Part shown: positions 1-64,000 of the stretch, piece by piece | How the letters are laid out: every line of letters starts with the position of its first letter | Position numbering within the stretch: the first letter of the stretch is position 1 | Origin: Planctomycetaceae bacterium | GTDB taxonomy: Bacteria > Planctomycetota > Phycisphaerae > Phycisphaerales > SM1A02 | Direction of reading: 5' to 3' | NCBI GenBank assembly: GCA_947474065.1 | Contig: CANJHD010000004.1 | Coordinates: 1-64,000, forward strand | Length of the DNA: 64,000 nt | Made by a program: the position numbers and the translations under genes | The notes under the pieces: model-generated | Database searches by the model: none | What the model was told of the DNA's origin: nothing | Seen by the model: the letters and a program-made list of their open reading frames with translations, nothing else

Positions 1-1187
1 GCAAGAATGGAAAGCTGCGAACCAATGTGACCATAGCCAACAATGCCAAGCGTCTTGCCGCGCACTTCTGTACATCCAGTGGCGGACTTTCGCCAGCCGC
101 CATCATGAAGCAGCCGCGAAACATCTGGAACGCGGCGCATCAGAATGACGATTTCGCCGATGGCAAGTTCAACAACGCTTCGAGTGTTGCTGTACGGCGC
201 GTTGAATACCGCAACGCCGTGCGCGGCAGCGGCAGGCAGTTGCACCTGCTCCGTGCCGATGCAGAAACAGCCAACCGCAAGCAGACGATCGGCCGATTCC
301 AGCGCGCGCGCCGTGACGCGTGTCTTGGAACGAATGCCAAGAAGGCTCACGCCCTTCAGTGCGCGCGCGAGTTCATCCTCAGCAAGTGCATCACTCAGCG
401 TTTCAACGCGATATCCCTCGTCGCGCAACACTTGCGCCGCATCAGCGTGGATGTTCTCGCACAAAAGCGCAATCATGCGGCTCTTTGGGAAGCTCGGCGA
501 ACCCGGCAATCGGTACAGCCACAGCACTTCGTCCACGGTGCGCGCCACGCGATCAGCGCGCGCCACCACCGTCTCGCGCTCAACGTTCTCGCAGTACGCA
601 ACGAATTCGTGGGCAGCGCCAGCGTCGCGAATCTCCGCATCGGTAACGCCGTCGCCGATCGCCACAATCCGACCCGGGAGTTTCAACGCACGCACTACTT
701 TCGCCTTGCCACCCGGCTTAGCTACCGGATTGGCGGCGTCATAGCCCACCACCGCAGTGCCCTTCCAGCGAAACGCGTTGCAGTGAATTCGCTCAGGGGG
801 AATTCCAAGTTCCGCGCACACCGGCTCCACGTACTCGCGGAAACCGCTCGACACCACATGAATGCGATCAGCATTGCGGCGTACCGCTGCGATGTGCTTT
901 CGAAATGACGGACTCAGTCGACGCTTGAGAAGCTTGACCAGCGCGTCCACATGCGAACGCTTGATCGTGAGCATGGCCAGGCGACGGCGAAGACTCTCAT
1001 CGATACCGATCGCACCAGTCATTCCATCGCGCGTGATCGCTTCGATCGCTTCCATGGTGCGGGTGCGCTGCGGATCATCCGCGAGCGCGAGCCGCGCAAG
1101 TTCATCGAGGCCTTCGATCGCCACGATGGTGCTATCAAAGTCGAAGATCAGTTGGACGGGTTGCGCTTCGGCGGGTGTGCGCGACAT
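1..1187 (-). CDS. serA: Phosphoserine phosphatase / D-3-phosphoglycerate dehydrogenase fusion (C-terminus outside window)
   Basis: The frame is open from an ATG at 1187 to the left edge (395 residues seen). Residues 10-225 are a HAD-type phosphatase of the SerB kind: nucleophile motif DFDST (D16, D18), VVSSGF at 111-116, K162 in a KPGGK stretch, and GDGVTD at 178-183. After a short linker, residues 236-395 match the start of SerA-type dehydrogenase: LLCENIHADA, the FCIGTEQV signature at 308-315, and the NAD-binding GYGHIGS motif at 384-390. Known roles: SerA oxidises 3-phosphoglycerate in the first step of serine synthesis, and SerB hydrolyses phosphoserine in the last. The middle enzyme SerC is not in the window. 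The catalytic Arg/Glu/His of SerA and any ACT domain lie off the edge. I am sure of both domains and of the single frame joining them. Confidence 0.9.
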   Translation of the reverse strand, partial: MSRTPAEAQPVQLIFDFDSTIVAIEGLDELARLALADDPQRTRTMEAIEAITRDGMTGAIGIDESLRRRLAMLTIKRSHVDALVKLLKRRLSPSFRKHIAAVRRNADRIHVVSSGFREYVEPVCAELGIPPERIHCNAFRWKGTAVVGYDAANPVAKPGGKAKVVRALKLPGRIVAIGDGVTDAEIRDAGAAHEFVAYCENVERETVVARADRVARTVDEVLWLYRLPGSPSFPKSRMIALLCENIHADAAQVLRDEGYRVETLSDALAEDELARALKGVSLLGIRSKTRVTARALESADRLLAVGCFCIGTEQVQLPAAAAHGVAVFNAPYSNTRSVVELAIGEIVILMRRVPDVSRLLHDGGWRKSATGCTEVRGKTLGIVGYGHIGSQLSIL

Positions 1188-1286
1188 CGGGGTTCCTGCT
1201 GCGGAGAGTGCGAAGCTGTGGTGTACCGCAGCAGCAGCCGGCAAGCGCGAATGCACGGTACTGAGCAACCGATTCTTACAACTTCC

Positions 1287-2228
1287 TCACTTTCCGCGCG
1301 GCACATTCACTGGTGGGGACGGACCGTCGATGACGCCGTCCTTGTCAGCGTCGATGCCCGGACCCTTGTGCTCCGGCGCAACCAGCGGCACCAGGTAGCC
1401 GCCATCAAGAATCATCGTTTGACCCCACTGCCACTCGATCTTCTCGATTGGGCCAGCAATCACACCTCCGGCGAGCACCGCGCCCCCGGACGGCACCGCA
1501 TTGATGATGGGAGCTCGAAGGAACACCATGGAATGAGCGGAAACTTTCACCGGAATCAAACGCACGCCGCCACCGATCGGAATCGGCGACCCGACCTCCC
1601 CGGTCACTGAACATGCAGTACCCCGGCACGGAATTCGGTCGCTCGTGACGCAATTCCGGGTTGTGGCCGTTACTTTCTCGACGAGATTTCCGGAAGCACC
1701 GAGCCGCTCGAGCACAGTGCGTGCTTTGTCAAGAAGTTTGGTCGTGGATGGGCCATCTGGATCGACCCCGCCAAGCAAGAGAACGAGACTGTCTAACACC
1801 GGACTCACCCGGGACGGATTGACGCTGAAACCCGTGCCGTGGCAATCAACACAGTCTGCTCGCGTCTCGCGCATTGTGGGAACGACCCTCGCTGGCGCTC
1901 GGTCTCGATGCCGCGTCACCTTCGCACCGGTTCCAGCGCAATTCGGGCACTGCAGCGCGCGAGCCAGCGCAGTCACGCGACCGACACATACATCGGGGCG
2001 CCCCGGCAGCAGAGTCACCGGATCCGGCACCGCCGCTCCGATCGGCAGCGAAATTGGAAAGTCAGGCGCGCTCGGCACGGCGCCTTTGCCAGTGGCCGTG
2101 CCAGCGCCCGGACCCGCACCACCGCCCTTCCCATCACCTCCCGCTCGGTAACCATGAGATCGCCCCGCGATCGCCCCGAGTAATAGGACAGCGCATGCGT
2201 ATCTGTGAATCGTTGAATGTACGACCAT
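1287..2228 (-). CDS. Secreted protein with DnaJ-like CxxCxGxG pairs, function unknown
   Basis: A 313-residue protein from ATG 2228. A TTG eight codons upstream is the alternative start. The N-terminus has a hydrophobic signal-like stretch (YACAVLLLGAIAG) followed by a Gly/Ala-rich linker. Two motifs, CPNCAGTG and CVDCHGTG about 40 residues apart, resemble half of the zinc-binding cysteine repeat of DnaJ; no J domain is present. Near the C-terminus DADKDGVIDG looks like a calcium-binding loop of the thrombospondin type 3 / dockerin sort. The gene follows the hybrid kinase gene on the same strand with an 89-bp gap, so it could be read from the same transcript, but a hairpin-like repeat sits between them. 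I do not recognise the family. A role in metal binding or disulfide chemistry outside the cytoplasm is only inferred. Confidence 0.65.
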   Translation of the reverse strand: MVVHSTIHRYACAVLLLGAIAGRSHGYRAGGDGKGGGAGPGAGTATGKGAVPSAPDFPISLPIGAAVPDPVTLLPGRPDVCVGRVTALARALQCPNCAGTGAKVTRHRDRAPARVVPTMRETRADCVDCHGTGFSVNPSRVSPVLDSLVLLLGGVDPDGPSTTKLLDKARTVLERLGASGNLVEKVTATTRNCVTSDRIPCRGTACSVTGEVGSPIPIGGGVRLIPVKVSAHSMVFLRAPIINAVPSGGAVLAGGVIAGPIEKIEWQWGQTMILDGGYLVPLVAPEHKGPGIDADKDGVIDGPSPPVNVPRGK

Positions 2229-2267
2229 CAAGGCAGCGTAATACGCAAACAATGAAACATCGAAATT

Positions 2268-2287
2268 GCTGCGGAATTTCTACGCAC
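2268..2287 (-). repeat. Copy 1 of a 20-mer shared with 53076-53095
   Basis: This 20-mer matches 53076-53095 at 19 of 20 positions (A/C difference at 2282). It starts about 30 bp after the stop of the upstream minus-strand gene and lies 40 bp before the next minus-strand start. It carries a short inverted repeat (TGCG/CGCA). It is either a weak terminator-type hairpin or a protein-binding site. Confidence 0.5.
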
Positions 2288-2317
2288 GTGCTCCCCCGAG
2301 TGATCTGCCCGCTCCGG

Positions 2318-3946
2318 TCAGCTCATGGGATCTTCGTTACCGATGCAAATTGCCAATAGATCTGCACGCGAAATTGGCTTCAGATAGAAACCTTCGCAGC
2401 CAGCGCTGAGAGCGCGATCACGCTCGATGCTCAGCGCCGCCGCAGTGAGTGCAACAATCCGGCCACGGAAACCGCGAGCGCGGATGCGCGTCGTTGCCTC
2501 AATCCCGTCAATGCCAGGCATCTGCACATCCATAATGATCAAGTCCGGGCAGTACGTGCCATCAAACCGCGCCACCGCGCTCAGACCATCCGATGCGATA
2601 TCGACGTGCGCGCCTGCAAGTGACATCAGCGCGGACAGAATTCTCTGCGAATCAATACTGTCTTCTACCAACAACACGGTGCGACCACTGAGCGGCCCGT
2701 CTTCGCCGCGAGGCGCCATTGCGGATGGCGCGGCAGCAGCGAAAACCAGAGCCGGCTGCGCAATATCCGACTCAAAGATGAACGTGAACACGCTGCCTCG
2801 TCCCACTTCGCTCGCTACCTCAATGCGACCGCCGAGAAGCACCGCTAGCCTGCGGCTGATTGCCAACCCAAGGCCAGTACCACCGTGTCGTCGTGTGTAA
2901 CTCGAATCAAACTGCGAGAACGGCTCAAAGAGTTTCGGCAGCGTCTCCTCTGAAATGCCGCAGCCAGTGTCATGCACTGCGATCCGCGTTTCCATACGCG
3001 AGCCAGTTCGTGTGGACGAAACGACAACACGCACCGATCCTTGATCCGTAAACTTCACCGCGTTGCCAACAATGTTCAGCAAGACTTGCCGAATGCGAAC
3101 TGGATCGCTGCAGATCGGCACCCCGGACGCATCGCCTTCCACAACTCGAGTTAGGGTAATACCCTGCGAGACAGCGCGCATTTGCAGCAGTTGCACAACA
3201 TCACGCACGATGTCCGCAACCACCACCTCGGAAATGTCCATTTCGAATCGACCCGACTCAATCTTGGAGAGGTCGAGGATGTCATTGATGATTGCCAAGA
3301 GATGATCGCCATTGCGACGAATAGTCTCAATGTAATCCGCACGCTCAACGGGGTCTGCGCCGTCATCACGAAGCAACTCCGCATAACCAAGAATCGCGGT
3401 CATCGGTGTACGGATTTCATGGGAGATGTTCGCTAGGAAGTTCGACTTTGTCTTACTCGCTTCCTCCGCGCGCACGCGCAACCCGCGCTCGCTGCGCTCC
3501 TTCTCACTCAACTTATTCACCATGCGCTCAAAGTCTTGAAGTTGTGCATTCATTGCCTCAATGACCATCGCGTAGTCCGCACTGCCATCATGGGGCGCAA
3601 AGTCACGAATGCCCAGCGGCCAGGCCCATATAGACGTGTTATCCACGATCCGAGGCGATCCAACAAAGACGAGTTCGCCAGTGGGCAGCGCCACAAACTG
3701 ACCGCGCATCTGTCGCGGCGTGCCACGAATTCCAATCAGCACCAATTCGCCGATGCCCTCGCGAAGTGCCGTCCGTGATTCCATCCGCGGCCGCAACACC
3801 TCAAACACATCAAAGAACTGTGATCCGACACATTCAGGAAGGACCTTCGCCATACTTGGACCGACGCCACACACCACACCCTTCCCATCGATAACGATGT
3901 TGAATGGGAACAGCGTGGCGAGCAGCATTTGTGTCTCTGCGTTCAA
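2318..3946 (-). CDS. Hybrid histidine kinase with HNOBA sensor domain and receiver
   Basis: A 542-residue soluble hybrid kinase. Residues 10-125 match the HNOBA domain, the PAS-like partner of H-NOX in animal soluble guanylate cyclase: FPFNIVIDGKGVV, a VLPECVGSQFFDVFEVLRP stretch and RGQFVALPTGELVFVGSP. A coiled-coil signalling helix follows (about 125-165). The kinase core has SHEIRTP (phospho-acceptor H176), the N box around N295, DTGCG (326-330) and GGTGLG (355-360). The C-terminal receiver (422-540) has acidic residues ED 428-429, acceptor D473 in IMDVQMPG, and a conserved Lys in YLKP. No membrane segment is seen. The TTG start at 3946 overlaps the stop of the second H-NOX gene by 4 bp (TTGA), so the two are translationally coupled; ATG 3928 is an alternative. 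It probably receives the NO signal from the two H-NOX proteins and feeds a phosphorelay whose output is not nearby. Confidence 0.93.
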   Translation of the reverse strand: MNAETQMLLATLFPFNIVIDGKGVVCGVGPSMAKVLPECVGSQFFDVFEVLRPRMESRTALREGIGELVLIGIRGTPRQMRGQFVALPTGELVFVGSPRIVDNTSIWAWPLGIRDFAPHDGSADYAMVIEAMNAQLQDFERMVNKLSEKERSERGLRVRAEEASKTKSNFLANISHEIRTPMTAILGYAELLRDDGADPVERADYIETIRRNGDHLLAIINDILDLSKIESGRFEMDISEVVVADIVRDVVQLLQMRAVSQGITLTRVVEGDASGVPICSDPVRIRQVLLNIVGNAVKFTDQGSVRVVVSSTRTGSRMETRIAVHDTGCGISEETLPKLFEPFSQFDSSYTRRHGGTGLGLAISRRLAVLLGGRIEVASEVGRGSVFTFIFESDIAQPALVFAAAAPSAMAPRGEDGPLSGRTVLLVEDSIDSQRILSALMSLAGAHVDIASDGLSAVARFDGTYCPDLIIMDVQMPGIDGIEATTRIRARGFRGRIVALTAAALSIERDRALSAGCEGFYLKPISRADLLAICIGNEDPMS

Positions 3947-4506
3947 AGCGGAGCAGCCTCTTCAGGAAATTCCACAAGGAAGACATCGTGTTCAGCACCG
4001 CTCTGGCGATCTTCAACTTGCGTCACCGCTATTGCCTCGCCATACATCGCTCCGAGCCCTTCAAGAACTCCGTGCACGAACGGAGCGAGTCCTGATCGGG
4101 CCGAGATGTATTGCACTCGCATGCCCCCACCGACCAACGTTTCGGTGCGAAACTGCGGCATGTTCACCCCAGGGAATGTGAGCGCAATGCGTGCATGCAA
4201 CGCATCAAGAGCTGGCAGCATTTCTCGCACCGTGGCACCCATGGAATGCATCACCTTCCCCCATGGCTGGCGCTCTGCGTAGACCATCCAAAAGTGTCCA
4301 AATGCGTGCAGTGCTTCCGGAAGCGTGATGCCAAGACGGCGCGCAACCGCGGCAGCCAGATCGAATGTCGTCTGGTCCGGATACGCGCGCATGATGACGA
4401 ACACTGGCTCGCTGACGCCGGCGTCTGCGCAGATGGCTGCCCACGTCTCTTCGCCGTAGCGCTCCACCACCATCTCCTGAAGTGCGTGATTGACCATCCC
4501 GAGCAT
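3943..4506 (-). CDS. H-NOX haem domain protein (second of a tandem pair)
   Basis: A 187-residue stand-alone H-NOX protein, the length typical of bacterial members. It starts MLGMVNHAL, equivalent to the conserved MYGxVN start. The proximal haem ligand is H104 in LDALHARI. The haem-propionate motif Y-x-S-x-R is Y133, S135 and R137, followed by SGLAPFV, where I see no tyrosine. In this family a distal tyrosine supports O2 binding, so its absence favours NO selectivity (inference). The ATG at 4506 has a GGAG ribosome site overlapping the stop of the first H-NOX gene, 6 bp upstream. The stop overlaps the kinase start. It is clearly paralogous to its neighbour, with matching motif positions but divergent sequence. 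Confidence 0.94.
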   Translation of the reverse strand: MLGMVNHALQEMVVERYGEETWAAICADAGVSEPVFVIMRAYPDQTTFDLAAAVARRLGITLPEALHAFGHFWMVYAERQPWGKVMHSMGATVREMLPALDALHARIALTFPGVNMPQFRTETLVGGGMRVQYISARSGLAPFVHGVLEGLGAMYGEAIAVTQVEDRQSGAEHDVFLVEFPEEAAPL

Positions 4507-4512
4507 GAATAT

Positions 4513-5073
4513 CTACTCCGCTTGAAGTGCAGGACGAGTGCGAACCATAAATGCGTCACACGGAGCACCCGCATCCTTTGCGGCAATCTGCTCTATGTCC
4601 ACATGCTCGCCGTACATGTTTCCAATTCCTTGAACAAGTCCAAGGACGAAGGGCGCGAGACCGGGACGGTGCGAACGGTACTCCAACAACAACGCGCCAG
4701 CGCGTGGCTCAACACGGAAGGAGGGCGGCGCAAGATCCGGAAAGCTCACAGCAATCCGTGTGTGCATTGAGTCGAGCGCCGCGAGAAGCTCATAGGTATT
4801 TTTCCCGGACGCCTGCATGAGCTTGCCCCACGGCCCCTTGCCGGCGAACTCGATCCAATAAATCCCAAAGGCGTGCAGCACATCCGCAATAGGCATCTTC
4901 ATATGCTCAGCCGCGGCAGTAGCCAGTGCATAAGTCACCGCGTCCGGGTATTGCTTCATCATCACGAACGCGGGATCTTCGACGCCTGCACGCTCCTTGA
5001 TCAACTCCCATTGTGGCGCCCCGAATTTTTCCGTGATCATTGCCTCAATTGCCTGATTGACCATTCCGTACAT
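4513..5073 (-). CDS. H-NOX haem domain protein (first of a tandem pair)
   Basis: A 186-residue H-NOX protein beginning MYGMVNQAIE, the canonical start. An AGGAGA ribosome site (5079-5084) lies 5 bases before ATG 5073, which decides this start over an upstream in-frame codon. The proximal haem ligand is H104 in LDSMHTRI, followed by PSFRV. The Y-x-S-x-R motif is Y132, S134 and R136. PGLAPFV follows with no distal tyrosine, consistent with an NO-selective pocket (inference). It is the promoter-proximal gene of a three-gene operon: H-NOX, H-NOX, HNOBA kinase. The family is known to regulate partner kinases and cyclases in trans through haem-iron/His bond breakage on NO binding. Both tandem copies keep the haem ligand, unlike the alpha subunit of animal guanylate cyclase, which has lost it. 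Confidence 0.95.
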   Translation of the reverse strand: MYGMVNQAIEAMITEKFGAPQWELIKERAGVEDPAFVMMKQYPDAVTYALATAAAEHMKMPIADVLHAFGIYWIEFAGKGPWGKLMQASGKNTYELLAALDSMHTRIAVSFPDLAPPSFRVEPRAGALLLEYRSHRPGLAPFVLGLVQGIGNMYGEHVDIEQIAAKDAGAPCDAFMVRTRPALQAE

Positions 5074-5263
5074 GCGTATCTCCTGAGCGGGAAGGCGGGT
5101 GATTGGCGCCAAACAAACAATCAAATCAACAACACGGTGCGCGCCGCTTGACCCTGCCGACCAATCATAGGGTGCAAGTGGAATACTTTCTCAGCGATTC
5201 GCGCTGCGAATGCTGCTCAGTCTGCCTAAACATGAAAATCTGAACCCGAACTATGCTCATCGC
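5074..5263. other. Divergent intergenic region, H-NOX operon / VOC gene
   Basis: This 190-bp region must hold promoters for both directions. I see a small hairpin, ATTCGC-GCT-GCGAAT, at 5197-5211, and no convincing -35/-10 pair or known NO-regulator box. Confidence 0.4.
5079..5084 (-). promoter_or_regulatory. Ribosome binding site of the first H-NOX gene
   Basis: AGGAGA on the minus strand, 5 bases before the ATG at 5073. It fixes the start of the H-NOX operon. Confidence 0.75.
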
Positions 5264-6052
5264 ATGACTTGGCGATCCACCCCCTGCTTGCATGGCGACT
5301 TTTGTTGGCACGAAGTGAACACGCGTGATGCCGCAGGCTCTACGGCGTTCTACTCAGCTCTGCTGAATGCCACCGCTTCAACCATCCCGATGCCGCACGG
5401 CGACTACAACATGCTGGCTATCGGCTCCCATACGGTGCTCGGCATCATGCATATGAGCGAGACCGCGCCACCCGACGTTCAGGCACATTGCCTGGGGTAC
5501 ATCGCAGTGGACGACATTGAACAAGCGACTGCGAGTGCAGCGAAACTGGGCGGCACGGTCCGCGTGCCAGTGATGCAGGGTTCAATTGGACGCTGGAGTT
5601 TGATTGCCGATCCAACTGGCGCGGCGTTTGCGCTGTTCCAAGCAGACCCCGGCAAGACTGATGGAATGACCGACCATGGTCCAGGTGCGATCATTTGGAA
5701 CCACCTTGTAACGCCCGATCCAGCCCGAGCTGTGGAGTTCTATTGCGCGCTGCTTGGATGGGAATCTGAACTTCCGCCGGACGGTGGTGCCGATGGCGCG
5801 CGACGCATGAACGCGAATGGCCGCTCAGTGGCTGGAATCATGCCCGCAGCTCATCCCGATGACCGAGCCGCTTGGCTGGCATTCATTGAAGTAGAGCGCA
5901 TGGAGGACGCGGCACGTACTGCCATCCAACTTGGAGCCAAAGCACTCACGGAAGTGATTGGATTCCCAAGCATTGGATCGGTGATGGTTCTCAAGGACCC
6001 ACAAGGCGCAACCATATGCGTCGTTGAGCCTGTAGAAAGCCGCAAGATCTAG
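5264..6052 (+). CDS. VOC superfamily protein with two glyoxalase-like domains
   Basis: A 262-residue protein from ATG 5264; an in-frame ATG at 5210 would add an unlikely hydrophilic extension. Two vicinal-oxygen-chelate (glyoxalase/bleomycin-resistance) modules are seen, about residues 10-125 and 135-258. Each has a paired beta-alpha-beta-beta-beta pattern, with FCWHEVNT and IIWNHLVTPDPARAVEFY at the module starts and DPTGAAFALFQ and DPQGATICVVEP at the ends. This matches the family often described as CFP-30/27 kDa antigen-like. The substrate cannot be told from sequence. It is transcribed divergently from the H-NOX operon and converges with the antiporter gene 16 bp away. Confidence 0.8.
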   Translation: MTWRSTPCLHGDFCWHEVNTRDAAGSTAFYSALLNATASTIPMPHGDYNMLAIGSHTVLGIMHMSETAPPDVQAHCLGYIAVDDIEQATASAAKLGGTVRVPVMQGSIGRWSLIADPTGAAFALFQADPGKTDGMTDHGPGAIIWNHLVTPDPARAVEFYCALLGWESELPPDGGADGARRMNANGRSVAGIMPAAHPDDRAAWLAFIEVERMEDAARTAIQLGAKALTEVIGFPSIGSVMVLKDPQGATICVVEPVESRKI

Positions 6053-6068
6053 GTCACCACCGCCGCTC

Positions 6069-7241
6069 TTACCCCACTGCCACAACAGGGACATCAAAGA
6101 GCAAGGCGATGTAGGTGACAAAGAACGCCAAGTGGACAACTCCTTGCATGGGGTTCGCGCGACCGTGCGTGAAGTTGACGATCGATATCAGCATTGTTCC
6201 CACGAGAAGCGCAATTTCTGGAAACTGCAGCCCAAGCTCGATGTGCTGACCAAGTATCCGAGCAAGGATCAGGACCGCCGGAACCGTCAGTCCAATAGTG
6301 GAAAGTGCCGACCCCAAGAGGATATTCATCGTGCGCTGCATCGAATTCCGGCGCGCGGCCTTGATAGCGGCAACTCCCTCTGGTCCGAGCGCCAAGCAAG
6401 CCACGAGCACGCCGGCGATTGCTGGTGGCAATCCTGTCTGACTCAAGAAGCTAACTGTGGACTTGCCGAGCGAATGCGCCAACACAACCACTACTACGAG
6501 CATTACTACTAAACCAACCACGTCTCGCCACGGCCGACGTTCTGAATTCGCGTGAGCGACCGCGCTTGATCCGTGAAGGGTTTGCAGCGAATCGGGATGC
6601 ACGCGACCAATTTCATTTGCCTGCTCTGAATCAATTTCTGCGGATTCATGCGCGAAGAATGATCGGTAACGGGATGTCTGCATCCACAAAAACGCCCCGT
6701 ACATCACCACCGAAGACGTTGCCACAAAGATTTCCATGCGCGGCGTCATGAAGCCGCCGGGCTCGGTTTCAGTGAGACGTGGAAGTATCAGACCAATGAG
6801 CGCAAGCGGAATGATCAGCGTGAGGTATGAAGCCGATGATTGCAGATTGAAGAATTGCTCGCGCCGATTGATGCCGCCGACCAAGAGCGCCACGCCCACA
6901 AGACCGTTCATGATGATCATGAGTGTCGAGAACATTGTGTCGCGCGCGACGGTCGGCTCGCTTCCGCCAGCCAGCATCATGGCCGCAACAATGGAGACTT
7001 CAATGATGACAACTGAAAGCGTCAGTACCAGAGTGCCGATGGGCTCACCGAGCCGATGCGCAACCATGTCTGCGTAATGCGACGCGGAGTAGGCGCACAT
7101 CAGAATGACCACGAAGAGCCAGAAAAAACCAACCATCGACGGCGGGGCACTGCCATCACCCCGACTCGCAACTGCTTGGAGCACAATGGTGCCGAGACCA
7201 AGAATGATGGGGAGGCGGTGGCGGAGGCGGGTCCAGTTCAT
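6069..7241 (-). CDS. Ca2+/H+ antiporter-type cation exchanger (ChaA-like)
   Basis: A 390-residue inner-membrane protein with about eleven hydrophobic segments, of the CaCA (cation/Ca2+ antiporter) superfamily. The first alpha repeat, GEPIGTLVLTLSVVIIEVS, carries the conserved Glu and closely resembles E. coli ChaA. The second alpha repeat contains LALGPEGVAAIKAARR. A hydrophilic acidic loop (about residues 200-235) separates the halves. The family exports Ca2+, Na+ or K+ in exchange for protons; the ion is not determined by sequence here. Start: ATG 7241. The gene stands alone, convergent with the VOC gene and divergent from the unknown gene at 7447. Confidence 0.88.
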   Translation of the reverse strand: MNWTRLRHRLPIILGLGTIVLQAVASRGDGSAPPSMVGFFWLFVVILMCAYSASHYADMVAHRLGEPIGTLVLTLSVVIIEVSIVAAMMLAGGSEPTVARDTMFSTLMIIMNGLVGVALLVGGINRREQFFNLQSSASYLTLIIPLALIGLILPRLTETEPGGFMTPRMEIFVATSSVVMYGAFLWMQTSRYRSFFAHESAEIDSEQANEIGRVHPDSLQTLHGSSAVAHANSERRPWRDVVGLVVMLVVVVVLAHSLGKSTVSFLSQTGLPPAIAGVLVACLALGPEGVAAIKAARRNSMQRTMNILLGSALSTIGLTVPAVLILARILGQHIELGLQFPEIALLVGTMLISIVNFTHGRANPMQGVVHLAFFVTYIALLFDVPVVAVG

Positions 7242-7446
7242 GAAAGGCAGAGGCTAATGGCGGAGGGGCGACTCTGGCGAACTGTGGGCAATTTCGAATC
7301 TCGGGGTATTTTTGCGACAGATCCGTGACAAAGCCGCAATCGCGGCTACATTCTTACAGAATTGAGGGCGCTCCGGGGTTAACTCGGACTCTCCAAACCA
7401 GATGTTGCGCGCCGGGGCGAAGACAGAATCCAGGAACAATCCAGAG
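7242..7446. other. Divergent intergenic region
   Basis: 205 bp between the antiporter and the gene at 7447. It holds a perfect 6-bp hairpin AGCCGC-AATC-GCGGCT at 7332-7347. No clear riboswitch or promoter motif was recognised. Confidence 0.4.
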
Positions 7447-8700
7447 ATGACGAGCACTATCCGATCAGTCCGTGCGGAAACTGTCGCAACCGATAGCGGC
7501 TCCGAGACATTTGAAGATGCGGCAGTGCACGCACTCGAGCGCCTACGTGGCGCGGCCGCGTCATCGATCAAGTCCGCGGGTGCAAACGACCTCAACTCGC
7601 TGGCGCTCAGCCGCAAACTTGGAATTGACAAGAGCCTTTCGTGGCGCATGGTGCGATTCATCGAAGAGGTCAACGCCTTCAGTGCTAGCAAGCACCTTCC
7701 TGGAGATGCAGGCCTGCGCATCTTTGCACGCGCCATCCGTGCAAGCGGTGCCGCAGCGAGACAACTCGCAGAGTTTGACGCGGCAATTGAGGAACTCGAA
7801 GGCGTTGTAGCGAGGCATGCTGGCAATCGGGCTGCCTTCCGCGCGCTCTTGACACATTGCACCGAGCTGCCCCATGCTGACAACCGAGCAGTTGGCTTTC
7901 GACGCGGGGCGCATGAAGCGAATGCCGCGCTCTGGGGAATTCAAGCACACACGCGGCTCATGATGGCGTTCCTCACCGCTGGTGAAGGCGGCTCAGTTGA
8001 TGTTGCCCTCGTCAGCGGATTTCTTGGACTGCGCCGCAGCCGCCGTGACCTTTCATGGCCAGTGGCGCGTCGACGGATCCTCGGTCATGAAGGGCGCAGC
8101 CGCGATGGACTCGCCTTGCCGCTTGATCCTTCGGTGGCGATGGATGCCGCACCGATGCTGTCGGAGTATTCCACAATCCGCGGCGAAAGCCTGCGGCCCG
8201 TCGGAACCGACCACGGATTCTGGTACGAACTTCCCGAGGGCGATATTGGCCTTTCCGGCGCAGTGGATTGCGTGTTTGGCGAGCGGCTTCCTGGCGCGGG
8301 ACCTGCTCTTCGGGACGACGCTGTCGAAGACGCAGAGGTGATGCTCCGCGTCGACATCCCGGTCGAACACTTGCTGTTGGAAGTGTTCGTGGATCGCAAG
8401 ATTCCCGTCACTGGCAACGCACGGGTATCGCAGTTCAACCTACTCACAGGCGGTAGCGGCGAAAATTCGCCGGACCGTGAACGGGCACGTATGCCGATTG
8501 CAGATCAGGTGCAAGAGTTAGGAAATGACCCACGAACCTGGTCGACACCAGCCGCTCCGCGGCATTGGGAGATGGTGAATGACTGCATGCAGTGGATGTC
8601 GCGACAACCGGCGGACTTCCGCGTGTACCGCGTGAGTATGCAGTGGCCGTTGATACCAACTGCAATCGTCGTCACGACGCTGCTCGGCCACCGCCGTTAG
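7447..8700 (+). CDS. Conserved-looking protein of unknown function with possible N-terminal helix-turn-helix
   Basis: A 417-residue protein from ATG 7447; an in-frame ATG at 7402 gives 15 more residues. The region around residues 40-90, with LNSLALSRKLGIDKSLSWRM, looks like a helix-turn-helix (an ALSRKLGI helix, turn, then a second helix). The remainder is mixed alpha/beta with no signal peptide or membrane segment, and I do not recognise it. The layout is that of a cytoplasmic regulator with a C-terminal sensing domain, but this is a guess. The gene ends in a convergent arrangement with the ABC-2 permease, separated by a 9-bp tandem repeat. Confidence 0.6.
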   Translation: MTSTIRSVRAETVATDSGSETFEDAAVHALERLRGAAASSIKSAGANDLNSLALSRKLGIDKSLSWRMVRFIEEVNAFSASKHLPGDAGLRIFARAIRASGAAARQLAEFDAAIEELEGVVARHAGNRAAFRALLTHCTELPHADNRAVGFRRGAHEANAALWGIQAHTRLMMAFLTAGEGGSVDVALVSGFLGLRRSRRDLSWPVARRRILGHEGRSRDGLALPLDPSVAMDAAPMLSEYSTIRGESLRPVGTDHGFWYELPEGDIGLSGAVDCVFGERLPGAGPALRDDAVEDAEVMLRVDIPVEHLLLEVFVDRKIPVTGNARVSQFNLLTGGSGENSPDRERARMPIADQVQELGNDPRTWSTPAAPRHWEMVNDCMQWMSRQPADFRVYRVSMQWPLIPTAIVVTTLLGHRR

Positions 8701-8727
8701 CGCCGTCAACGTCGTCAACGCCGTCAA
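8701..8727. repeat. Three tandem 9-bp units between convergent genes
   Basis: Three units of the form CGCCGTCAA, the middle one CGTCGTCAA, follow the stop of the plus-strand gene. They run into the last codons of the permease. Confidence 0.7.
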
Positions 8728-9995
8728 ATTGACCGTCGAACCAACGCTGTGCCAACGGTCAGGCCGAACACGCCAATTGCGGCGAGCACCGCAAGCGGAA
8801 TCAACATTTCCGACATTCCCCAGCTGCGCCATGTCGCGCCTTCGGCCGCCATCACCGCCCACTTGAACGGGCTGAGGTTGCTCGCGATGCGGAGAAATGG
8901 GGGCATAAACACGATCGGCACGGTTCCCCCACCGATCATCGCGAGTACCAAGAGCACCGCACGACCCGCTCCTTGCGCCCCGCCCTGCGTGCGGAATCCA
9001 GCAGCCAGAAGCATCATGATTCCAGAGAATCCAAATGCAGTCACGAGCGTCACTGCAACCATCAACGGCCAGCTTGAGACTTCTACGCGGAACAAGAACA
9101 CGCCAAAGCAGATCAGCATCCACTCCGTCACAAGGCACGTCACGAAGCATGCAAGCGCCTTGCCCATAAGGATCTGATTCGGACTCATCGGTGAAACCAA
9201 CAGGCGAACTAGCGTGCCTCGTTGGCGTTCTTCGGCAATTCCAGAACCGAACGAAAGCACTGCGCCGAAGAGCGCCCATGCGATGCCCTGCATGAAGGAA
9301 ATTGCAAAGCTGTTGGCAGGCACACCAGGGCGCATGGAAAGTTCAGCAATCTCCACGGTCACCGGCTTCCAATCAGCGATCGACTGCGTCTTCGTAGTTG
9401 AAGATGAGTCCGCGCCCTTCGCAGACATCGTGCGCGCGCGCGACAGTGCCGTGCGAATAGCCAATCGATCCGTGAACGAGAGATCGGACGCCTTGAGAGA
9501 TTCCTCCATGCGGTCAAGAACCCGCGCAAATTGCGCTGGATCACCAATCGCCGCGAATACTGTCCGGAATGCGACCTCGTGAATCTTTCCGACAAGCATG
9601 GCCCCTTCGGCGCGCCGGGACGGATCAACTACCAATCCGAGTTTGGCGCCGCCGCCGGAGAACACTCCGTCGAGCCCTTCTGCATACGTAGAGGGAACGA
9701 CCAGCAGCGCTACCGCGTCCCCACGTCGAACTAACTGCTCACCAGCATCGCGCGAATCAATGACTGCGACCTTGAATCCACCATCTTCGTCGAGTGCCTT
9801 CATCAGCATGGCTGCTGCCGGCGATGCCTGCTCAACAAACGCGGCCACATGAAGCGGTTCGCTGGAAGTTCCACTGAAGACATAACCAAAAAACAGCGCG
9901 ATTGCCAATGGAAATACAAATGTAAAGAACGCCGCGGCGCGGTCTCGCAACAAGAGGCGCAGATCCTTCAGTGCTAGGAAAGCAACTGCACGCAT
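8724..9995 (-). CDS. ABC-2 type transporter permease
   Basis: A 423-residue inner-membrane permease. One N-terminal membrane helix (about 22-42, AAFFTFVFPLAIALFFGYVF) is followed by a large extracytoplasmic domain to about residue 225. Five C-terminal helices then include FMQGIAWALFGAVLSFGSGI and the cytoplasmic EERQRGTLVRLLVSPM loop typical of ABC-2 exporters such as NatB/YhaP. Its start overlaps the stop of the ATPase gene (TAATG at 9993-9997), so the two are translationally coupled and form one exporter. The cargo is unknown. Confidence 0.9.
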   Translation of the reverse strand: MRAVAFLALKDLRLLLRDRAAAFFTFVFPLAIALFFGYVFSGTSSEPLHVAAFVEQASPAAAMLMKALDEDGGFKVAVIDSRDAGEQLVRRGDAVALLVVPSTYAEGLDGVFSGGGAKLGLVVDPSRRAEGAMLVGKIHEVAFRTVFAAIGDPAQFARVLDRMEESLKASDLSFTDRLAIRTALSRARTMSAKGADSSSTTKTQSIADWKPVTVEIAELSMRPGVPANSFAISFMQGIAWALFGAVLSFGSGIAEERQRGTLVRLLVSPMSPNQILMGKALACFVTCLVTEWMLICFGVFLFRVEVSSWPLMVAVTLVTAFGFSGIMMLLAAGFRTQGGAQGAGRAVLLVLAMIGGGTVPIVFMPPFLRIASNLSPFKWAVMAAEGATWRSWGMSEMLIPLAVLAAIGVFGLTVGTALVRRSI

Positions 9996-10846
9996 TAGTC
10001 TCGGAGCCGCCTTCCGGTGAGCGTAAGAAACACCATTTCCAAGTCAGGTTGCTCGATGCGAACTGCTGTCGCGCCACCCTCTGCGAGGGCGCGCTCAATC
10101 TCACGCAGCGGCTCGCGGGTACGCACACAGTGCTGCCCAGCGACAGAATCAACCGTCACAACACTCTCGCCGCCGTGCGTGGCAACCAATTCCGGAACCG
10201 TCCCGATAGCAAGCACCCGGCCGCGATCCATGATGGCAACACGTGAACAGATGCGCTGTGCCTCTTCCATGTAATGCGTCGTGTAAATCACGGCGCGCCC
10301 CTCAGCAGCCAATCGGATCACCACGTCAAGAATTGCCGTGCGACTTTGCGGATCTACGCCCGCGGTCGGCTCATCAAGAAAGATTGCTGTTGGATTATGA
10401 ACAAGAGCGGCTGCGAGATTCAATCGGCGCTGCATACCGCCCGAGAATGTTCCAACACGATCGCGCGCGCGCGGTAGTAGTCCAACCATGTCAAGCAATT
10501 CATCTGCTCGATGGGGCGGGTTCGGCATACCGTGAACTCGCGCAAGGAAGATTAAATTCTCTCGCGCCGTGAGTTCGTCATACAGCGCAATTTGCTGTGG
10601 CGCCAGCCCAATGAGTGCGCGCGCACGCGCCGCGCGCGGGGAACCAGCATCACCGATATCGATCGACCCACTATCCGGTGCAATCTGTCCTGTGCACAGG
10701 GCAATCGCGGTGCTCTTGCCCGCGCCATTCGGCCCAAGCAGCCCGAAAATCTCGCCTGCATTCACCTCGAACGTGACACCATCGACCGCATGGATCGGAC
10801 CGAAAGACTTGCGGATGTCACGTGCGCAGATCACAAGGATTACCAA
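9995..10846 (-). CDS. ABC transporter ATP-binding protein
   Basis: A 283-residue ATPase. Walker A is GPNGAGKS at 38-45, the signature is FSGGMQRRLNLAAAL, Walker B is AIFLDEPTAGVDPQ, and the H-loop lies in VIYTTHYMEEA. A C-terminal extension of about 60 residues follows the nucleotide-binding domain, as in ABC-2 drug/polysaccharide/Na+ exporters. The start is TTG 10846 or GTG 10834; neither has a strong ribosome site. It lies 19 bp after the DapA-family gene on the same strand, so all four minus-strand genes from 12786 to 8724 may be one transcript. Confidence 0.9.
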   Translation of the reverse strand: MVILVICARDIRKSFGPIHAVDGVTFEVNAGEIFGLLGPNGAGKSTAIALCTGQIAPDSGSIDIGDAGSPRAARARALIGLAPQQIALYDELTARENLIFLARVHGMPNPPHRADELLDMVGLLPRARDRVGTFSGGMQRRLNLAAALVHNPTAIFLDEPTAGVDPQSRTAILDVVIRLAAEGRAVIYTTHYMEEAQRICSRVAIMDRGRVLAIGTVPELVATHGGESVVTVDSVAGQHCVRTREPLREIERALAEGGATAVRIEQPDLEMVFLTLTGRRLRD

Positions 10847-10865
10847 TCTACGCGCGGCAGTGCCG

Positions 10866-11804
10866 TCAGCGTGCGATGGCCGGACGAATCTTCATCGAGA
10901 CATCAATAATGCTCAAGGCGCGATCACGCAATGGCTGAGCAACTGGCAAGCGTGGCAGGCGCATTCGCTCATTGCCCCAACCCGCGCGCGCCTGGGCCAA
11001 TTTCACCAAATGCACGAATTGCGGTCCGGCATCAAGGCGCAAGAGCGGCAAGAACCAGCGATAAAGTTCCTCGGCCTCATCATGACGACCGTCGCGCGCG
11101 AGTTCAAAGAGGCGCACGCTTTCTGCTGGGAATCCATTCACTAGCCCTGCGATCCACCCTTCCGCGCCCGCGGCTACGCCCTCAAGCACCATGTCATCGA
11201 TACCAATATAGACAGCGAGTCGATCCCCCAAGCGCGCACGGATCGCGGTCATGCGCCGTATGTCGCCGCTTGATTCTTTGACCGCGTGCAGATTCGGAAA
11301 GTCATTGGCGATCTCCTCAAGTTGCTCAGGAAGTACATCAGTTCCGTACGCTGGAGGATTGTTGTAGAGCATGCAGCCGAGCGGCGTTGCTTCGAACACC
11401 CGTGCGAAGTGGGTGCGCGTCTCTCGCCAATCGCCCACATATGCATACGGCGGAAGCACCATCAATCCGCGACATCCGCACTCCTGAGCAGCGCGCGCAA
11501 TCTCCACCGCCTCACGCGTTCCGCATGCGCCCACCGCAGCCACCACTGGCAACGCATCGCCAAGCACTTCAACCGCGCGCGTCCACAGCGAACGTTTTTC
11601 ATCAAGAGTGAGCAGTCCACCCTCGCCGAGTGAGCCGGGTGTAACAAATGCATTGCACCCATGACCTGCCATCCACGCAATGTGGCGACCAAAGAGTTCA
11701 ATGTCGATCGAATCGTCTGCCTTCAATGGCGTGGTGATCGCAGGAAACACGCCGTTCCAATCAGAACGCTGCATGGGAGTTGATGGTGTGTGCATGGATG
11801 TCAT
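10866..11804 (-). CDS. DapA-family lyase, probable 1-pyrroline-4-hydroxy-2-carboxylate deaminase
   Basis: A 312-residue TIM-barrel aldolase of the dihydrodipicolinate synthase / N-acetylneuraminate lyase family, started at ATG 11804, just after the epimerase stop. The Schiff-base lysine is K176 in HAVKESSGD and the catalytic tyrosine is Y147 in YNNPPAYG. The usual GTTGE loop reads TPGSLGEGG, which argues against true dihydrodipicolinate synthase. In known bacterial trans-4-hydroxy-L-proline catabolism, a DapA-family deaminase acts after the 2-epimerase and D-hydroxyproline dehydrogenase to give alpha-ketoglutarate semialdehyde. The position 16 bp after an epimerase gene supports that role. 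The dehydrogenase and semialdehyde dehydrogenase are not in the window. Confidence 0.8.
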   Translation of the reverse strand: MTSMHTPSTPMQRSDWNGVFPAITTPLKADDSIDIELFGRHIAWMAGHGCNAFVTPGSLGEGGLLTLDEKRSLWTRAVEVLGDALPVVAAVGACGTREAVEIARAAQECGCRGLMVLPPYAYVGDWRETRTHFARVFEATPLGCMLYNNPPAYGTDVLPEQLEEIANDFPNLHAVKESSGDIRRMTAIRARLGDRLAVYIGIDDMVLEGVAAGAEGWIAGLVNGFPAESVRLFELARDGRHDEAEELYRWFLPLLRLDAGPQFVHLVKLAQARAGWGNERMRLPRLPVAQPLRDRALSIIDVSMKIRPAIAR

Positions 11805-11820
11805 GGTGCAATTTCTGCAG

Positions 11821-12786
11821 TCAACGAACGGTGGATGGAACAATGCCGTGGCGATACGGATCCGTCGGATCAAGTAATAGCGTTCCTTGCGCGGTGATCC
11901 AAGCGCGGCCGCGAATGGTGGGCATTACTCCGCCCTCAGGCGAAGGTGCGTACCACGCATCAAACACGCTGCCGATCAAGGATTCCTGGCGCCAGATATC
12001 CCCCGGCGCAAGCGTTCCGTGCGCTGCAAGACACGCAAGTTTGGCGCTCGTGCCAGTGCCGCACGGAGAGCGGTCATACGCGCCACCGGGGCAGTACACG
12101 AAACTACGTCCATGATTACGCGGGTCGCGCGGCGGCCCAATGAGTTCAACATGATCGACGGGATATGAATTGACCGTGCTGAGGCCATCGCGTGCAAGCG
12201 CGCGGTGTATCGAACACGCTAATTGATTCAGCGCTTGCAGATTGCCAAGTTCAATTGCCTCGCCGTGATCTTCGCAGATGAAGAAACCATTACCACCCCA
12301 CGCGATGTCGCCGTGCACAGTGCGCCCTTCGTCAAGGCGGAGCGTCACATCGGCGCGATGCACGAACGACCGGACATTGGCAACCTCAATGCCGATTGAC
12401 TCGCCTGAATGTTGCGCAACCACCACACCAACTGGCGTTTCGATCCGGACTGGTCCCGGCGCAAGGCGACCAAGGTGCGCGAGCGTTCGCACGAGGCCGA
12501 TCGTCCCGTGACCACACATGCCAAGCACTCCAGCGCTGTTGAAATAGATCACGCCGGTGGTGCATGTTGGATCGGCACTGGGAACCAACAGTGCACCAAC
12601 TAGCACCTCGTTACCGCGCGGCTCGCACACCACTGCCGATCGAAACCAGTCATGCCGGGCAGCCAAATCTTCAGCCATCTCGCGAACGGTGCGCCCAGCC
12701 AGCAGTGGTGCGCCAGCGATCACTACACGCGTTGGCTCACCTTCGGTGTGGCTGTCGACAATGGAAATAGTTGCAGGCTCGCCCAT
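11821..12786 (-). CDS. Proline racemase family, probable 4-hydroxyproline 2-epimerase
   Basis: A 321-residue cytosolic PLP-independent epimerase. Both catalytic cysteines are present: C91 in MCGHGT and C242 in SPCGTGTSA. The second Cys excludes trans-3-hydroxyproline dehydratase, which has Thr there. Other family marks are SHTEGEPTRVV near the N-terminus and NSYPVDHVELIGPP. The choice of hydroxyproline over proline rests on the adjacent DapA-family gene, which pairs with HypE in known hydroxyproline clusters. ATG 12786 is chosen; an upstream in-frame codon at 12834 would overlap the divergent promoter region. It is transcribed divergently from the TIM-barrel gene, with 50 bp between starts. 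Confidence 0.86.
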   Translation of the reverse strand: MGEPATISIVDSHTEGEPTRVVIAGAPLLAGRTVREMAEDLAARHDWFRSAVVCEPRGNEVLVGALLVPSADPTCTTGVIYFNSAGVLGMCGHGTIGLVRTLAHLGRLAPGPVRIETPVGVVVAQHSGESIGIEVANVRSFVHRADVTLRLDEGRTVHGDIAWGGNGFFICEDHGEAIELGNLQALNQLACSIHRALARDGLSTVNSYPVDHVELIGPPRDPRNHGRSFVYCPGGAYDRSPCGTGTSAKLACLAAHGTLAPGDIWRQESLIGSVFDAWYAPSPEGGVMPTIRGRAWITAQGTLLLDPTDPYRHGIVPSTVR

Positions 12787-12836
12787 GGGCGCAGGATAGG
12801 CAACCGCGCGTGCTGCGCCCGGTAGGCTCTGCATCT

Positions 12837-13730
12837 ATGGATCGCCGATCATTCGTACATGCCGGGCTCGCCGCCTCCACCGCCGCCGCACTCGGCGGAG
12901 TCAGTCGGGGCGCAGCCCCTCGAGCACCCCTGTCGGAGGCCGCCCTGCCAGCGCAAGAGCCGATATCTACACACAAAGGCCGACTTCGGCAGAGCGTGTG
13001 CGCATGGTGCTTTCCCGGAATGAGCCTCGACGAACTATGCGAACTCGCCAAGAGCGTTGGCATTGGGTCAGTTGAGCTTCTTGACGAAAGTCAACTGCGC
13101 GTTCCAGCCGCGCATGGCATCACCTGTGCTGTGGCCAACGGACCGGGCGGCATCACCAAGGGCTGGAATCGCCTTGCGAATCACGATGAGCTGGTCAGCA
13201 AGAGCGAGGCGCTCCTCCCCAAGATTGCTGCCGCTGGCATTCCACAAATGATCGTATTTAGTGGCAACCGCGCAGGGATGCCCGATGCCGAGGGTGTGAA
13301 GAACTGCGCTATCGGGCTGCGCCGCATCACGCCGCTTGCTGATAAGTGCGGAGTAACCGTGATCATGGAACTTCTCAACTCCAAGGTGGATCACGGCGAT
13401 TACATGTGCGACCGTACCGCGTGGGGCGTGGAGCTCTGCAAGGCGGTCGGAAGCGACCGATTTAAGCTGCTCTATGACATTTATCACATGCAGGTGATGG
13501 AGGGCGATGTCATTCGCACCATCCGCGACAATCACCAGTACATAGCGCACTACCACGCCGCCGGGAATCCCGGTCGAAGCAACCTTGATGACACCCAAGA
13601 ACTCAACTACAAGGGCATCTGCGAGGCCATCGTCGCAACCGGTTTCAAGGGCTGGTTAGCACAAGAATTCATGCCTCGTGGCGATGCCCGAACGGCCCTT
13701 GCGGCAGCAGTTCGCATCTGCGATGTCTGA
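12837..13730 (+). CDS. Hydroxypyruvate isomerase-like TIM-barrel protein with Tat signal
   Basis: A 297-residue protein. Residues 1-24 are a twin-arginine-type signal (DRRSFVHAGLAASTAAALGG), so it is likely exported folded. The rest is a xylose-isomerase-like TIM barrel of the hydroxypyruvate isomerase (Hyi) group: QSVCAWCFPGMSLDEL near the start, a MELLNSK strand, LLYDIYHMQVMEGD, AHYHAAGNPGR and QEFMPRGD, which supply the metal-binding acids and histidines. The start is set by the Tat motif and ATG 12837. Tat-exported members of this group are common in planctomycetes. The substrate is unknown, probably a sugar or hydroxyacid. Confidence 0.85.
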   Translation: MDRRSFVHAGLAASTAAALGGVSRGAAPRAPLSEAALPAQEPISTHKGRLRQSVCAWCFPGMSLDELCELAKSVGIGSVELLDESQLRVPAAHGITCAVANGPGGITKGWNRLANHDELVSKSEALLPKIAAAGIPQMIVFSGNRAGMPDAEGVKNCAIGLRRITPLADKCGVTVIMELLNSKVDHGDYMCDRTAWGVELCKAVGSDRFKLLYDIYHMQVMEGDVIRTIRDNHQYIAHYHAAGNPGRSNLDDTQELNYKGICEAIVATGFKGWLAQEFMPRGDARTALAAAVRICDV

Positions 13731-13779
13731 ACCCCGGTATCCTTGCGCGCTTCGCACCCCCAGTACAAAGCACACACCG

Positions 13780-14133
13780 ATGTCCAACCCAGATTCCACC
13801 GGATACAACGAAGCAGACCGCCAGTTCCACGAGAAGGACCAGCAAATTTTGCAGTCCATGCGCGCAGGGCTTGACGCCCGCCGCACTGCAGCGCAAGCAA
13901 GTGCACAGAAGGCCGCGCACTGGATGTGCTGCCCCAAGTGCGGCAGCAAGATGAAAGAAGTGCCACTCGGCGGCGTCATTGTTGATCAATGCACAAGCTG
14001 CGGCGGTGTGTACTTCGACGCTGGTGAATTCCAAGCAATGGCGAAGCACCAACGCACTACATCACCGATGCTCGAGAAGCTCTTCTCATGGATGCCATCG
14101 TGGGGCGTCGGTGCAGATTCACGCGCATCCTGA
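13780..14133 (+). CDS. TFIIB-type zinc-ribbon protein
   Basis: A 117-residue cytosolic protein from ATG 13780. The N-terminal 50 residues are charged and helical. A zinc ribbon follows with CPKCGSKM and CTSCGGVYFDAGEF, the zf-TFIIB pattern common in small bacterial proteins. The tail is short. It follows the isomerase gene by 49 bp. The molecular role of this family is not established. Confidence 0.78.
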   Translation: MSNPDSTGYNEADRQFHEKDQQILQSMRAGLDARRTAAQASAQKAAHWMCCPKCGSKMKEVPLGGVIVDQCTSCGGVYFDAGEFQAMAKHQRTTSPMLEKLFSWMPSWGVGADSRAS

Positions 14134-14153
14134 ATGACACTGAGTAACTCACC

Positions 14154-15833
14154 CTGAGTGAACTTCCACCGACTTCCTGGCACACCATCGCACTGCTGCT
14201 TGGCGGCGTTGGGCTGTTCCTCTTAGGAATGACGCTGCTTACCGAAGGATTGAAGGCGCTGGAGGGCCCTTCAATTCGTCGCTCACTGCACAGCGTTACT
14301 GCGCGACCGGCGCGTGCATTCGGCGCAGGGTTGGTCATGACCGTCGCCACGCAGGCTTCGAGCGCCACGGTGCTTGCAACCATTGGCTTCATCACATCGG
14401 GAATGATGACCATTGCGGCGGCGATCCCGCTGATTGCTGGGGCAACCGTTGGAACATCAAGCACCACTTGGCTCGTTGCAACGCTCGGCCTGAGTGCCAG
14501 TATCTCTGCGGTTCTGATGCCGCTCCTTGCTCTTGGCGCGGTGCTACGAACCCTCGGTCGCGGGCGCTGGAAACACGTCGGCACCGCCATCGCTGGAATT
14601 ACCGTTCTGCTGTTGGCAATCACATTCATTCGCGACAATGTCTCGCAGGCTGCAGCGTCCATTGATCTCTCTGGGCACGACGGCGCCACGGTGCTTGGTC
14701 GCCTCGCTCTGGTAGCGATTGGAGCGCTCCTCGGCCTTGCAATGCAGTCCAGTGCAGCGCCGATCGCGCTGGCGCTGGTTGCCCTTCATAGCGGCGCCCT
14801 GGGTTGGAACGAGGCTGCCAGCGTGACGATCGGTGCCACCATCGGAACAACGAGCACCGGCATTCTCGCCACGCTCGGAACGCGCGCCTCCGCCCGGCGC
14901 ATTGCAGCGGCGTGGTCGATCTGCGCCTTCGTGCAAGCAGCGATTGCGCTCCTCTTGTTCTCGCCGCTGCGTTATGCGGCGACTGCCATTGGAGCAACTA
15001 TCACCACCGGAACTGGTGCCGAGCCGGGCGCCATTGGACTCGCCGCGTTCCACACTGGCTTCACCGCGCTCGGCGCAATTCCCTTGCTGATCGGCGCCGA
15101 ACCACTTGCGCGACTACTTGCGCGATGGATCCCGGATCGGAGTGATGTTCCACCGATCGTGGAGTTCGACCGCTCCGCTCTTGATGTCCCGGGCGTTGCC
15201 GCCGCGATGGCGCGACGTGGACTCACCGAATCAGGACTCGCCGTCACCAGCATGGCGCTGGTGATGTTGCGAGGCGGCGGAATTGAAAGCATTGATGATC
15301 GAATCGTTAATGCATCTGCAAGCCTTGACGCAACCCGCCGTTTCATCGGCGAGATTCAAGTACCTGAAGGCGATGACGCCACCGTTGAGATGCAGCGCGG
15401 CACAGTAGGCGCGCTCGATCACCTCACGCGGATGGTGGGCGACGTGAGAAACTTACTCCCCGCAGCCCGCAACATGACGCTCTTACCACCAACCGTGCGC
15501 GAGTACATCAGCGACGCACAAGCTGCTATCGAAATCTTCGATACCTGGCTTCGGAACCCTGATTCGACACCGCCGCTCGCTGAACTAAAGCGCATCTCTT
15601 CCTCGCTTGGAGCGCGGCGAAAGCAGGAGCGCAGCGAAACATTGAACCGAACTGCGGCTGGCGGCACTACGCCCGACACAGCGATTGCTGAACTTGACGC
15701 GCTGCGCTACGCGGATCGAATGGTTCATCACGCGGCGAAGGCTGCGAGCTACCTGACCGTACGTGTCAATGGCGCCGCGCGCGCGACGCCCGCAGACAGT
15801 GCGAGCAGTGACATTGCCGAAGAGCCGTCCTAA
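14154..15833 (+). CDS. Na/Pi cotransporter (NptA/PhoU-tail) family protein
   Basis: A membrane protein of 534 residues from ATG 14229, or 559 if it starts at CTG 14154. The N-terminal half has two Na/Pi-cotransport repeats, with QASSATVLATIGF and QSSAAPIALALVAL as the QSSAT-type motifs, and about eight hydrophobic segments. Residues from about 330 are a helical PhoU-like cytosolic tail. Conserved family sequence (LLLGGVGLFLLG) lies in frame upstream of ATG 14229, back to a stop at 14145. No ATG, GTG or TTG occurs in that stretch, so a CTG start at 14154 is likely. The family carries phosphate or other anions with Na+; the ion is not settled here. Confidence 0.86.
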   Translation: MSELPPTSWHTIALLLGGVGLFLLGMTLLTEGLKALEGPSIRRSLHSVTARPARAFGAGLVMTVATQASSATVLATIGFITSGMMTIAAAIPLIAGATVGTSSTTWLVATLGLSASISAVLMPLLALGAVLRTLGRGRWKHVGTAIAGITVLLLAITFIRDNVSQAAASIDLSGHDGATVLGRLALVAIGALLGLAMQSSAAPIALALVALHSGALGWNEAASVTIGATIGTTSTGILATLGTRASARRIAAAWSICAFVQAAIALLLFSPLRYAATAIGATITTGTGAEPGAIGLAAFHTGFTALGAIPLLIGAEPLARLLARWIPDRSDVPPIVEFDRSALDVPGVAAAMARRGLTESGLAVTSMALVMLRGGGIESIDDRIVNASASLDATRRFIGEIQVPEGDDATVEMQRGTVGALDHLTRMVGDVRNLLPAARNMTLLPPTVREYISDAQAAIEIFDTWLRNPDSTPPLAELKRISSSLGARRKQERSETLNRTAAGGTTPDTAIAELDALRYADRMVHHAAKAASYLTVRVNGAARATPADSASSDIAEEPS

Positions 15834-15851
15834 GCGACTGGTCTACTGAGA

Positions 15852-15893
15852 ATCGAAAAACACATCAGCCCGCCGAATTGTGGCGGGCTGATG
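15852..15893 (-). terminator. Rho-independent terminator for the lipoprotein gene
   Basis: A perfect 12-bp stem (15863-15874 with 15882-15893, starting CATCAGCCCGCC) with a 7-base loop. On the minus strand it is followed by a T-rich run at 15852-15860. It lies 23 bp after the stop at 15916 and may also stop the convergent plus-strand transcript. Confidence 0.85.
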
Positions 15894-15915
15894 GAAGTGT
15901 TCAACAGAATGCGGC

Positions 15916-16464
15916 TCAGAAGCGACCGGTGGTGTTCACCGTGTCGTACGGCGTACCGCCTGGCATCTCCATCAACCAGAAGCGGCTCCACTCATCAGCA
16001 AGAGCTCGGAAGTTCTGGTTGTAGATCATCGAGTCGTTCTGGCGTCGACGGTCCCATGATTCAAACTGACCATTGAGGTCTGGAGTCGGATTGGTGGCGA
16101 TGGTGTCGAAGGAGATCAGATAGGCATCGTTGCAGGTCTGGTCGAGCTCGGCGACCTTCTTAGTGGTCTCCGCCGAAAGCGACTTCTTGGCATTCTTGTC
16201 CGTGCCCTCTTCAAGAGCAACCAGTTGTCGCTGTTGGGTCAAGGAATTGCGAAGCGCGTGCGGCAGAGCCTCAACACGAGAGTCATCTGAATCCAGCGCG
16301 TACCAGTGCTCCTTGGGCAAATTGTCAGTGCGATAGAGCTCCGTTGGCTGCGGCGCGTAGCAGCCGCCAACAGCCAGCATGGCGGACATCAAGGCTGGCG
16401 CTGCGATGAACTTTGCGGCCAACACGGTGATTTGCAAGGTGGAGTGAGTGCTCGACATCTTCAT
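15916..16464 (-). CDS. Putative lipoprotein, unknown function
   Basis: A 182-residue protein. The N-terminal signal ends in a lipobox-like AVGGC, so it is probably lipid-anchored. The mature part is hydrophilic and contains LRNSLTQQRQLVALEEG and a Trp/Arg-rich C-terminal part (SWDRRRQNDSMIYNQNF). The ATG at 16464 has a GAGGAA ribosome site. A strong terminator follows the gene, so it is probably monocistronic. I do not recognise the family. Confidence 0.72.
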   Translation of the reverse strand: MKMSSTHSTLQITVLAAKFIAAPALMSAMLAVGGCYAPQPTELYRTDNLPKEHWYALDSDDSRVEALPHALRNSLTQQRQLVALEEGTDKNAKKSLSAETTKKVAELDQTCNDAYLISFDTIATNPTPDLNGQFESWDRRRQNDSMIYNQNFRALADEWSRFWLMEMPGGTPYDTVNTTGRF

Positions 16465-16617
16465 AACTGATTCCTCTACGTTCGACCCGCGAACCGGCGT
16501 TCCGGAGCGGAAATGGCAGAATAGCCGAAGCCGATTCCAACGGTTGGACTAGGCATGCCTACGGCTGCCGGGGGCGGGCGGATCCCGCAAATTTGCCGAG
16601 AAATGCGGCCTCTGGCG
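16465..16617. other. Upstream region of the lipoprotein gene
   Basis: 153 bp holding a perfect palindrome, GCAAATTTGC, at 16587-16596. It may be an operator; no clear promoter boxes were read. Confidence 0.35.
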
Positions 16618-18012
16618 TCAGATTTCAATAACTTCGAAGCGCTTGGGTTGAAGCACCGTTAAGCCACCGTGGGCACTCAAGACCTGAGCCATGACGCCGC
16701 GCTGCCGGTCCTCGCCGTGTGTCAGCACCACGCGGGGCGCAGCGGGCTTCTTGGATGACCCCATGAACCATTCAATCAATCCGCCCTGTCCAGCATGTGC
16801 GCTCAGGCCGCCAACGGTGCGCACATCTGCGCGCACCACGACGTCCTCGCGGAAGATGCGGACTGTCTTGGCCCCGTCGACCAATTTCCTGCCGAGCGAT
16901 CCTTCCGCCATGAAACTGGTGAGAAGAACCTGCACGCCGCGCCGCCAAAGATTGTGGCGCAGGTGATGCAAGATGCGACCGCCATCGCACATCCCGCTAC
17001 CAGCGATGACGATGCCTGGGTCCCAGCTCTCATTCAAATCACGACTCTGCTGTGGAGTCACGCAGAGATTCACATTGGCAAATTCACGGCGCGCCTGACC
17101 ACTGCGTGAAAGCCCGCGCGCCTCATCGTCAAAATCGTCGGGGTACTTGCTGTAGATCTCCGTGGCGCGGATCGCCATCGGACTATCGAGATAGACAGGA
17201 ACAACCGGCGAGCGTCCATCGCGGCCAATCTCTGCGAGTACGTGCAGCAACAACTGCGCGCGTCCAACTGCAAAGCTCGGCACAAGCACTTTGCGCTTCT
17301 GCCATGCACTTTGTTCAAGAATCGCGCGCAACTCCGCGAATGTCTCCTCCGCGGGTCGATGGTCACGATCACCGTAGGTCGATTCCAAGAACACCAAGTC
17401 AGCCGGCGGGCATGGCACTGGATCACGAAGAATCGGCATGCATTTCTGCCCAACATCACCAGAGAACACCACGGTCTTCGTGATGCCGCCTTCTGTGACG
17501 CGCAGTTCAACACTCGCGGAGCCAAGGATGTGACCGGCATCCTGAAAGCGCGCAACGATTCCATCTGCCACTTCGATCAATTGTTCGTAATCATGACCGC
17601 GCATGCGGGCGACTATTGCTTCTACTTCAGCAACTCCGTAGAGAGCGACCGCATCCGGCGTCGCGCCAGTGCGTTCTTTCCAGCGATTTTCGCGCGCAGC
17701 ATCGCCCTCTTGAATCTTTGCAGAGTCGCGCAATATCAGTTCCGCAAGCTCACAACTGGCGTGCGTGGCGTGTACCGCGCAGGCAAGACCCTCAAGAAGC
17801 GGAAGGCGACCAACATGATCAAGGTGCGCGTGCGTCAAAACCACTGCGTCGAGCCGAGCGGGAACAACTGGATCAATCTCGCGGTTCTTGTGATCACCCG
17901 CGCCTCGACCCTGAAACATTCCAAAGTCGATGAGCACAGTGGCGCGCGCGGTTTGCACCAAGTAACCACTGCCAGTGACTTCGCCCGCCGCTCCAAGGAT
18001 GGTGATCTGCAT
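16618..18012 (-). CDS. Metallo-beta-lactamase / beta-CASP family nuclease
   Basis: A 464-residue protein with the metallo-beta-lactamase core: THAHLDH at 60-66 (H61, H63, D65, H66) binds the metals, and FSGDVGQ and STYGDRDH mark later motifs. The beta-CASP insert is about residues 245-370, with VPSFAVGRAQ, GSGMCDGGRILHHLRHNL and the C-terminal HAGQGGLIEW. Relatives (YSH1/CPSF-like and bacterial RNA-metabolising enzymes) are RNA endo/exonucleases. Length and motif order fit an active enzyme. Its start lies 9 bp after the galactokinase stop, so the two are probably co-transcribed, though no functional tie is evident. Confidence 0.9.
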   Translation of the reverse strand: MQITILGAAGEVTGSGYLVQTARATVLIDFGMFQGRGAGDHKNREIDPVVPARLDAVVLTHAHLDHVGRLPLLEGLACAVHATHASCELAELILRDSAKIQEGDAARENRWKERTGATPDAVALYGVAEVEAIVARMRGHDYEQLIEVADGIVARFQDAGHILGSASVELRVTEGGITKTVVFSGDVGQKCMPILRDPVPCPPADLVFLESTYGDRDHRPAEETFAELRAILEQSAWQKRKVLVPSFAVGRAQLLLHVLAEIGRDGRSPVVPVYLDSPMAIRATEIYSKYPDDFDDEARGLSRSGQARREFANVNLCVTPQQSRDLNESWDPGIVIAGSGMCDGGRILHHLRHNLWRRGVQVLLTSFMAEGSLGRKLVDGAKTVRIFREDVVVRADVRTVGGLSAHAGQGGLIEWFMGSSKKPAAPRVVLTHGEDRQRGVMAQVLSAHGGLTVLQPKRFEVIEI

Positions 18013-18021
18013 AGAGTGAGG

Positions 18022-19224
18022 CTACGCCGCCGGCCAGCGTGCTGCAGGAATAACGGCTGCACCTGGACCAGACGACACTCGCTGCCATCCCGCGGGGCGC
18101 TTGAATCGGCGCTCGAATCCTGCAGAGATGCGTTCGCCGATACCAGCCCGCGTTGCGTCGGCTAAGACAATCACCGAACCACCAAAGCCGGCGCCCGTCA
18201 ATCGCGCGCCGTAGACACCGCCCGCAGTGCCAAGCGCGCGCGCCTCGTCAACGAGCGCGTCAAGTTCCGGCGTACTCACCGCAAAGTCATCGCGCAGTGA
18301 TTGGTGGCTTTGCGCCATAAATAACCCAAACAATTCCATGTCATCGCGACGAAGGGCGTTGGCGGCGAGTTGCACGCGCTGGATCTCGCGCACTACGTGT
18401 CGAGCGCGGCGCTCAAGCAGCGCTGGAAGTTTCAGTGTGCGGAGTTTGGTTTCGTCCAAATCACGCAACATGCCAACTCCAGCCGCGCGTGCTGCGTCTT
18501 CCACTTCATGCCGACGCTCTGCGTAGCGGCCATCGGAAAGCGAGCGATGAACGCCAGAATCAAACACCAAGAGTGACACGCGGCTCGAGGGCGGGAACGG
18601 CACGAAACGGACGTCGAGCGATCGACAGTCGACCAACATCGCATGATCAGCGCGGCCAAGCGCGGATGACAATGGATCAAGAATTCCACAAGGAACGCCG
18701 CCGAATTCAGACTCCGCTTCTTGGCACATGCGCGCCATCGGAATTCCAAAGAGGGGCGCCGAGAGCACCTCCGCCACTGCGGTGGCGAGAGATACCGTGA
18801 ACGCGGCACTCGAACTCAGGCCCGCGCCAAGTGGAACATCGCTTGCAAATGCCATCTCGAGCGGCGGCACCCGCACGCCCTCGCGCGCAAATCCTGCGAG
18901 CACGCCGAGCGCAAGATTCGACCACGCAGTGTCACCGGTCGCGCGCGGCGACCGAGCCGCAGCGGCTGGATCCGGCAACTCAGCGAGTGACCGCAGGTCC
19001 TCACTCCACGCGCGCCACCGACCATCGGTAGAGACTCGCACCGCGGATACGCAGTCACGATCAATGGACATCGGCAGAACCAACCCATCGGAGTAGTCGA
19101 CATGCTCCCCCACGAGATTGACTCGCCCCGGCGCACGCCCCAATACTGTCGGCTTGCCGCCGAAGCGTCGGGCGAATGCCGCTAAAGCACGCGCAGCAAC
19201 CGGAACATGTGGGATCACAGCCAT
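18022..19224 (-). CDS. galK: Galactokinase
   Basis: A 400-residue GHMP kinase. The galactokinase signature GRVNLVGEHVDYSDG (33-47) is near the N-terminus, the ATP-binding motif GAGLSSSAAF is near residue 135, and TGAGFGGSVIVLA is near the C-terminus. Length is normal for the family. It phosphorylates galactose at C1 in the Leloir pathway; no galT or galE is nearby. ATG 19224 has a short AAAGG ribosome site. It is transcribed divergently from the Gld-type ABC operon and is followed by the beta-CASP gene. Confidence 0.93.
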   Translation of the reverse strand: MAVIPHVPVAARALAAFARRFGGKPTVLGRAPGRVNLVGEHVDYSDGLVLPMSIDRDCVSAVRVSTDGRWRAWSEDLRSLAELPDPAAAARSPRATGDTAWSNLALGVLAGFAREGVRVPPLEMAFASDVPLGAGLSSSAAFTVSLATAVAEVLSAPLFGIPMARMCQEAESEFGGVPCGILDPLSSALGRADHAMLVDCRSLDVRFVPFPPSSRVSLLVFDSGVHRSLSDGRYAERRHEVEDAARAAGVGMLRDLDETKLRTLKLPALLERRARHVVREIQRVQLAANALRRDDMELFGLFMAQSHQSLRDDFAVSTPELDALVDEARALGTAGGVYGARLTGAGFGGSVIVLADATRAGIGERISAGFERRFKRPAGWQRVSSGPGAAVIPAARWPAA

Positions 19225-19296
19225 CCTTTACAGGATACGCAGCGGCGATCGGAGACTGACGCACAGCACGCGCCGCACAGATAAACTCCTCCACCT

Positions 19297-20066
<770 letters not shown>

Positions 20067-20070
<4 letters not shown>

Positions 20071-20810
20071 ATTCCACTGCACGCATCGCAACGATATTTC
20101 GCCGAGAATTCGCGGCGTATTTCACCAGCCCCTTGGCAGGGATCTTCTTGGTGATCTATCTGTTCATGTCCGCCGTACTCACCTTTCAAATGGGCGGCCT
20201 GTACGAACGGGGCCAGGCTGATCTGCGACCGTTCTTCCAAGTGCAGCCGTGGCTCGACCTATTCTTAGTGCCCGCGCTCAGCATGCGCCTCTGGGCAGAA
20301 GACCGGCGCACTGGCACTATCGAATTGTTGCTGACGCTTCCCTTCTCCGTGCGCGACTTGGTGCTTGGAAAATTCCTTGCCGCATGGGCGTTTGCATGCG
20401 TGGCGCTCGCGCTCACTGCACCACTATGGATCACCGTCGCGTGGCTCGGTAGCCCGGACCACGGAACAATTCTTGTGGGGTACATCGCCAGCGCACTCAT
20501 GGCTGGCGCATTCCTTGCGATCGGCGCGTTCCTCTCAGCGTTCACCAAGAACCAAGTGATTGCGTTTGTACTGAGTGGCGTTGCCTGCTTCTTGCTGATG
20601 GTGATCGGATTCCCAATGCTCCTTGACTTTGTGAGTGGTTGGCTGCCACGCACAGCGGTGGAAGCAATTGCGGCAATGAGTGTGATGACGCACTTTGAGA
20701 GCATGATGCGCGGCGTTCTTGACGGCCGCGATGTTCTGTATTTCGTGTCAGTGACGGCGGCGTTCCTGTTCCTAAACGGGATCGTGGTCGAATGGAAGAA
20801 GGCGGAATAG
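20067..20810 (+). CDS. ABC transporter permease, GldF-type
   Basis: A 247-residue permease with six membrane helices. The first, GIFLVIYLFMSAVLTFQ, is followed by a short periplasmic part and SMRLWAEDRRTGTIELLLTLPF, the cytoplasmic coupling loop typical of ABC-2/GldF permeases. The ATG overlaps the ATPase stop. GldG follows 4 bp later. Confidence 0.9.
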
Positions 20811-20814
20811 AACC

Positions 20815-22689
20815 ATGGCAGCACGCACCGAAACACGACGCAACGCACTCTTGACTATCGCCGCAGTACTTGTGGGCGTGGTGGCACTCAACGCCGTGAT
20901 TGACATCACTGTGCCGTTCCTCCGCGCTGACCTGACGCAAGATCGCCTGTACAGCACCAGCAAGGGCGTCGATAGCACACTCGCCACGCTCGACGAGCCA
21001 GTGCGCATCGACTATTTCTGGACGCAGGAAGGCTCCAAGGATCAGCCACTGATCCGCGCACATGGACAGCGGGTGCGCGAGTACCTCGAAGAACTCCGGC
21101 AGCGCTCCAACGGCAACCTTGAAATTCGTTTCATTGACCCCGAGCCATTCAGCGAGGCAGAAGATGAAGCGCGCGCAGCCGGCTTGCCCGCGCTCGCCGT
21201 TGACGGCAGCGGACGAACGCTGACGTTGGGCATCGTGGTGCGCGGACCAACTGACCGCAAAGAGACGCTGCCGTACCTCGCGCCGGAGAATGAGCCGCTG
21301 CTTGAGTATCAGTTGCTCCGCGCGATCTCCTCAGTTGGCAGACCAACGAAGCCAAAGCTTGGGCTGCTCAGCAGCATGCCGCTTGATGGCGGCGCAGATC
21401 CACGCAACCCGATGATGCAAAAGGGTCCGCCGGTAGTGATCCAACAGCTCGGCGAACAAGCTGATCTCGTGCCGATTGAAGCCACCGCTGACAAACTTCC
21501 CGATGGCATTGCTGCCCTCATGATTGTGCAGCCGCGCAAATTTTCGGAAAGCATGTTGCGTGCTATCGATGCATGGGCAATTGCTGGCAAGCCGCTGTTT
21601 GTGCTCGCAGATCCATACGCGGAGACTGATACCGGTCCCGACGCCAGTGCCATGGGCGCGAAACGCGGCGGCACCACCTATGACATTGGTCCACTCCTCA
21701 ATGCATGGGGCGTCGATATTGCCAAGGACATGGTGGTTGGAGATATCACTCACGCCACTCGAATTCGTGCTCCTTCTAAGAATGGCGGCATGCGTGAACT
21801 CGATTACCCGGCGTGGCTCTCCATGACGCGCGAGACGTTCACTGCCAAAGACCCGCTCGTCGGCGGACTACAAGCGCTGAACTTCATGAGTGCCGGCGCA
21901 ATTGTCCAAGTGCCCGGCAGCCTCTCGAAAGTGGAGCCGCTCGTTCGCACCAGCGAAAAATCACAGATGATTCAGGCGCTCAAGCTTGGGTTCTTTGGGG
22001 ACCCTGAACAGTTGCTCAAGGACTTCAAGTCGGATGGAACGCCAAAGGTATTAGCGGCGCGCATTACTGGCGAAATCGTTTCCGCTTTCCCGGGCGTGGA
22101 CGGTACTGTCGCGAAGGGCAAAGCCAACATTCTGCTCATTGCTGATGCCGACGTGCTTTCTGATGACACGTGGGTCACCGATGACCGCAGTTCTGGCGTC
22201 AACGCTGGCAAGCGTGCGATTGCAGACAACGGCCCGATGATTCTGAATGCCGTTGAGTTAGCAGCCGGCAACCCTGCGCTTGCAGATATCCGAGCGCGCG
22301 GGCAGTTTCGTCGACCATTCACGGTAGTGGAAGACATGCGTAAGGATGCAGAGACGAAGTTCATTGCACGCGAGAAGGAACTGCAGGAAGAGATTCAGCG
22401 CACAGAGTTGCAGATCGGTGAGTTGCAGCGTGAGCGCACCGCTGAAGGTGTTCAGCAGATTGTCTTGACGCCGGAGCAGGCGCAACACATTCAAGAACTG
22501 CAGGCCCGCATGACTGCCGCGCGTAAAGAACTTCGGCAGGTGCAACATGACCTGCGTCGCGATGTCGAATCGCTCGGCACCCGAATACTTGTGCTGAATT
22601 CCGTGATCTGGCCGCTTGTGGTCGCCGTCCTGGCGCTCGCGTGGTACATGGTGCGCGGGCGAACGAGCCGGCGGGAGGCTGTTCAGTGA
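20815..22689 (+). CDS. GldG-family ABC transport auxiliary protein
   Basis: A 624-residue protein anchored at both ends: an N-terminal helix (about 14-34) and a C-terminal helix ending near the last ten residues (VIWPLVVAVLALAWYMV). The large periplasmic part has the GldG/ABC_transp_aux pattern: LTQDRLYSTSKGVDSTLATL, RVREYLEELRQRSNGNLEI and an ADPYAETDT stretch. A coiled coil at about 505-590 is rich in Glu, Gln and Arg. It is presumed to work with the GldA/GldF pair in the inner membrane. Its stop overlaps the next start by GTGA. Confidence 0.88.
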   Translation: MAARTETRRNALLTIAAVLVGVVALNAVIDITVPFLRADLTQDRLYSTSKGVDSTLATLDEPVRIDYFWTQEGSKDQPLIRAHGQRVREYLEELRQRSNGNLEIRFIDPEPFSEAEDEARAAGLPALAVDGSGRTLTLGIVVRGPTDRKETLPYLAPENEPLLEYQLLRAISSVGRPTKPKLGLLSSMPLDGGADPRNPMMQKGPPVVIQQLGEQADLVPIEATADKLPDGIAALMIVQPRKFSESMLRAIDAWAIAGKPLFVLADPYAETDTGPDASAMGAKRGGTTYDIGPLLNAWGVDIAKDMVVGDITHATRIRAPSKNGGMRELDYPAWLSMTRETFTAKDPLVGGLQALNFMSAGAIVQVPGSLSKVEPLVRTSEKSQMIQALKLGFFGDPEQLLKDFKSDGTPKVLAARITGEIVSAFPGVDGTVAKGKANILLIADADVLSDDTWVTDDRSSGVNAGKRAIADNGPMILNAVELAAGNPALADIRARGQFRRPFTVVEDMRKDAETKFIAREKELQEEIQRTELQIGELQRERTAEGVQQIVLTPEQAQHIQELQARMTAARKELRQVQHDLRRDVESLGTRILVLNSVIWPLVVAVLALAWYMVRGRTSRREAVQ

Positions 22690-23834
22690 GCCACGGAATG
22701 ATGAAGCGAAATGTTGCCATTGGAATCACAATCGGCGCGGCGGCGCTCGTGGGTGCGGCCTTCCTCATGGCCCGCAGTCGCGACATGACGCCAGAGAGAG
22801 CCCGTGGCTCCGCGTTCGTTGCGGGGCTCGAATCACGCGCTGCTGAAATCAGCGCCATTGAATTGCTGCGCGGCAATGCAACCGTCCGCATCGAACGGCA
22901 AGCAGGTGATCGATGGATCGTCGCTACAAGCGACGGCTATCCAGCGCGTACGGAGCTAGTGCGCGCGCTCCTCGTGAGTGTCGGTGGCTTGACGATTGAT
23001 GATCGCATGACTGCCAAGAAGGAGCGGCACGGCGAGCTGGGTTTAGCGTGGCCCGACGAATCTGGCAAAGCGCGACGAGTGCGCTTCCTATCAATGACCC
23101 CTGGCGCTCCACCAGTCGCGGACGTGATTCTTGGCGATGAACGATTTGCGCCAGATGCGATCTTCGCACGGCTCCCAGAACAAGATCAAACATGGCGCAC
23201 GCTTGGGCGCGTTCAGGTTCCAGGCGACGCACTCGCATGGATCGACCGCACGCTGCTCTCGCTCCCAAGCGGCGAGACACTCTCTGCGTCAATCGAGGGA
23301 CTCACGGCCACGCCGAGCGCCAATGACCCCGGTAGGCAACCCGGGATGCCAAGCATGCCCTGGGGCATCACAGTCATCGAGCCTGAACGCGAACATTGGA
23401 GCGTTGAGCAAGTTGATTCTGCGAAGACCGGGCTTCCGTCATTCTTGGAGCGACTGGAAATAGACGGTGTTCGTCGCGCGCGAACCGATGCAGCGCCGGA
23501 GCCGCAATGGTCACCAAGCTTTGACACGCGCTCCGCCCTTATCACGCTGAATGGGCATGCCGAGGCAGATGGAACATGGTTCACGATCAGCGTGCTCCCA
23601 CGGCCCGGCGCGCCTGTTCCAGCGCCTGCCAAGCATGATGGCGACCCGTTCGTCCCTGACTGGGCGGCACTGTCCGAGGCGTGTGATGGATGGGAGTTCA
23701 AGATGCCCGCTTGGAAGGCAGACACATTGCGCCGGATGCGCGCGCCTGCGCCGGCGGCCAATTCTGAGCCAACAACGCTCGAACCCAGCACCCTGGGTGC
23801 CCCGAGGCGCCCGTTGCGTGGTGGCGCGGAGTAG
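22686..23834 (+). CDS. DUF4340 domain protein
   Basis: A 382-residue protein with one N-terminal membrane helix (NVAIGITIGAAALVGAAFLMA) and a large extracytoplasmic part. The position after GldG and the fold pattern (ELLRGNATVRIERQAGDRW, later ALITLNGHAEADGTWFTI) fit DUF4340, a usual partner of this ABC cluster. The start is GTG 22686 (GTGA overlap with the GldG stop) or ATG 22698. It is the last gene of the operon. The role is unknown. Confidence 0.78.
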   Translation: MSHGMMKRNVAIGITIGAAALVGAAFLMARSRDMTPERARGSAFVAGLESRAAEISAIELLRGNATVRIERQAGDRWIVATSDGYPARTELVRALLVSVGGLTIDDRMTAKKERHGELGLAWPDESGKARRVRFLSMTPGAPPVADVILGDERFAPDAIFARLPEQDQTWRTLGRVQVPGDALAWIDRTLLSLPSGETLSASIEGLTATPSANDPGRQPGMPSMPWGITVIEPEREHWSVEQVDSAKTGLPSFLERLEIDGVRRARTDAAPEPQWSPSFDTRSALITLNGHAEADGTWFTISVLPRPGAPVPAPAKHDGDPFVPDWAALSEACDGWEFKMPAWKADTLRRMRAPAPAANSEPTTLEPSTLGAPRRPLRGGAE

Positions 23835-24054
23835 CCGCCTGAATGCTTCGCCCCGAAGCGCATGCTTCCCGGACCTCATTGGCCAACTCGGTCGCATGAC
23901 GCCCCAACATTTAGGGCAAATCTCCCCTAAATCATACGAAGACAGCGAACCGCCTTGACTCAGCCCCATCGATTCCCGATGGTGTTCTCGTAGACATGCT
24001 GGGTTTGCCGACAACGTGCGTTGCGGGATAGGTGCCCAGCAGACTGGAGGGCAC
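23835..24054. other. Intergenic leader region of the membrane hybrid kinase
   Basis: 220 bp with three hairpins: GCTTCG-CCC-CGAAGC at 23845-23859 (10 bp after the DUF4340 stop), ATTTAGGG/CCCTAAAT at 23909-23932 with an 8-base loop, and CCATCG/CGATGG at 23966-23982. None has a T-run. The first may be a weak end signal for the upstream operon. The others may be leader or operator elements. Confidence 0.45.
24046..24051 (+). promoter_or_regulatory. Ribosome binding site of the membrane hybrid kinase
   Basis: GGAGGG sits 3-4 bases before ATG 24055 and decides this start over an earlier in-frame codon at 24016. Confidence 0.7.
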
Positions 24055-26439
24055 ATGGGAACCGCTATTCGTCATCGCTTGCGACCCATTGTGTTTGGAG
24101 GCATCGCCGGGCTATTAGTAGTTTCCGGTCTTGTGATGGTCGTCCGCGATCTTCGACTTGACGCGGCTCCAGAGGCAACCGGCGTTGAACTGCGGTCCAC
24201 TCGTGCCGCGACCAACACCGATACTACCGATGCGCCGCAGACCGCCTTGCTTCTGCGAGATGCGACGCGTGAAACCCGCGATGAATTGACGAACGCGGTT
24301 GCTCCGATCATTCAACACACCGAACAGTTGACGCATCGCTCTGGCGTTGTTGCTGCCATGCTCCGCAACGACACTGCGCTCCTCCGACAGATTGCCAATG
24401 AAGAAATTCGCAGGACGGGGGATGTGGATGCATTGGCATTTGTAGACATCGCCGGTCGCTTGTTGGCCGTGAATTCCGTCGACACGCACGGAACTCCATT
24501 TCCAGCAGCCCGCATTGAATTGCTGCTGAATCAGGACATTTCACAGCGACCGGTGGTGAGTGCCTGCCTCCATTCGGACTCGATCCTGCCGATATTGGAA
24601 TTTCAAACATCGTGCGAGTTCACCCGAATCTTGTGGGACTCTACCGGACTATCTGTTGCCTGCAGCGCACGAGTCATCGACGAAAGCACTGGTCGCTGTG
24701 TGGGACTCGTGACCAGCCGCATGCGATTCGAACGCATTCAATCTTTGATTGAGAGCGAAGAATCACCAGGTATTGACTTGCTGATGGTTGACCGCCAAGG
24801 CCATGCCTTGGATGAACATGTGCAGCGTGGAGAAGTTGGCATCATCATCCCCGATACCGCGCTTGCAGGCTTGGTTAGTTCGCTTGACGGATCCGATGCA
24901 CAGTGCTCCACCGTTTCGACATCCGGAAAGATGGCGTGCGCATATCCACTCCGAGGCCTGCGTACTGTCAAGGGTGGAAATGTATTTGTCATAGGTGTAG
25001 CGCAGCCGCAGTTGATTGCCGCAGAAATTGGGCATGGGCAACTGGTGACTGCAGCAACCTCCGCCATGATCGTCGGGCTTGCAGCACTTTCGGGTGTGCT
25101 CTTGGTACAAGCCCGTAGCCAGCGTAAAGCGAGTTTGGCACTGGTGACAGCGCGCAACGATGCGGATGCCGCTAGCCGCTCAAAGACAGAATTTCTGGCA
25201 AACATGAGTCATGAAATTCGCACCCCAATGACTGCAATCATTGGCTTTGTTGATCTTCTTGCTGACCACGGCGACGGACAACCAAATGCGCCGTCACGCG
25301 ATGAGGCTGTGGAAACAATCCGTCGAAATGCTCGTCACCTGCTTTCTCTCATCAACGATGTTCTTGATCTTTCCAAGATCGAAGCCGGACAGATGCGCAT
25401 GGATCGCCAACGCGTGCGCACGCTTGACCTTGTGCAGGATGCGCTTCGTCTCATGGACGACCGCGCTCGCCAGAAGGGCCTTGCACTCCGCCTTGTCATG
25501 GATGGTGATGTGCCGGAGTCGATCAGCACGGATCCAACACGCCTGCGCCAAGTGCTCATCAATCTGCTTGGAAATGCCGTGAAGTTCACGGATCAGGGCG
25601 CGGTCACTCTCACCATGCGCCGCCCTGACGATGCGCAGGACAAACTCGTCTTCGAGATCGCCGACACCGGTATCGGCATGACTCCCGAGCAGCTTTCTCG
25701 GCTCTACCAGCCGTTCGTCCAGGCCGACAGTTCAACCACCCGCCGCTATGGCGGCACTGGACTTGGTCTTGCCATCACCCGGCGTTGCATCGACATCATG
25801 GGCGGCACTATCTCAGCGCGCAGCGCACCTGGCAGCGGAACAACATTCTCGTTCAGCATTGATACCGGAGACCTTGCGGGGGTTCCAGCAGCTCGCCTTC
25901 GCGCCACGGAATCAAAGGAAGGAAGCGGCGTACTGCGTCTTCCATCAGCGGTACGACAGCCACTATCCGGAGTACGAGTCCTTCTCGCCGAAGATGGAAT
26001 CGATAATCAACGACTCATCCGCTTCCACCTTGAACGCGCTGGCGCACACGTCGAGATCGTCGATAACGGCGCCAAGGCTGTCGAACGAGTTCAGGATTCG
26101 TCACGCCTCAATCGGCATGATGTCATTCTGATGGACATGCAGATGCCGGTCATGGACGGCTACGAGGCCGTTCGCCGCCTCACTGCGGCCGGGGAACGCA
26201 TTCCGATCATCGCGCTGACCGCGCATGCCATGCCCGGCGACCGCGAGAAGTGCTTGGAGTCTGGCTGCCATGATTACCTCTGCAAGCCGGTTGATTCGCG
26301 GGCGCTGCTTGCAGCCATTCGCCACGCTATTGCCCCGGGGGCAACCGAATGCACGATGTTGCGCCGTCCGGACGGCACCGTAACCGATTCATCGACCCGA
26401 TTCCCGGATCAGTCCGCTCCACACGCAGCTGCTGGTTGA
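24055..26439 (+). CDS. Membrane-bound hybrid histidine kinase with extracytoplasmic sensor
   Basis: A 794-residue protein. A first membrane helix (12-30) is followed by a sensor of about 300 residues in the periplasm that resembles Cache/CHASE-type domains but is not assigned further. A second helix is SAMIVGLAALSGVLLV (about 335-355). The kinase core has SHEIRTP with phospho-acceptor H386, then NLLGNAVKFT, DTGIGM and GGTGLGLAI. The C-terminal receiver has the acidic pair in LLAEDGIDNQ, acceptor D694 in LMDMQMPVMDG, and a Lys in YLCKPVD. No output domain is present, so a phosphotransfer protein elsewhere is likely needed. The kinase and receiver parts closely resemble the HNOBA kinase at 2318-3946, pointing to shared ancestry. 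It is followed by an unrelated AsmA-like gene. Confidence 0.92.
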   Translation: MGTAIRHRLRPIVFGGIAGLLVVSGLVMVVRDLRLDAAPEATGVELRSTRAATNTDTTDAPQTALLLRDATRETRDELTNAVAPIIQHTEQLTHRSGVVAAMLRNDTALLRQIANEEIRRTGDVDALAFVDIAGRLLAVNSVDTHGTPFPAARIELLLNQDISQRPVVSACLHSDSILPILEFQTSCEFTRILWDSTGLSVACSARVIDESTGRCVGLVTSRMRFERIQSLIESEESPGIDLLMVDRQGHALDEHVQRGEVGIIIPDTALAGLVSSLDGSDAQCSTVSTSGKMACAYPLRGLRTVKGGNVFVIGVAQPQLIAAEIGHGQLVTAATSAMIVGLAALSGVLLVQARSQRKASLALVTARNDADAASRSKTEFLANMSHEIRTPMTAIIGFVDLLADHGDGQPNAPSRDEAVETIRRNARHLLSLINDVLDLSKIEAGQMRMDRQRVRTLDLVQDALRLMDDRARQKGLALRLVMDGDVPESISTDPTRLRQVLINLLGNAVKFTDQGAVTLTMRRPDDAQDKLVFEIADTGIGMTPEQLSRLYQPFVQADSSTTRRYGGTGLGLAITRRCIDIMGGTISARSAPGSGTTFSFSIDTGDLAGVPAARLRATESKEGSGVLRLPSAVRQPLSGVRVLLAEDGIDNQRLIRFHLERAGAHVEIVDNGAKAVERVQDSSRLNRHDVILMDMQMPVMDGYEAVRRLTAAGERIPIIALTAHAMPGDREKCLESGCHDYLCKPVDSRALLAAIRHAIAPGATECTMLRRPDGTVTDSSTRFPDQSAPHAAAG

Positions 26440-26489
26440 TGCGATCTCGTGGTTGACCGCAACGCAGTGGAATCACTAGCCTGTCACGC

Positions 26490-27356
26490 ATGGCTACCCC
26501 ACATCGCCTTCGACGACTCGCGATCATCATTGCGGCTTCGTTCCTGTCATTCCTTGTAATCGCATGGTTTGCGCGGGACATGATTGCCGCGTCGGTAGCG
26601 CGCAGTGTTGCCACGCGATTGCTCGGCGTGGAAGTAGAGATCGATTCAGTACACATTGATGTCTTTGGCTTGGCCGTGGAAGTAAACGGCCTGCGTGTTG
26701 CCAACCCCGCAGGTTGGGGAACACCACTTCTATTGAACGCGGGTCATATCGCGGTACGCGTCTCCGGCGAAAGCAGTAGTCAGAAACTCATCGTGGAAAG
26801 CGTGGAACTCAGCACAGTATCCATCTGGTTCATCCGCGATGGCGACAAGAACAATGTTGCGGATGTGGTCGCCAATCTCTCTAAATCAGATGGGCCGAAA
26901 GCTAAACCAACCGACCCAAAGTCAGCGCCTGGAATGGACCTCTTGATCCAGTTGCTGGTACTTGAAGACGTCAACGTCTACTACACCGAGCGTTCAAAGA
27001 TCGTTGGCAACATCCCCGTAGCCGTTCATCTCAAGCACGTTGAGGCGAAGAACATTGATGGAAAGACGGCCGGCTCAGGCCTTGCGGACCAATTGGTCGG
27101 GCAGGTCTTTGAAGCCGTCATGGTGGCCGTCGTGGCTGAAGCCGGCAACAACCTGCCGGCGGTGCTGCGCGACCCCATCAACGGGGCGGTTCGGTCCGGC
27201 GGACGGATTGGGGCGTCGGCGATCAACATGATTGGCGACGCGGCATCCAAAGGCGGCGGCGCCGTCGAGGGGCTGCTGCACGGCATTGGGGATGCCTTTG
27301 GCGGGGGCAAGAAGGACGGCGATGGGAAACCAGGAAGCAAGAGCGGCAGCAAGTGA
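26490..27356 (+). CDS. AsmA-like membrane-anchored protein
   Basis: A 288-residue protein with an N-terminal membrane helix (LAIIIAASFLSFLVIAWFA). The following region, LLGVEVEIDSVHIDVFGLAV and GLRVANPAGWGTP, has the repeated beta pattern of AsmA/DUF748-type envelope proteins. The C-terminal third is Gly-rich with a basic GKPGSKSGSK end. Relatives span the periplasm and affect lipid transport, but this one is short and the match is partial. Confidence 0.65.
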   Translation: MATPHRLRRLAIIIAASFLSFLVIAWFARDMIAASVARSVATRLLGVEVEIDSVHIDVFGLAVEVNGLRVANPAGWGTPLLLNAGHIAVRVSGESSSQKLIVESVELSTVSIWFIRDGDKNNVADVVANLSKSDGPKAKPTDPKSAPGMDLLIQLLVLEDVNVYYTERSKIVGNIPVAVHLKHVEAKNIDGKTAGSGLADQLVGQVFEAVMVAVVAEAGNNLPAVLRDPINGAVRSGGRIGASAINMIGDAASKGGGAVEGLLHGIGDAFGGGKKDGDGKPGSKSGSK

Positions 27357-27455
27357 CGGCAGGCAGAAGGTAACCGACCAGACCTGCGCGTTCACTCAAG
27401 CATTCTGTCACATTCCGCCGATATCCGAGCAGCCACCAACCTTTAGGAGAATGCC

Positions 27456-28211
27456 ATGCGCACGGACTCGCGCTTCGTCATCGGAACTGCCATCGCCACC
27501 CTGCTCTGTGGCTGCGACGCACCCACAATGCAGTCGCGGATCACTGACTCGATCGGCACGCTCTCCCGCGTGCAGTCGTCGCCAAACCCCGTTGACTCCG
27601 AGATCTTCCGCGGCGCGCGCGGTATCGCCATTGTTGACGAGACTCAAGCTGGACTAGTGATCAGCGGCGCTGGCGGCGAGGGCCTCTTGCTCCGACGCAC
27701 TGCTACTGGGTGGTCGGCACCATGCGCAATCAAGGTTGAAGGATTCGGCGTCGGCCTGACCATCGGTGGTGAAGGTCGCAGTGTTGTCATCGTATTTTCA
27801 AACGATGCTGCCCTCGATCAATTCGTTGCTGACGGCAGTTACTTCCTAGCACAGGCTCAGGGCACATTCGGCGATTCTTATGGACGCACAAGCGATCCAG
27901 TGCAGAAGCACGAGCAAGTGCGCGTCTGGGCTGTCGCCGGCGGGGTCTACGGAACCTGCGCTCTCGGCAGCATTGGATTCAAGATGGATCACGAAGCAAA
28001 TGTTGCCGCGTACGGCGCCGACATCACCGAGTGGGACATTCTGGACGGGAAAGCAACGGCACCAGTGGGTCATTCGGCGCTCGCTACGCGTATTGATCGA
28101 ATCACAACACCAGTTGAAATTGGACCAAAGCAGCGCATGCACACCGAGGCAACGCCTGCGGAAGCGGAAACTGCCGGCAAGTCCAAGGCGTCATCTGTGC
28201 AAGGCGACTGA
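27456..28211 (+). CDS. SYLF/Ysc84 domain lipoprotein
   Basis: A 251-residue protein. The signal ends in the lipobox LLCGC. The mature part has the SYLF pattern: EIFRGARGIAIVDETQAGLV, ISGAGGEGLLLRR, a GEGRSVVIVFSNDAALDQF stretch, and an AAYGADITEWDI end. SYLF domains bind phosphoinositide or other lipids in eukaryotes; the bacterial lipoproteins have no settled role. The last 21 bp overlap the end of the alpha/beta hydrolase gene on the other strand. Confidence 0.85.
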   Translation: MRTDSRFVIGTAIATLLCGCDAPTMQSRITDSIGTLSRVQSSPNPVDSEIFRGARGIAIVDETQAGLVISGAGGEGLLLRRTATGWSAPCAIKVEGFGVGLTIGGEGRSVVIVFSNDAALDQFVADGSYFLAQAQGTFGDSYGRTSDPVQKHEQVRVWAVAGGVYGTCALGSIGFKMDHEANVAAYGADITEWDILDGKATAPVGHSALATRIDRITTPVEIGPKQRMHTEATPAEAETAGKSKASSVQGD

Positions 28212-29198
28212 GGCGCGCTCAAAGCCAGCCCAATCCATGAAATCGCGCATGGAACGCACCGTGCCAACGAAGTCATCGCTAAATACGACGTGACCTGCTC
28301 CGGGGAGCAGCGCAGTGCGGGCGTTTGGTATTTCCGATGCAAAGACGCTCAGCATGGACGGATCGGTTACCGCGTCTGCGGTTCCGTACACCACCAAGGT
28401 CGGCGCTCCAACCGCGCCCATCCGCCCGCGCAATCCATTGCTCAGGAACGGCTTGATGGCCTCCACAATCAGTAGCGTCTGTGGCCGACGTGCAATCGCC
28501 GTCTCTGCGAACCAGCGTCGAAATGGCGCTGGAACTGATGGTGGCCGCGCAAAGACGGAAGTCAACACGCGATCGAAGTCCTCGACGCTGGCAATGTCCA
28601 ATGGGTTGGCACCTTCAGCAACGCGGCGCATGAAGTCATTGACAACCGGCGCCTTCACACCTGCAGGCGAGAGCATGATCAGGCCGTCGACACGTTCCGG
28701 AGATTCGATCGCCATCTCGCACCCAATCGCAGCGCCCATCGACGTACCGACGACCGTCGCGTGCGGAACTTTCAATGCAGCCATGAACGATGCAACTGAA
28801 CGGGCGTAGAACTCACCGTCGTGCACTTCACCCGTGTGGAACGCATGGTCGCCGAATCCAGGCATGTCCGGAGCAATGGTGTGCCAACCGTCCGCAGCAA
28901 ACACTGCGGCGAGTGACATCATCGCCTCCTTACTCGTACCGAATCCATGCAGAAACAATAGAACGGGACCATCCGCCGGCCCAGCTTCCAAGTATGGCCA
29001 CTGATGGCCATCGACAGTGATATCGCGTGATGCAATACCAAGCTGCATAAGTGCAACTTGGCGCAACGGAATGACAATGACACGCGGATCGATCCACCAC
29101 CCGTAGGCAGCAACTGCTAGGACCACTAAAGAAAAGCTCGCCGTAATGACGACTGCGCGACGGAGCCACTTACGAACCAACCCCACCGATCGATTCAC
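28191..29198 (-). CDS. Alpha/beta hydrolase, membrane-anchored
   Basis: A 335-residue protein. An N-terminal membrane helix (about 15-35) anchors it, leaving the catalytic domain outside the cytoplasm or facing the membrane. The oxyanion motif is LHGFGTSKE (83-91), and the triad is S153 in GTSMG, D275 in YGTADAV and H303 in AGHVVF. It looks like an esterase/lipase-type hydrolase. Its start overlaps the TPR lipoprotein stop by ATGA, so it is the fourth-position gene of a secretin-TPR-hydrolase unit and may be made together with the pilus machinery. The substrate is unknown. Confidence 0.87.
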   Translation of the reverse strand: MNRSVGLVRKWLRRAVVITASFSLVVLAVAAYGWWIDPRVIVIPLRQVALMQLGIASRDITVDGHQWPYLEAGPADGPVLLFLHGFGTSKEAMMSLAAVFAADGWHTIAPDMPGFGDHAFHTGEVHDGEFYARSVASFMAALKVPHATVVGTSMGAAIGCEMAIESPERVDGLIMLSPAGVKAPVVNDFMRRVAEGANPLDIASVEDFDRVLTSVFARPPSVPAPFRRWFAETAIARRPQTLLIVEAIKPFLSNGLRGRMGAVGAPTLVVYGTADAVTDPSMLSVFASEIPNARTALLPGAGHVVFSDDFVGTVRSMRDFMDWAGFERASVALHR

Positions 29199-30355
29199 GG
29201 CGCCTCGCTACGAATCGCGCCTGCAGCAGCGCGGATCGGTGCAGCCTTATCCGCTCCGCTCTTGATGGCGCTGACGGTGGTCAGAAGCTTCTGCGCAACG
29301 GCACGTTCTGGCTCGCGGGCAACTGCTTGCTCAAACATGGCGAGCGACTCATCCAAGTGACCTGCGTTGTGCGCACTCGCGCCGAGGAACATGTAGCCGT
29401 CTGCCATTTCTGGGTGTCGGCGCACCAAATCTTCGCCGCATTCACGCAGCCGTCCCCAATCACCAATGCGCCACGCAGCGTGACCCAAGAGCAGCACGGT
29501 GCGACCATGCGGATCATTGTCGTCGTGAATTGCCAGCAAGATGTCGCGGGCTTCTTGTGGACGACTGACCAAAATCAGGTTTCGCGCCTTCAAGCGCGCC
29601 AGATCGGGGCGACCAATGCGGGACGCCAACACCGGATCCTCAAGCGCTGCAATCGAGCCGTTCCAATCGCCCTTGGAGTAGCGAGCAAATGCCAACTCCT
29701 CAATCAATTCCGGCGATGCGGTCTCGCGCATGGAAACTCGCTCAAGCAACTGCGCGCACCGATCATCATCGCCGCGCATCTTGGCAACATCAGCGCGGAG
29801 GCGATCAATCACTGGACTGAATTCAAACTTCTTCTCGATAGCGGTTAGGCGCGCATCGGCTTCGTCGTTGCGACCCATCAGAGTCAGCATTTCAACCTCC
29901 GCGGCCACAAAGTGAATCTTGGTTGGCTCCAACTCAGCAGCCTTGGCATATGACTCAAGCGCTTTGTCGTTTTCACGCCAGCGCTGATAGACGATTCCCA
30001 AGAAGTAATACGGCTCCGGCTTTTTCGGATCAAGTTCCACGGCTGCTTGGAACGCATCGCGCGACTCATCGATGCGTGTCATCTCATGAAGAATGCGACC
30101 GCGCAACAGTTGGTACGAAGACTCCTTCGGAAAGCGCGCGATGGCTCGATCGATATGCCCAAGCGCTGGCTCGAACTGCCCCGACTGGAATGACTGGCGG
30201 GCTTGGTCATAGGCAATCTGTGCACCAGCACGGTCATACCGACCACGCGCCTCATTTCGAACCTGCTGCGAACGCGGGGTTCCGCAACCCCCCACAAACA
30301 GCGTAGTGGCTGCCAATGAACCAGCAAGAATGCAGTTAATAATTGGACGGTTCAT
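29195..30355 (-). CDS. TPR-repeat lipoprotein of the pilus/secretin unit
   Basis: A 386-residue protein with a signal ending in the lipobox VGGC. Several tetratricopeptide repeats follow (for example AYDQARQSFQSGQFEPALGH, AFQAAVELDPKKPEPYYFLG and ALESYAKAAELEPTK), with more near the C-terminus. In type IV pilus systems TPR lipoproteins such as PilF/PilW pilot the secretin to the outer membrane. The direct coupling to the secretin gene (ATGA overlap at 30352-30355) makes a pilotin or assembly role likely (inference). Confidence 0.85.
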   Translation of the reverse strand: MNRPIINCILAGSLAATTLFVGGCGTPRSQQVRNEARGRYDRAGAQIAYDQARQSFQSGQFEPALGHIDRAIARFPKESSYQLLRGRILHEMTRIDESRDAFQAAVELDPKKPEPYYFLGIVYQRWRENDKALESYAKAAELEPTKIHFVAAEVEMLTLMGRNDEADARLTAIEKKFEFSPVIDRLRADVAKMRGDDDRCAQLLERVSMRETASPELIEELAFARYSKGDWNGSIAALEDPVLASRIGRPDLARLKARNLILVSRPQEARDILLAIHDDNDPHGRTVLLLGHAAWRIGDWGRLRECGEDLVRRHPEMADGYMFLGASAHNAGHLDESLAMFEQAVAREPERAVAQKLLTTVSAIKSGADKAAPIRAAAGAIRSEAP

Positions 30356-32643
30356 TGATTCGGCTCCTGTGCTGGGCGCGAAGACTTCTCGCGTCCGGAT
30401 TCGCGCGGCAACACCGGCGCATCAAGATCCGGAAGTGGAAGTGGATCAAACGGCGAATAGTCGTCGTCTACTGTTGGCGGAATATCCTTTTTCAAGTCCT
30501 CTGGCTTGGGCGGAGTGACCCAGCCCTTGGCGTACTTGAAGGTGTCAGAGAGCGGAACGCCATTGAACGGCTGCCGCTGTGTTGGATCAAGGAGGTCAAT
30601 GGCATCAAGTTCCGTGCGGAACTGATCCTTGTGATCAGTGCGAATCGCTTCACGCAAGGCCATCATGGACGTCGAATTCTTCTGCGTCCGCAGAGCCTGG
30701 TCCACGTAGTAAAGCGCGGTAGAACGGTCGCCTTCCTTCCACGCCTCAAGCGCCTGCAATTGATAATTGCCCGCAAGGTGCGATTCTGAGAATGGCAGCA
30801 AGCCCGCTCGCGCACCCACTCTCGCTGCCTCTGATGTTCGAAGCGCCATATCGCCGGCCTTATAGTCCTGCGCGTCTTCCACAACCGTCGGAGTGATGAG
30901 GAAGATGATCTCCTGCTTGATCATCTTGCTCGATGCACCACTGAATGCACCTGGAATCAAGTCGCCAAGCCCTGGAATCTGTCGGTTTGTTACTTCGGTC
31001 TGTTCTTTGAAGAGTCCGCCGAGGATGATCGTCTGGCCGCTCTTCACGCGAACATTGGTTCGCAACTCCTGCGAGATTTCGTCGGGAACCGTGGCCTTGC
31101 CACCGCCTGCGGCGTCGATGTCCTTGATTCGTGCAGTACTCACCTGCGGCGCAAGTTCAAGGCGAACCATGCCATCCGGTGACACGAATGGACGGAAGAT
31201 CAGCTTCACACCAACATCGAGGTACTTCACTTCCTGCGTGGTGCTGGTCTGCGTTTGCGTCGTCGAGAGGTATGCAATCCGCTCGCCAATCAGAACCTGC
31301 GCGCGCTGCCGATTGAGCACCGTCACCGTCGGCCGAGCCAGCACTGTGGTGTCCACCACTTGATCGAGCATCTGCAAGAAGATCGCCACGTCATTGGTCA
31401 TCACACCCACTTTGGCGGTCGGCGGCGGTGCACCAGTTGCTGACGGATAGAGCGACGCCTGCGAAGCCGTCGACGGAGTTGATGGCTTTAGTAGACCACT
31501 CTTCACATCATCGAACGCAAGCAGAGGCGATGTAACGCTCGAGAAATCAATGTTGCCAACCACTGAGATGTCCAAGCCAAATGCTGTCTCATCAGTGAGA
31601 TTCACTGTGAGAATGGTGGCCTCGACGCGCACTTGCTTCGGTGGCGTGTCAAGTTCAGCGATGAGGGCCTTAACCTGTTCGATGTTCTCTGGAAAGTCGT
31701 TGACCATCACCTTTGCGGAGAATGCAAAGCTGTCTGCTCCACCATTTTCTACGGTTGGCTGATAGCCCGGCTCCACTTTTCCGAGCGCAACTGCAGAACC
31801 GCCCTCGGTCAGGATCGGCTTCACAAACGCAATGGCGTCGTCGGCAGAGAGGAACTGCAATGTAAAGACTCGCGCCTGACGATTGCGTTCGGCGTCTACT
31901 TCACCTTGGGTCTTCACATAGATGAAGTCGCCCTCCCGGCGCCACGCGAGACCGTTGACATTCAAGATCGCATTGAGTGCGTCTTCAAGCGGAACGTCAT
32001 ACAGGTTGACTGTGACGACGCCGCGCACCTTGTCGCTCGCCACAATGTTCTGGCGCGCCTTGATAGAAATAAGTTCAAGCAACTTGGAAACATCAATCGC
32101 CTGCGCGCTCAGTGAGAATCGACCTTCACTGGTGACGTCAACCTTCGCATCGGGCTTGTGGTTTGCGGCTGCGGCAGTCGCTTGACCTGAGGGCGTTCCA
32201 GGCGCGACGGGTGAATCTGGAACTGGCGGACGACCGCCCGGACCTGTCAGCGGAGTAGAAACGCCGCCCTGCCCAGCATTAGGACCGGGGACGCCCCACA
32301 CTGCGGGTTTGATTTCAGCAGTTGGGTCGGAACCGGGATCATCCGTTGGCGTTGGTGCCGATGCGGCCTGAGATGCTGCGGTCTTTGCAGCACCAACTAC
32401 AGCAGCGCCCTTGACAGAAATTGATGTTGCGGGTGCGACTGCAGGCGATTTCGCGGGCGTGCTGCTCGGTGTCGCACTTGGTGCAGTGCTCGGCGCGGCG
32501 CCCGGCGCACTGCCCGCTACTCCAGATGCGGGAGACTGCGCGCGCGCTATCGCCGCCACGGCGAGAGTCGTGCCGATTGCGGCGCACCACGCCGATCGCG
32601 CAAGAGGAGATGCTGGTGATGTGTTGTCGTTCGGTGTTGCCAT
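30352..32643 (-). CDS. Secretin (PilQ/GspD-type outer-membrane channel)
   Basis: A 763-residue protein from ATG 32643. A signal-like N-terminus leads into an Ala/Pro/Ser-rich linker (to about residue 150). An N0/STN-type domain includes KLLELISIKARQNIVASDKV and VTVNLYDVPLEDALNAI, and an N1-type domain includes FLSADDAIAFVKPIL. The secretin domain follows: VRVEATILTVNLTDE, VLARPTVTVLNRQRAQVLIG and SGQTIILGGLFKEQ, ending IPGLGDLIPGAFS in place of the usual VP-LGDIP motif. After the channel there is an unusual helical tail of about 150 residues with a TPR-like piece (YQLQALEAWKEGDRSTALYY). It forms the outer-membrane pore for the pilus. Confidence 0.93.
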   Translation of the reverse strand: MATPNDNTSPASPLARSAWCAAIGTTLAVAAIARAQSPASGVAGSAPGAAPSTAPSATPSSTPAKSPAVAPATSISVKGAAVVGAAKTAASQAASAPTPTDDPGSDPTAEIKPAVWGVPGPNAGQGGVSTPLTGPGGRPPVPDSPVAPGTPSGQATAAAANHKPDAKVDVTSEGRFSLSAQAIDVSKLLELISIKARQNIVASDKVRGVVTVNLYDVPLEDALNAILNVNGLAWRREGDFIYVKTQGEVDAERNRQARVFTLQFLSADDAIAFVKPILTEGGSAVALGKVEPGYQPTVENGGADSFAFSAKVMVNDFPENIEQVKALIAELDTPPKQVRVEATILTVNLTDETAFGLDISVVGNIDFSSVTSPLLAFDDVKSGLLKPSTPSTASQASLYPSATGAPPPTAKVGVMTNDVAIFLQMLDQVVDTTVLARPTVTVLNRQRAQVLIGERIAYLSTTQTQTSTTQEVKYLDVGVKLIFRPFVSPDGMVRLELAPQVSTARIKDIDAAGGGKATVPDEISQELRTNVRVKSGQTIILGGLFKEQTEVTNRQIPGLGDLIPGAFSGASSKMIKQEIIFLITPTVVEDAQDYKAGDMALRTSEAARVGARAGLLPFSESHLAGNYQLQALEAWKEGDRSTALYYVDQALRTQKNSTSMMALREAIRTDHKDQFRTELDAIDLLDPTQRQPFNGVPLSDTFKYAKGWVTPPKPEDLKKDIPPTVDDDYSPFDPLPLPDLDAPVLPRESGREKSSRPAQEPNQ

Positions 32644-32747
32644 AGGTGCGCTCCATCGGGCGAAACATCCCGCCAACGCACTGATAGGAAATCAGGCGTG
32701 TCTTTACATGTGATCGGCCTTCATGGGGTCCGAACTCTTGTCGATCG

Positions 32748-33242
32748 TCAATGTGACTGATAAGTAACGGTCAAGTCCCCGGTAAAGGGGTCAAGAACTA
32801 CGCGGGCTCGTTCGGGACCGTCTGTATTGGACACATACACCGTTGGCACGGGATCCATAACACCGCCGAAGGGACCAAAGGTGATGTCGCGAGAAGCACT
32901 CGAGGTAATCACTACGCCGGCAGCAACCTCTGCCTTGCCACTCCCAAATGTCGTGCGTAATGGGCCATTTGGACCAGTCAGTGCTGTGTCGGGGGCGCTT
33001 GCGTGTGCGAGGTGGTAACTGCCGCCATTGACAGCTATCCGCAGCAATACCGGATCTGCTGGCGTGGAAAGCGCGACACTCCGCGCGTATCCAAGATCAG
33101 CCTCAAGCTGGCGGACGCCCGCATCAACGCGCTCGTAGCGACTGCCACCAAACATATCAACTGCCAATCCCGCCATGACGCCAATGATGGCCGCCGTGAT
33201 AAGCATCTCAATCAGCGTGAACGCACGACGATGAATATTCAT
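32748..33242 (-). CDS. Minor prepilin, GspH/FimT-like
   Basis: A 164-residue prepilin. The leader MNIHRRA is cut before FTLIEML. The -1 residue is Ala rather than the usual Gly, and the +5 Glu is present. The helix AAIIGVMAGLAVDMFGG follows, then a beta-rich head. The start overlaps the stop of the PilX-like gene (ATGA at 33239-33242). A 104-bp gap separates it from the secretin gene. Confidence 0.87.
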   Translation of the reverse strand: MNIHRRAFTLIEMLITAAIIGVMAGLAVDMFGGSRYERVDAGVRQLEADLGYARSVALSTPADPVLLRIAVNGGSYHLAHASAPDTALTGPNGPLRTTFGSGKAEVAAGVVITSSASRDITFGPFGGVMDPVPTVYVSNTDGPERARVVLDPFTGDLTVTYQSH

Positions 33243-34912
33243 CGAGCCGACTCCGCGTTGAATCCGTATGAAATGACGCGCGACGGGAACATGTCCTCTG
33301 GATCACCACCGCGCGATGGCGCACGACCTTCCGTGAATCCTGTCACAAGATCAAGCGCGTGGTCGTAGAAGAAACTTGCGGTGTCATAGATGAGCAAGTG
33401 ATTTGCAGCCACTCGTCCATACACCTGTGTACGACCAAAGAGTCGAATCGGATTAGTTGGTAGGAATAGCGAGCCAACAATCGAAGTGTCTCGGATATCC
33501 CACATGAAGAAGCTCGAAAGGAACTGCTTCATTGGATAGATACGAACACGCCACGGCTCAATGTACTGCGGGGAAGTGGGCGCCACCGCGTAGCAATCAT
33601 TCGAAGTGAACTGCCCGAACCAATTCTTCTTATGCGGATCGCCGTCAATTAAAACGCTGTTACAAATGTACTGCTTCCGCGCGCCAATCCAGCAATTCTG
33701 GACATCCATTGAGTATCCGTTGTAAATCTCAAAGGTACTGTTCGGATTGATCTCCACAGAGGAGTTCTGCCAATCGAGACCGGTCAGCGCCAAATTCGGA
33801 TTGATCACAAATTTCACGTCGCCATTGATGATGATTCGCGAGTCGCGCAGGATCCACGATCCGTACACCTCATAGGTGCCGGTATTCAGGGTCACGGTGG
33901 CGCCACCGCGCACCTCAAAATTCTTTGTGAAGAGCTGCGGAAGAAATACCGCCCTGACGCGGAATGAGTTCACGCTGTAGGTGCCGCCGTTGATGACGTA
34001 GTTATTGGTGTAGTTGGTGTATGTCCCGCCCACCGTTGGTGGCACTGGCGGGCTCACCATCCGTATGGAATCGAGTGGGTCCATGCGCTTGGCTGCAACC
34101 GAACTTGCTTTCGCGCCTTGGACAATCAACCCGCTCGCCGAATACGGGTAGTAGATCCATGTGGCTTTCATGGAATCTGGATCCGTGGGCGTCGAGCCAG
34201 CAACTTCTGCTTCAAACCGGCAACCACCTTGGAGCCAGACTCCACTTCCGAACCATGGGTAGACATTACTGAGGAAAGCGAGGTCGGCCTGCGTACCAAT
34301 ATTCACGCGCAACTTCTGTGCGCTCATCGGCGCGTTCGGCCAGCGCCCAATGAAGTTGTTTGATCCATCAATGATCATGATCTTGTTGGCAAAGATGGCA
34401 TATTCGCCCTTCACCACACTCGGAATGCTCATGTTCGCCACGGAACTCCACGTGGCGCCATTGCGTGTGCTGCTGACGGTGACCTCCACTTCGGTGGTGG
34501 AATCATCAGGGAAAATGTTGGCCCCGTTGGCAGGATTCGCGCGCTTGACAATGTCCACCAACTTCACGGTGACCGTGCCACCATCGAGCGCATAGTTATT
34601 GAGAAGGACGCCGCCCACATGATTGCGGCGCCAAACCGTTTCGCTCGAGCGAAGAATGTCTTTGGCAATAGCCATTCCCGATGATGCCAGCGTTCGTGCG
34701 TCAGCCGCAAGCTGCGCATTCGCTGCGATTGCTGATGATGTTTCCCGACTCGCCACGTACGAGAGCGTTGTGGTTCCAACCACCATCATGGCGAACAGCG
34801 CAAGCATGAGCGCTGCACCGCGCCCCATGCCGGCGGCAGTCTTGCCACCTGCACCGACAACCCTGCCGCGTCGGCGGCAATTACGGTGAGAATAGAAGGC
34901 GTGATTGTTCAT
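33239..34912 (-). CDS. Large PilX/GspK-like minor pilin component
   Basis: A 557-residue protein. A basic leader of about 30 residues precedes the hydrophobic helix GAALMLALFAMMVVGTTTLSY and a helical stretch SSAIAANAQLAADARTLASS, as in PilX/GspK-type proteins. The rest is a long beta-rich region full of short Gly/Asn/Thr strands (for example INGGTYSVNSFRVRAVF and NTGTYEVYGSWILRDSRIII), suggesting a beta-solenoid or adhesin-like head. It lacks the FTLIE motif and so may use a variant processing site. Coupled upstream to the GspJ-like gene (8-bp gap) and downstream to GspH, it is probably at the pilus tip (inference). Confidence 0.72.
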   Translation of the reverse strand: MNNHAFYSHRNCRRRGRVVGAGGKTAAGMGRGAALMLALFAMMVVGTTTLSYVASRETSSAIAANAQLAADARTLASSGMAIAKDILRSSETVWRRNHVGGVLLNNYALDGGTVTVKLVDIVKRANPANGANIFPDDSTTEVEVTVSSTRNGATWSSVANMSIPSVVKGEYAIFANKIMIIDGSNNFIGRWPNAPMSAQKLRVNIGTQADLAFLSNVYPWFGSGVWLQGGCRFEAEVAGSTPTDPDSMKATWIYYPYSASGLIVQGAKASSVAAKRMDPLDSIRMVSPPVPPTVGGTYTNYTNNYVINGGTYSVNSFRVRAVFLPQLFTKNFEVRGGATVTLNTGTYEVYGSWILRDSRIIINGDVKFVINPNLALTGLDWQNSSVEINPNSTFEIYNGYSMDVQNCWIGARKQYICNSVLIDGDPHKKNWFGQFTSNDCYAVAPTSPQYIEPWRVRIYPMKQFLSSFFMWDIRDTSIVGSLFLPTNPIRLFGRTQVYGRVAANHLLIYDTASFFYDHALDLVTGFTEGRAPSRGGDPEDMFPSRVISYGFNAESAR

Positions 34913-34920
34913 GTTGGTCC

Positions 34921-35562
34921 TTATTGACAGTCCGTGTGCCGCTGCAAGGCATCGATGATTCCACCAAGCTCAAAGTGCATGCCGCCGTGATCGTCATCAA
35001 GTTGGACATCAAGCACGAGGCGACGGTTCGAACACGGATTAAATGTGGTGAACCGAAATGCGGCATCGAGGACGCCTTCAAGAACCGTAGTGGTCACGAG
35101 CGATCCCGACGCGGCAAGCGAAGTCCGCAATGCGGACCAATCGGTTGCGAGCGGGTAAATAGTGCGACTCAACGTGTTCGTGAGCCGCTGCATGCTGACA
35201 ACGCGGTTCGTGCGGTCAATCACATACCAACGAAGCTCATTCCCGTTGATTGTGTCGTACTCGGTTGCATTGGTTGCAGTTCCGTCAAACGCCTCAGCAG
35301 GAAGCCACAGAGTGGCGACCGTGGTCGATTCGGAGAGAATCATGCGTGCGCGAAAGAGATGATCGGCGATGCGTGCCTGGCTCCGCGCCAAGCGCGCCAC
35401 TTCCTGCGCGGCTTCGTCCTGACCTTGTAATCCGACCGCAACCGCAGAAACCGTCGCCGCTACCGATGCGGCAATGATTGCCGTCACGGTAATCGACACC
35501 AGCAACTCCACCAATGTGAAGCCGGGGCGTCGCTTCGGAAATTGCGAAGATCGGAACATCAT
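34921..35562 (-). CDS. Minor prepilin, GspJ/PilW-like
   Basis: A 213-residue prepilin with leader ending G14 and mature N-terminus FTLVELLVSITVTAIIAASV (+5 Glu present). A helical stretch DEAAQEVARLARSQARIADH and a beta-rich head follow. The start overlaps the stop of the GspI/PilV-like gene (ATGA at 35559-35562). Confidence 0.88.
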   Translation of the reverse strand: MMFRSSQFPKRRPGFTLVELLVSITVTAIIAASVAATVSAVAVGLQGQDEAAQEVARLARSQARIADHLFRARMILSESTTVATLWLPAEAFDGTATNATEYDTINGNELRWYVIDRTNRVVSMQRLTNTLSRTIYPLATDWSALRTSLAASGSLVTTTVLEGVLDAAFRFTTFNPCSNRRLVLDVQLDDDHGGMHFELGGIIDALQRHTDCQ

Positions 35563-36074
35563 GTTGTTGGATCCACTCCGCGGAAGCGCACGAGGTGCGC
35601 GAGGGTTATGCCACCCGGCCCAATAACGGTTACGTCAATTCGCTTTCCAGAAACCGTGTAGTTGTTGTACTGAGTGAGCGTTCGGTTCTCGGTGACGATC
35701 GTTGTGACGCGTGAGAACTCCGAAAACGTAGATGGCAACAACCCGCGCACCGTCGCACCTGGGCGCATGGGTGCCAACATCGCCCCCACCGTTTCGGTGC
35801 CCGCGAGCGTGCTCATGGTGTCATACGACTGTTCCAATACAGAACTCATCTGCAACTCCGCCGCTTGCATAGCAAGTACAGAGAGCCGGTTCTGCTGTTC
35901 GATCGACGCGCCCACTGCAACAGACATAGATGCAGTAGCGGCCACCATCGCCACAATCACGGATGCAATCAGCGCCTCAAGCAAAGTGAAACCACGCGGG
36001 CGACGCATGGACACCTGCCATCCACCATTCTCTGGCTTCGTGTCCGGCGTGGGATCTGTTGGTCGATTCGTCAT
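35559..36074 (-). CDS. Minor prepilin, GspI/PilV-like
   Basis: A 171-residue prepilin from ATG 36074, with a 28-residue leader that is long and Pro-rich. ATG 36008, which has an AGGTG ribosome site, would leave the typical short leader MRRPRG and may be the true start. The cleavage motif G/FTLLEA has the +5 Glu and is followed by the helix ASVIVAMVAATASMSVAVG. It is the first gene of the minus arm, divergent from the major pilin. Confidence 0.85.
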   Translation of the reverse strand: MTNRPTDPTPDTKPENGGWQVSMRRPRGFTLLEALIASVIVAMVAATASMSVAVGASIEQQNRLSVLAMQAAELQMSSVLEQSYDTMSTLAGTETVGAMLAPMRPGATVRGLLPSTFSEFSRVTTIVTENRTLTQYNNYTVSGKRIDVTVIGPGGITLAHLVRFRGVDPTT

Positions 36075-36160
36075 AAATGGCTCTCTCCGCAAAAGACTGT
36101 CCATTACTAAACACGCCCCTGCAAGCCCAATCGGGCATTACGGACCCTCGCTAGAGGAAT

Positions 36161-36172
36161 ATTTCGCGAAAT
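36161..36172. promoter_or_regulatory. Palindrome ATTTCGCGAAAT in the pilin divergent region
   Basis: A perfect 12-bp palindrome between the minor-prepilin operon and the major pilin gene; a candidate operator. It is next to a direct repeat ATTGCAGA at 36171-36178 and 36186-36193. Confidence 0.45.
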
Positions 36173-36193
36173 TGCAGATGCATTGATTGCAGA

Positions 36194-36201
36194 CCCCCCC
36201 C
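36194..36201. repeat. C8 homopolymer upstream of the major pilin gene
   Basis: Eight consecutive C residues, 101 bp before the pilin start. It could shift promoter spacing by slipped replication. Confidence 0.6.
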
Positions 36202-36287
36202 TTTGTTTCCGAGAGTATTGGTGTGACCGATTCAGGCAGAGTTGCCCGAGTGCGGATCACTGAAAGATTGATCCAGGCAGCAAACCA

Positions 36288-36294
36288 AGAGGAG
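36288..36294 (+). promoter_or_regulatory. Ribosome binding site of the major pilin
   Basis: AGAGGAG, 8 bases before ATG 36303, a strong site fitting a highly made protein. Confidence 0.75.
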
Positions 36295-36302
36295 TTCTCA
36301 CC

Positions 36303-36683
36303 ATGACGAACAGCACCAACAACAAGAAGATCACGACGCTCCGCAAGGGCTTTACGCTTATCGAAATCCTCATCGTTGTGGTGATCATCGGCGTCCTCGC
36401 GGCGCTCGTGGTTCCTTCAGTGACTGGCGCTCTTGATGATGCGAACATCGAAGCCGCTGATGCACGCGGTGGTCAGATCACCACCATGGTGACCCGACTC
36501 AACCAGTTTCAGCCCAATGGAGACACTATTGCTCTGACGAACGGCACTTCTTACAGCGCTACCGCGCTCAACAAGCTCGTTACCAATGGCTACTGCGCAG
36601 CTGAGGACTTGGTCAATCAGGTCGACGCTGCTAAGGGTTGGACATGGAGCGCCACCACACGCAAGTTCACCCCGACACCGTAA
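36303..36683 (+). CDS. Major pilin / major pseudopilin (GspG/PilA-like)
   Basis: A 126-residue prepilin. The leader ends at G16, and the mature protein starts FTLIEILIVVVIIGVLAALV with the conserved +5 Glu. A short head follows, with AADARGGQITTMVTRLNQ and a C-terminal WTWSATTRKFTPTP. The small size matches GspG-type subunits more than long PilA. It has its own strong ribosome site and a hairpin directly after it, so it is probably the most abundant product of the plus arm. Confidence 0.9.
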   Translation: MTNSTNNKKITTLRKGFTLIEILIVVVIIGVLAALVVPSVTGALDDANIEAADARGGQITTMVTRLNQFQPNGDTIALTNGTSYSATALNKLVTNGYCAAEDLVNQVDAAKGWTWSATTRKFTPTP

Positions 36684-36715
36684 TCGGACGCTAGGTGTTC
36701 AATTGCAAGAATTCC

Positions 36716-36745
36716 AGAGGCGTCGGCAGAAGTGCCGACGCCTCT
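36716..36745 (+). terminator. Strong hairpin between pilin and pilM
   Basis: A perfect 13-bp stem (starting AGAGGCGTCGG) with a GAAG tetraloop. No T-run follows, so it is more likely a partial attenuator or RNA-stabilising element that keeps pilin messenger in excess over pilM-C. Confidence 0.7.
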
Positions 36746-36767
36746 CTTCCGATACGGATGAGTAACT

Positions 36768-36773
36768 AGGAGG
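36768..36773 (+). promoter_or_regulatory. Ribosome binding site of pilM
   Basis: AGGAGG, 7 bases before ATG 36781. Confidence 0.8.
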
Positions 36774-36780
36774 CACCAGT

Positions 36781-38031
36781 ATGTTCGGATTCAAACACAA
36801 CACGGATCGTGGCAGTTGGATGCAACGCGGTCGATCCACTGCTCCGATCGCCGCTGACTTCGGACGCACAAGCATGCGCCTCCTGCAACTTGCACCAGGC
36901 GGCACCGACTACCGGTGCACTGCGGCCGCTGAGATCGCAGGCTCAATCTTTGAGGGAAATGGCCATCGAATGGACTCTGCGTCAATGGCGGAGCGCATCC
37001 GCGAGACGATCGCCGGGTTGAACTTCTCCGGCCAGCGTGTCATCGCCACCCTGCCGGCCGAATTGTTTCAGACCGACATCGCACGCCTTCCCGCCATGAC
37101 CGACCAGGAACTCACCGAAAGCGTCCGTTTCGAAGCGATTGACCGATTTGGCATCGATGGCGATAGTTCCGTCATTGGCCATCTTCGTCTTGGCGGCACC
37201 GCTGGCGGCAGCAACGAAGTTCTCATGATGGCAATCCCACGCGAGGCCGTAAACGCTGCTTCCAGTGTGATTTCATCAAATCACACTTCCGCGTTTCGTA
37301 TTGAGCATGCGGCGCTTGCTGCGCTTCGGGCAATCACTCGCCAGCGCAGTAGCGAGTGCGCTGACCCAGCTGAGTCGCGCGACTTCGCACTGCTCCACAT
37401 CGAAGATCGTGTGGCCACACTTATTCTTCTGCGCGACGGCGCGCTTTCGTTCCTGCGTGCTATCCGTGGCGACTGGGCTCCAGTCGGCATGACGATTCAT
37501 CGTCGCACTCACACCGGTCGGACACTGCATGGAAACGACACCGGGACCATCAGCCTCGGATCCGATGGCGTTGATGACACCGGAACCGCATGGCGTTGGT
37601 GTGCACTTGCCGAGGAAACCCTGCGTTGCCTACGTCATGTCGAGCACAGCGCGGGCGGTTGGTGGCCGAAAGAGATTGTGTTGACAGGCCCTGCCGCAAC
37701 TGATCCACAGGCCGCGGCGACGATTGAAAGCGTCTGCGGCGTGCGTTCTTCTCTTGCGATGCCTATTCGAATCATTCGTGACCCCGAGGCATGCATTCAT
37801 GGCAACGCTTGGGTCGCTGCTGTCGGAGCAGCATGCACAGAACTACCGGTTCTTCTGCGGAACATTCGAGTTGCCACAGAGTCGTTGCCACAGCGCGGCG
37901 GCCGTACCACCTTCGGCGGGCGAGGCGGCCCACGAACCAGCGCTAGCAGTATTGGCCTCGACGCCGAGCCAAAGGCAGTCACTCGTCACGAATCCTCGAC
38001 CCGTACTTCAACTGCAGGAGCAGCCGCATGA
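36781..38031 (+). CDS. pilM: Type IV pilus assembly protein PilM-like (actin fold)
   Basis: A 416-residue cytosolic protein with the actin-like ATPase fold of PilM. PIAADFGRTSMRLLQL is the phosphate-1 type motif, VIATLPAELFQTDIARLP and LTESVRFEAIDRF match the PilM-type SHS2 region, and FALLHIEDRVATLILLRDGA is the second phosphate-type segment. In T4P systems PilM binds the PilN tail and links the inner-membrane ring to PilB. It heads a run of six overlapping genes, and its stop overlaps pilN by ATGA. Confidence 0.87.
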   Translation: MFGFKHNTDRGSWMQRGRSTAPIAADFGRTSMRLLQLAPGGTDYRCTAAAEIAGSIFEGNGHRMDSASMAERIRETIAGLNFSGQRVIATLPAELFQTDIARLPAMTDQELTESVRFEAIDRFGIDGDSSVIGHLRLGGTAGGSNEVLMMAIPREAVNAASSVISSNHTSAFRIEHAALAALRAITRQRSSECADPAESRDFALLHIEDRVATLILLRDGALSFLRAIRGDWAPVGMTIHRRTHTGRTLHGNDTGTISLGSDGVDDTGTAWRWCALAEETLRCLRHVEHSAGGWWPKEIVLTGPAATDPQAAATIESVCGVRSSLAMPIRIIRDPEACIHGNAWVAAVGAACTELPVLLRNIRVATESLPQRGGRTTFGGRGGPRTSASSIGLDAEPKAVTRHESSTRTSTAGAAA

Positions 38032-38759
38032 GCAATGCGTCGGCCGAGTTCATTGTCGACTTCCTCCCCCGTGAGGTCCGCCGGCGCGGCGTGCTAGTTA
38101 CTTCGCGCCGCCGCAGCATGTTGCTGCTTGGACTTCTCGGCGTGATGGTGGTGGGCGTTGCCGGCCACTCGTTGAATCGTTTCCACGAAGCAGAAGCGCG
38201 CAGGGGCGTCTCACTCGCACTGACCACCAACGCCACGAAGGTAGATGATGTCATCGACCGCCTCGCTGCCGAACAGCGCGAACTGCACCGCTATCTCAGC
38301 GTGTACGACCGCCTGGCACTCCCCATTGAGCAGAGCGACATCATTGCCACCATCACCAATCTCATGCCGGAGCGCAGCAGCCTTTCGATGCTTCGCATGG
38401 AAGTGAAGGAATCTGCGAGCGGCAAGTCGAACGATAGCAATGCCAATGCGCAAGCAAATGCGAAGTCCGCTGCGGCGCCAGCCAATGCTGGCAATGTTCC
38501 GACAGCTGCGCCGGCCCGTTGGATGGAAATCACCATCCATGGCTACGCCGCAGACAACGCTGATCTCTATGAGTTCGAGCGCAAACTGACAAACACCAAG
38601 CCGTTTACTGCGGTCACGGTCTCTGAGAATAAGCCGACCGACATTGCCCGCGGACGCATCCAGGAGTTCGCCGTGAATTGCCGGATCGACCTCGATGTCC
38701 AATACGTGCGATCAGACGGAAATTCAGTGGCGGCAGTTGCCAAGGGAGCCTCACGATGA
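38028..38759 (+). CDS. pilN: Pilus assembly protein PilN-like
   Basis: A 243-residue bitopic protein. A short cytosolic N-terminus, ASAEFIVDFLPREVRRRGV, resembles the PilM-binding INLLP-type tail. Then come a membrane helix (SMLLLGLLGVMVVGVAGHSL), a coiled coil, and a periplasmic ferredoxin-like domain. The region at about 135-160 is rich in Ala/Asn linkers. It starts within the pilM stop (ATGA). Confidence 0.85.
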   Translation: MSNASAEFIVDFLPREVRRRGVLVTSRRRSMLLLGLLGVMVVGVAGHSLNRFHEAEARRGVSLALTTNATKVDDVIDRLAAEQRELHRYLSVYDRLALPIEQSDIIATITNLMPERSSLSMLRMEVKESASGKSNDSNANAQANAKSAAAPANAGNVPTAAPARWMEITIHGYAADNADLYEFERKLTNTKPFTAVTVSENKPTDIARGRIQEFAVNCRIDLDVQYVRSDGNSVAAVAKGASR

Positions 38760-39397
38760 CCTCAATGCGACTTGCCAATCTGCACATACGCGAACGTTTC
38801 GACCGAGACACCGTGGTCCTAGCGATCGCGCCGGCAATCGCAGCGGTCCTGATTACTGGGCTATTTGCTGTTCCAAATTATGCCCGCGCCCTGCGCATGC
38901 AAGACGAAGCTCAGCGCCTTGAAGCGGTGAGCAGTGAGAACATCTCACAGAAGAACAATCTTCAGCTTCTCGAGCGAAATGTTGCCAGTCTGCGTGAGGA
39001 ATACAGCCACCGCTGCCGGCCACTCGCCGAGGGCACTGATCGTGACCACCTGCTATCGACCATTACCCGTCCGACTGACGGAACTGTCGTGCGCGAGCAA
39101 TCCATTCGCACCAGCGCACTCGCACAGGTTGACGGTATTGCCATCGGGGCCCCGGTATCGCGCCGGGATGTGACCGTGGAGATGTCTGCATCATTTGAAT
39201 CAATCTTTGGGGTGCTCGATGCCGCAGAGGGCGTGAACCAGCTCGTCACTCCGCGTTCAGTAGAGATCGTGGTGACGAGCACACCATTGGAACAGTCCAC
39301 CTCCGGCAACGCCACCGTGCGTGCCACCATCGTGTTTGAAGAGTGGTTTGAGCATGCGCCAGCACAGAACCCAGCCGCCCCGGAGGCTCGCCGATGA
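38756..39397 (+). CDS. pilO: Pilus assembly protein PilO-like
   Basis: A 213-residue protein from ATG 38756 (ATGA overlap with pilN). One membrane helix (VVLAIAPAIAAVLITGLFAV) is followed by a coiled coil (AEAVSS-type heptads through LLERNVASLREEY) and a small periplasmic domain. Position and architecture identify it as PilO; sequence conservation is weak. Confidence 0.8.
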   Translation: MTSMRLANLHIRERFDRDTVVLAIAPAIAAVLITGLFAVPNYARALRMQDEAQRLEAVSSENISQKNNLQLLERNVASLREEYSHRCRPLAEGTDRDHLLSTITRPTDGTVVREQSIRTSALAQVDGIAIGAPVSRRDVTVEMSASFESIFGVLDAAEGVNQLVTPRSVEIVVTSTPLEQSTSGNATVRATIVFEEWFEHAPAQNPAAPEARR

Positions 39398-39957
39398 GCG
39401 CGCCCATTGCTAGCCGCTGGACTGAACTGTGCAGCCGCTTGGGTGTGCAACCGAAGCAGTTTGCCATTCTTTCCGCCGCCGTGTGCTTGACGGTAGGAGC
39501 ACTCGGATTGAAGACGGTGTTCAAGCCTGCGAAGGCTGTCGCCGCGTCAGAGGTGGATGTCAATCCTGCGTTAGAGTCGAGTAGCCCAGTGGCTGCAATC
39601 GCACGGCACCGCGTAGAACTCGTCCTGGAGTCCCACCCCGTCCGCGACCCGTTTCGACCATTCTTTATGTCGACTGAGACGTCCAACGCTCCAACTCCGA
39701 GCGCGGGCGTAGCAACTGGCGCTCCCGCACCCGCTGGATTGCACCTACGGGCGATTATTGCTGGTGAATATGCAGTAATCGGGGAAGAAACGGTGGCAGT
39801 GGGCGACGAAGTATCAGACAGTGATGGGCGTCGCTTCGTAGTTGAAGAAATTCAGGAGCGACGCGTGGTTCTCCGTGACGGGGGACGGCGCGCTGAACTT
39901 GGATACGCGTCTACCGGACGCGCTTCGGAGAAGTCTACGAAGGGAGCACGTAAGTGA
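39394..39957 (+). CDS. pilP: Pilus assembly protein PilP-like
   Basis: A 187-residue protein with one N-terminal membrane helix (FAILSAAVCLTVGALGLKTV) in place of the usual lipid anchor. It has a linker with HPVRDPFRPF and a C-terminal beta domain (LRAIIAGEYAVIGEETVAVG, then EIQERRVVLRDGGR) typical of PilP/GspC HR domains that contact the secretin. ATGA overlaps with both neighbours. Confidence 0.78.
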   Translation: MSAPIASRWTELCSRLGVQPKQFAILSAAVCLTVGALGLKTVFKPAKAVAASEVDVNPALESSSPVAAIARHRVELVLESHPVRDPFRPFFMSTETSNAPTPSAGVATGAPAPAGLHLRAIIAGEYAVIGEETVAVGDEVSDSDGRRFVVEEIQERRVVLRDGGRRAELGYASTGRASEKSTKGARK

Positions 39958-41744
39958 ATCATGGAGTCGATCACGGTGGCTACGGAGTAAAGCGCGATGC
40001 TGCGCCAAGCCGGCCGTACAACATTGAGCTTGCGACGCTTCCACCGCTTGGCCAGATTCTGGTCGAGGACGGAACGCTCACCACAGATCAATTGCGCCAA
40101 GCTCTTGCAGCGCAGGTTCGCGGCGGGCAACGCCTGCTCCTCGGCGAAGTGCTGATTCAAATGGGATTGGTAGACAAGACCGTCCTACTCCAGGCGGTTG
40201 CCAAGAATCGCGGCGTCGAATTCGTTCTTGAGCCTGCGGCTCTCTTTGAAGAAGGAGCCATGGCGCTCATTCCGGAGAGCCTTCGCAAAGAGCACCGCGT
40301 CTGCGCGCTGTTCTTGGCTGGAACCGAACTAGTGGTTGCCACTGCAGACCCACAGAATTTCTTCGTTGAGGAATTGATCGCCCGCGAGACTGGCTTCAAA
40401 GTGCGCTTTGTCGCTTCGCCTGATGAGCGCATCGATGCGCTTCTGAGCGACCCAACTCGCGCTGCAGAGAATGTCAACAAGCAAGCCGAGGAGCTGGTTG
40501 CTGATCTCTTTGACGGCACCGACGAAGCTGACTATCAACTGCAGGAGAAGCGCGTTGAGGAAATGATGGGCTTCGACGCGACCGACGATGTCGGACCAGT
40601 CGTGAAGCTTGTCAATTTCATGATCTGCAGCGCTGCTGCCGAGGGTGCGAGCGATATTCACGTAGAGCCTGACGAAGGCCACCTGCGGGTTCGCTATCGC
40701 ATCGACGGTGTTCTCTTTCACAAGATGAGCCCACCGTACCGCATGCACGCCGCCATCTCGAGCCGCGTGAAGATCATGGCGCACATGGACATCTCTGAGC
40801 GCCGCGTGCCACAGGACGGCGAGATTTCCGTTCGCGTAAAGGGCCGTGCGATTGACCTGCGCGTCAGCACCCTGCCTGGAAAGTTCGGCGAGAAGATCGT
40901 GATGCGAATCATCGATGTCTCAACTGCCAAGCTTGGACTTGAGAAACTTGGTTTCCGTCCGAAGATGCTTGAGACTTTCCAAGGCGTCATCGACCAGCCC
41001 TATGGCATTGTCTTGGTGACTGGACCGACTGGCTCAGGAAAGTCGACCACTCTGTATTCCGTGCTTGGTACTTTCGACACGGTCGCTAACAACGTGTCGA
41101 CGGTTGAAGATCCGGTAGAAGCCAACCTGCAGGGAGTGCATCAGGCACAGATCAATCCGAAGGCGGGTTTCACATTCTCTGGTGCACTTCGCGCCCTGCT
41201 CCGCCAGGACCCGGACATCATCATGGTCGGTGAAATTCGTGACGGCGAGACTGGTCAGATTGCTGTTCAGGCCGCACTCACTGGTCACTTGGTGCTCAGC
41301 ACCCTGCACACCAACGATGCGCCAAGTTCAATCACACGTCTCCAGAATCTTGGCGTCGAGCCATTCTTGGTGGCCGCCAGTTTGAAGGGTGTTCTTGCGC
41401 AGCGTTTGGTGCGCCGCATCTGCAGTCAGTGCAAGCAAGAGTTTGCACCCGACGCTCAGCAACTGAAATCCCTTGGCGAATACGCACCGATGTGCAGTCG
41501 CCTCTGGAAGGGCATCGGATGCCGCAAGTGCCATGACACCGGTTTGTCCGGACGACTGGGCGTTTATGAATTGATGGTGCCCGACGAGGCGCTCATCGAC
41601 GCGATCTGCGCCAACTCTGAGCCAGCCAAGATCCGCGAAGTTCTCAAGGCCGGCGGATTCAGCACTCTTTGGGACGATGGCGTGCAGAAGGTGCTTGAAG
41701 GAATGACCACAATCGAGGAGGTCTATGGTGCCTGCCGCCGCTGA
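39954..41744 (+). CDS. pilB: Pilus extension ATPase PilB/GspE
   Basis: A 596-residue hexameric ATPase. The N-terminal MshEN/T2SSE-N type domain includes LPPLGQILVEDGTLTTDQL. Walker A is GPTGSGKS at 357-364, with the Asp box and Walker B (LLRQDPDIIMVGEIRDGET) and the His box (LSTLHTNDAPSS) following. The four-cysteine zinc module is CSQCKQEF and CRKCHDTGL. This is the extension-type enzyme; no retraction ATPase gene is in the window. The ATG overlaps pilP, and the C-terminus overlaps pilC by 20 bp. Confidence 0.95.
   Translation: MNHGVDHGGYGVKRDAAPSRPYNIELATLPPLGQILVEDGTLTTDQLRQALAAQVRGGQRLLLGEVLIQMGLVDKTVLLQAVAKNRGVEFVLEPAALFEEGAMALIPESLRKEHRVCALFLAGTELVVATADPQNFFVEELIARETGFKVRFVASPDERIDALLSDPTRAAENVNKQAEELVADLFDGTDEADYQLQEKRVEEMMGFDATDDVGPVVKLVNFMICSAAAEGASDIHVEPDEGHLRVRYRIDGVLFHKMSPPYRMHAAISSRVKIMAHMDISERRVPQDGEISVRVKGRAIDLRVSTLPGKFGEKIVMRIIDVSTAKLGLEKLGFRPKMLETFQGVIDQPYGIVLVTGPTGSGKSTTLYSVLGTFDTVANNVSTVEDPVEANLQGVHQAQINPKAGFTFSGALRALLRQDPDIIMVGEIRDGETGQIAVQAALTGHLVLSTLHTNDAPSSITRLQNLGVEPFLVAASLKGVLAQRLVRRICSQCKQEFAPDAQQLKSLGEYAPMCSRLWKGIGCRKCHDTGLSGRLGVYELMVPDEALIDAICANSEPAKIREVLKAGGFSTLWDDGVQKVLEGMTTIEEVYGACRR
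41715..41721 (+). promoter_or_regulatory. Ribosome binding site of pilC inside pilB
   Basis: GAGGAGG, 3 bases before ATG 41725, inside the last codons of pilB. It supports the overlapping start. Confidence 0.75.
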
Positions 41745-43014
41745 GAAAATCATTGAAACTGGTGCTCCCACTCGGAAGTTCACCTACCGCGCACGTCGCT
41801 CGGACGGCGGAGCGTTGGTCAGGGGCGTCGTGGAAGCCCACGATCATGCAGCAGCAGTACGCGAGCTCCGCCATCAGGGTCTCGCGATTTTGTCTGTTGA
41901 ACTTGGCGATATCGCAGCGTCGGTTGGTCAAGAGTCAGACCCCGCACGTCTGCGTCGCCGACTCTCTCGGGCGATGTCGAAGGACGATGTAGTTTCATTC
42001 TGCCAACAACTATCCGTGATGCTCCGCACCGGCGTACCACTTGCAGAATCGCTGGACACCTTTGCTGAACAGGCCTCCAAGAAGGATGTTGCCGAGTTTG
42101 TTCGATTGATCCGCTCCGACGTCTGCGAAGGCGAAGATTTCAGTGCCGTTCTTGGCAAGTACCCACGGGTATTTCCTGCGCTCTTGGTTTCCTTGATGCG
42201 AGCTGCTGAAGCGTCGGGAAAGTTGGATGAAATGCTCTCGCGCGTATCCAAGGATCTCTCCAAGGCGCGCCGGACGAGCAAACAGATCAAGGGCGCGATG
42301 ATGTATCCCGCCATCATGCTGTTCGTTGCAGTGCTTGCCGTAGCCATCATCATGGTCTTCGTGCTTCCAAAGTTTGGACCGCTCTTTCGGGCGCAAGGCG
42401 ATCGTCTGCCAGCACCGACGAAAGCACTGGTATGGCTCAGTGGATTCCTCCGCACGGGCTGGATGATCTATGGACCCGTCATCGCTGCAATCGTCGGCGG
42501 TACTTGGTGGTACTTACGCACTGAAGCTGGGCGAATCACCCTTGATACCGTGAAACTTCGGATGCCCGTCCTTGGACATATGTTCCGATGCCTTTATTTG
42601 GTGCGATTCTCAAGCACTATGGCCACTCTGCTTTCAGCGGGTGTTTCATTGATTGACGTGGTTCGTATCTGCCGCGAAGTCACTGGAAACGTCCACTACA
42701 CCAAGCTATGGATCCTCCTTGAGGACCGCATCAGTAAGGGTCAAGAGATTGCGCCCACTTTCCGTGAGTTTGACTTCGTGCCGCGCAATGTCGTAGCGAT
42801 GATCGCGAGCGGCGAGAAGTCTGGACGGCTTTCCGAAGTGCTTGAGCACGCCGCGGCTGCAGCGGAAGATGACCTTGATATTGCTGTCAAGTCAACCACC
42901 AGCATGGTGGAACCAATCATGATCGTCGGCATGGGCTTGGTGGTCGGCGGTATTGCATCTGCAATGCTGCTACCAATCTTCAACATGTCGAAGAACATGC
43001 GCCCGGGGCACTGA
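41725..43014 (+). CDS. pilC: Pilus inner-membrane platform protein PilC/GspF
   Basis: A 429-residue platform protein. The N-terminal cytosolic part starts KFTYRARRSDGGALVRG. Two T2SSF domains follow: the first with FCQQLSVMLRTGVPLAESL, the second with FSSTMATLLSAGVSLIDVVR. The three membrane helices include AIMLFVAVLAVAIIMVFVLP and IMIVGMGLVVGGIASAMLLP. Length is standard. It is the last gene of the plus arm, and its stop codon sits in a palindrome shared with the convergent kinase gene. Confidence 0.95.
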   Translation: MVPAAAEKIIETGAPTRKFTYRARRSDGGALVRGVVEAHDHAAAVRELRHQGLAILSVELGDIAASVGQESDPARLRRRLSRAMSKDDVVSFCQQLSVMLRTGVPLAESLDTFAEQASKKDVAEFVRLIRSDVCEGEDFSAVLGKYPRVFPALLVSLMRAAEASGKLDEMLSRVSKDLSKARRTSKQIKGAMMYPAIMLFVAVLAVAIIMVFVLPKFGPLFRAQGDRLPAPTKALVWLSGFLRTGWMIYGPVIAAIVGGTWWYLRTEAGRITLDTVKLRMPVLGHMFRCLYLVRFSSTMATLLSAGVSLIDVVRICREVTGNVHYTKLWILLEDRISKGQEIAPTFREFDFVPRNVVAMIASGEKSGRLSEVLEHAAAAAEDDLDIAVKSTTSMVEPIMIVGMGLVVGGIASAMLLPIFNMSKNMRPGH

Positions 43015-43035
43015 CTATGCTTTCGTAGTCAGTGC
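43008..43035. terminator. Palindrome carrying both stop codons of convergent genes
   Basis: A perfect 10-bp inverted repeat (GCACTGACTA ... TAGTCAGTGC) with an 8-base loop. The left arm holds the pilC stop (43012-43014) and the right arm holds the kinase stop (43029-43031). It is probably a bidirectional end signal. Confidence 0.75.
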
Positions 43036-45077
43036 ACGCGAATGCGAATGCGATTGTTCGCTTCATCAGCGCGCACCGCAAGACGCGCTTCGCCGGTCGA
43101 TTGGTGCGTTCCGTGTTCGATCAACAACGGCTTGCCTGACGAATCGACGGCCGTCAGTACGATCGGTGGTGCATCCCAGGCCCCTTCGCGTTGCACGAAT
43201 GGCACCTCAACGCACCATGTGCCAGCCGTCAACTCCCGCGCCTCCGGTGCGGTGATCCGAAGCACTGCCCCGCGCGGCAATTGACCAACTTCAAGCGTGA
43301 ATAGCCGAGGGAGGCGTTCAACAGTTGCGAGCGGTTGCATGTTGAGCGCGAGGATTGGAGTGTCCGCGCCCGACCACCGAGCACGCGCATTGCCCCACCC
43401 TTCCAAGGAAACCTCAACGGCATGAACTGCTTCCGACGCCGGAATCAAGATCACAGCAGGCGTACGCCCACGCGGCGTGCCGTCAACTGTGACCGATGCC
43501 CCAGGCGGGGCGCTCAGCACCCGAAACTCCGACATGCGAATGCCCGGAGCGGGCGCAACTGGACCCGAAGGCGTCGAACTGCCCGTATTTCCAGAAGGCG
43601 CGCCGCTATCAGGAGCGGCGCCTGTTGCATTGCCAATCCAAGCGCGACCGCGCGCGAGCAAGGCGCGCACATCAATCAGCCCGAGTGACATGGCGAGCGC
43701 GGTAGCAACAGCGCAGACGAGCAGAAATCCGCCGATCCACGCACCGCGACGCGGAGCCCGCGCCGAAGGCGCCGTTCTTGGACCGCTTTCCCCGACCCGC
43801 ACAACGCCACCCGCACTTATCACTAGGCGTGGTCGGTCCGTGTCGGTCTGCAAGCCAACCTGCGACCCGTGTGCCGTGTTCGCTGGTGCCGGCGCTGGAG
43901 TGCTCGATGAAACTCGCGAGCCATTCACCATCCAACCACGAAGTCGCAGCGCTAGGGCACGCGCGTCGTCCGGGCGCTTCGACTTCTCCCGTCGCAGCCC
44001 GTCCATGACAATGGCTGCGAGTTGATCATCAATCCGCGGATTGCAGTGGCGCACATCCGCCGGCTCGGTCTCACACACCACGCGCGCGGCCTCATGCACT
44101 GGCAAACCGCGCAGATCGTGCGGCTGAATCCCGGTGAGCAATTCGTATAGCACGGCGCAAAGCGCATACACATCGGTGCGGGCATCAATGCCGCGCGGGT
44201 CGGCAATGAACTGCTCTGGGCTCATGTACTGCATCGTGCCAACAAGTTGACCAGTTTCTGTGCGAATGGTGGCAGCTGCGTTGTCGACAGAAATCGCTCG
44301 AGCGACGCCGAAATCGATCACCTTCACGCGACCATGGCGATCAACCAAGATGTTCTGCGGCTTGATGTCGCGGTGAACATATCCCTCGCGATGCGCAAAG
44401 CCAACGGCATCGCACGCTTGCAGAAATGCATCGACGGTTTCGCGGATTCCAAGTCGCTCTTGGAATACATGATCGGAAATATTCTGCACGCCATCGATAT
44501 ATTCCATGACGATGTACGGGACATCAATATCCGCGTCTTGCTCAATACCTGCGCGAAACACTGTGGCAATTCCTGGATGGCGCAATTTTTCTAGGAGACG
44601 TCCTTCGCGATCAAAGCGCTTTCGCACATCTTCATCGCGATGTGTGCGCAGCAATACTTTCAGCGCTACGCGATTTCCTGATGACAAATCAGTGCCGAGG
44701 TAGACGCGACCCATGCCGCCTGATCCCACTACCCGCTCGATTTTTACTCCGCCAAACTCTTTGCCGACGAGTGGATCCATAGCGCGAGCAGCATCCCTCG
44801 GCTTCTTCTCGTCAACTTCAGCTACCCCCGCATTCGAGTTGGCTAAGTCATCGCTTGCCACCGCAATAGTGCCGCCCGTGCGCGGACGTTCATCTTCGCC
44901 CGGCTCAACCTTCGAAGGACTCCACACACGCGTCGGGTCAGATGCCAGTGCATTCTCGACCGCGCGACGCGTTTCCTGGTCAAGCCGGAATCCATCAAGG
45001 AACGCACGTCGCTCTGCCGTTGGCAAGCGCCGCGCAGCGTCGGCAAGTTCCGCGATGCGGGCTCGGTCTGCGTTCAT
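43029..45077 (-). CDS. Ser/Thr protein kinase with transmembrane helix and PEGA domain
   Basis: A 682-residue protein. A roughly 100-residue N-terminal region precedes the kinase domain (about 105-375). It has the glycine loop GSGGMGRV (118-125), K140 in VALKVL, the catalytic HRDIKPQN (D237), DFGVAR and the SPEQF activation end. A proline-rich linker leads to one membrane helix (WIGGFLLVCAVATALAMSLG). The outside part carries a PEGA-type domain (PGASVTVDGTPRGRTPAVI). All catalytic residues are present. It converges on the pilus operon, which may or may not reflect control of pili. ATG 45077 is used. Confidence 0.93.
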   Translation of the reverse strand: MNADRARIAELADAARRLPTAERRAFLDGFRLDQETRRAVENALASDPTRVWSPSKVEPGEDERPRTGGTIAVASDDLANSNAGVAEVDEKKPRDAARAMDPLVGKEFGGVKIERVVGSGGMGRVYLGTDLSSGNRVALKVLLRTHRDEDVRKRFDREGRLLEKLRHPGIATVFRAGIEQDADIDVPYIVMEYIDGVQNISDHVFQERLGIRETVDAFLQACDAVGFAHREGYVHRDIKPQNILVDRHGRVKVIDFGVARAISVDNAAATIRTETGQLVGTMQYMSPEQFIADPRGIDARTDVYALCAVLYELLTGIQPHDLRGLPVHEAARVVCETEPADVRHCNPRIDDQLAAIVMDGLRREKSKRPDDARALALRLRGWMVNGSRVSSSTPAPAPANTAHGSQVGLQTDTDRPRLVISAGGVVRVGESGPRTAPSARAPRRGAWIGGFLLVCAVATALAMSLGLIDVRALLARGRAWIGNATGAAPDSGAPSGNTGSSTPSGPVAPAPGIRMSEFRVLSAPPGASVTVDGTPRGRTPAVILIPASEAVHAVEVSLEGWGNARARWSGADTPILALNMQPLATVERLPRLFTLEVGQLPRGAVLRITAPEARELTAGTWCVEVPFVQREGAWDAPPIVLTAVDSSGKPLLIEHGTHQSTGEARLAVRADEANNRIRIRVH

Positions 45078-45199
45078 CTCCGGCGAAGTGTACGGCGAAT
45101 GCGTCCATCCGACGTGTTATTCGGACAAACTTCGACTCTACGCGAGGCGCGGACGATGATCTGTAAGGATTCAGCGGCAACCCTGCCGAAGAAGGGACT

Positions 45200-45535
45200 A
45201 TGCCAAAGGGTGCCCTCTTCGCTGTCATGTTCGCCGCGATCTACCTGCTTCTCCGCGGAGCAGGAATCATCAACGATGGTCCATTCGTAGTGTGGGCGCA
45301 AGCCGCACTGTTTGGGATCTTCCTTGTTGGCTCGGGAGTCAGCGTCCGCGCAGGAAACGCATTGTGGGCCGCCATCTTTGCAGCGCTCGCGATCGGCTGG
45401 AACCCGTGGGTCAAGCTAAACGCCTGGCACGAGCCGCTCCCGTGGGACAAGTGGGCCACCGCCATGTCACTTCTCTGCGGAGCCACCGCGGGCGCATTCG
45501 TCGTCCGTTACTGGGGCCGCGGCGAGACAGCCTGA
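45200..45535 (+). CDS. Small membrane protein of unknown function
   Basis: A 111-residue protein with about four hydrophobic helices: GALFAVMFAAIYLLLRGAG, VVWAQAALFGIFLVGSGVSV, ALWAAIFAALAIGWNPW and AMSLLCGATAGAFVV. A GAAGGG ribosome-like site precedes ATG 45200. It is divergent from the kinase, and its last 28 bp overlap the end of the FG-GAP gene. The family was not recognised. Confidence 0.68.
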   Translation: MPKGALFAVMFAAIYLLLRGAGIINDGPFVVWAQAALFGIFLVGSGVSVRAGNALWAAIFAALAIGWNPWVKLNAWHEPLPWDKWATAMSLLCGATAGAFVVRYWGRGETA

Positions 45536-46974
45536 CCGCTGCCTGACAGATCGAACACATAAGCGCCACCCGGCTCAAGGCCGAGACGCTCGCTCTTTGT
45601 GCGACCTACGACAACGATCGGCCAGTCGACCGCGACATCATTGCCGAAATTGTGCTGCATGCAGGGCGCTGCAGGCATAAGCCGCGCGGTGTTCACCCAC
45701 CGTCCATCGCGCTCCTCAAAGAGGAGAGCCATACCTGGGTTGGCATCGCCAATCTCATCGGCACCATGTGCGTAGGTGTCCCCGATGACAATGTGACCCT
45801 TCGATATTGCCATAGAAGTTCCGAACGCGCGTCCAGGGGTGATTCCAGCTGCCGGAACTAACTCTTGCCGAAAGACCCACGACCCGCCAATGCGTGCGTA
45901 AACCCACACGCGAGCAGTCGTTTCCGGAATTGAAGAATCGATACCGCGAACAATAAGCGTGTCGCCCTCGACGGCCACCCCTATGCCGAAGGACTGCATG
46001 TCCGTAACTGCCGCCCCAAGGAGTTCTGCCTCTGGCATCCATTGACCTGCGAGCCGTCGATACACATGCACGCGAGAAGCGATGGAAATTGGCATGGACT
46101 CTCCATGGCGCACCAAAAGGGTTGCAGGGCGACCGACAGCAAGCACATCGGCGTCAACATCAAGCGCGGCACCGAACCACATTGCTTCAGAAGGCGTGCC
46201 GACGACAGATGTCGGCGCTTTAACAAACCCATCAAGATTCCAGATCCCCTGTCGATTCGAATAGATATAGACCTTGGGATCGCGCACTCGCTCAGTGCTC
46301 GATGTGAGTACCGAGAATCGCATGTCCGCGCTACCGACTGCGAGCGTTGCGCCATCACTTGCAAATGACGATCCAAACGTAGGGACGTTGGTGTTCGTCG
46401 GGAGTGCAACTTCAGCAACTTCGGCTAGCTTTCCGCCGCTCGGCTTCAGCACTCGTACCGTAGTACCTACGTTATCTCGATTCACGGCGGTAAATATGAA
46501 TGGGCCGCCGCGCTCGAGCCGTTGTAATCCGACATCGCCACCCTGGGCTCGCGCAAGTTGCACAAGATTCGCATCGGCTTTCCAAGTAGTTGTGCCGGTT
46601 CGAGTCCAAGTGCAAAGTTGTCCAAACGAACCGGGCGACATCGCTCGCTCCGGTCCGGTGGCAAAAATCTCATCGCCGATGACGGCGACGCGATAACCCC
46701 AAGTCGGGGAGATAGTGGGGACTGGTGAACTCAATACCGCTGTCTCTGTAGTCGGAACAAGCGAGACGCCGCCGCCGCCGGGAACAGGTCCCGGGGCTGA
46801 AACCAAACTATTTGGCGCCGCCGGGGGAGGCGAAGGCGGCGTCAACAATTGGCCTGCAACTGGCGTTGAATTCTGCTGTGGCGCAGGTAGCGGTACAGGC
46901 GCGGCCTGAATTCCTAATGCACCGTGGACAACAAACAATGACGACACACAGACCGCAGTTATGACCATGTTCAT
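45508..46974 (-). CDS. Secreted FG-GAP repeat beta-propeller protein
   Basis: A 488-residue protein from ATG 46974 with a signal peptide (VITAVCVSSLFVVHGALG) and a Pro-rich linker. The body has about six repeats of the FG-GAP kind: FGSSFASDGATLAVGS, FGAALDVDADVLAVG, FGIGVAVEGDTLIV, FGTSMAISKGHIVIGDT and FGNDVAVDWPIVVVG. Such repeats form a beta-propeller as in integrin-like domains; surface or periplasmic binding is likely. An in-frame upstream codon at 47064 would overlap the CoaC-like gene and is disfavoured. Confidence 0.75.
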   Translation of the reverse strand: MNMVITAVCVSSLFVVHGALGIQAAPVPLPAPQQNSTPVAGQLLTPPSPPPAAPNSLVSAPGPVPGGGGVSLVPTTETAVLSSPVPTISPTWGYRVAVIGDEIFATGPERAMSPGSFGQLCTWTRTGTTTWKADANLVQLARAQGGDVGLQRLERGGPFIFTAVNRDNVGTTVRVLKPSGGKLAEVAEVALPTNTNVPTFGSSFASDGATLAVGSADMRFSVLTSSTERVRDPKVYIYSNRQGIWNLDGFVKAPTSVVGTPSEAMWFGAALDVDADVLAVGRPATLLVRHGESMPISIASRVHVYRRLAGQWMPEAELLGAAVTDMQSFGIGVAVEGDTLIVRGIDSSIPETTARVWVYARIGGSWVFRQELVPAAGITPGRAFGTSMAISKGHIVIGDTYAHGADEIGDANPGMALLFEERDGRWVNTARLMPAAPCMQHNFGNDVAVDWPIVVVGRTKSERLGLEPGGAYVFDLSGSGQAVSPRPQ

Positions 46975-47005
46975 GATGTGGAATATTAAAGTCAGAAATG
47001 GGAAA

Positions 47006-47650
47006 TCAGGACTTATGCGAGCGCGAACGAGTTGCCGAACGCAGCCCGCCGAAAGCGAGTGCACACGCGTCGGTCAAGGTTGCTTCATTTGGAAGGTTGT
47101 GCTTGCCACCATCATCGCGCGGCGTAACAACAGTACAGCCGATCGCATGCAGCGCCTGAAGGTTAGAAACAAGTATTGAATTATGCATCGATCCGTGCAT
47201 AGTGGGCGCAAAGAGTATCGCCGCATGACCGCGCTCCATGCGGCCAATGGCGCTCGCGAGCGTGGCGGTCACTGGGGTGTCAGCGATCCCGTGCGCACAC
47301 TTTCCAATGACGCTGTAGGTGGCTGGCGCAATCAGATAAATATCAAACGGCGCAGCGTCAGAAAGGTGTTCAGCATCCGCAGACAATTCAACGATCACTG
47401 GCCGCGTGCATGCCCACTCCAGCGCTTCGCGTGCGACATAGCGAAGTGCTTCCGTGGTTGCGAATGCGGTGACTTCGGCACCTTGGCGGCGCAGCGCACG
47501 CGCCAAGAGCGGAGCCTTCATAGCCGCGATTCCACCGGTCACCAAGAGCGCAACGCGAGCCCCTTCAAGGGCACTGCCCTCGCGGCGGACTTCATGATCG
47601 CCAAGATCGCTTGGGGTGGGGGCAGGAAATTGAAATCCTTCTTCTGACAT
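47006..47650 (-). CDS. Flavoprotein of the HFCD family, probable phosphopantothenoylcysteine decarboxylase (CoaC-type)
   Basis: A 214-residue flavoprotein. VALLVTGGIAAMKAPLLAR is the FMN-binding N-terminal strand-loop-helix of the Dfp/CoaC group. EHLSDAAPFDIYLIAPAT has the conserved His at the HISL-type site and the IAPAT signature, and KCAHGIADTPVTATLASA follows. The usual PAMN-x-x-MW motif reads APTMHGSMHNS, a departure from the family. No CoaB ligase domain is fused. The known reaction decarboxylates phosphopantothenoylcysteine in CoA synthesis. Because of the variant motif, another HFCD role is possible. Confidence 0.72.
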   Translation of the reverse strand: MSEEGFQFPAPTPSDLGDHEVRREGSALEGARVALLVTGGIAAMKAPLLARALRRQGAEVTAFATTEALRYVAREALEWACTRPVIVELSADAEHLSDAAPFDIYLIAPATYSVIGKCAHGIADTPVTATLASAIGRMERGHAAILFAPTMHGSMHNSILVSNLQALHAIGCTVVTPRDDGGKHNLPNEATLTDACALAFGGLRSATRSRSHKS

Positions 47651-47695
47651 CGCTCACTCATCGTAGCCGAATACACCGATATCCTCCCTGCACCC

Positions 47696-49660
47696 GTGAG
47701 CGAAAACACCCCCGAAGAAATTCCAGATGACGCGCCATGGTGGCGCCGTAACCGCGAACTCCTTGAGCCAGCCGTAGCTGCAGCCGCACTGCTCGTGGGC
47801 TGGCTATTGCAGCGCAGCGATGCGCCGCTCGCCGCATGGGGAACACTCTTTGCGATCAGTTACGTCGTGGCAGGTTGGGCGGCGTTCGTTGAGGGCGTGC
47901 GCGAACTGCGGCGCGGGCATCTTGATGTGGACTTCCTGATGGCCGTCGCCGCGCTCGGTGCAGCGGCAATCGGCGAGTATGCCGAGGGCGCCATGTTGTT
48001 GGTGCTGTTCTCCCTTGGGCATGGGCTTGAACACTATGCCATGGGTCAGGCACGCAAGGCGATCCGAGCGCTCGGACGCCTGACGCCGAAGACGGCATGG
48101 GTGCGCCGAGGCAACGAATTCACAGAGGTCGCGGTGACAACGGTGGCGCTCGGCGATCTCGTGCGCGTCCGTCCGGCGGAACGCGTTGCGATGGACGGGA
48201 CGGTTGCTGCCGGCGCGAGCAGCATCGACCAAAGCCCGATCACCGGCGAGAGTATCCCGGTTGAAAAGGGACCCGGCGACGACGTGTTCGCTGGCACGTT
48301 GAATGGCGATGGATTGATAGAAGTGAAAGTCACGCGCATTGCTGCTGATTCCACTGTTACGCGGATGATCCGCATGGTGGAAGAGGCGCAAGGACAGAAG
48401 TCCACTACCCAGCGCTACGCCGAGCGATTCACACGCGTTTATGTTCCGGCGGTGATTGGATCAACGGTGGTCATGGCGATTCTGCCGCCCGTTGTCGGAT
48501 GGCTTGGATGGAGTGATGCATTCCTGCGCGCCATGACGCTGCTTGTCGGCGCTTCTCCATGTGCGCTTGCCATTAGTACGCCAGCTGCAGTACTTGCCGG
48601 CGTTGCACGCGCTGCGCGACATGGAATACTTATCAAAGGTGGCGCACATCTTGAATCGCTCGGGTCCATCAACTGCTTTGCAATGGACAAGACGGGAACC
48701 CTCACCGTGGGGCGCCCCACACTTCGGCGCGTGATCACCTTTGCGGGTGCCGATGAAGCGCGAGTCCTGCGCACCGCCGCGGCAATTGAAGACCATTCAA
48801 CGCATCCACTTGCGAGCGCGATTGTTGGCGCGGCGCGTTCGCGCGGCATCACATTCTCAGCGGCGGCAGACGCACAGGCGGTACGCGGCAAGGGAATGTC
48901 GGGCATGGTGGACGGCGAACGTGTTCATCTTGGAGCACTACGACTCTTTGCCAGCGACGATGCCGGACGAGATGCCAATGCGCCGCCGCGTGCCACCGCA
49001 GAGGCAGAGGCAGCGATCGCATCACTCGAGGCAGAAGCATGCACGGTGATGCTGGTAGCTGCAAATGGAAAGTTCTTGGGCGCCATCGGGCTCATTGACG
49101 GCCCGCGACCAGAGGCGGCTGAGGCGATCGCCGAACTTCATGCATTGGGAGTGCGGCCAGTAGTCATGCTCACTGGCGACAACCAAGCTGTTGCCGATGC
49201 GGTTGCTCGGCTCGTTGGCATTGATGAAGTGCGCGCTGCGCTCATGCCAGAAAACAAGATTCATGCGGTGCGTGAACTGCAAAGGCGCTACGGAGCACTC
49301 GCTATGGTGGGCGACGGCGTCAATGACGCGCCAGCACTTGCTGCAGCAACAGTTGGAATTGCCATGGGCAAGTCGGGAACTGACGTTGCGCTTGAGGCCG
49401 CCGATATTGCGCTCATGTCTGACGATCTGTTGCGACTGCCATTCGCAGTGGGCATCAGCCGCGCATCAAGAGCCATTGTCCGCCAGAACGTATTCATCTC
49501 CATGGGAATGGTGTTCACGCTGATTCCGCTTGCAATCATGGGAATAATCCCTATCTGGCTCGCAGTGATCATGCATGAAGGATCGACTGTATCGGTGGTC
49601 CTGAACAGCCTGCGACTCCTCGGCTACAAATTGCCGCCGCGACCAACTGCCACCCCGTAA
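47696..49660 (+). CDS. P1B-4-type heavy-metal P-type ATPase
   Basis: A 654-residue metal-pump ATPase from a GTG start at 47696. It has no N-terminal metal-binding (HMA) domain. SPC in the metal-site helix (S287-P288-C289) replaces CPC. HEGST at 627-631 near the end completes the SPC + HEGxT pair that marks subclass P1B-4, tied to Co2+, Fe2+ or Zn2+ export. Catalytic D331 lies in DKTGTLT; the actuator loop is ITGESIPV, and the hinge is GDGVNDAPAL. The last 37 bp overlap the 3' end of the gene on the opposite strand. It is divergent from the CoaC-like gene. Confidence 0.93.
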   Translation: MSENTPEEIPDDAPWWRRNRELLEPAVAAAALLVGWLLQRSDAPLAAWGTLFAISYVVAGWAAFVEGVRELRRGHLDVDFLMAVAALGAAAIGEYAEGAMLLVLFSLGHGLEHYAMGQARKAIRALGRLTPKTAWVRRGNEFTEVAVTTVALGDLVRVRPAERVAMDGTVAAGASSIDQSPITGESIPVEKGPGDDVFAGTLNGDGLIEVKVTRIAADSTVTRMIRMVEEAQGQKSTTQRYAERFTRVYVPAVIGSTVVMAILPPVVGWLGWSDAFLRAMTLLVGASPCALAISTPAAVLAGVARAARHGILIKGGAHLESLGSINCFAMDKTGTLTVGRPTLRRVITFAGADEARVLRTAAAIEDHSTHPLASAIVGAARSRGITFSAAADAQAVRGKGMSGMVDGERVHLGALRLFASDDAGRDANAPPRATAEAEAAIASLEAEACTVMLVAANGKFLGAIGLIDGPRPEAAEAIAELHALGVRPVVMLTGDNQAVADAVARLVGIDEVRAALMPENKIHAVRELQRRYGALAMVGDGVNDAPALAAATVGIAMGKSGTDVALEAADIALMSDDLLRLPFAVGISRASRAIVRQNVFISMGMVFTLIPLAIMGIIPIWLAVIMHEGSTVSVVLNSLRLLGYKLPPRPTATP

Positions 49661-51816
49661 CGCGGATCTTGATATCCCGTCGCGCGGCTCAGGTAACCGC
49701 TTGAGTAATCGTTCGCGTACTCGTACCACCAAGCCATGGTGCCGGGCGGAGCGGTTGGACCAGACCGCACAGCGGCTGCACGGGCGCGCTCATCTTGCGC
49801 ACGACGAACAGCGTCGCGCGTGTCACGCAGTCGTGCCTCTTCAGCGCGCTCGGCGCGGCGAGCCTCTTCTGCGTTTGATCGCACTGCGGCTTGGCGCGCA
49901 CGCCAGTCCGCTTCTTGTGCATCAACACGGCGCTGATCGGCGGCGCCCTGCTGACGAGCCACCTCGGACTGCTCGCGGGAATTGCGCTCTGCTATCGCTG
50001 CGTTATCACGAGCAAGTTGTGCGGCGGTGCGGGCGTTTGCCCAGTGATTCCAGTACGGATTCCAATGACGCCACCATGCGCGCCAATCCGACCACCATGC
50101 GGGATTGCGCCAACCCCAGCCACAGGCACTGGTCCAACCGGGGCACCAGCCCCAACCGATCCAGCCGCCGACAAGAACATCCGGGTCAAGCGCGGGCTGC
50201 GTGCCTTGGTCGGCATCCTCGGTAGGCGGCGCGAACGTGCCGGTATTCATATCGAATGTCAGCGGGAGATCAAAGGTCTGAGGCTGCGGCATCCAACCGT
50301 TTCCTGAAAGCGCGATACCTGGTTCGTCGTAACCGTTGCCATAAACCACCGTGCCGTTGTCAACAAAGGTTCCCAAATACGCGGGCACATAGGAAAATGT
50401 CACGCTGTCCGCGGTCGATCCAACAATGTCAACCGCTGTGACCGCGTAGAGCGGAGACGACGCTTGAATCTGCGAGATTGCGTCCGGAAGATCGTCGCAC
50501 ACAATCCACGGGCCTTCGGGCGCAGCGGCGCTGAACCACACTGCATTGTCGCAGCAGTAGAAGTACCGGTCGCATTCGATGACTGGCTGCGATGCGTTCA
50601 CTGACCCGCGCAGCAGCGTTCCGTCGATGCCCTGCCAGAGCGGCGCACCGCTCCAGTTGACGCTGCAATGCGCCGCAGCACGCATCACCTGAACGGTGCG
50701 AGCTTCTTGCGCCGCTGCAACGGCAGCCACCGACTCGGGCGTTCGCGGAATGCTTGCCTTCACATGATCAAACGTGCGTCCACTGGGTAGTGCGCGAAAT
50801 TCTTCCGGGACCGCTGTGGCAGCGACGCGGGTCCATGCGCCATCAAGAGTTGGAGCCGAGAACCAACGACCGGATGCGAGCGTCCACCACGCAATCGGGT
50901 TTGCAGTACGCAAGACCATAGCGCGCGAGTTCGCAACCCACTGAACGCCCGGCGCAATATCGGCGAGCACTGGTTCGCCATTCATTGAAATGAGCACGGT
51001 TGGATCAGTGACAACAAGCACCGCTGGAAAAGTTGTCGACCCAGCGCTCGCTCCTGCAGGGCCAGAAGACGGCGCAGTCACGCCTGACGGGGGCACCGGC
51101 GAGGTTCCGATCGCAACAATCACAGCAGCGGGTGGAGCATCAACGGGCGCGTACCCCTGCTCAAGTTGTGCGCTTCCCATCCATCGGTCGTCTCCAAGGC
51201 GAACCACAAACGATCCATCCTGCGCCTGAAGAACAAGAAACGGAGTGTTGATCACCTGCCGCCAATTGGTATCCGCTAAGTCTTTAAGTTGCGGATCGCC
51301 ATCAATAGTGATGAGCGTTGCTCGCTGCCTTTCAATGCGGAAGTGTGGAACAAAGTCGCCAAGCCCGGGCGTACCAGCGGCGCGCACATTCTCTATCTGC
51401 ATGTCATGTACTAAAGCGCGTCGTGTGATGCAGAACGCTCGTGTTGCAATGGCACGCTGGACTGCGTCAATGTCATCTTGCGGCGCAATGACTCCACCGA
51501 ATGACAACGAATCAACTTGAAACGAAGCAATCTCGAGTTCGCCGTCATCAGCAGCGGCCGTAGCCTGCGCGGAGACCGTCATGCTTCCAATGTCTGCAGG
51601 CGAGATACTCGCCGCGCCGTTGCGCACCCGGGTAACTGCGTGGGTGAGACCAACCATGTCCCCACCGTAGGAATTGAATTGCGGCCCGTAAATCACAAAG
51701 CTACGGTCGCCATCACTGACTGTCTGCGGCCATGAGGAGTCCGCGGTTGCAGGCGAGCAGACGCACAGCGAGCAAAGCAGCGTGCACAACTGAATGAGCG
51801 TCCGCCACATTCTCAT
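49624..51816 (-). CDS. Large secreted protein with Trp-rich tract and Arg/Ala coiled coil
   Basis: A 730-residue protein with a signal peptide (LIQLCTLLCSLCVCSPATA). The main part has repeats resembling the so-called carbohydrate-binding family V/XII proteins: RATLITIDGDPQLKDL, TPFLVLQAQDGSFVVRLGDD, ALVVTDPT-like segments such as VLVVTDPTVLISMNGEPVL, and later YFYCCDNAVWFSAAAPEGPW. At about residues 549-595 a tract with some 14 tryptophans (GWIGWGWCPGW, RNPAWWSDWRAWWRHW) leads into a long charged coiled coil, then a Tyr/Gly-rich tail. It is likely periplasmic or at the outer membrane. The start overlaps the stop of the small lipoprotein gene. Confidence 0.75.
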   Translation of the reverse strand: MRMWRTLIQLCTLLCSLCVCSPATADSSWPQTVSDGDRSFVIYGPQFNSYGGDMVGLTHAVTRVRNGAASISPADIGSMTVSAQATAAADDGELEIASFQVDSLSFGGVIAPQDDIDAVQRAIATRAFCITRRALVHDMQIENVRAAGTPGLGDFVPHFRIERQRATLITIDGDPQLKDLADTNWRQVINTPFLVLQAQDGSFVVRLGDDRWMGSAQLEQGYAPVDAPPAAVIVAIGTSPVPPSGVTAPSSGPAGASAGSTTFPAVLVVTDPTVLISMNGEPVLADIAPGVQWVANSRAMVLRTANPIAWWTLASGRWFSAPTLDGAWTRVAATAVPEEFRALPSGRTFDHVKASIPRTPESVAAVAAAQEARTVQVMRAAAHCSVNWSGAPLWQGIDGTLLRGSVNASQPVIECDRYFYCCDNAVWFSAAAPEGPWIVCDDLPDAISQIQASSPLYAVTAVDIVGSTADSVTFSYVPAYLGTFVDNGTVVYGNGYDEPGIALSGNGWMPQPQTFDLPLTFDMNTGTFAPPTEDADQGTQPALDPDVLVGGWIGWGWCPGWTSACGWGWRNPAWWSDWRAWWRHWNPYWNHWANARTAAQLARDNAAIAERNSREQSEVARQQGAADQRRVDAQEADWRARQAAVRSNAEEARRAERAEEARLRDTRDAVRRAQDERARAAAVRSGPTAPPGTMAWWYEYANDYSSGYLSRATGYQDPRYGVAVGRGGNL

Positions 51817-52232
51817 TTCTCCACCACAGCTTTACTTGCGCGAACATCCTTTACTCGCTCAAAGGATGTGACGAGGAGCTTTGATCGTGCCGCACAGGTG
51901 TCGCGTACGAGTTCAACATCCATGGTCATGCTGCCGATGCGCACTTTGTACTGGCCGATGTCGTCTGCACACATTGGCGACTCGCGACGCGTCTGCATGA
52001 CCAGCGTCCCTTCATCAGGATCGAAGGTAAACGAGCCCATCACTGGCCGCTTCTGATCTTTGATCGCGATCGAATACAGGCCACTCTGCGAGAATGTGAT
52101 AACCGTCCCGTTCGCTGAGGCACGCCAGTCACCAACGACGGCCACATCCGGCTCCTCAACCTTCTGCCTGCCGAGGCAGCCAACGAGCATGAGGGCGGAG
52201 ATGATCATGAGTACAGGTTTCGCTGGGAACAT
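51813..52232 (-). CDS. Small lipoprotein of unknown function
   Basis: A 139-residue protein from ATG 52232. The signal VLMIISALMLVGC ends in a lipobox. The mature part has a lipocalin-like or META-like beta pattern: VVGDWRASANGTVITFSQSG and GSFTFDPDEGTLVMQTR. Its stop overlaps the start of the 730-residue protein by ATGA, so the two are probably made together. Confidence 0.72.
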   Translation of the reverse strand: MFPAKPVLMIISALMLVGCLGRQKVEEPDVAVVGDWRASANGTVITFSQSGLYSIAIKDQKRPVMGSFTFDPDEGTLVMQTRRESPMCADDIGQYKVRIGSMTMDVELVRDTCAARSKLLVTSFERVKDVRASKAVVEK

Positions 52233-52306
52233 CGCCGCACGGTAGCGGAAAGTTCCATCGCAAATCACCAGCACCACCACCGTCCGCCCACGAATCCTCG
52301 CCCGCG

Positions 52307-53005
52307 CTAGGCGCGTGGCCGCGGCATCCATCGATCCCGGTCAGCAAGGGAGCGCGAATTGAATGGGCCGCGAATACCTGGCCCCCGCACTGATTCATCG
52401 GATTCCTGGGCACCCTGCTGCCGATCGACCAACTTCTTTCCCATGCCGCAATCGTCGAGGTCCATTGGATGGAGGCAGTCAATGAATTCTGAAGCCTCCG
52501 TTTCCGGCGGCAGACACCGCGTCGGCTCATCAAGAATGCGGTAATAGAGCCGCGCGTACAGATCACGGTCACAGAGGTGATCGCTGTTCAGGATAAATAC
52601 GCCGGAAGCAGCAAGGGCCTCGACCACTGTCCACAGTTCATCGTGCAAATCGTCATCGGCTGCAAGATCTTGTGGCGGAACTGGCACAATCTGATGCTCC
52701 AAGAGCATGGCGCGCCCGGTTGTGTTCGGCGCCATTTCCATGTCGTAGACAAGCGTCCAGTAGAAACGATCCGTGTCGCCGCCGGAATCAGCAGCTGACG
52801 CAACCAACTCATCAATGCGCGCGGCTCGTTCCGCCGTCTGCGACTTGCGCATTGCCGAAGCTTCACGAGCTAACTGCGCCAGACGCTCTTGAGCCAGCCC
52901 GCCGCGCATAACGCGTCTGCGACTCACACGGCGCTTGCAACCCACAGTACTGCGCTGGTCCTGAACTCCAGAAACGCCTGCCGCCCCGTCAACGCCATAA
53001 CACAT
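52307..53005 (-). CDS. Unknown cytosolic protein
   Basis: A 232-residue protein. A very strong ribosome site (AGAGGAGGTG at 53011-53020) sits 5 bases before ATG 53005 and sets the start. The N-terminal 60 residues are basic; a helical stretch AQLAREASAMRKSQTAERAA follows, then a compact part with FYWTLVYDMEMAPNTTGRAM, DDLHDELWTVVEALAASGV and CDRDLYARLYYRILDE. No signal or membrane segment is seen. The family was not recognised. It stands between the mannosidase operon and the lipoprotein pair. Confidence 0.65.
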   Translation of the reverse strand: MCYGVDGAAGVSGVQDQRSTVGCKRRVSRRRVMRGGLAQERLAQLAREASAMRKSQTAERAARIDELVASAADSGGDTDRFYWTLVYDMEMAPNTTGRAMLLEHQIVPVPPQDLAADDDLHDELWTVVEALAASGVFILNSDHLCDRDLYARLYYRILDEPTRCLPPETEASEFIDCLHPMDLDDCGMGKKLVDRQQGAQESDESVRGPGIRGPFNSRSLADRDRWMPRPRA

Positions 53006-53010
53006 AATTC

Positions 53011-53020
53011 CACCTCCTCT
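53011..53020 (-). promoter_or_regulatory. Strong ribosome binding site of the unknown gene
   Basis: AGAGGAGGTG on the minus strand, one of the strongest sites in the window. Confidence 0.8.
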
Positions 53021-53075
53021 GTTGTAGATCCTTGCACGCGCAAAGTACGCAGCGCTTTGATCACAACCGGAAGTG

Positions 53076-53095
53076 GCTGCGGAATTTCTCCGCAC
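53076..53095 (-). repeat. Copy 2 of a 20-mer shared with 2268-2287
   Basis: Matches the first copy at 19 of 20 positions. Here the internal hairpin is perfect (TGCGGA/TCCGCA, 53078-53094, 5-base loop). It lies 26 bp after the beta-mannosidase stop. Confidence 0.5.
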
Positions 53096-53121
53096 ATTCT
53101 CAAATCAATCAGTCATCGCGC

Positions 53122-55758
53122 TCAGTGCGCATGAATCCGGAACGTTGGCGCATCGCCCGTACCGCCCCGCACCTTCAACACCATGTTGAGGCGCTCGCCG
53201 GGCAGCATGGAAACCAAATTCGGCGAACATTCCGTCCAATCGCACTCCGGCTCAATCCACAGGTCACGCACAAGGGTTCGGGCATGGACCTGAATCCACA
53301 GGTCGCTGACCGATCGACCAGTGGTGACCTCATATTCAGGCTTTGTTTCAGGCTGTTCACGGTCAGGAGCAAACCACCACCATGCGCGCATACGGTCGCG
53401 GTCGGCAAGCGGAATCTCCTCGCCAATCGCATCGTCCTGGCTGGGAACATCAACCACAATTCCCTCCGCACGCGCGTCGTCCGGTGCACCCACAAGGTCC
53501 TGCACTTCAAGCGACATGTCCACCGATCGCGGCGGCACCACGATGCGCTCTTGGGCCTGTGCAAGCACCTTCCCATGCACATCAATACGGCGCACAATGA
53601 CATGCGCATTCCAACGCGATACCGTGTCGTTCACCAGGACCACACGCAAGGCGCGCACCCCGGCCGCATCGGCAACACCGACTGGCTGAATGGTTACCAA
53701 CTTCGGCGCCGCTGCTCGACGTACCGCGTGGTACGCCGGCTTGGGGCGCATCTTTCCGTCAATGATGCTCCAACTGTGACCGGTCCATACATCATTGAGT
53801 TGCCAGAAGAGACTTCCGGACGAGCGTTCCGGGTGCGCTCGTAGCCAAGTAATCGCCGTCTCCATCGCCCGCGCCTGCAACAGTTGCGCCTGCCAATGCC
53901 ACTCAGAAAAATCGCGCGCTGGTCGAAACGCCGCATCCATAAAGACGCCGTACTGCGGTGTGTCGCCGCCGGTTGCGCGTTGTCGCAGCGCGAGCTCCGG
54001 CGATCCAACAACCAGCGCCGCGTCACCAAGCGCCTCGCGCAGGGACTGCATGTTGGCCGGCCCTTGATGCCCAAATTCGCTAGTAAAACGAGGCACAATT
54101 GAACGGTAGCCATCTAACTTGAGATCCCACGTGTGGCGATCGCCATGGTCAGGATCGTTGGCATGCACATCAAGCGAACCGCTCCATGGACTGTCAGCCC
54201 AGTAAGACCGCGTCGGATCCAACTCCGCGCAGATTCGCGGCAGTAAATCCGTCCAGTACCCGATGCCCCACGACTGCCCGGGCGCAAGGCGCTCGCGGAA
54301 ACCCCATGACTGCCACGCCAGCACATCTTCATTTCCACCACACCACAACACAATGCTCGGATGCGAAGCAAGCCGCTCTACCTGATAGCGCGCCTCGCTT
54401 TTCACTGACGCGCGCATCGGTGCATCTTCTGGATAGGTGGCACAGGCGAACATGAAGTCCTGCCACACCAACATGCCCACTTCGTCGCAATGCTCATAGA
54501 ACCGGTCATGCTCATAGATGCCACCACCCCAAACGCGCAACATGTTGAGATTGGCAGCTGCAGCAAGATCAATCAATCGCTCAACCGTATTGCTGTCCCG
54601 CGCTGCGCATGGAAACGGCGACGCTGGAATCCAATTTGCGCCGGTCACAGGCACCGAAACACCGTTCACGCGAAAGGTGAATTGCGAACCATGCTCGTCC
54701 GGAGAAGTATCGAGTTCGCAAGTGCGCAGACCAATCTTGCGCACCACGCGTTCCTTGCTGCCGCGAATTGGCCAACCTTCTTCAGCACCCGGTCCGGGCA
54801 CCAATTCCACATGCAAAGCGTGCAGCGGCTGCCGCCCAATTCCGCGGGGCCACCAGCGGTCGGGTCGCTCCACATCAATGATCGCAACTGCCGTGCCATC
54901 TGCGTGAACGGGCACATAGACAACAATCTTGGAAGGCAACTTCGCGCGCTTCTCTTTGCGATCGTCCTCTACTGGTGCAGAGGAACGCGGCGGCATACGC
55001 AATTCACAGCGCGCCATGACCTTGAGCGGCGCGTTCTCGGCGCCGTCTTCATTCGCAGCCGCACCACCGCTCGCAGCAGCTGATCGCTCGACGCGGACAT
55101 GCACTTCTACTGTTGCGCGCGCACCGTCACAGTGCGTCACCAACGGACGCATTGCTGCAATGCGCACTCCGCTCCAGCACTCCAACTGCACGCTGCCTGG
55201 CATTCCCGACGTTGGAACACGCGGACCCCAGTCCCAACCGAAGTTGCACGCGCTCTTGCGCATGAATGGATACGGAGTCCAATCACCGTTTACCGGCCGC
55301 GCACCGAGTCGCGCCTCTTCGGTACGCACCCAATCAACAGGAGCGCGGATCGCCACGGTGATTTCATTTGCGCCAACGCGCAGTGCTTGCTTCGCCGGAA
55401 ATCGATGCTGCACAAACTGATTCGCGGCATTGCCAACTTCGATGCCATTGATAGCGACCCGCGCGATCGTGTCGAGCGATGCAAATACCAAATCACAACA
55501 CTCTTCAGTTAACGCTTCCGGCGCGACATCAATGACGCCGCGCCATAGCCAGTCTGCATGGCCCACCCATGATTGCTGCGCTTCACCGTCACCCTGGTCA
55601 ACAGGAATGATGATGCCGGCTCGCACTAAGTCATGATGCACACAGCCCGGAACCTCGGACGCAAACCGCGTGCCAATCACGCCCGCGGGCGTAGCCGCAC
55701 TGCTACACGCGGTACATTCGACGGTCCAACCTTCGGCTTGCGGCAACACGCTGATCAT
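53122..55758 (-). CDS. Beta-mannosidase, glycoside hydrolase family 2
   Basis: An 878-residue GH2 enzyme of normal length for the family. The N-terminal sugar-binding domain includes IEVGNAANQFVQHRFP; the acid/base Glu is in LWCGGNEDVLAWQSW (about residue 475) and the nucleophile Glu in FTSEFGHQGPANMQSL (about 560). VRVWGG-type sequence (LRVWGGGIYEHDRFYEHCDE) also fits the beta-mannosidase branch. No signal peptide is seen, so it is cytosolic and would release terminal beta-mannose from imported oligosaccharides. It is the third gene of the GH38-symporter-GH2 operon, starting 9 bp after the symporter stop. Confidence 0.92.
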   Translation of the reverse strand: MISVLPQAEGWTVECTACSSAATPAGVIGTRFASEVPGCVHHDLVRAGIIIPVDQGDGEAQQSWVGHADWLWRGVIDVAPEALTEECCDLVFASLDTIARVAINGIEVGNAANQFVQHRFPAKQALRVGANEITVAIRAPVDWVRTEEARLGARPVNGDWTPYPFMRKSACNFGWDWGPRVPTSGMPGSVQLECWSGVRIAAMRPLVTHCDGARATVEVHVRVERSAAASGGAAANEDGAENAPLKVMARCELRMPPRSSAPVEDDRKEKRAKLPSKIVVYVPVHADGTAVAIIDVERPDRWWPRGIGRQPLHALHVELVPGPGAEEGWPIRGSKERVVRKIGLRTCELDTSPDEHGSQFTFRVNGVSVPVTGANWIPASPFPCAARDSNTVERLIDLAAAANLNMLRVWGGGIYEHDRFYEHCDEVGMLVWQDFMFACATYPEDAPMRASVKSEARYQVERLASHPSIVLWCGGNEDVLAWQSWGFRERLAPGQSWGIGYWTDLLPRICAELDPTRSYWADSPWSGSLDVHANDPDHGDRHTWDLKLDGYRSIVPRFTSEFGHQGPANMQSLREALGDAALVVGSPELALRQRATGGDTPQYGVFMDAAFRPARDFSEWHWQAQLLQARAMETAITWLRAHPERSSGSLFWQLNDVWTGHSWSIIDGKMRPKPAYHAVRRAAAPKLVTIQPVGVADAAGVRALRVVLVNDTVSRWNAHVIVRRIDVHGKVLAQAQERIVVPPRSVDMSLEVQDLVGAPDDARAEGIVVDVPSQDDAIGEEIPLADRDRMRAWWWFAPDREQPETKPEYEVTTGRSVSDLWIQVHARTLVRDLWIEPECDWTECSPNLVSMLPGERLNMVLKVRGGTGDAPTFRIHAH

Positions 55759-55767
55759 TGCAAGACG

Positions 55768-57768
55768 CTACCGCACGGAGCCGTCATCGGAGGCGTCAGG
55801 GGTAAATGTTCGGAGATCGCGGCGGAGTCGGAAGTAGTCACGCATTCCGCCAATGACAAACCACACCATCACGGCGGTGCTTGCCACCAGAATCACCCAG
55901 ACCCAAACGTGCCAATAGGCCGACCACTCTGCATCAGTGACTGCCGTCCCTTGGCTCTTGCGCCACACCATCCACGGCGTGCCGATGCAGAAGAGAACCG
56001 TGAAGAAGAGCGGCCAACTCAGTGTGATCCACGCGACAAATCGATCCCAGCCTTGGTACTGACGATCGAAGCCGATCTTCTCCCAGAAGTTCTGCGGTGC
56101 CTCGTCAAGCGCGGCGTCACCATCCGTCCGGAACGCACCACGATGGAGCAATCGATCAAGGTCGAAACTCTTCACGCCACCCGCGAGGCTGACCGTTACG
56201 TAGAAGATGCACGACGCAATCATCGCAATGAAACTGATCACCATGCCGGTGAGATTGGTGCGAACCCACGCGCAGAATCCACCCCATCCGTTCAGAATTG
56301 CGCCAGCATCGGCAGCGTTCCAACTGCTCACCCACTCCTTGGGGACGTTCGTGACAATGACGCCCAACACGCACAACGTCATGCCAACGATCATCCCCGA
56401 CCACGCTCCAGCGGTTGTTCCCCAGCGCGTGTACAGACCACCGATGATCGCTGCGCCGCCGCCCGCAACAAAGATGCTCGCGCTCATGGCTGCGAACATG
56501 GCGATGTAGATGCCGGGCTCGTACCACATGCTGAAGCAGAACGCGAAGATCGCCACGCCGAGCACCGCGGACTTCAATAGGAACAACTGACCGCGCGCTG
56601 ATATCGGTTTCTTGCGGAATGGAAGCACAACATCCTGCACAAAGATGCTGGCCCACGAATGCAGATATGCCTCATCGGTACTGATGGCCGCGCCGAGCAT
56701 TGCAGCAACTACTAAGCCAAGCAAGCCAGTCGGAAGCATGATGCCTAGCGCGAGCGGAACGCGCATTTCCGCCTGCAACGCCTCGGTTGGCTGCGCAGCA
56801 ATGAGTTCCTTGAGTGGAGCCGCCGCTACTGCATAGTCCGGGTGCGTGAGATACGCGCGCACTGCAAGGGGAATCAACACGGTCACCAACATCAGCGTGC
56901 GGTATCGCCACCCGTTCAGAAGTTGACCCATGCGCGCCTCGTGCGCGTCGCGTGCCGCGCTGTTGTAGCCCTGGTCGCCCTGCCATGCGCGACACGCATA
57001 GAACAGCGTGAACGCACTGATCAACCAGAACAGCACGCCAAAGTTCTGTTCGTCTTGCAGCCCCAGTGGATTGAGCATGCTCTTTCCGGCGGGCAACATC
57101 ATCATCGTCTCTTGCAGTTTCAGCCATGGGAACTTCAGCAATACCCAATAGCAGACCATGACGAACGTGCAGAAGCAGAACACGCCCTGGAAGAAATCTG
57201 TGACGAGTACCGCAAGCATTCCGCCCGCGAACACCATGAATACTGCGAAGGTCAGGAGTGCTGCCATCACTGCGGGGAATGTTGGGAAGGTCGCCCCAAG
57301 CACCTCAAATCGATCCGGCATGCCGAGCATGGCAACGAAGAACCGCGCTGTTACTCCGGGGAAAATCGCGTAATTCAGAATGCCCGAGATGAACGCAACG
57401 ATCCCGCTGAAGATACGAAAGCGCCGCGAGTAACGCATTTCAAAGAACTGCGCCAAGGTCATGGCGCGCGTCTCGCGGAATCGATAGATCACCCAACCAG
57501 TAATCGCCAGCAAGATCAGCGATGGCCCCTCCATGTAGCCCCACCAATATTGCGTGAAACCGACGTCGTAGCCAACTTGGAAATACCAGACCAACGTGAT
57601 GACGCCCACTTGCGCCATGTTGTAAGAAACCGTGAGCAGATAGCGCCCCGCAAGGCGGTTGGCGCTCAGAAATCCACTCACGCTATTTGCGTGCCGACGC
57701 ATGCTCCACGCGGAGAGTGCCAGCGCCACCAAGAACGCAACGACGATGGTCCAGTCGAGCAGTTGCAT
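55768..57768 (-). CDS. Sodium/solute symporter family (SSF) transporter
   Basis: A 666-residue inner-membrane transporter with about 13-14 helices. It begins WTIVVAFLVALALSAW, with FLSANRLAGRYLLTVSYNMA after the first helix and a GGMLAVLVTDFFQGVFCFCT helix, all SSF marks. It has an extra C-terminal cytosolic part (about 530-600) and a final helix. Family members bring in sugars, acids or amino acids with Na+. Its place between two mannosidases argues for manno-oligosaccharide or a related glycoside (inference). ATG 57768 is 1 bp after the GH38 stop. Confidence 0.92.
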   Translation of the reverse strand: MQLLDWTIVVAFLVALALSAWSMRRHANSVSGFLSANRLAGRYLLTVSYNMAQVGVITLVWYFQVGYDVGFTQYWWGYMEGPSLILLAITGWVIYRFRETRAMTLAQFFEMRYSRRFRIFSGIVAFISGILNYAIFPGVTARFFVAMLGMPDRFEVLGATFPTFPAVMAALLTFAVFMVFAGGMLAVLVTDFFQGVFCFCTFVMVCYWVLLKFPWLKLQETMMMLPAGKSMLNPLGLQDEQNFGVLFWLISAFTLFYACRAWQGDQGYNSAARDAHEARMGQLLNGWRYRTLMLVTVLIPLAVRAYLTHPDYAVAAAPLKELIAAQPTEALQAEMRVPLALGIMLPTGLLGLVVAAMLGAAISTDEAYLHSWASIFVQDVVLPFRKKPISARGQLFLLKSAVLGVAIFAFCFSMWYEPGIYIAMFAAMSASIFVAGGGAAIIGGLYTRWGTTAGAWSGMIVGMTLCVLGVIVTNVPKEWVSSWNAADAGAILNGWGGFCAWVRTNLTGMVISFIAMIASCIFYVTVSLAGGVKSFDLDRLLHRGAFRTDGDAALDEAPQNFWEKIGFDRQYQGWDRFVAWITLSWPLFFTVLFCIGTPWMVWRKSQGTAVTDAEWSAYWHVWVWVILVASTAVMVWFVIGGMRDYFRLRRDLRTFTPDASDDGSVR

Positions 57769-57769
57769 A

Positions 57770-60700
57770 TCAGGCCCTCACTCCGGTCGCAGCGATATCG
57801 GCGCGCAGTGTGACAATTTGAAATGGACGCACCGCGAATCGCGTTGTGCCGGTTGCCACATCGTGTGCGAATCCGTCGATATCGACGCTCTGCTCAAAGA
57901 GGTCCGCGGCACATACCGTGCCAACCGGGAATCCCCAGCGAACAGTGGCAACACCTGAACCACCGCGCACTTCAACCACGCGCAATGCCATACCGCCTGC
58001 TTGTTCTGAAGGCTTGAGAGCGGCAATCTCCATGTGTGCCGCGCCGGTTGCTTCAATAGCAATTGCCTGCCAACCGTTGGTAATACGCCCGTCCGTTGCG
58101 CTGGGGGTTGCGCTCGCGCATGCCGCCACATTCGCACCGCGCGTCATCGCGCCTACAAGCGGATTGTTCAATTGCTCAGCCTGCGCATCAACTCCCGCCG
58201 CGCGCCAGTCGCCCGCATGCGCGAGCACGGAATAGGTGAAGCGATGATGCCCGCGGTCCGCAGTTGGATCCGGGAAATTCGGTGCCTTCAGAAGACTCAG
58301 GCCCAACACGCCATGCTTGGCACTGCGCCCGAACTTGCCATCATCGAGCACCGCAACCCCAAGACCCGGCTCTGACATATCCATCCAGTTGTGCCCAGGA
58401 ACCTCAAACTGCGCGCGTTCCCATGAAGTGTTGTCGTGCGTCGCGCGTTCGATGTGACCAAATTGGATTCCAAATGTCGCACGCCGCGCGCGGACCGCGC
58501 ACGGGAACAGCGCGCGCAGAAGTTTTTGCTCCTCGTGCCACTCAATGTCGGTCACGATGTCGACGCGAGGACTGCCAGCAAGCAACCGATAGCGCTGCAC
58601 AAGGCGGCTCGCCTGACCAAGCGGACGCTCTACCGTGATCTCCGCTAGCAACGGCGACCGCTTCGAAACAGTGATTCGCTCGGCGGCGGTCATCACGCGC
58701 ATGGCCTGCTCTTGGTAGTCGCGGTCGGTGTCCCATGCCTCCCAGCGGCGTGGACGATCTTCGTAGATCACCAACTGGTTCATCGGCAATGGCTCACCGT
58801 GGTGGTCCGCACCGTTCGCAACGCGATCATCACCGATGCGGCGCAATTCGCCGATCCGTCCGGCGTCATCAATTGTCACGGAAACGAGCCCGTTTCGCAG
58901 CGTGTGTTCGCCATCGACATGCACTGTCTCGTGCGCGCTGGGCTGCGGCGCACGCGCCGGATCGATCATTTGGATTCCAAACGCCGGAACGCGGATCGCA
59001 AGGACCTCGCCCTCCTCGGTTGCAAGCGTCCCGCTTTGCGCGGTCGACGCGGGATTGAAGATCACGAGTTGCTCAGGGCTAGACGGTGCGCTCGCGTTGC
59101 CAGCGGCTCCCGCCATCCACGCCATCCCGCCCTGCACGGTGCGCATCGCATCACGTCGCACTTCATCGAGTTGCTCGCGCGCGTCGTCGTAGACCTCCTT
59201 GATGGAGCTGCCCGGCAGAATGTCGTGAAACTGGTTCAGAAGCACCGTCTTCCAGGTTCCGTCAAGCGCCACGCGCGTGGCCTCGGCACTGGCGGCATCG
59301 CCCATCACACCGGCGCGCGCACACGCGAGTGCCTCGCCGAGTCGCAACATCCCTTCCGCGCGACGGTTCGCTTCCTTTATCCATGCTTGGCTGGTGTACG
59401 TGCCGCGGTGCAGCTCCAAATACAACTCGCCGTCCCAGACCTTGATGTCTTGACCCTTGCGCCACAGCGCACGCTGCGCTTGATGCAAATCCTCGCAGAA
59501 GGAATGCACGCTCTTCTGCTCCACGCGCGGTAGTCCATCGCAGCGTGCGCCAATATTGGCGCGCTCAATCTGCTCAGCGGTTGGTCCGCCGCCGCCGTCG
59601 CCGTAACCAAACGGCTGCAAATACATAGGAATGCGCGCGCCGTCCTGTTCCACCAAATTCTTCACGCCGTACTGAAACTCCTTCGGCTCGATCGCGCTGT
59701 TGTAATTGTGACCAGGCGTCAGGTGCGTGAGAATCTCAGTGCCATCGAGGCCGCGCCAACGGAATGTGACATTCGGGAACTTGTTCGTCTCACACCAACT
59801 CATCTTGTTGGTGATGAAGGTGTCGAGCCCCGCCTGCGCCATGATCTGCGGCAAGCTTGCCGGGAATCCAAATGTGTCGGGCAGATAGAGGAACCGCTGC
59901 GGCGCGGCCACGCCGAAACGCGACTCCCAATATCCGCATCCATGAAGTATCTGCCGCACGAAACTTTCACCGGAAGGACATGTGCAATCTGGCTCAATCC
60001 ACATGGCACCGGCTGCTTCCCAGCGCCCCTCGGCCACTCGCGCGCTGATCTCCGCGAAGAGTTCCGGCGACCGTTCCTCTATCCACGCATACTGTTGCGC
60101 CTGGCTGCAAAGGAAGTGGAAATTCGGGAATCGTTCTTGCAAGCGAAGCACATTTGCAAATGTCCGCGTGCACTTGCGCTTGGTCTCAGCAATCGGCCAT
60201 AGCCACGCGGTATCGATGTGCGCATGGCCCACCGCATCGCAGACCACCGGCGTCTGCGCGCCGCGGCCCATGAGAAGTGCTGCCAACTCCGGAAAGAGCG
60301 AAGAACACGCCCCGTGCATCGCCATCGCATGCGAACCCATCGCCGCGCCGCGTACAGGAATGCGCGCCATCAGCGCGCGTAAGCCGCGGTCAAGTTCGTG
60401 CGCGCGCGCGTCGCTCTCGGGAAGCGTCAGGAGAATCTTGCGCGCAGCATCGAAGCCCTGCGCAAAGCGCCACACCGCTTCGTCAACCACTACGAGTTCT
60501 GCTGATTCAAGACGACCTGGATGTTCCTCTCGCCAACGCGCCTGTTGCTCCGCGTGATCCCACCAGAAAGTGCTGATCCCGAGCGGCAGGTTGCACGCCG
60601 CTTCAATCAGAAGGTCGAGCGCAACTGCGCCACTCGCGTCTGGCGCGCGCTCCCACAGGAAAGCAAGATCGCGGTATGGATCGAACCCCTGGTGCGGCAC

Positions 60701-61003
60701 GCCGTCCTTCCAGAGGAGCGCCTCGGTGCCGGACGAGAACCGTAATGCAACGCGCTTGCCTGCCATGGATGCTGGCAGCGAACCGCGCAGACGAAACCAC
60801 GCCGTGCTCCACACTGGGCCCCATCGCCAGCCGAGCTCGACCGGCGCATACGCCTGCTCGAACGCAACATCCGGGGTCACGCGGTCGGGCGTCTGCCACA
60901 CCGCAACATCGAGCGGCGCACGTTCCGGAAATGCAGCCGGAAGAAGGATCTCGGAAACGAAGTTCTCGAAACGAATTGCGGCGTATTGCAGGTCTGGAAG
61001 CAC
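57770..61003 (-). CDS. Alpha-mannosidase, glycoside hydrolase family 38
   Basis: A 1077-residue GH38 enzyme from a GTG start at 61003. The zinc-binding HAHIDTAWLWP motif (about residue 258) and the nucleophile Asp in LPDTFGFPASLPQI (about 378) are intact; the EPDCTCPSGESFVRQ stretch is the usual substrate loop region. The middle and C-terminal beta domains follow (for example PRVDIVTDIEWHEEQ). No signal peptide is seen, so it is cytosolic. It is the first gene of the operon. GH38 cleaves alpha-mannose from N-glycan or mannan pieces. Confidence 0.93.
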   Translation of the reverse strand: MLPDLQYAAIRFENFVSEILLPAAFPERAPLDVAVWQTPDRVTPDVAFEQAYAPVELGWRWGPVWSTAWFRLRGSLPASMAGKRVALRFSSGTEALLWKDGVPHQGFDPYRDLAFLWERAPDASGAVALDLLIEAACNLPLGISTFWWDHAEQQARWREEHPGRLESAELVVVDEAVWRFAQGFDAARKILLTLPESDARAHELDRGLRALMARIPVRGAAMGSHAMAMHGACSSLFPELAALLMGRGAQTPVVCDAVGHAHIDTAWLWPIAETKRKCTRTFANVLRLQERFPNFHFLCSQAQQYAWIEERSPELFAEISARVAEGRWEAAGAMWIEPDCTCPSGESFVRQILHGCGYWESRFGVAAPQRFLYLPDTFGFPASLPQIMAQAGLDTFITNKMSWCETNKFPNVTFRWRGLDGTEILTHLTPGHNYNSAIEPKEFQYGVKNLVEQDGARIPMYLQPFGYGDGGGGPTAEQIERANIGARCDGLPRVEQKSVHSFCEDLHQAQRALWRKGQDIKVWDGELYLELHRGTYTSQAWIKEANRRAEGMLRLGEALACARAGVMGDAASAEATRVALDGTWKTVLLNQFHDILPGSSIKEVYDDAREQLDEVRRDAMRTVQGGMAWMAGAAGNASAPSSPEQLVIFNPASTAQSGTLATEEGEVLAIRVPAFGIQMIDPARAPQPSAHETVHVDGEHTLRNGLVSVTIDDAGRIGELRRIGDDRVANGADHHGEPLPMNQLVIYEDRPRRWEAWDTDRDYQEQAMRVMTAAERITVSKRSPLLAEITVERPLGQASRLVQRYRLLAGSPRVDIVTDIEWHEEQKLLRALFPCAVRARRATFGIQFGHIERATHDNTSWERAQFEVPGHNWMDMSEPGLGVAVLDDGKFGRSAKHGVLGLSLLKAPNFPDPTADRGHHRFTYSVLAHAGDWRAAGVDAQAEQLNNPLVGAMTRGANVAACASATPSATDGRITNGWQAIAIEATGAAHMEIAALKPSEQAGGMALRVVEVRGGSGVATVRWGFPVGTVCAADLFEQSVDIDGFAHDVATGTTRFAVRPFQIVTLRADIAATGVRA

Positions 61004-61118
61004 GCAGGGGAGTCTACGGAACCCGTGCCGCGGAGCAGGACCGGCGTCTGCAATTCACGGGACGTCCGCCGTACGCCCGCTCCGGTCATGCCGCAGGTCA
61101 CTCGCCAATTCCATCACA

Positions 61119-61907
61119 TTACGGCGCCCCAGCCGGTTTCTTCTGTGCCGGCGGCTTCTTCTGCGTTGGTTTCTTCTTCGCGGAAGCCGCTGCTACTTCT
61201 GCCGCGGCGGCCGCCTTTGCGTCTTCCGCTGCCTGCAGTTCCGCCGCCTTCTTTTCTGCCGCAAGGCGAATCGCTTCCTTGTTCACTTCTGCGTTGAGCA
61301 CCTCAGCAAGGCGCGCATGCGTACCGATGATCGGCATTGTCTGCACGGCAAACGGCTTGACGGTCGGATCCGTGCAGTTGTCGTACTGCCAGCGATACAT
61401 GGCCAGAATCTTTGGGTTCTGCTCAGCCATGTAGGCCATATACGCCTTGTCGAAGGCATCGCCAGTGAGACCTTCCAAGGTTGCAACGATCGGGGCATCC
61501 TCAGCTGCAATTTCCTTGGGCAGACTGATCTCCTGCGCAATGGCAATCTTCCCGATGATCACTTGGATAGCCGTGTGGTTCGTCACCATGCGATGCCCGA
61601 AATCCTTCACAGTTGGTGCATCCGCCTTCTCCATCGCCATTGTTCCGAGGTTGATCTGCAGAAGGTCCGATGCGGCAACCGCCTGCACAAAGAGCTCCGG
61701 CTTCATTGTGTGGTCGATCACCACGGGAGCGGCCGCAGGCGCGGCGCCCTTTGCAGCAGGCGCATCAGCTACCGGAGGCGCATCGGCAGCCTTCTCAGTG
61801 GTGTCACCGGACATGCTGTTAATGACTTTGCAACCGGGCGCGCTCAAGATTGCAGCGAAACCAACAATGACGATAAGAGCAAGAGTGCGTGGCGACATGT
61901 GTGTCAT
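61119..61907 (-). CDS. DUF4142 domain lipoprotein-like protein
   Basis: A 262-residue protein. The signal (ALIVIVGFAAILSAPGC) ends in a possible lipobox Cys. The DUF4142 helical domain follows: LFVQAVAASDLLQINLGTMA and VKDFGHRMVTNHTAIQ, with a HARLAEVLN helix. The C-terminal tail is a Lys/Ala/Pro/Gln repeat-like stretch (PTQKKPPAQKKPAGAP). DUF4142 is ferritin-like and periplasmic, with unknown role. ATG 61907 or 61898. Confidence 0.82.
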   Translation of the reverse strand: MTHMSPRTLALIVIVGFAAILSAPGCKVINSMSGDTTEKAADAPPVADAPAAKGAAPAAAPVVIDHTMKPELFVQAVAASDLLQINLGTMAMEKADAPTVKDFGHRMVTNHTAIQVIIGKIAIAQEISLPKEIAAEDAPIVATLEGLTGDAFDKAYMAYMAEQNPKILAMYRWQYDNCTDPTVKPFAVQTMPIIGTHARLAEVLNAEVNKEAIRLAAEKKAAELQAAEDAKAAAAAEVAAASAKKKPTQKKPPAQKKPAGAP

Positions 61908-61957
61908 TCGATTGAGTTAGAGAGTCGATGAGAGATCAGCAATGCTTTGCAACGTCT

Positions 61958-64000
61958 TCAGAAATTCACTTGATATGTCAGTGCGAAGGAAAAGGTGATA
62001 CCTGCGGTGTAAGTCGAGTTCAATCCGTGCATCCCCTCAGTGGTTCGATATTCGGACTGAATATCTGGATTCGTGAGGTTGCGTGCGTTGACAGAGAATT
62101 TCAGGCCCTCAAAGATTTCTTGCGAAGCCGTGAAATTAAGCGTTCCGTATCCAAGTTGATAAATAGCTGGCGTCAACAAATTGGTGTGCGGGTTTGCGCC
62201 GCTCACCAGCGAGTCGCCCTTCATGGTGTAGAAGAGTCCCAACTGTGTGCCCCACTGTTCGTAATCGTAGGTAGCACTGAGATTCAGCAAGTAATCGGGC
62301 GTTGCCGTCATTGGCTGTGTCGTCTGGTTCACTCCGTACACCGCCAGTGCGTCGGAATCCTGCTTCGATAGCGTCACCTCGGAAGACATGTAAGTGAAGT
62401 TTGATCCCAACGCAATGCCGCGGAAGTTCTCGCCGAACATCGGCTCCAACGTGACACGCGCTTCGAACTCCGCGCCAAACAAAGTGCCATCGGGGAAGTT
62501 CAGCGCACTGGTGTACGCAAACCCTTCAGTAAATCGATTGACGTACTGAATCGGATCAGAGATCTGCTTATAAAAGAGCGAGCTAGAAATCAGCCAGTTC
62601 TCATAGGGGGTCCAATCCAATCGCAAGTCGTAGTTGTTCAGCGAACTCATCTGCAGTGCAGGATTGCCGATGAAGATCGGACCGCCGATGTAGTCATACT
62701 GGAGCACCGGCACCAACTCATAGAAATTTGGGCGCGCAATCGTCTGCGCAAATGCGGAACGAAGGATCAAACCCTCTTCCAGAGTCCAGTTGAATCCAAC
62801 CATCGGCAGATAGCTGTTGGTTGTGAAATCCGCATCCCAGTTGTTCGTTCCAGAGAAATCGCGAAGTTGCTGCGTGTCGGTGTCAATCCACAATGCATTG
62901 GAGTCGGGGAGCACTGTCGTTGACATGTGCGTTCCCTCGTAACGGAGACCAGTGATGATGTTGAAAGTCTCAGTGACCGGCATGTCGATCATCGCGTATG
63001 CGGCCCAGATGTCCTGCGATCCGTCGTAGGAGATATCCGTTTCCGACTGATAGATCGGATGGTCCTGGCTTGGGAATACCGCGCTCCAAGGCTGATTGAA
63101 CGCGCTCGAATAGTTGGTGTCAGGGTCGCCGCCGTTACTGAACGTGTTCTGTCGATAAGAGCGCGAAACGATGTCAACGAATGATCCCGTCTTGATATAC
63201 CCCTCTCGATCATTCCACTGCGTGAACGGCAGTTTCACATTGAATGCACCCTGCTTGCTTTCTTCTTCATTGTTGTAATTGATGTGCTGCACCCAACCAA
63301 CGAACGCATTTTGCGCGGGCGGATACGCAATCCACTGCTGTGGAATGACAACGCCTGGCGCCAGTTGAAAGTCCGGCACCCAATAGGAAGCGAACTGTGT
63401 CTGGTCCGGCTGATCCTCCGTGGCTTTACTCAGCGCTAGGCGCCAGTCCACGGTTGGCACTAAGAGGTCGAATACTCCAGACCGGTCGCTGTCATCAGTG
63501 CTCGGGTCAAGGAAACTCAACTTGTGCTGCCCACTGAGAATCACTGACTGTGTGCTCAACTGGCTGTAATCGAGCGTCTCAAGACGGTTGTACGGCGCAG
63601 CATCTGGCTGATCATGACCAACACCAGTGATGTCATCGGGGTTGTATCCAGGGAAGTAGTAATCCTTGCCGCGCGTATCAATCAGGCGAATCGATTGATT
63701 CTCGGAAAGCAGCGTATACAAGAACTTCGCGCCAAGTTTGTGCTCGTCCGTCTCGATTCCAAACGACCCCATGCCACCCCATTGGATGGAAGATGTCCCC
63801 TGCGTCACGTCATAGAGTTCGGTCTTGAAATTATCGCCAACTCCGTATTGCTCAGGGATAAGTGCCGTACCAGGACCAGCCTGCTCCAACGAGTTCAACT
63901 GACCGTTGTCATACGCCGATGCGTCTTGGTCGTAGAAGAAGTTGCCGAAAGCGCCGACCTTGACACCATCGTCTACCTCCCACGAGTTACCAACGGCGGT
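61958..64000 (-). CDS. TonB-dependent receptor (N-terminus outside window)
   Basis: 680 residues of an outer-membrane beta-barrel, open at the right edge. The frame continues through 64000 with no start needed inside. Many alternating strands end in aromatic residues, and the last strand GITFSFALTYQVNF ends with the Phe needed for BAM assembly. Strands such as LRLDWTPYENWLISSSLFYK, GLILRSAFAQTIARPNF and VNARNLTNPDIQ are typical TonB receptor features. The plug domain and TonB box are off the edge. The 5'-to-3' order receptor, DUF4142, GH38, symporter, GH2 suggests oligosaccharide uptake, though the receptor's own ligand cannot be read. Confidence 0.88.
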   Translation of the reverse strand, partial: TAVGNSWEVDDGVKVGAFGNFFYDQDASAYDNGQLNSLEQAGPGTALIPEQYGVGDNFKTELYDVTQGTSSIQWGGMGSFGIETDEHKLGAKFLYTLLSENQSIRLIDTRGKDYYFPGYNPDDITGVGHDQPDAAPYNRLETLDYSQLSTQSVILSGQHKLSFLDPSTDDSDRSGVFDLLVPTVDWRLALSKATEDQPDQTQFASYWVPDFQLAPGVVIPQQWIAYPPAQNAFVGWVQHINYNNEEESKQGAFNVKLPFTQWNDREGYIKTGSFVDIVSRSYRQNTFSNGGDPDTNYSSAFNQPWSAVFPSQDHPIYQSETDISYDGSQDIWAAYAMIDMPVTETFNIITGLRYEGTHMSTTVLPDSNALWIDTDTQQLRDFSGTNNWDADFTTNSYLPMVGFNWTLEEGLILRSAFAQTIARPNFYELVPVLQYDYIGGPIFIGNPALQMSSLNNYDLRLDWTPYENWLISSSLFYKQISDPIQYVNRFTEGFAYTSALNFPDGTLFGAEFEARVTLEPMFGENFRGIALGSNFTYMSSEVTLSKQDSDALAVYGVNQTTQPMTATPDYLLNLSATYDYEQWGTQLGLFYTMKGDSLVSGANPHTNLLTPAIYQLGYGTLNFTASQEIFEGLKFSVNARNLTNPDIQSEYRTTEGMHGLNSTYTAGITFSFALTYQVNF

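Follow-up and report, generated by a model that had tools for sequence, protein, structure and literature searches.

The window, a stretch of 64,000 nucleotides from a freshwater Phycisphaerales bacterium (Planctomycetota), contains three closely packed genes on the minus strand, which read in the order H-NOX, H-NOX, HNOBA kinase. HNOX1 (4513-5073) encodes a stand-alone H-NOX (haem NO/O2-binding) protein of 186 aa, assigned by Pfam HNOB, its residues and its phylogeny. HNOX2 (3943-4506) encodes a second H-NOX protein of 187 aa, a diverged paralog assigned by Pfam HNOB and an AlphaFold2 (AF2) model. The third gene (2318-3946) starts with TTG and encodes an HNOBA hybrid histidine kinase of 542 aa, composed of the Pfam domains HNOBA, HisKA, HATPase_c and Response_reg. 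HNOX1 and HNOX2 are separated by 6 bases, and a GGAG ribosome-binding-like site overlaps the HNOX1 stop. The initial annotation of this DNA had described the second H-NOX gene as coupled to the kinase by a TTGA overlap. This coupling is confirmed, the 4 bp consisting of the HNOX2 stop and the TTG start of the kinase, and the 4-bp overlap is kept in relatives, as TTGA in L057 and as GTGA in L058-L060. The flanking genes encode a SerB/SerA-like protein, a glyoxalase, an exchanger and an ABC transporter, and are common to relatives only as general synteny. The surroundings of the operon were checked for a conserved output gene, and no response regulator lies beside it in the window. The gene next to the operon at 1287-2252 of the window, present in just two close relatives among the loci compared, contains a cysteine region that weakly resembles DnaJ CXXCXGXG (E 4e-4, below the cut-off).

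Both H-NOX proteins exceed the cut-off of Pfam HNOB (PF07700) at 25.5 bits, HNOX1 with 153.9 bits (E 4.6e-45) and HNOX2 with 144.9 bits (E 2.6e-42). The proximal haem ligand His104 and Pro117 are present in both, as is the propionate-binding YxSxR motif, with Y/S/R at 132/134/136 (133/135/137 in the numbering of HNOX2 itself). The earlier description of two adjoining H-NOX genes that retain His104 and YxSxR is therefore accurate, including its coordinates. The same residues occur in all pairs compared, with the one exception of a Ser to Thr exchange in HNOX1 of L067. By sequence, HNOX1 and HNOX2 are predicted to be haem-competent and would thus be expected to bind haem. The fold was assessed on the HNOX2 model alone, HNOX1 being a 41% identical sequence. 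The model (pLDDT 90.8) has the H-NOX fold, as indicated by its match to the Nostoc H-NOX 2o09 (TM 0.92, rmsd 1.3 Å over 181 residues, VIA Z 26.9), and matches the H-NOX of the beta subunit of soluble guanylate cyclase (sGC) with a Z of ~25.

The role of Tyr140 in O2-binding H-NOX has been described for the Tt protein (PMC7356049). Both HNOX1 and HNOX2 have Phe142 at the position of this distal Tyr140 and hence lack the mark of the O2-binding Tt/Cs type. O2 sensing is disfavoured by the absence of the distal Tyr, and NO/CO sensing is expected, since both proteins combine this absence with a Trp73 as in Nostoc H-NOX. His71 and His144, which are specific to HNOX2, were weighed as a possible new distal ligand and discarded. 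His144 varies (H/T/K/Q/L), and both residues probably lie on the other helix face, because they are two residues from Trp73 and Phe142, which are expected to face the pocket.

An HNOBA domain had been proposed at residues 10-125 of the kinase, a proposal that was to fall if the profile did not match there. The kinase reaches 46.8 bits against Pfam HNOBA (E 3.3e-12, cut-off 23.4), and the profile matches in two stretches, ~residues 8-56 (3779-3925) and 79-158 (3473-3712). The sensor and most of the signalling helix together occupy 3473-3925 (residues ~8-158). For residues 1-150, the best sequence matches in the PDB are the PAS domains of the Nostoc punctiforme kinase, 2p08 and 2p04 (E 2e-6), followed by human sGC beta1 (E 0.0014). 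An AlphaFold2 model of the sensor built from 16 relatives (pLDDT 89, pTM 0.73) has only sGC PAS or Nostoc kinase PAS domains among its 23 best structural matches (E 1e-8 to 1e-6), with other PAS proteins clearly behind at E 1e-3 and worse. Profile, sequence and model matches all identify the sensor as an HNOBA domain of the guanylate cyclase type, and it is homologous to the sGC PAS/HNOBA domain.

In the model, a long signalling helix spans residues 121-164. The HisKA dimerisation and phosphoacceptor domain (3251-3448, E 5.8e-26) contains His176 within SHEIRTP, the HATPase_c catalytic domain (2771-3106, E 1.2e-29) has its N, G1, F and G2 boxes, and the C-terminal receiver domain (2351-2677, Response_reg, E 1.2e-20) carries the phosphoacceptor Asp473 within IIMDVQMP. 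All three domains are over their cut-offs, and phosphoacceptors and ATPase boxes are intact.

An HNOBA-type PAS domain on a bacterial kinase is not new, because the Nostoc punctiforme domain has already been solved (2p04, 2p08); it is regarded as a homologue of the sGC PAS domain and has served as a model for it (PMC8196705). The sensor studied here is homologous to that domain (E 2e-6, TMt ~0.8) and also sits on a histidine kinase, but belongs to a planctomycete and thus to another phylum. The parallel with sGC that had been drawn for this operon stands at the level of domains and does not extend further. In sGC, the H-NOX domain is fused to HNOBA, and the H-NOX of the alpha subunit is without haem. 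The planctomycete proteins share with sGC alpha1/beta1 the H-NOX fold, the haem residues, and an HNOBA/PAS domain followed by a signalling helix. In contrast, the H-NOX proteins come from separate genes, each with a stop and a start of its own, the haem ligand is present in both, so that both appear haem-competent from their residues, and the output is a phosphorelay of histidine kinase and receiver instead of a C-terminal class III cyclase domain. Having neither cyclase nor fusion, the operon is not an sGC.

The H-NOX-kinase systems of Shewanella and Vibrio and the Legionella proteins Hnox1 and Hnox2 resemble the operon in that a stand-alone H-NOX has a kinase or cyclase as its target in trans (PMC8846402, PMC8738867). 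However, the Shewanella and Vibrio systems have one H-NOX per partner as described in these papers, and the two Legionella proteins lie with different partners. The closest solved H-NOX to both HNOX1 and HNOX2 is that of Nostoc sp. PCC 7120 (Alr2278, E ~1e-40), from which HNOX2 differs by Leu2 instead of Tyr2 and by Val at the Leu146 position.

Relatives with up to 97% (HNOX1) and 96% (HNOX2) identity were found in metagenome assemblies, nearly all labelled Planctomycetota and several Phycisphaerales; one is labelled Chitinophaga, evidently wrongly. This contig scan ran on an alignment of closer sequences and is biased to close relatives, and the genome search covers the rest. In the Planctomycetota sample, H-NOX is present in 42 of 392 genomes and HNOBA in 22, and in nearly all of these 22 the HNOBA genes adjoin H-NOX. 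The combination of H-NOX and HNOBA kinase is an already known kind of module and is common in Planctomycetota. Within the family of the window, 97 of 181 genomes contain H-NOX. The initial annotation proposed to search genomes for the gene order H-NOX, H-NOX, HNOBA kinase. Adjacent H-NOX pairs are present in 11/11 H-NOX-positive members of the window's genus, and six genomes from other genera also have one (g2: G465, G466; g5: G495, G500; g269: G408; g273: G433), the kinase gene coming first in g273. No pair was found in the sampled Planctomycetota outside this family. The class of a gammaproteobacterial relative was also searched, and its 26 H-NOX-positive genomes among 369 include no adjacent pair. 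Two gammaproteobacterial genomes have two H-NOX genes ~3 kb apart among hybrid kinases, and each of these H-NOX, where placeable, adjoins its own kinase. A literature search, run without most subscription journals, found no paper treating H-NOX together with planctomycetes, and H-NOX signalling in this phylum seems undescribed. At L106:4426-8026, the order is kinase, H-NOX, H-NOX, and the kinase-adjacent copy carries Asp2 and Val146.

In a maximum-likelihood tree, one clade (100/100) unites every HNOX2 protein of the genus, and HNOX1 groups with the lone H-NOX proteins from sister genera (L040, L070, L063, L065, L138). HNOX1 is most likely the ancestral-type copy and the ortholog of these single proteins. 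The remaining pairs fall in three other regions of the tree, giving four separate pair lineages in the family. In the kinase tree, kinases of paired and single loci separate (91/89), the root being unsure. The scatter of pairs over the tree and the separation of the kinases suggest that pairs arose about four times, though the sister genera could conceivably have lost HNOX2 instead. Between species, HNOX1 and HNOX2 both show pairwise dN/dS values of 0.02-0.15 in the comparisons with unsaturated or estimable synonymous sites. Such values indicate purifying selection, and thus neither copy is decaying. Leu2, Gln10, Glu11, Gln80, Val114 and Met116 are fixed in the HNOX2 clade (10/10).

The divergence within pairs was screened on the 34 columns shared by at least 90% of 36 unpaired H-NOX. 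Tyr2 and Leu146 are the only ones at which the kinase-adjacent copy departs from this consensus in three of the four lineages, Tyr2 being replaced by Leu, His and Asp, and Leu146 by Val/Ala, Met and Val. The fourth lineage has Met146 in the other copy and not in the kinase-adjacent one, and Leu146 is changed in exactly one copy in 4/4 pair lineages. At the locus itself, HNOX1 has Tyr2 and Leu146 like unpaired H-NOX, and HNOX2 has Leu and Val. A wider unpaired set retains Tyr2 in 61/61 and Leu146 in 60/61 H-NOX; the H-NOX on contig C15 of the same genome, which is single today but belongs to a second-copy clade, was counted among the pairs. By the conserved G-x-x-x-G spacing in the alignment, position 146 corresponds to Leu144 of Tt H-NOX, a residue changed in the mutant 3iqb. 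Leu144 lies in the distal haem pocket, and Leu146 is predicted to do so as well. Tyr2 is named, together with the YxSxR residues, as a contact of activators that mimic haem in human and Nostoc H-NOX (PMC6225106). The deviating copies account for ~16% of tree length, and the chance per column is ~0.004 for Tyr2 and ~0.003 for Leu146, or ~0.1 each after correction for 34 columns, for a pattern noticed post hoc, after looking at the data. Two changed columns together, both near the haem, are suggestive and not proof. The arrangement of two sensors, one with a changed haem pocket, seems to have evolved repeatedly in the family and is apparently undescribed.

With moderate confidence, the operon is read as an NO-responsive two-component module, in which HNOX1 is the ancestral sensor and HNOX2 a duplicate with a different ligand response. 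HNOX1 and HNOX2 would each bind ferrous haem via His104, and distal pockets without a hydrogen-bonding Tyr should favour NO (and CO) over O2. NO binding would then alter the haem and the shape of the domain. Stand-alone H-NOX proteins target kinases or cyclases in trans (PMC8196705, PMC8846402), and HNOX1 and HNOX2 may likewise work in trans by docking on the soluble hybrid kinase at its HNOBA/PAS sensor, where the homology to sGC suggests that H-NOX meets an HNOBA dimer. The signalling helix would relay the change to HisKA/HATPase autophosphorylation at His176, the sign of this control being presumptive. Phosphate could pass from His176 to Asp473 of the fused receiver, then to a separate Hpt protein and on to response regulators; two Hpt domains are present in the genome. 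With its changed haem pocket, HNOX2 would have been retained for another kind of ligand response and may differ in affinity, kinetics or redox behaviour, giving the two proteins distinct sensitivities. A single kinase would thereby integrate two haem sensors. Two distinct sensors are favoured because the pair is conserved, arose several times, is under purifying selection in both members and has one member with a changed predicted haem-pocket residue. The H-NOX heterodimer and the two-threshold sensing put forward in the initial annotation are likewise presumptive, as is the stoichiometry of H-NOX on HNOBA, and as a counterpoint HNOX2 could act on another partner.

A bolder form of this reading is only tentatively put forward. 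It holds that a haem receptor with dual input evolved repeatedly in Phycisphaerales. Two H-NOX with diverged pockets would jointly control one HNOBA kinase dimer as a heteromeric NO receptor, which would give a two-step response and be convergent with the alpha/beta asymmetry of sGC. A related proposal, which we consider doubtful, assigns HNOX1 and HNOX2 to one protomer each of the HNOBA dimer, with both required, one acting as the NO switch and the other in a structural or modulatory role, again as a convergent analogue of the sGC asymmetry. Such an architecture is known from sGC, where the PAS dimer at the centre has an H-NOX on either side (PMC8196705). The HNOBA domain of the kinase is homologous to the sGC PAS domain, its Nostoc relative 2p04 is described as dimerised, and pairs arose repeatedly, each time with one altered member. 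However, a single H-NOX suffices for the sister genera and for most HNOBA kinases, and the haem ligand is kept in both copies, unlike in sGC alpha.

Tandem duplication is common in evolution, and the canonical haem residues in both copies would fit a second gene that merely supplies more H-NOX, has no distinct property and differs by drift. This explanation is unlikely in view of the 41% identity of the copies, the residues fixed in 10/10 HNOX2, the purifying selection on both copies and the change of the same two positions in separate lineages. The loss of Tyr2, one of the residues touching haem-mimicking activators (PMC6225106), and the haem-free oxidative signalling described in a Vibrio cholerae H-NOX (PMC7108781) would fit an HNOX2 that is a redox or haem-status sensor or a decoy, no longer an NO sensor, or that serves another kinase. 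This reading is very improbable, as no HNOX2 has lost His104, YxSxR or Pro117, and HNOX2 is the very gene that overlaps this kinase.

The preferred reading of two distinct haem sensors on one kinase bears on sGC itself. The communication between H-NOX and HNOBA is central to sGC activation, and the evidence on it comes mostly from the fused eukaryotic enzyme. Separable, small and soluble bacterial H-NOX and HNOBA parts would permit direct measurement of the contact. The repeated pairs with one changed predicted haem-pocket position would form a natural series for the question of how two gas thresholds on a single kinase are tuned in evolution. What merits further work is the pair itself, recurrent and conserved, with one member altered at a predicted haem-pocket position.

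The same genome encodes a third H-NOX on contig C15 (L043:5709-9405), in which Tyr2 is replaced by His and position 146 is Met. It is followed by an HNOBA-PAS-HisKA-HATPase-receiver kinase and an overlapping receiver-HD_5 (HD-GYP-type) protein. The latter suggests a second complete H-NOX module with c-di-GMP hydrolysis as its likely output. In the tree, the C15 H-NOX sits among the second copies of the g5/g269 pairs, which implies either the loss of one pair member or the transfer of just one. Copper nitrite reductase is not over its cut-off in this incomplete genome, and an internal NO source is thus not evident. A search of viral contigs returned no relative of HNOX1 or of the kinase.

Further arrangements of these domains were observed at other loci. 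HNOBA is found on HWE-type histidine kinases beside single H-NOX genes (L127:5189-6223, L128:3067-4614, L134:5883-7400). At L041:4905-6099 (G360), H-NOX lies in two frames beside a truncated HNOBA kinase, which represents a decayed locus or an assembly error. An H-NOX gene at L046:2842-5124 adjoins one for an HNOBA-SpoIIE-HATPase_c_2 protein, in which a PP2C-type phosphatase and an anti-sigma-like kinase domain replace the histidine kinase as partners of HNOBA. In a 12-Mb planctomycete, an open frame of 874 residues (L116:4304-6925) combines H-NOX with a Ser/Thr protein kinase domain.
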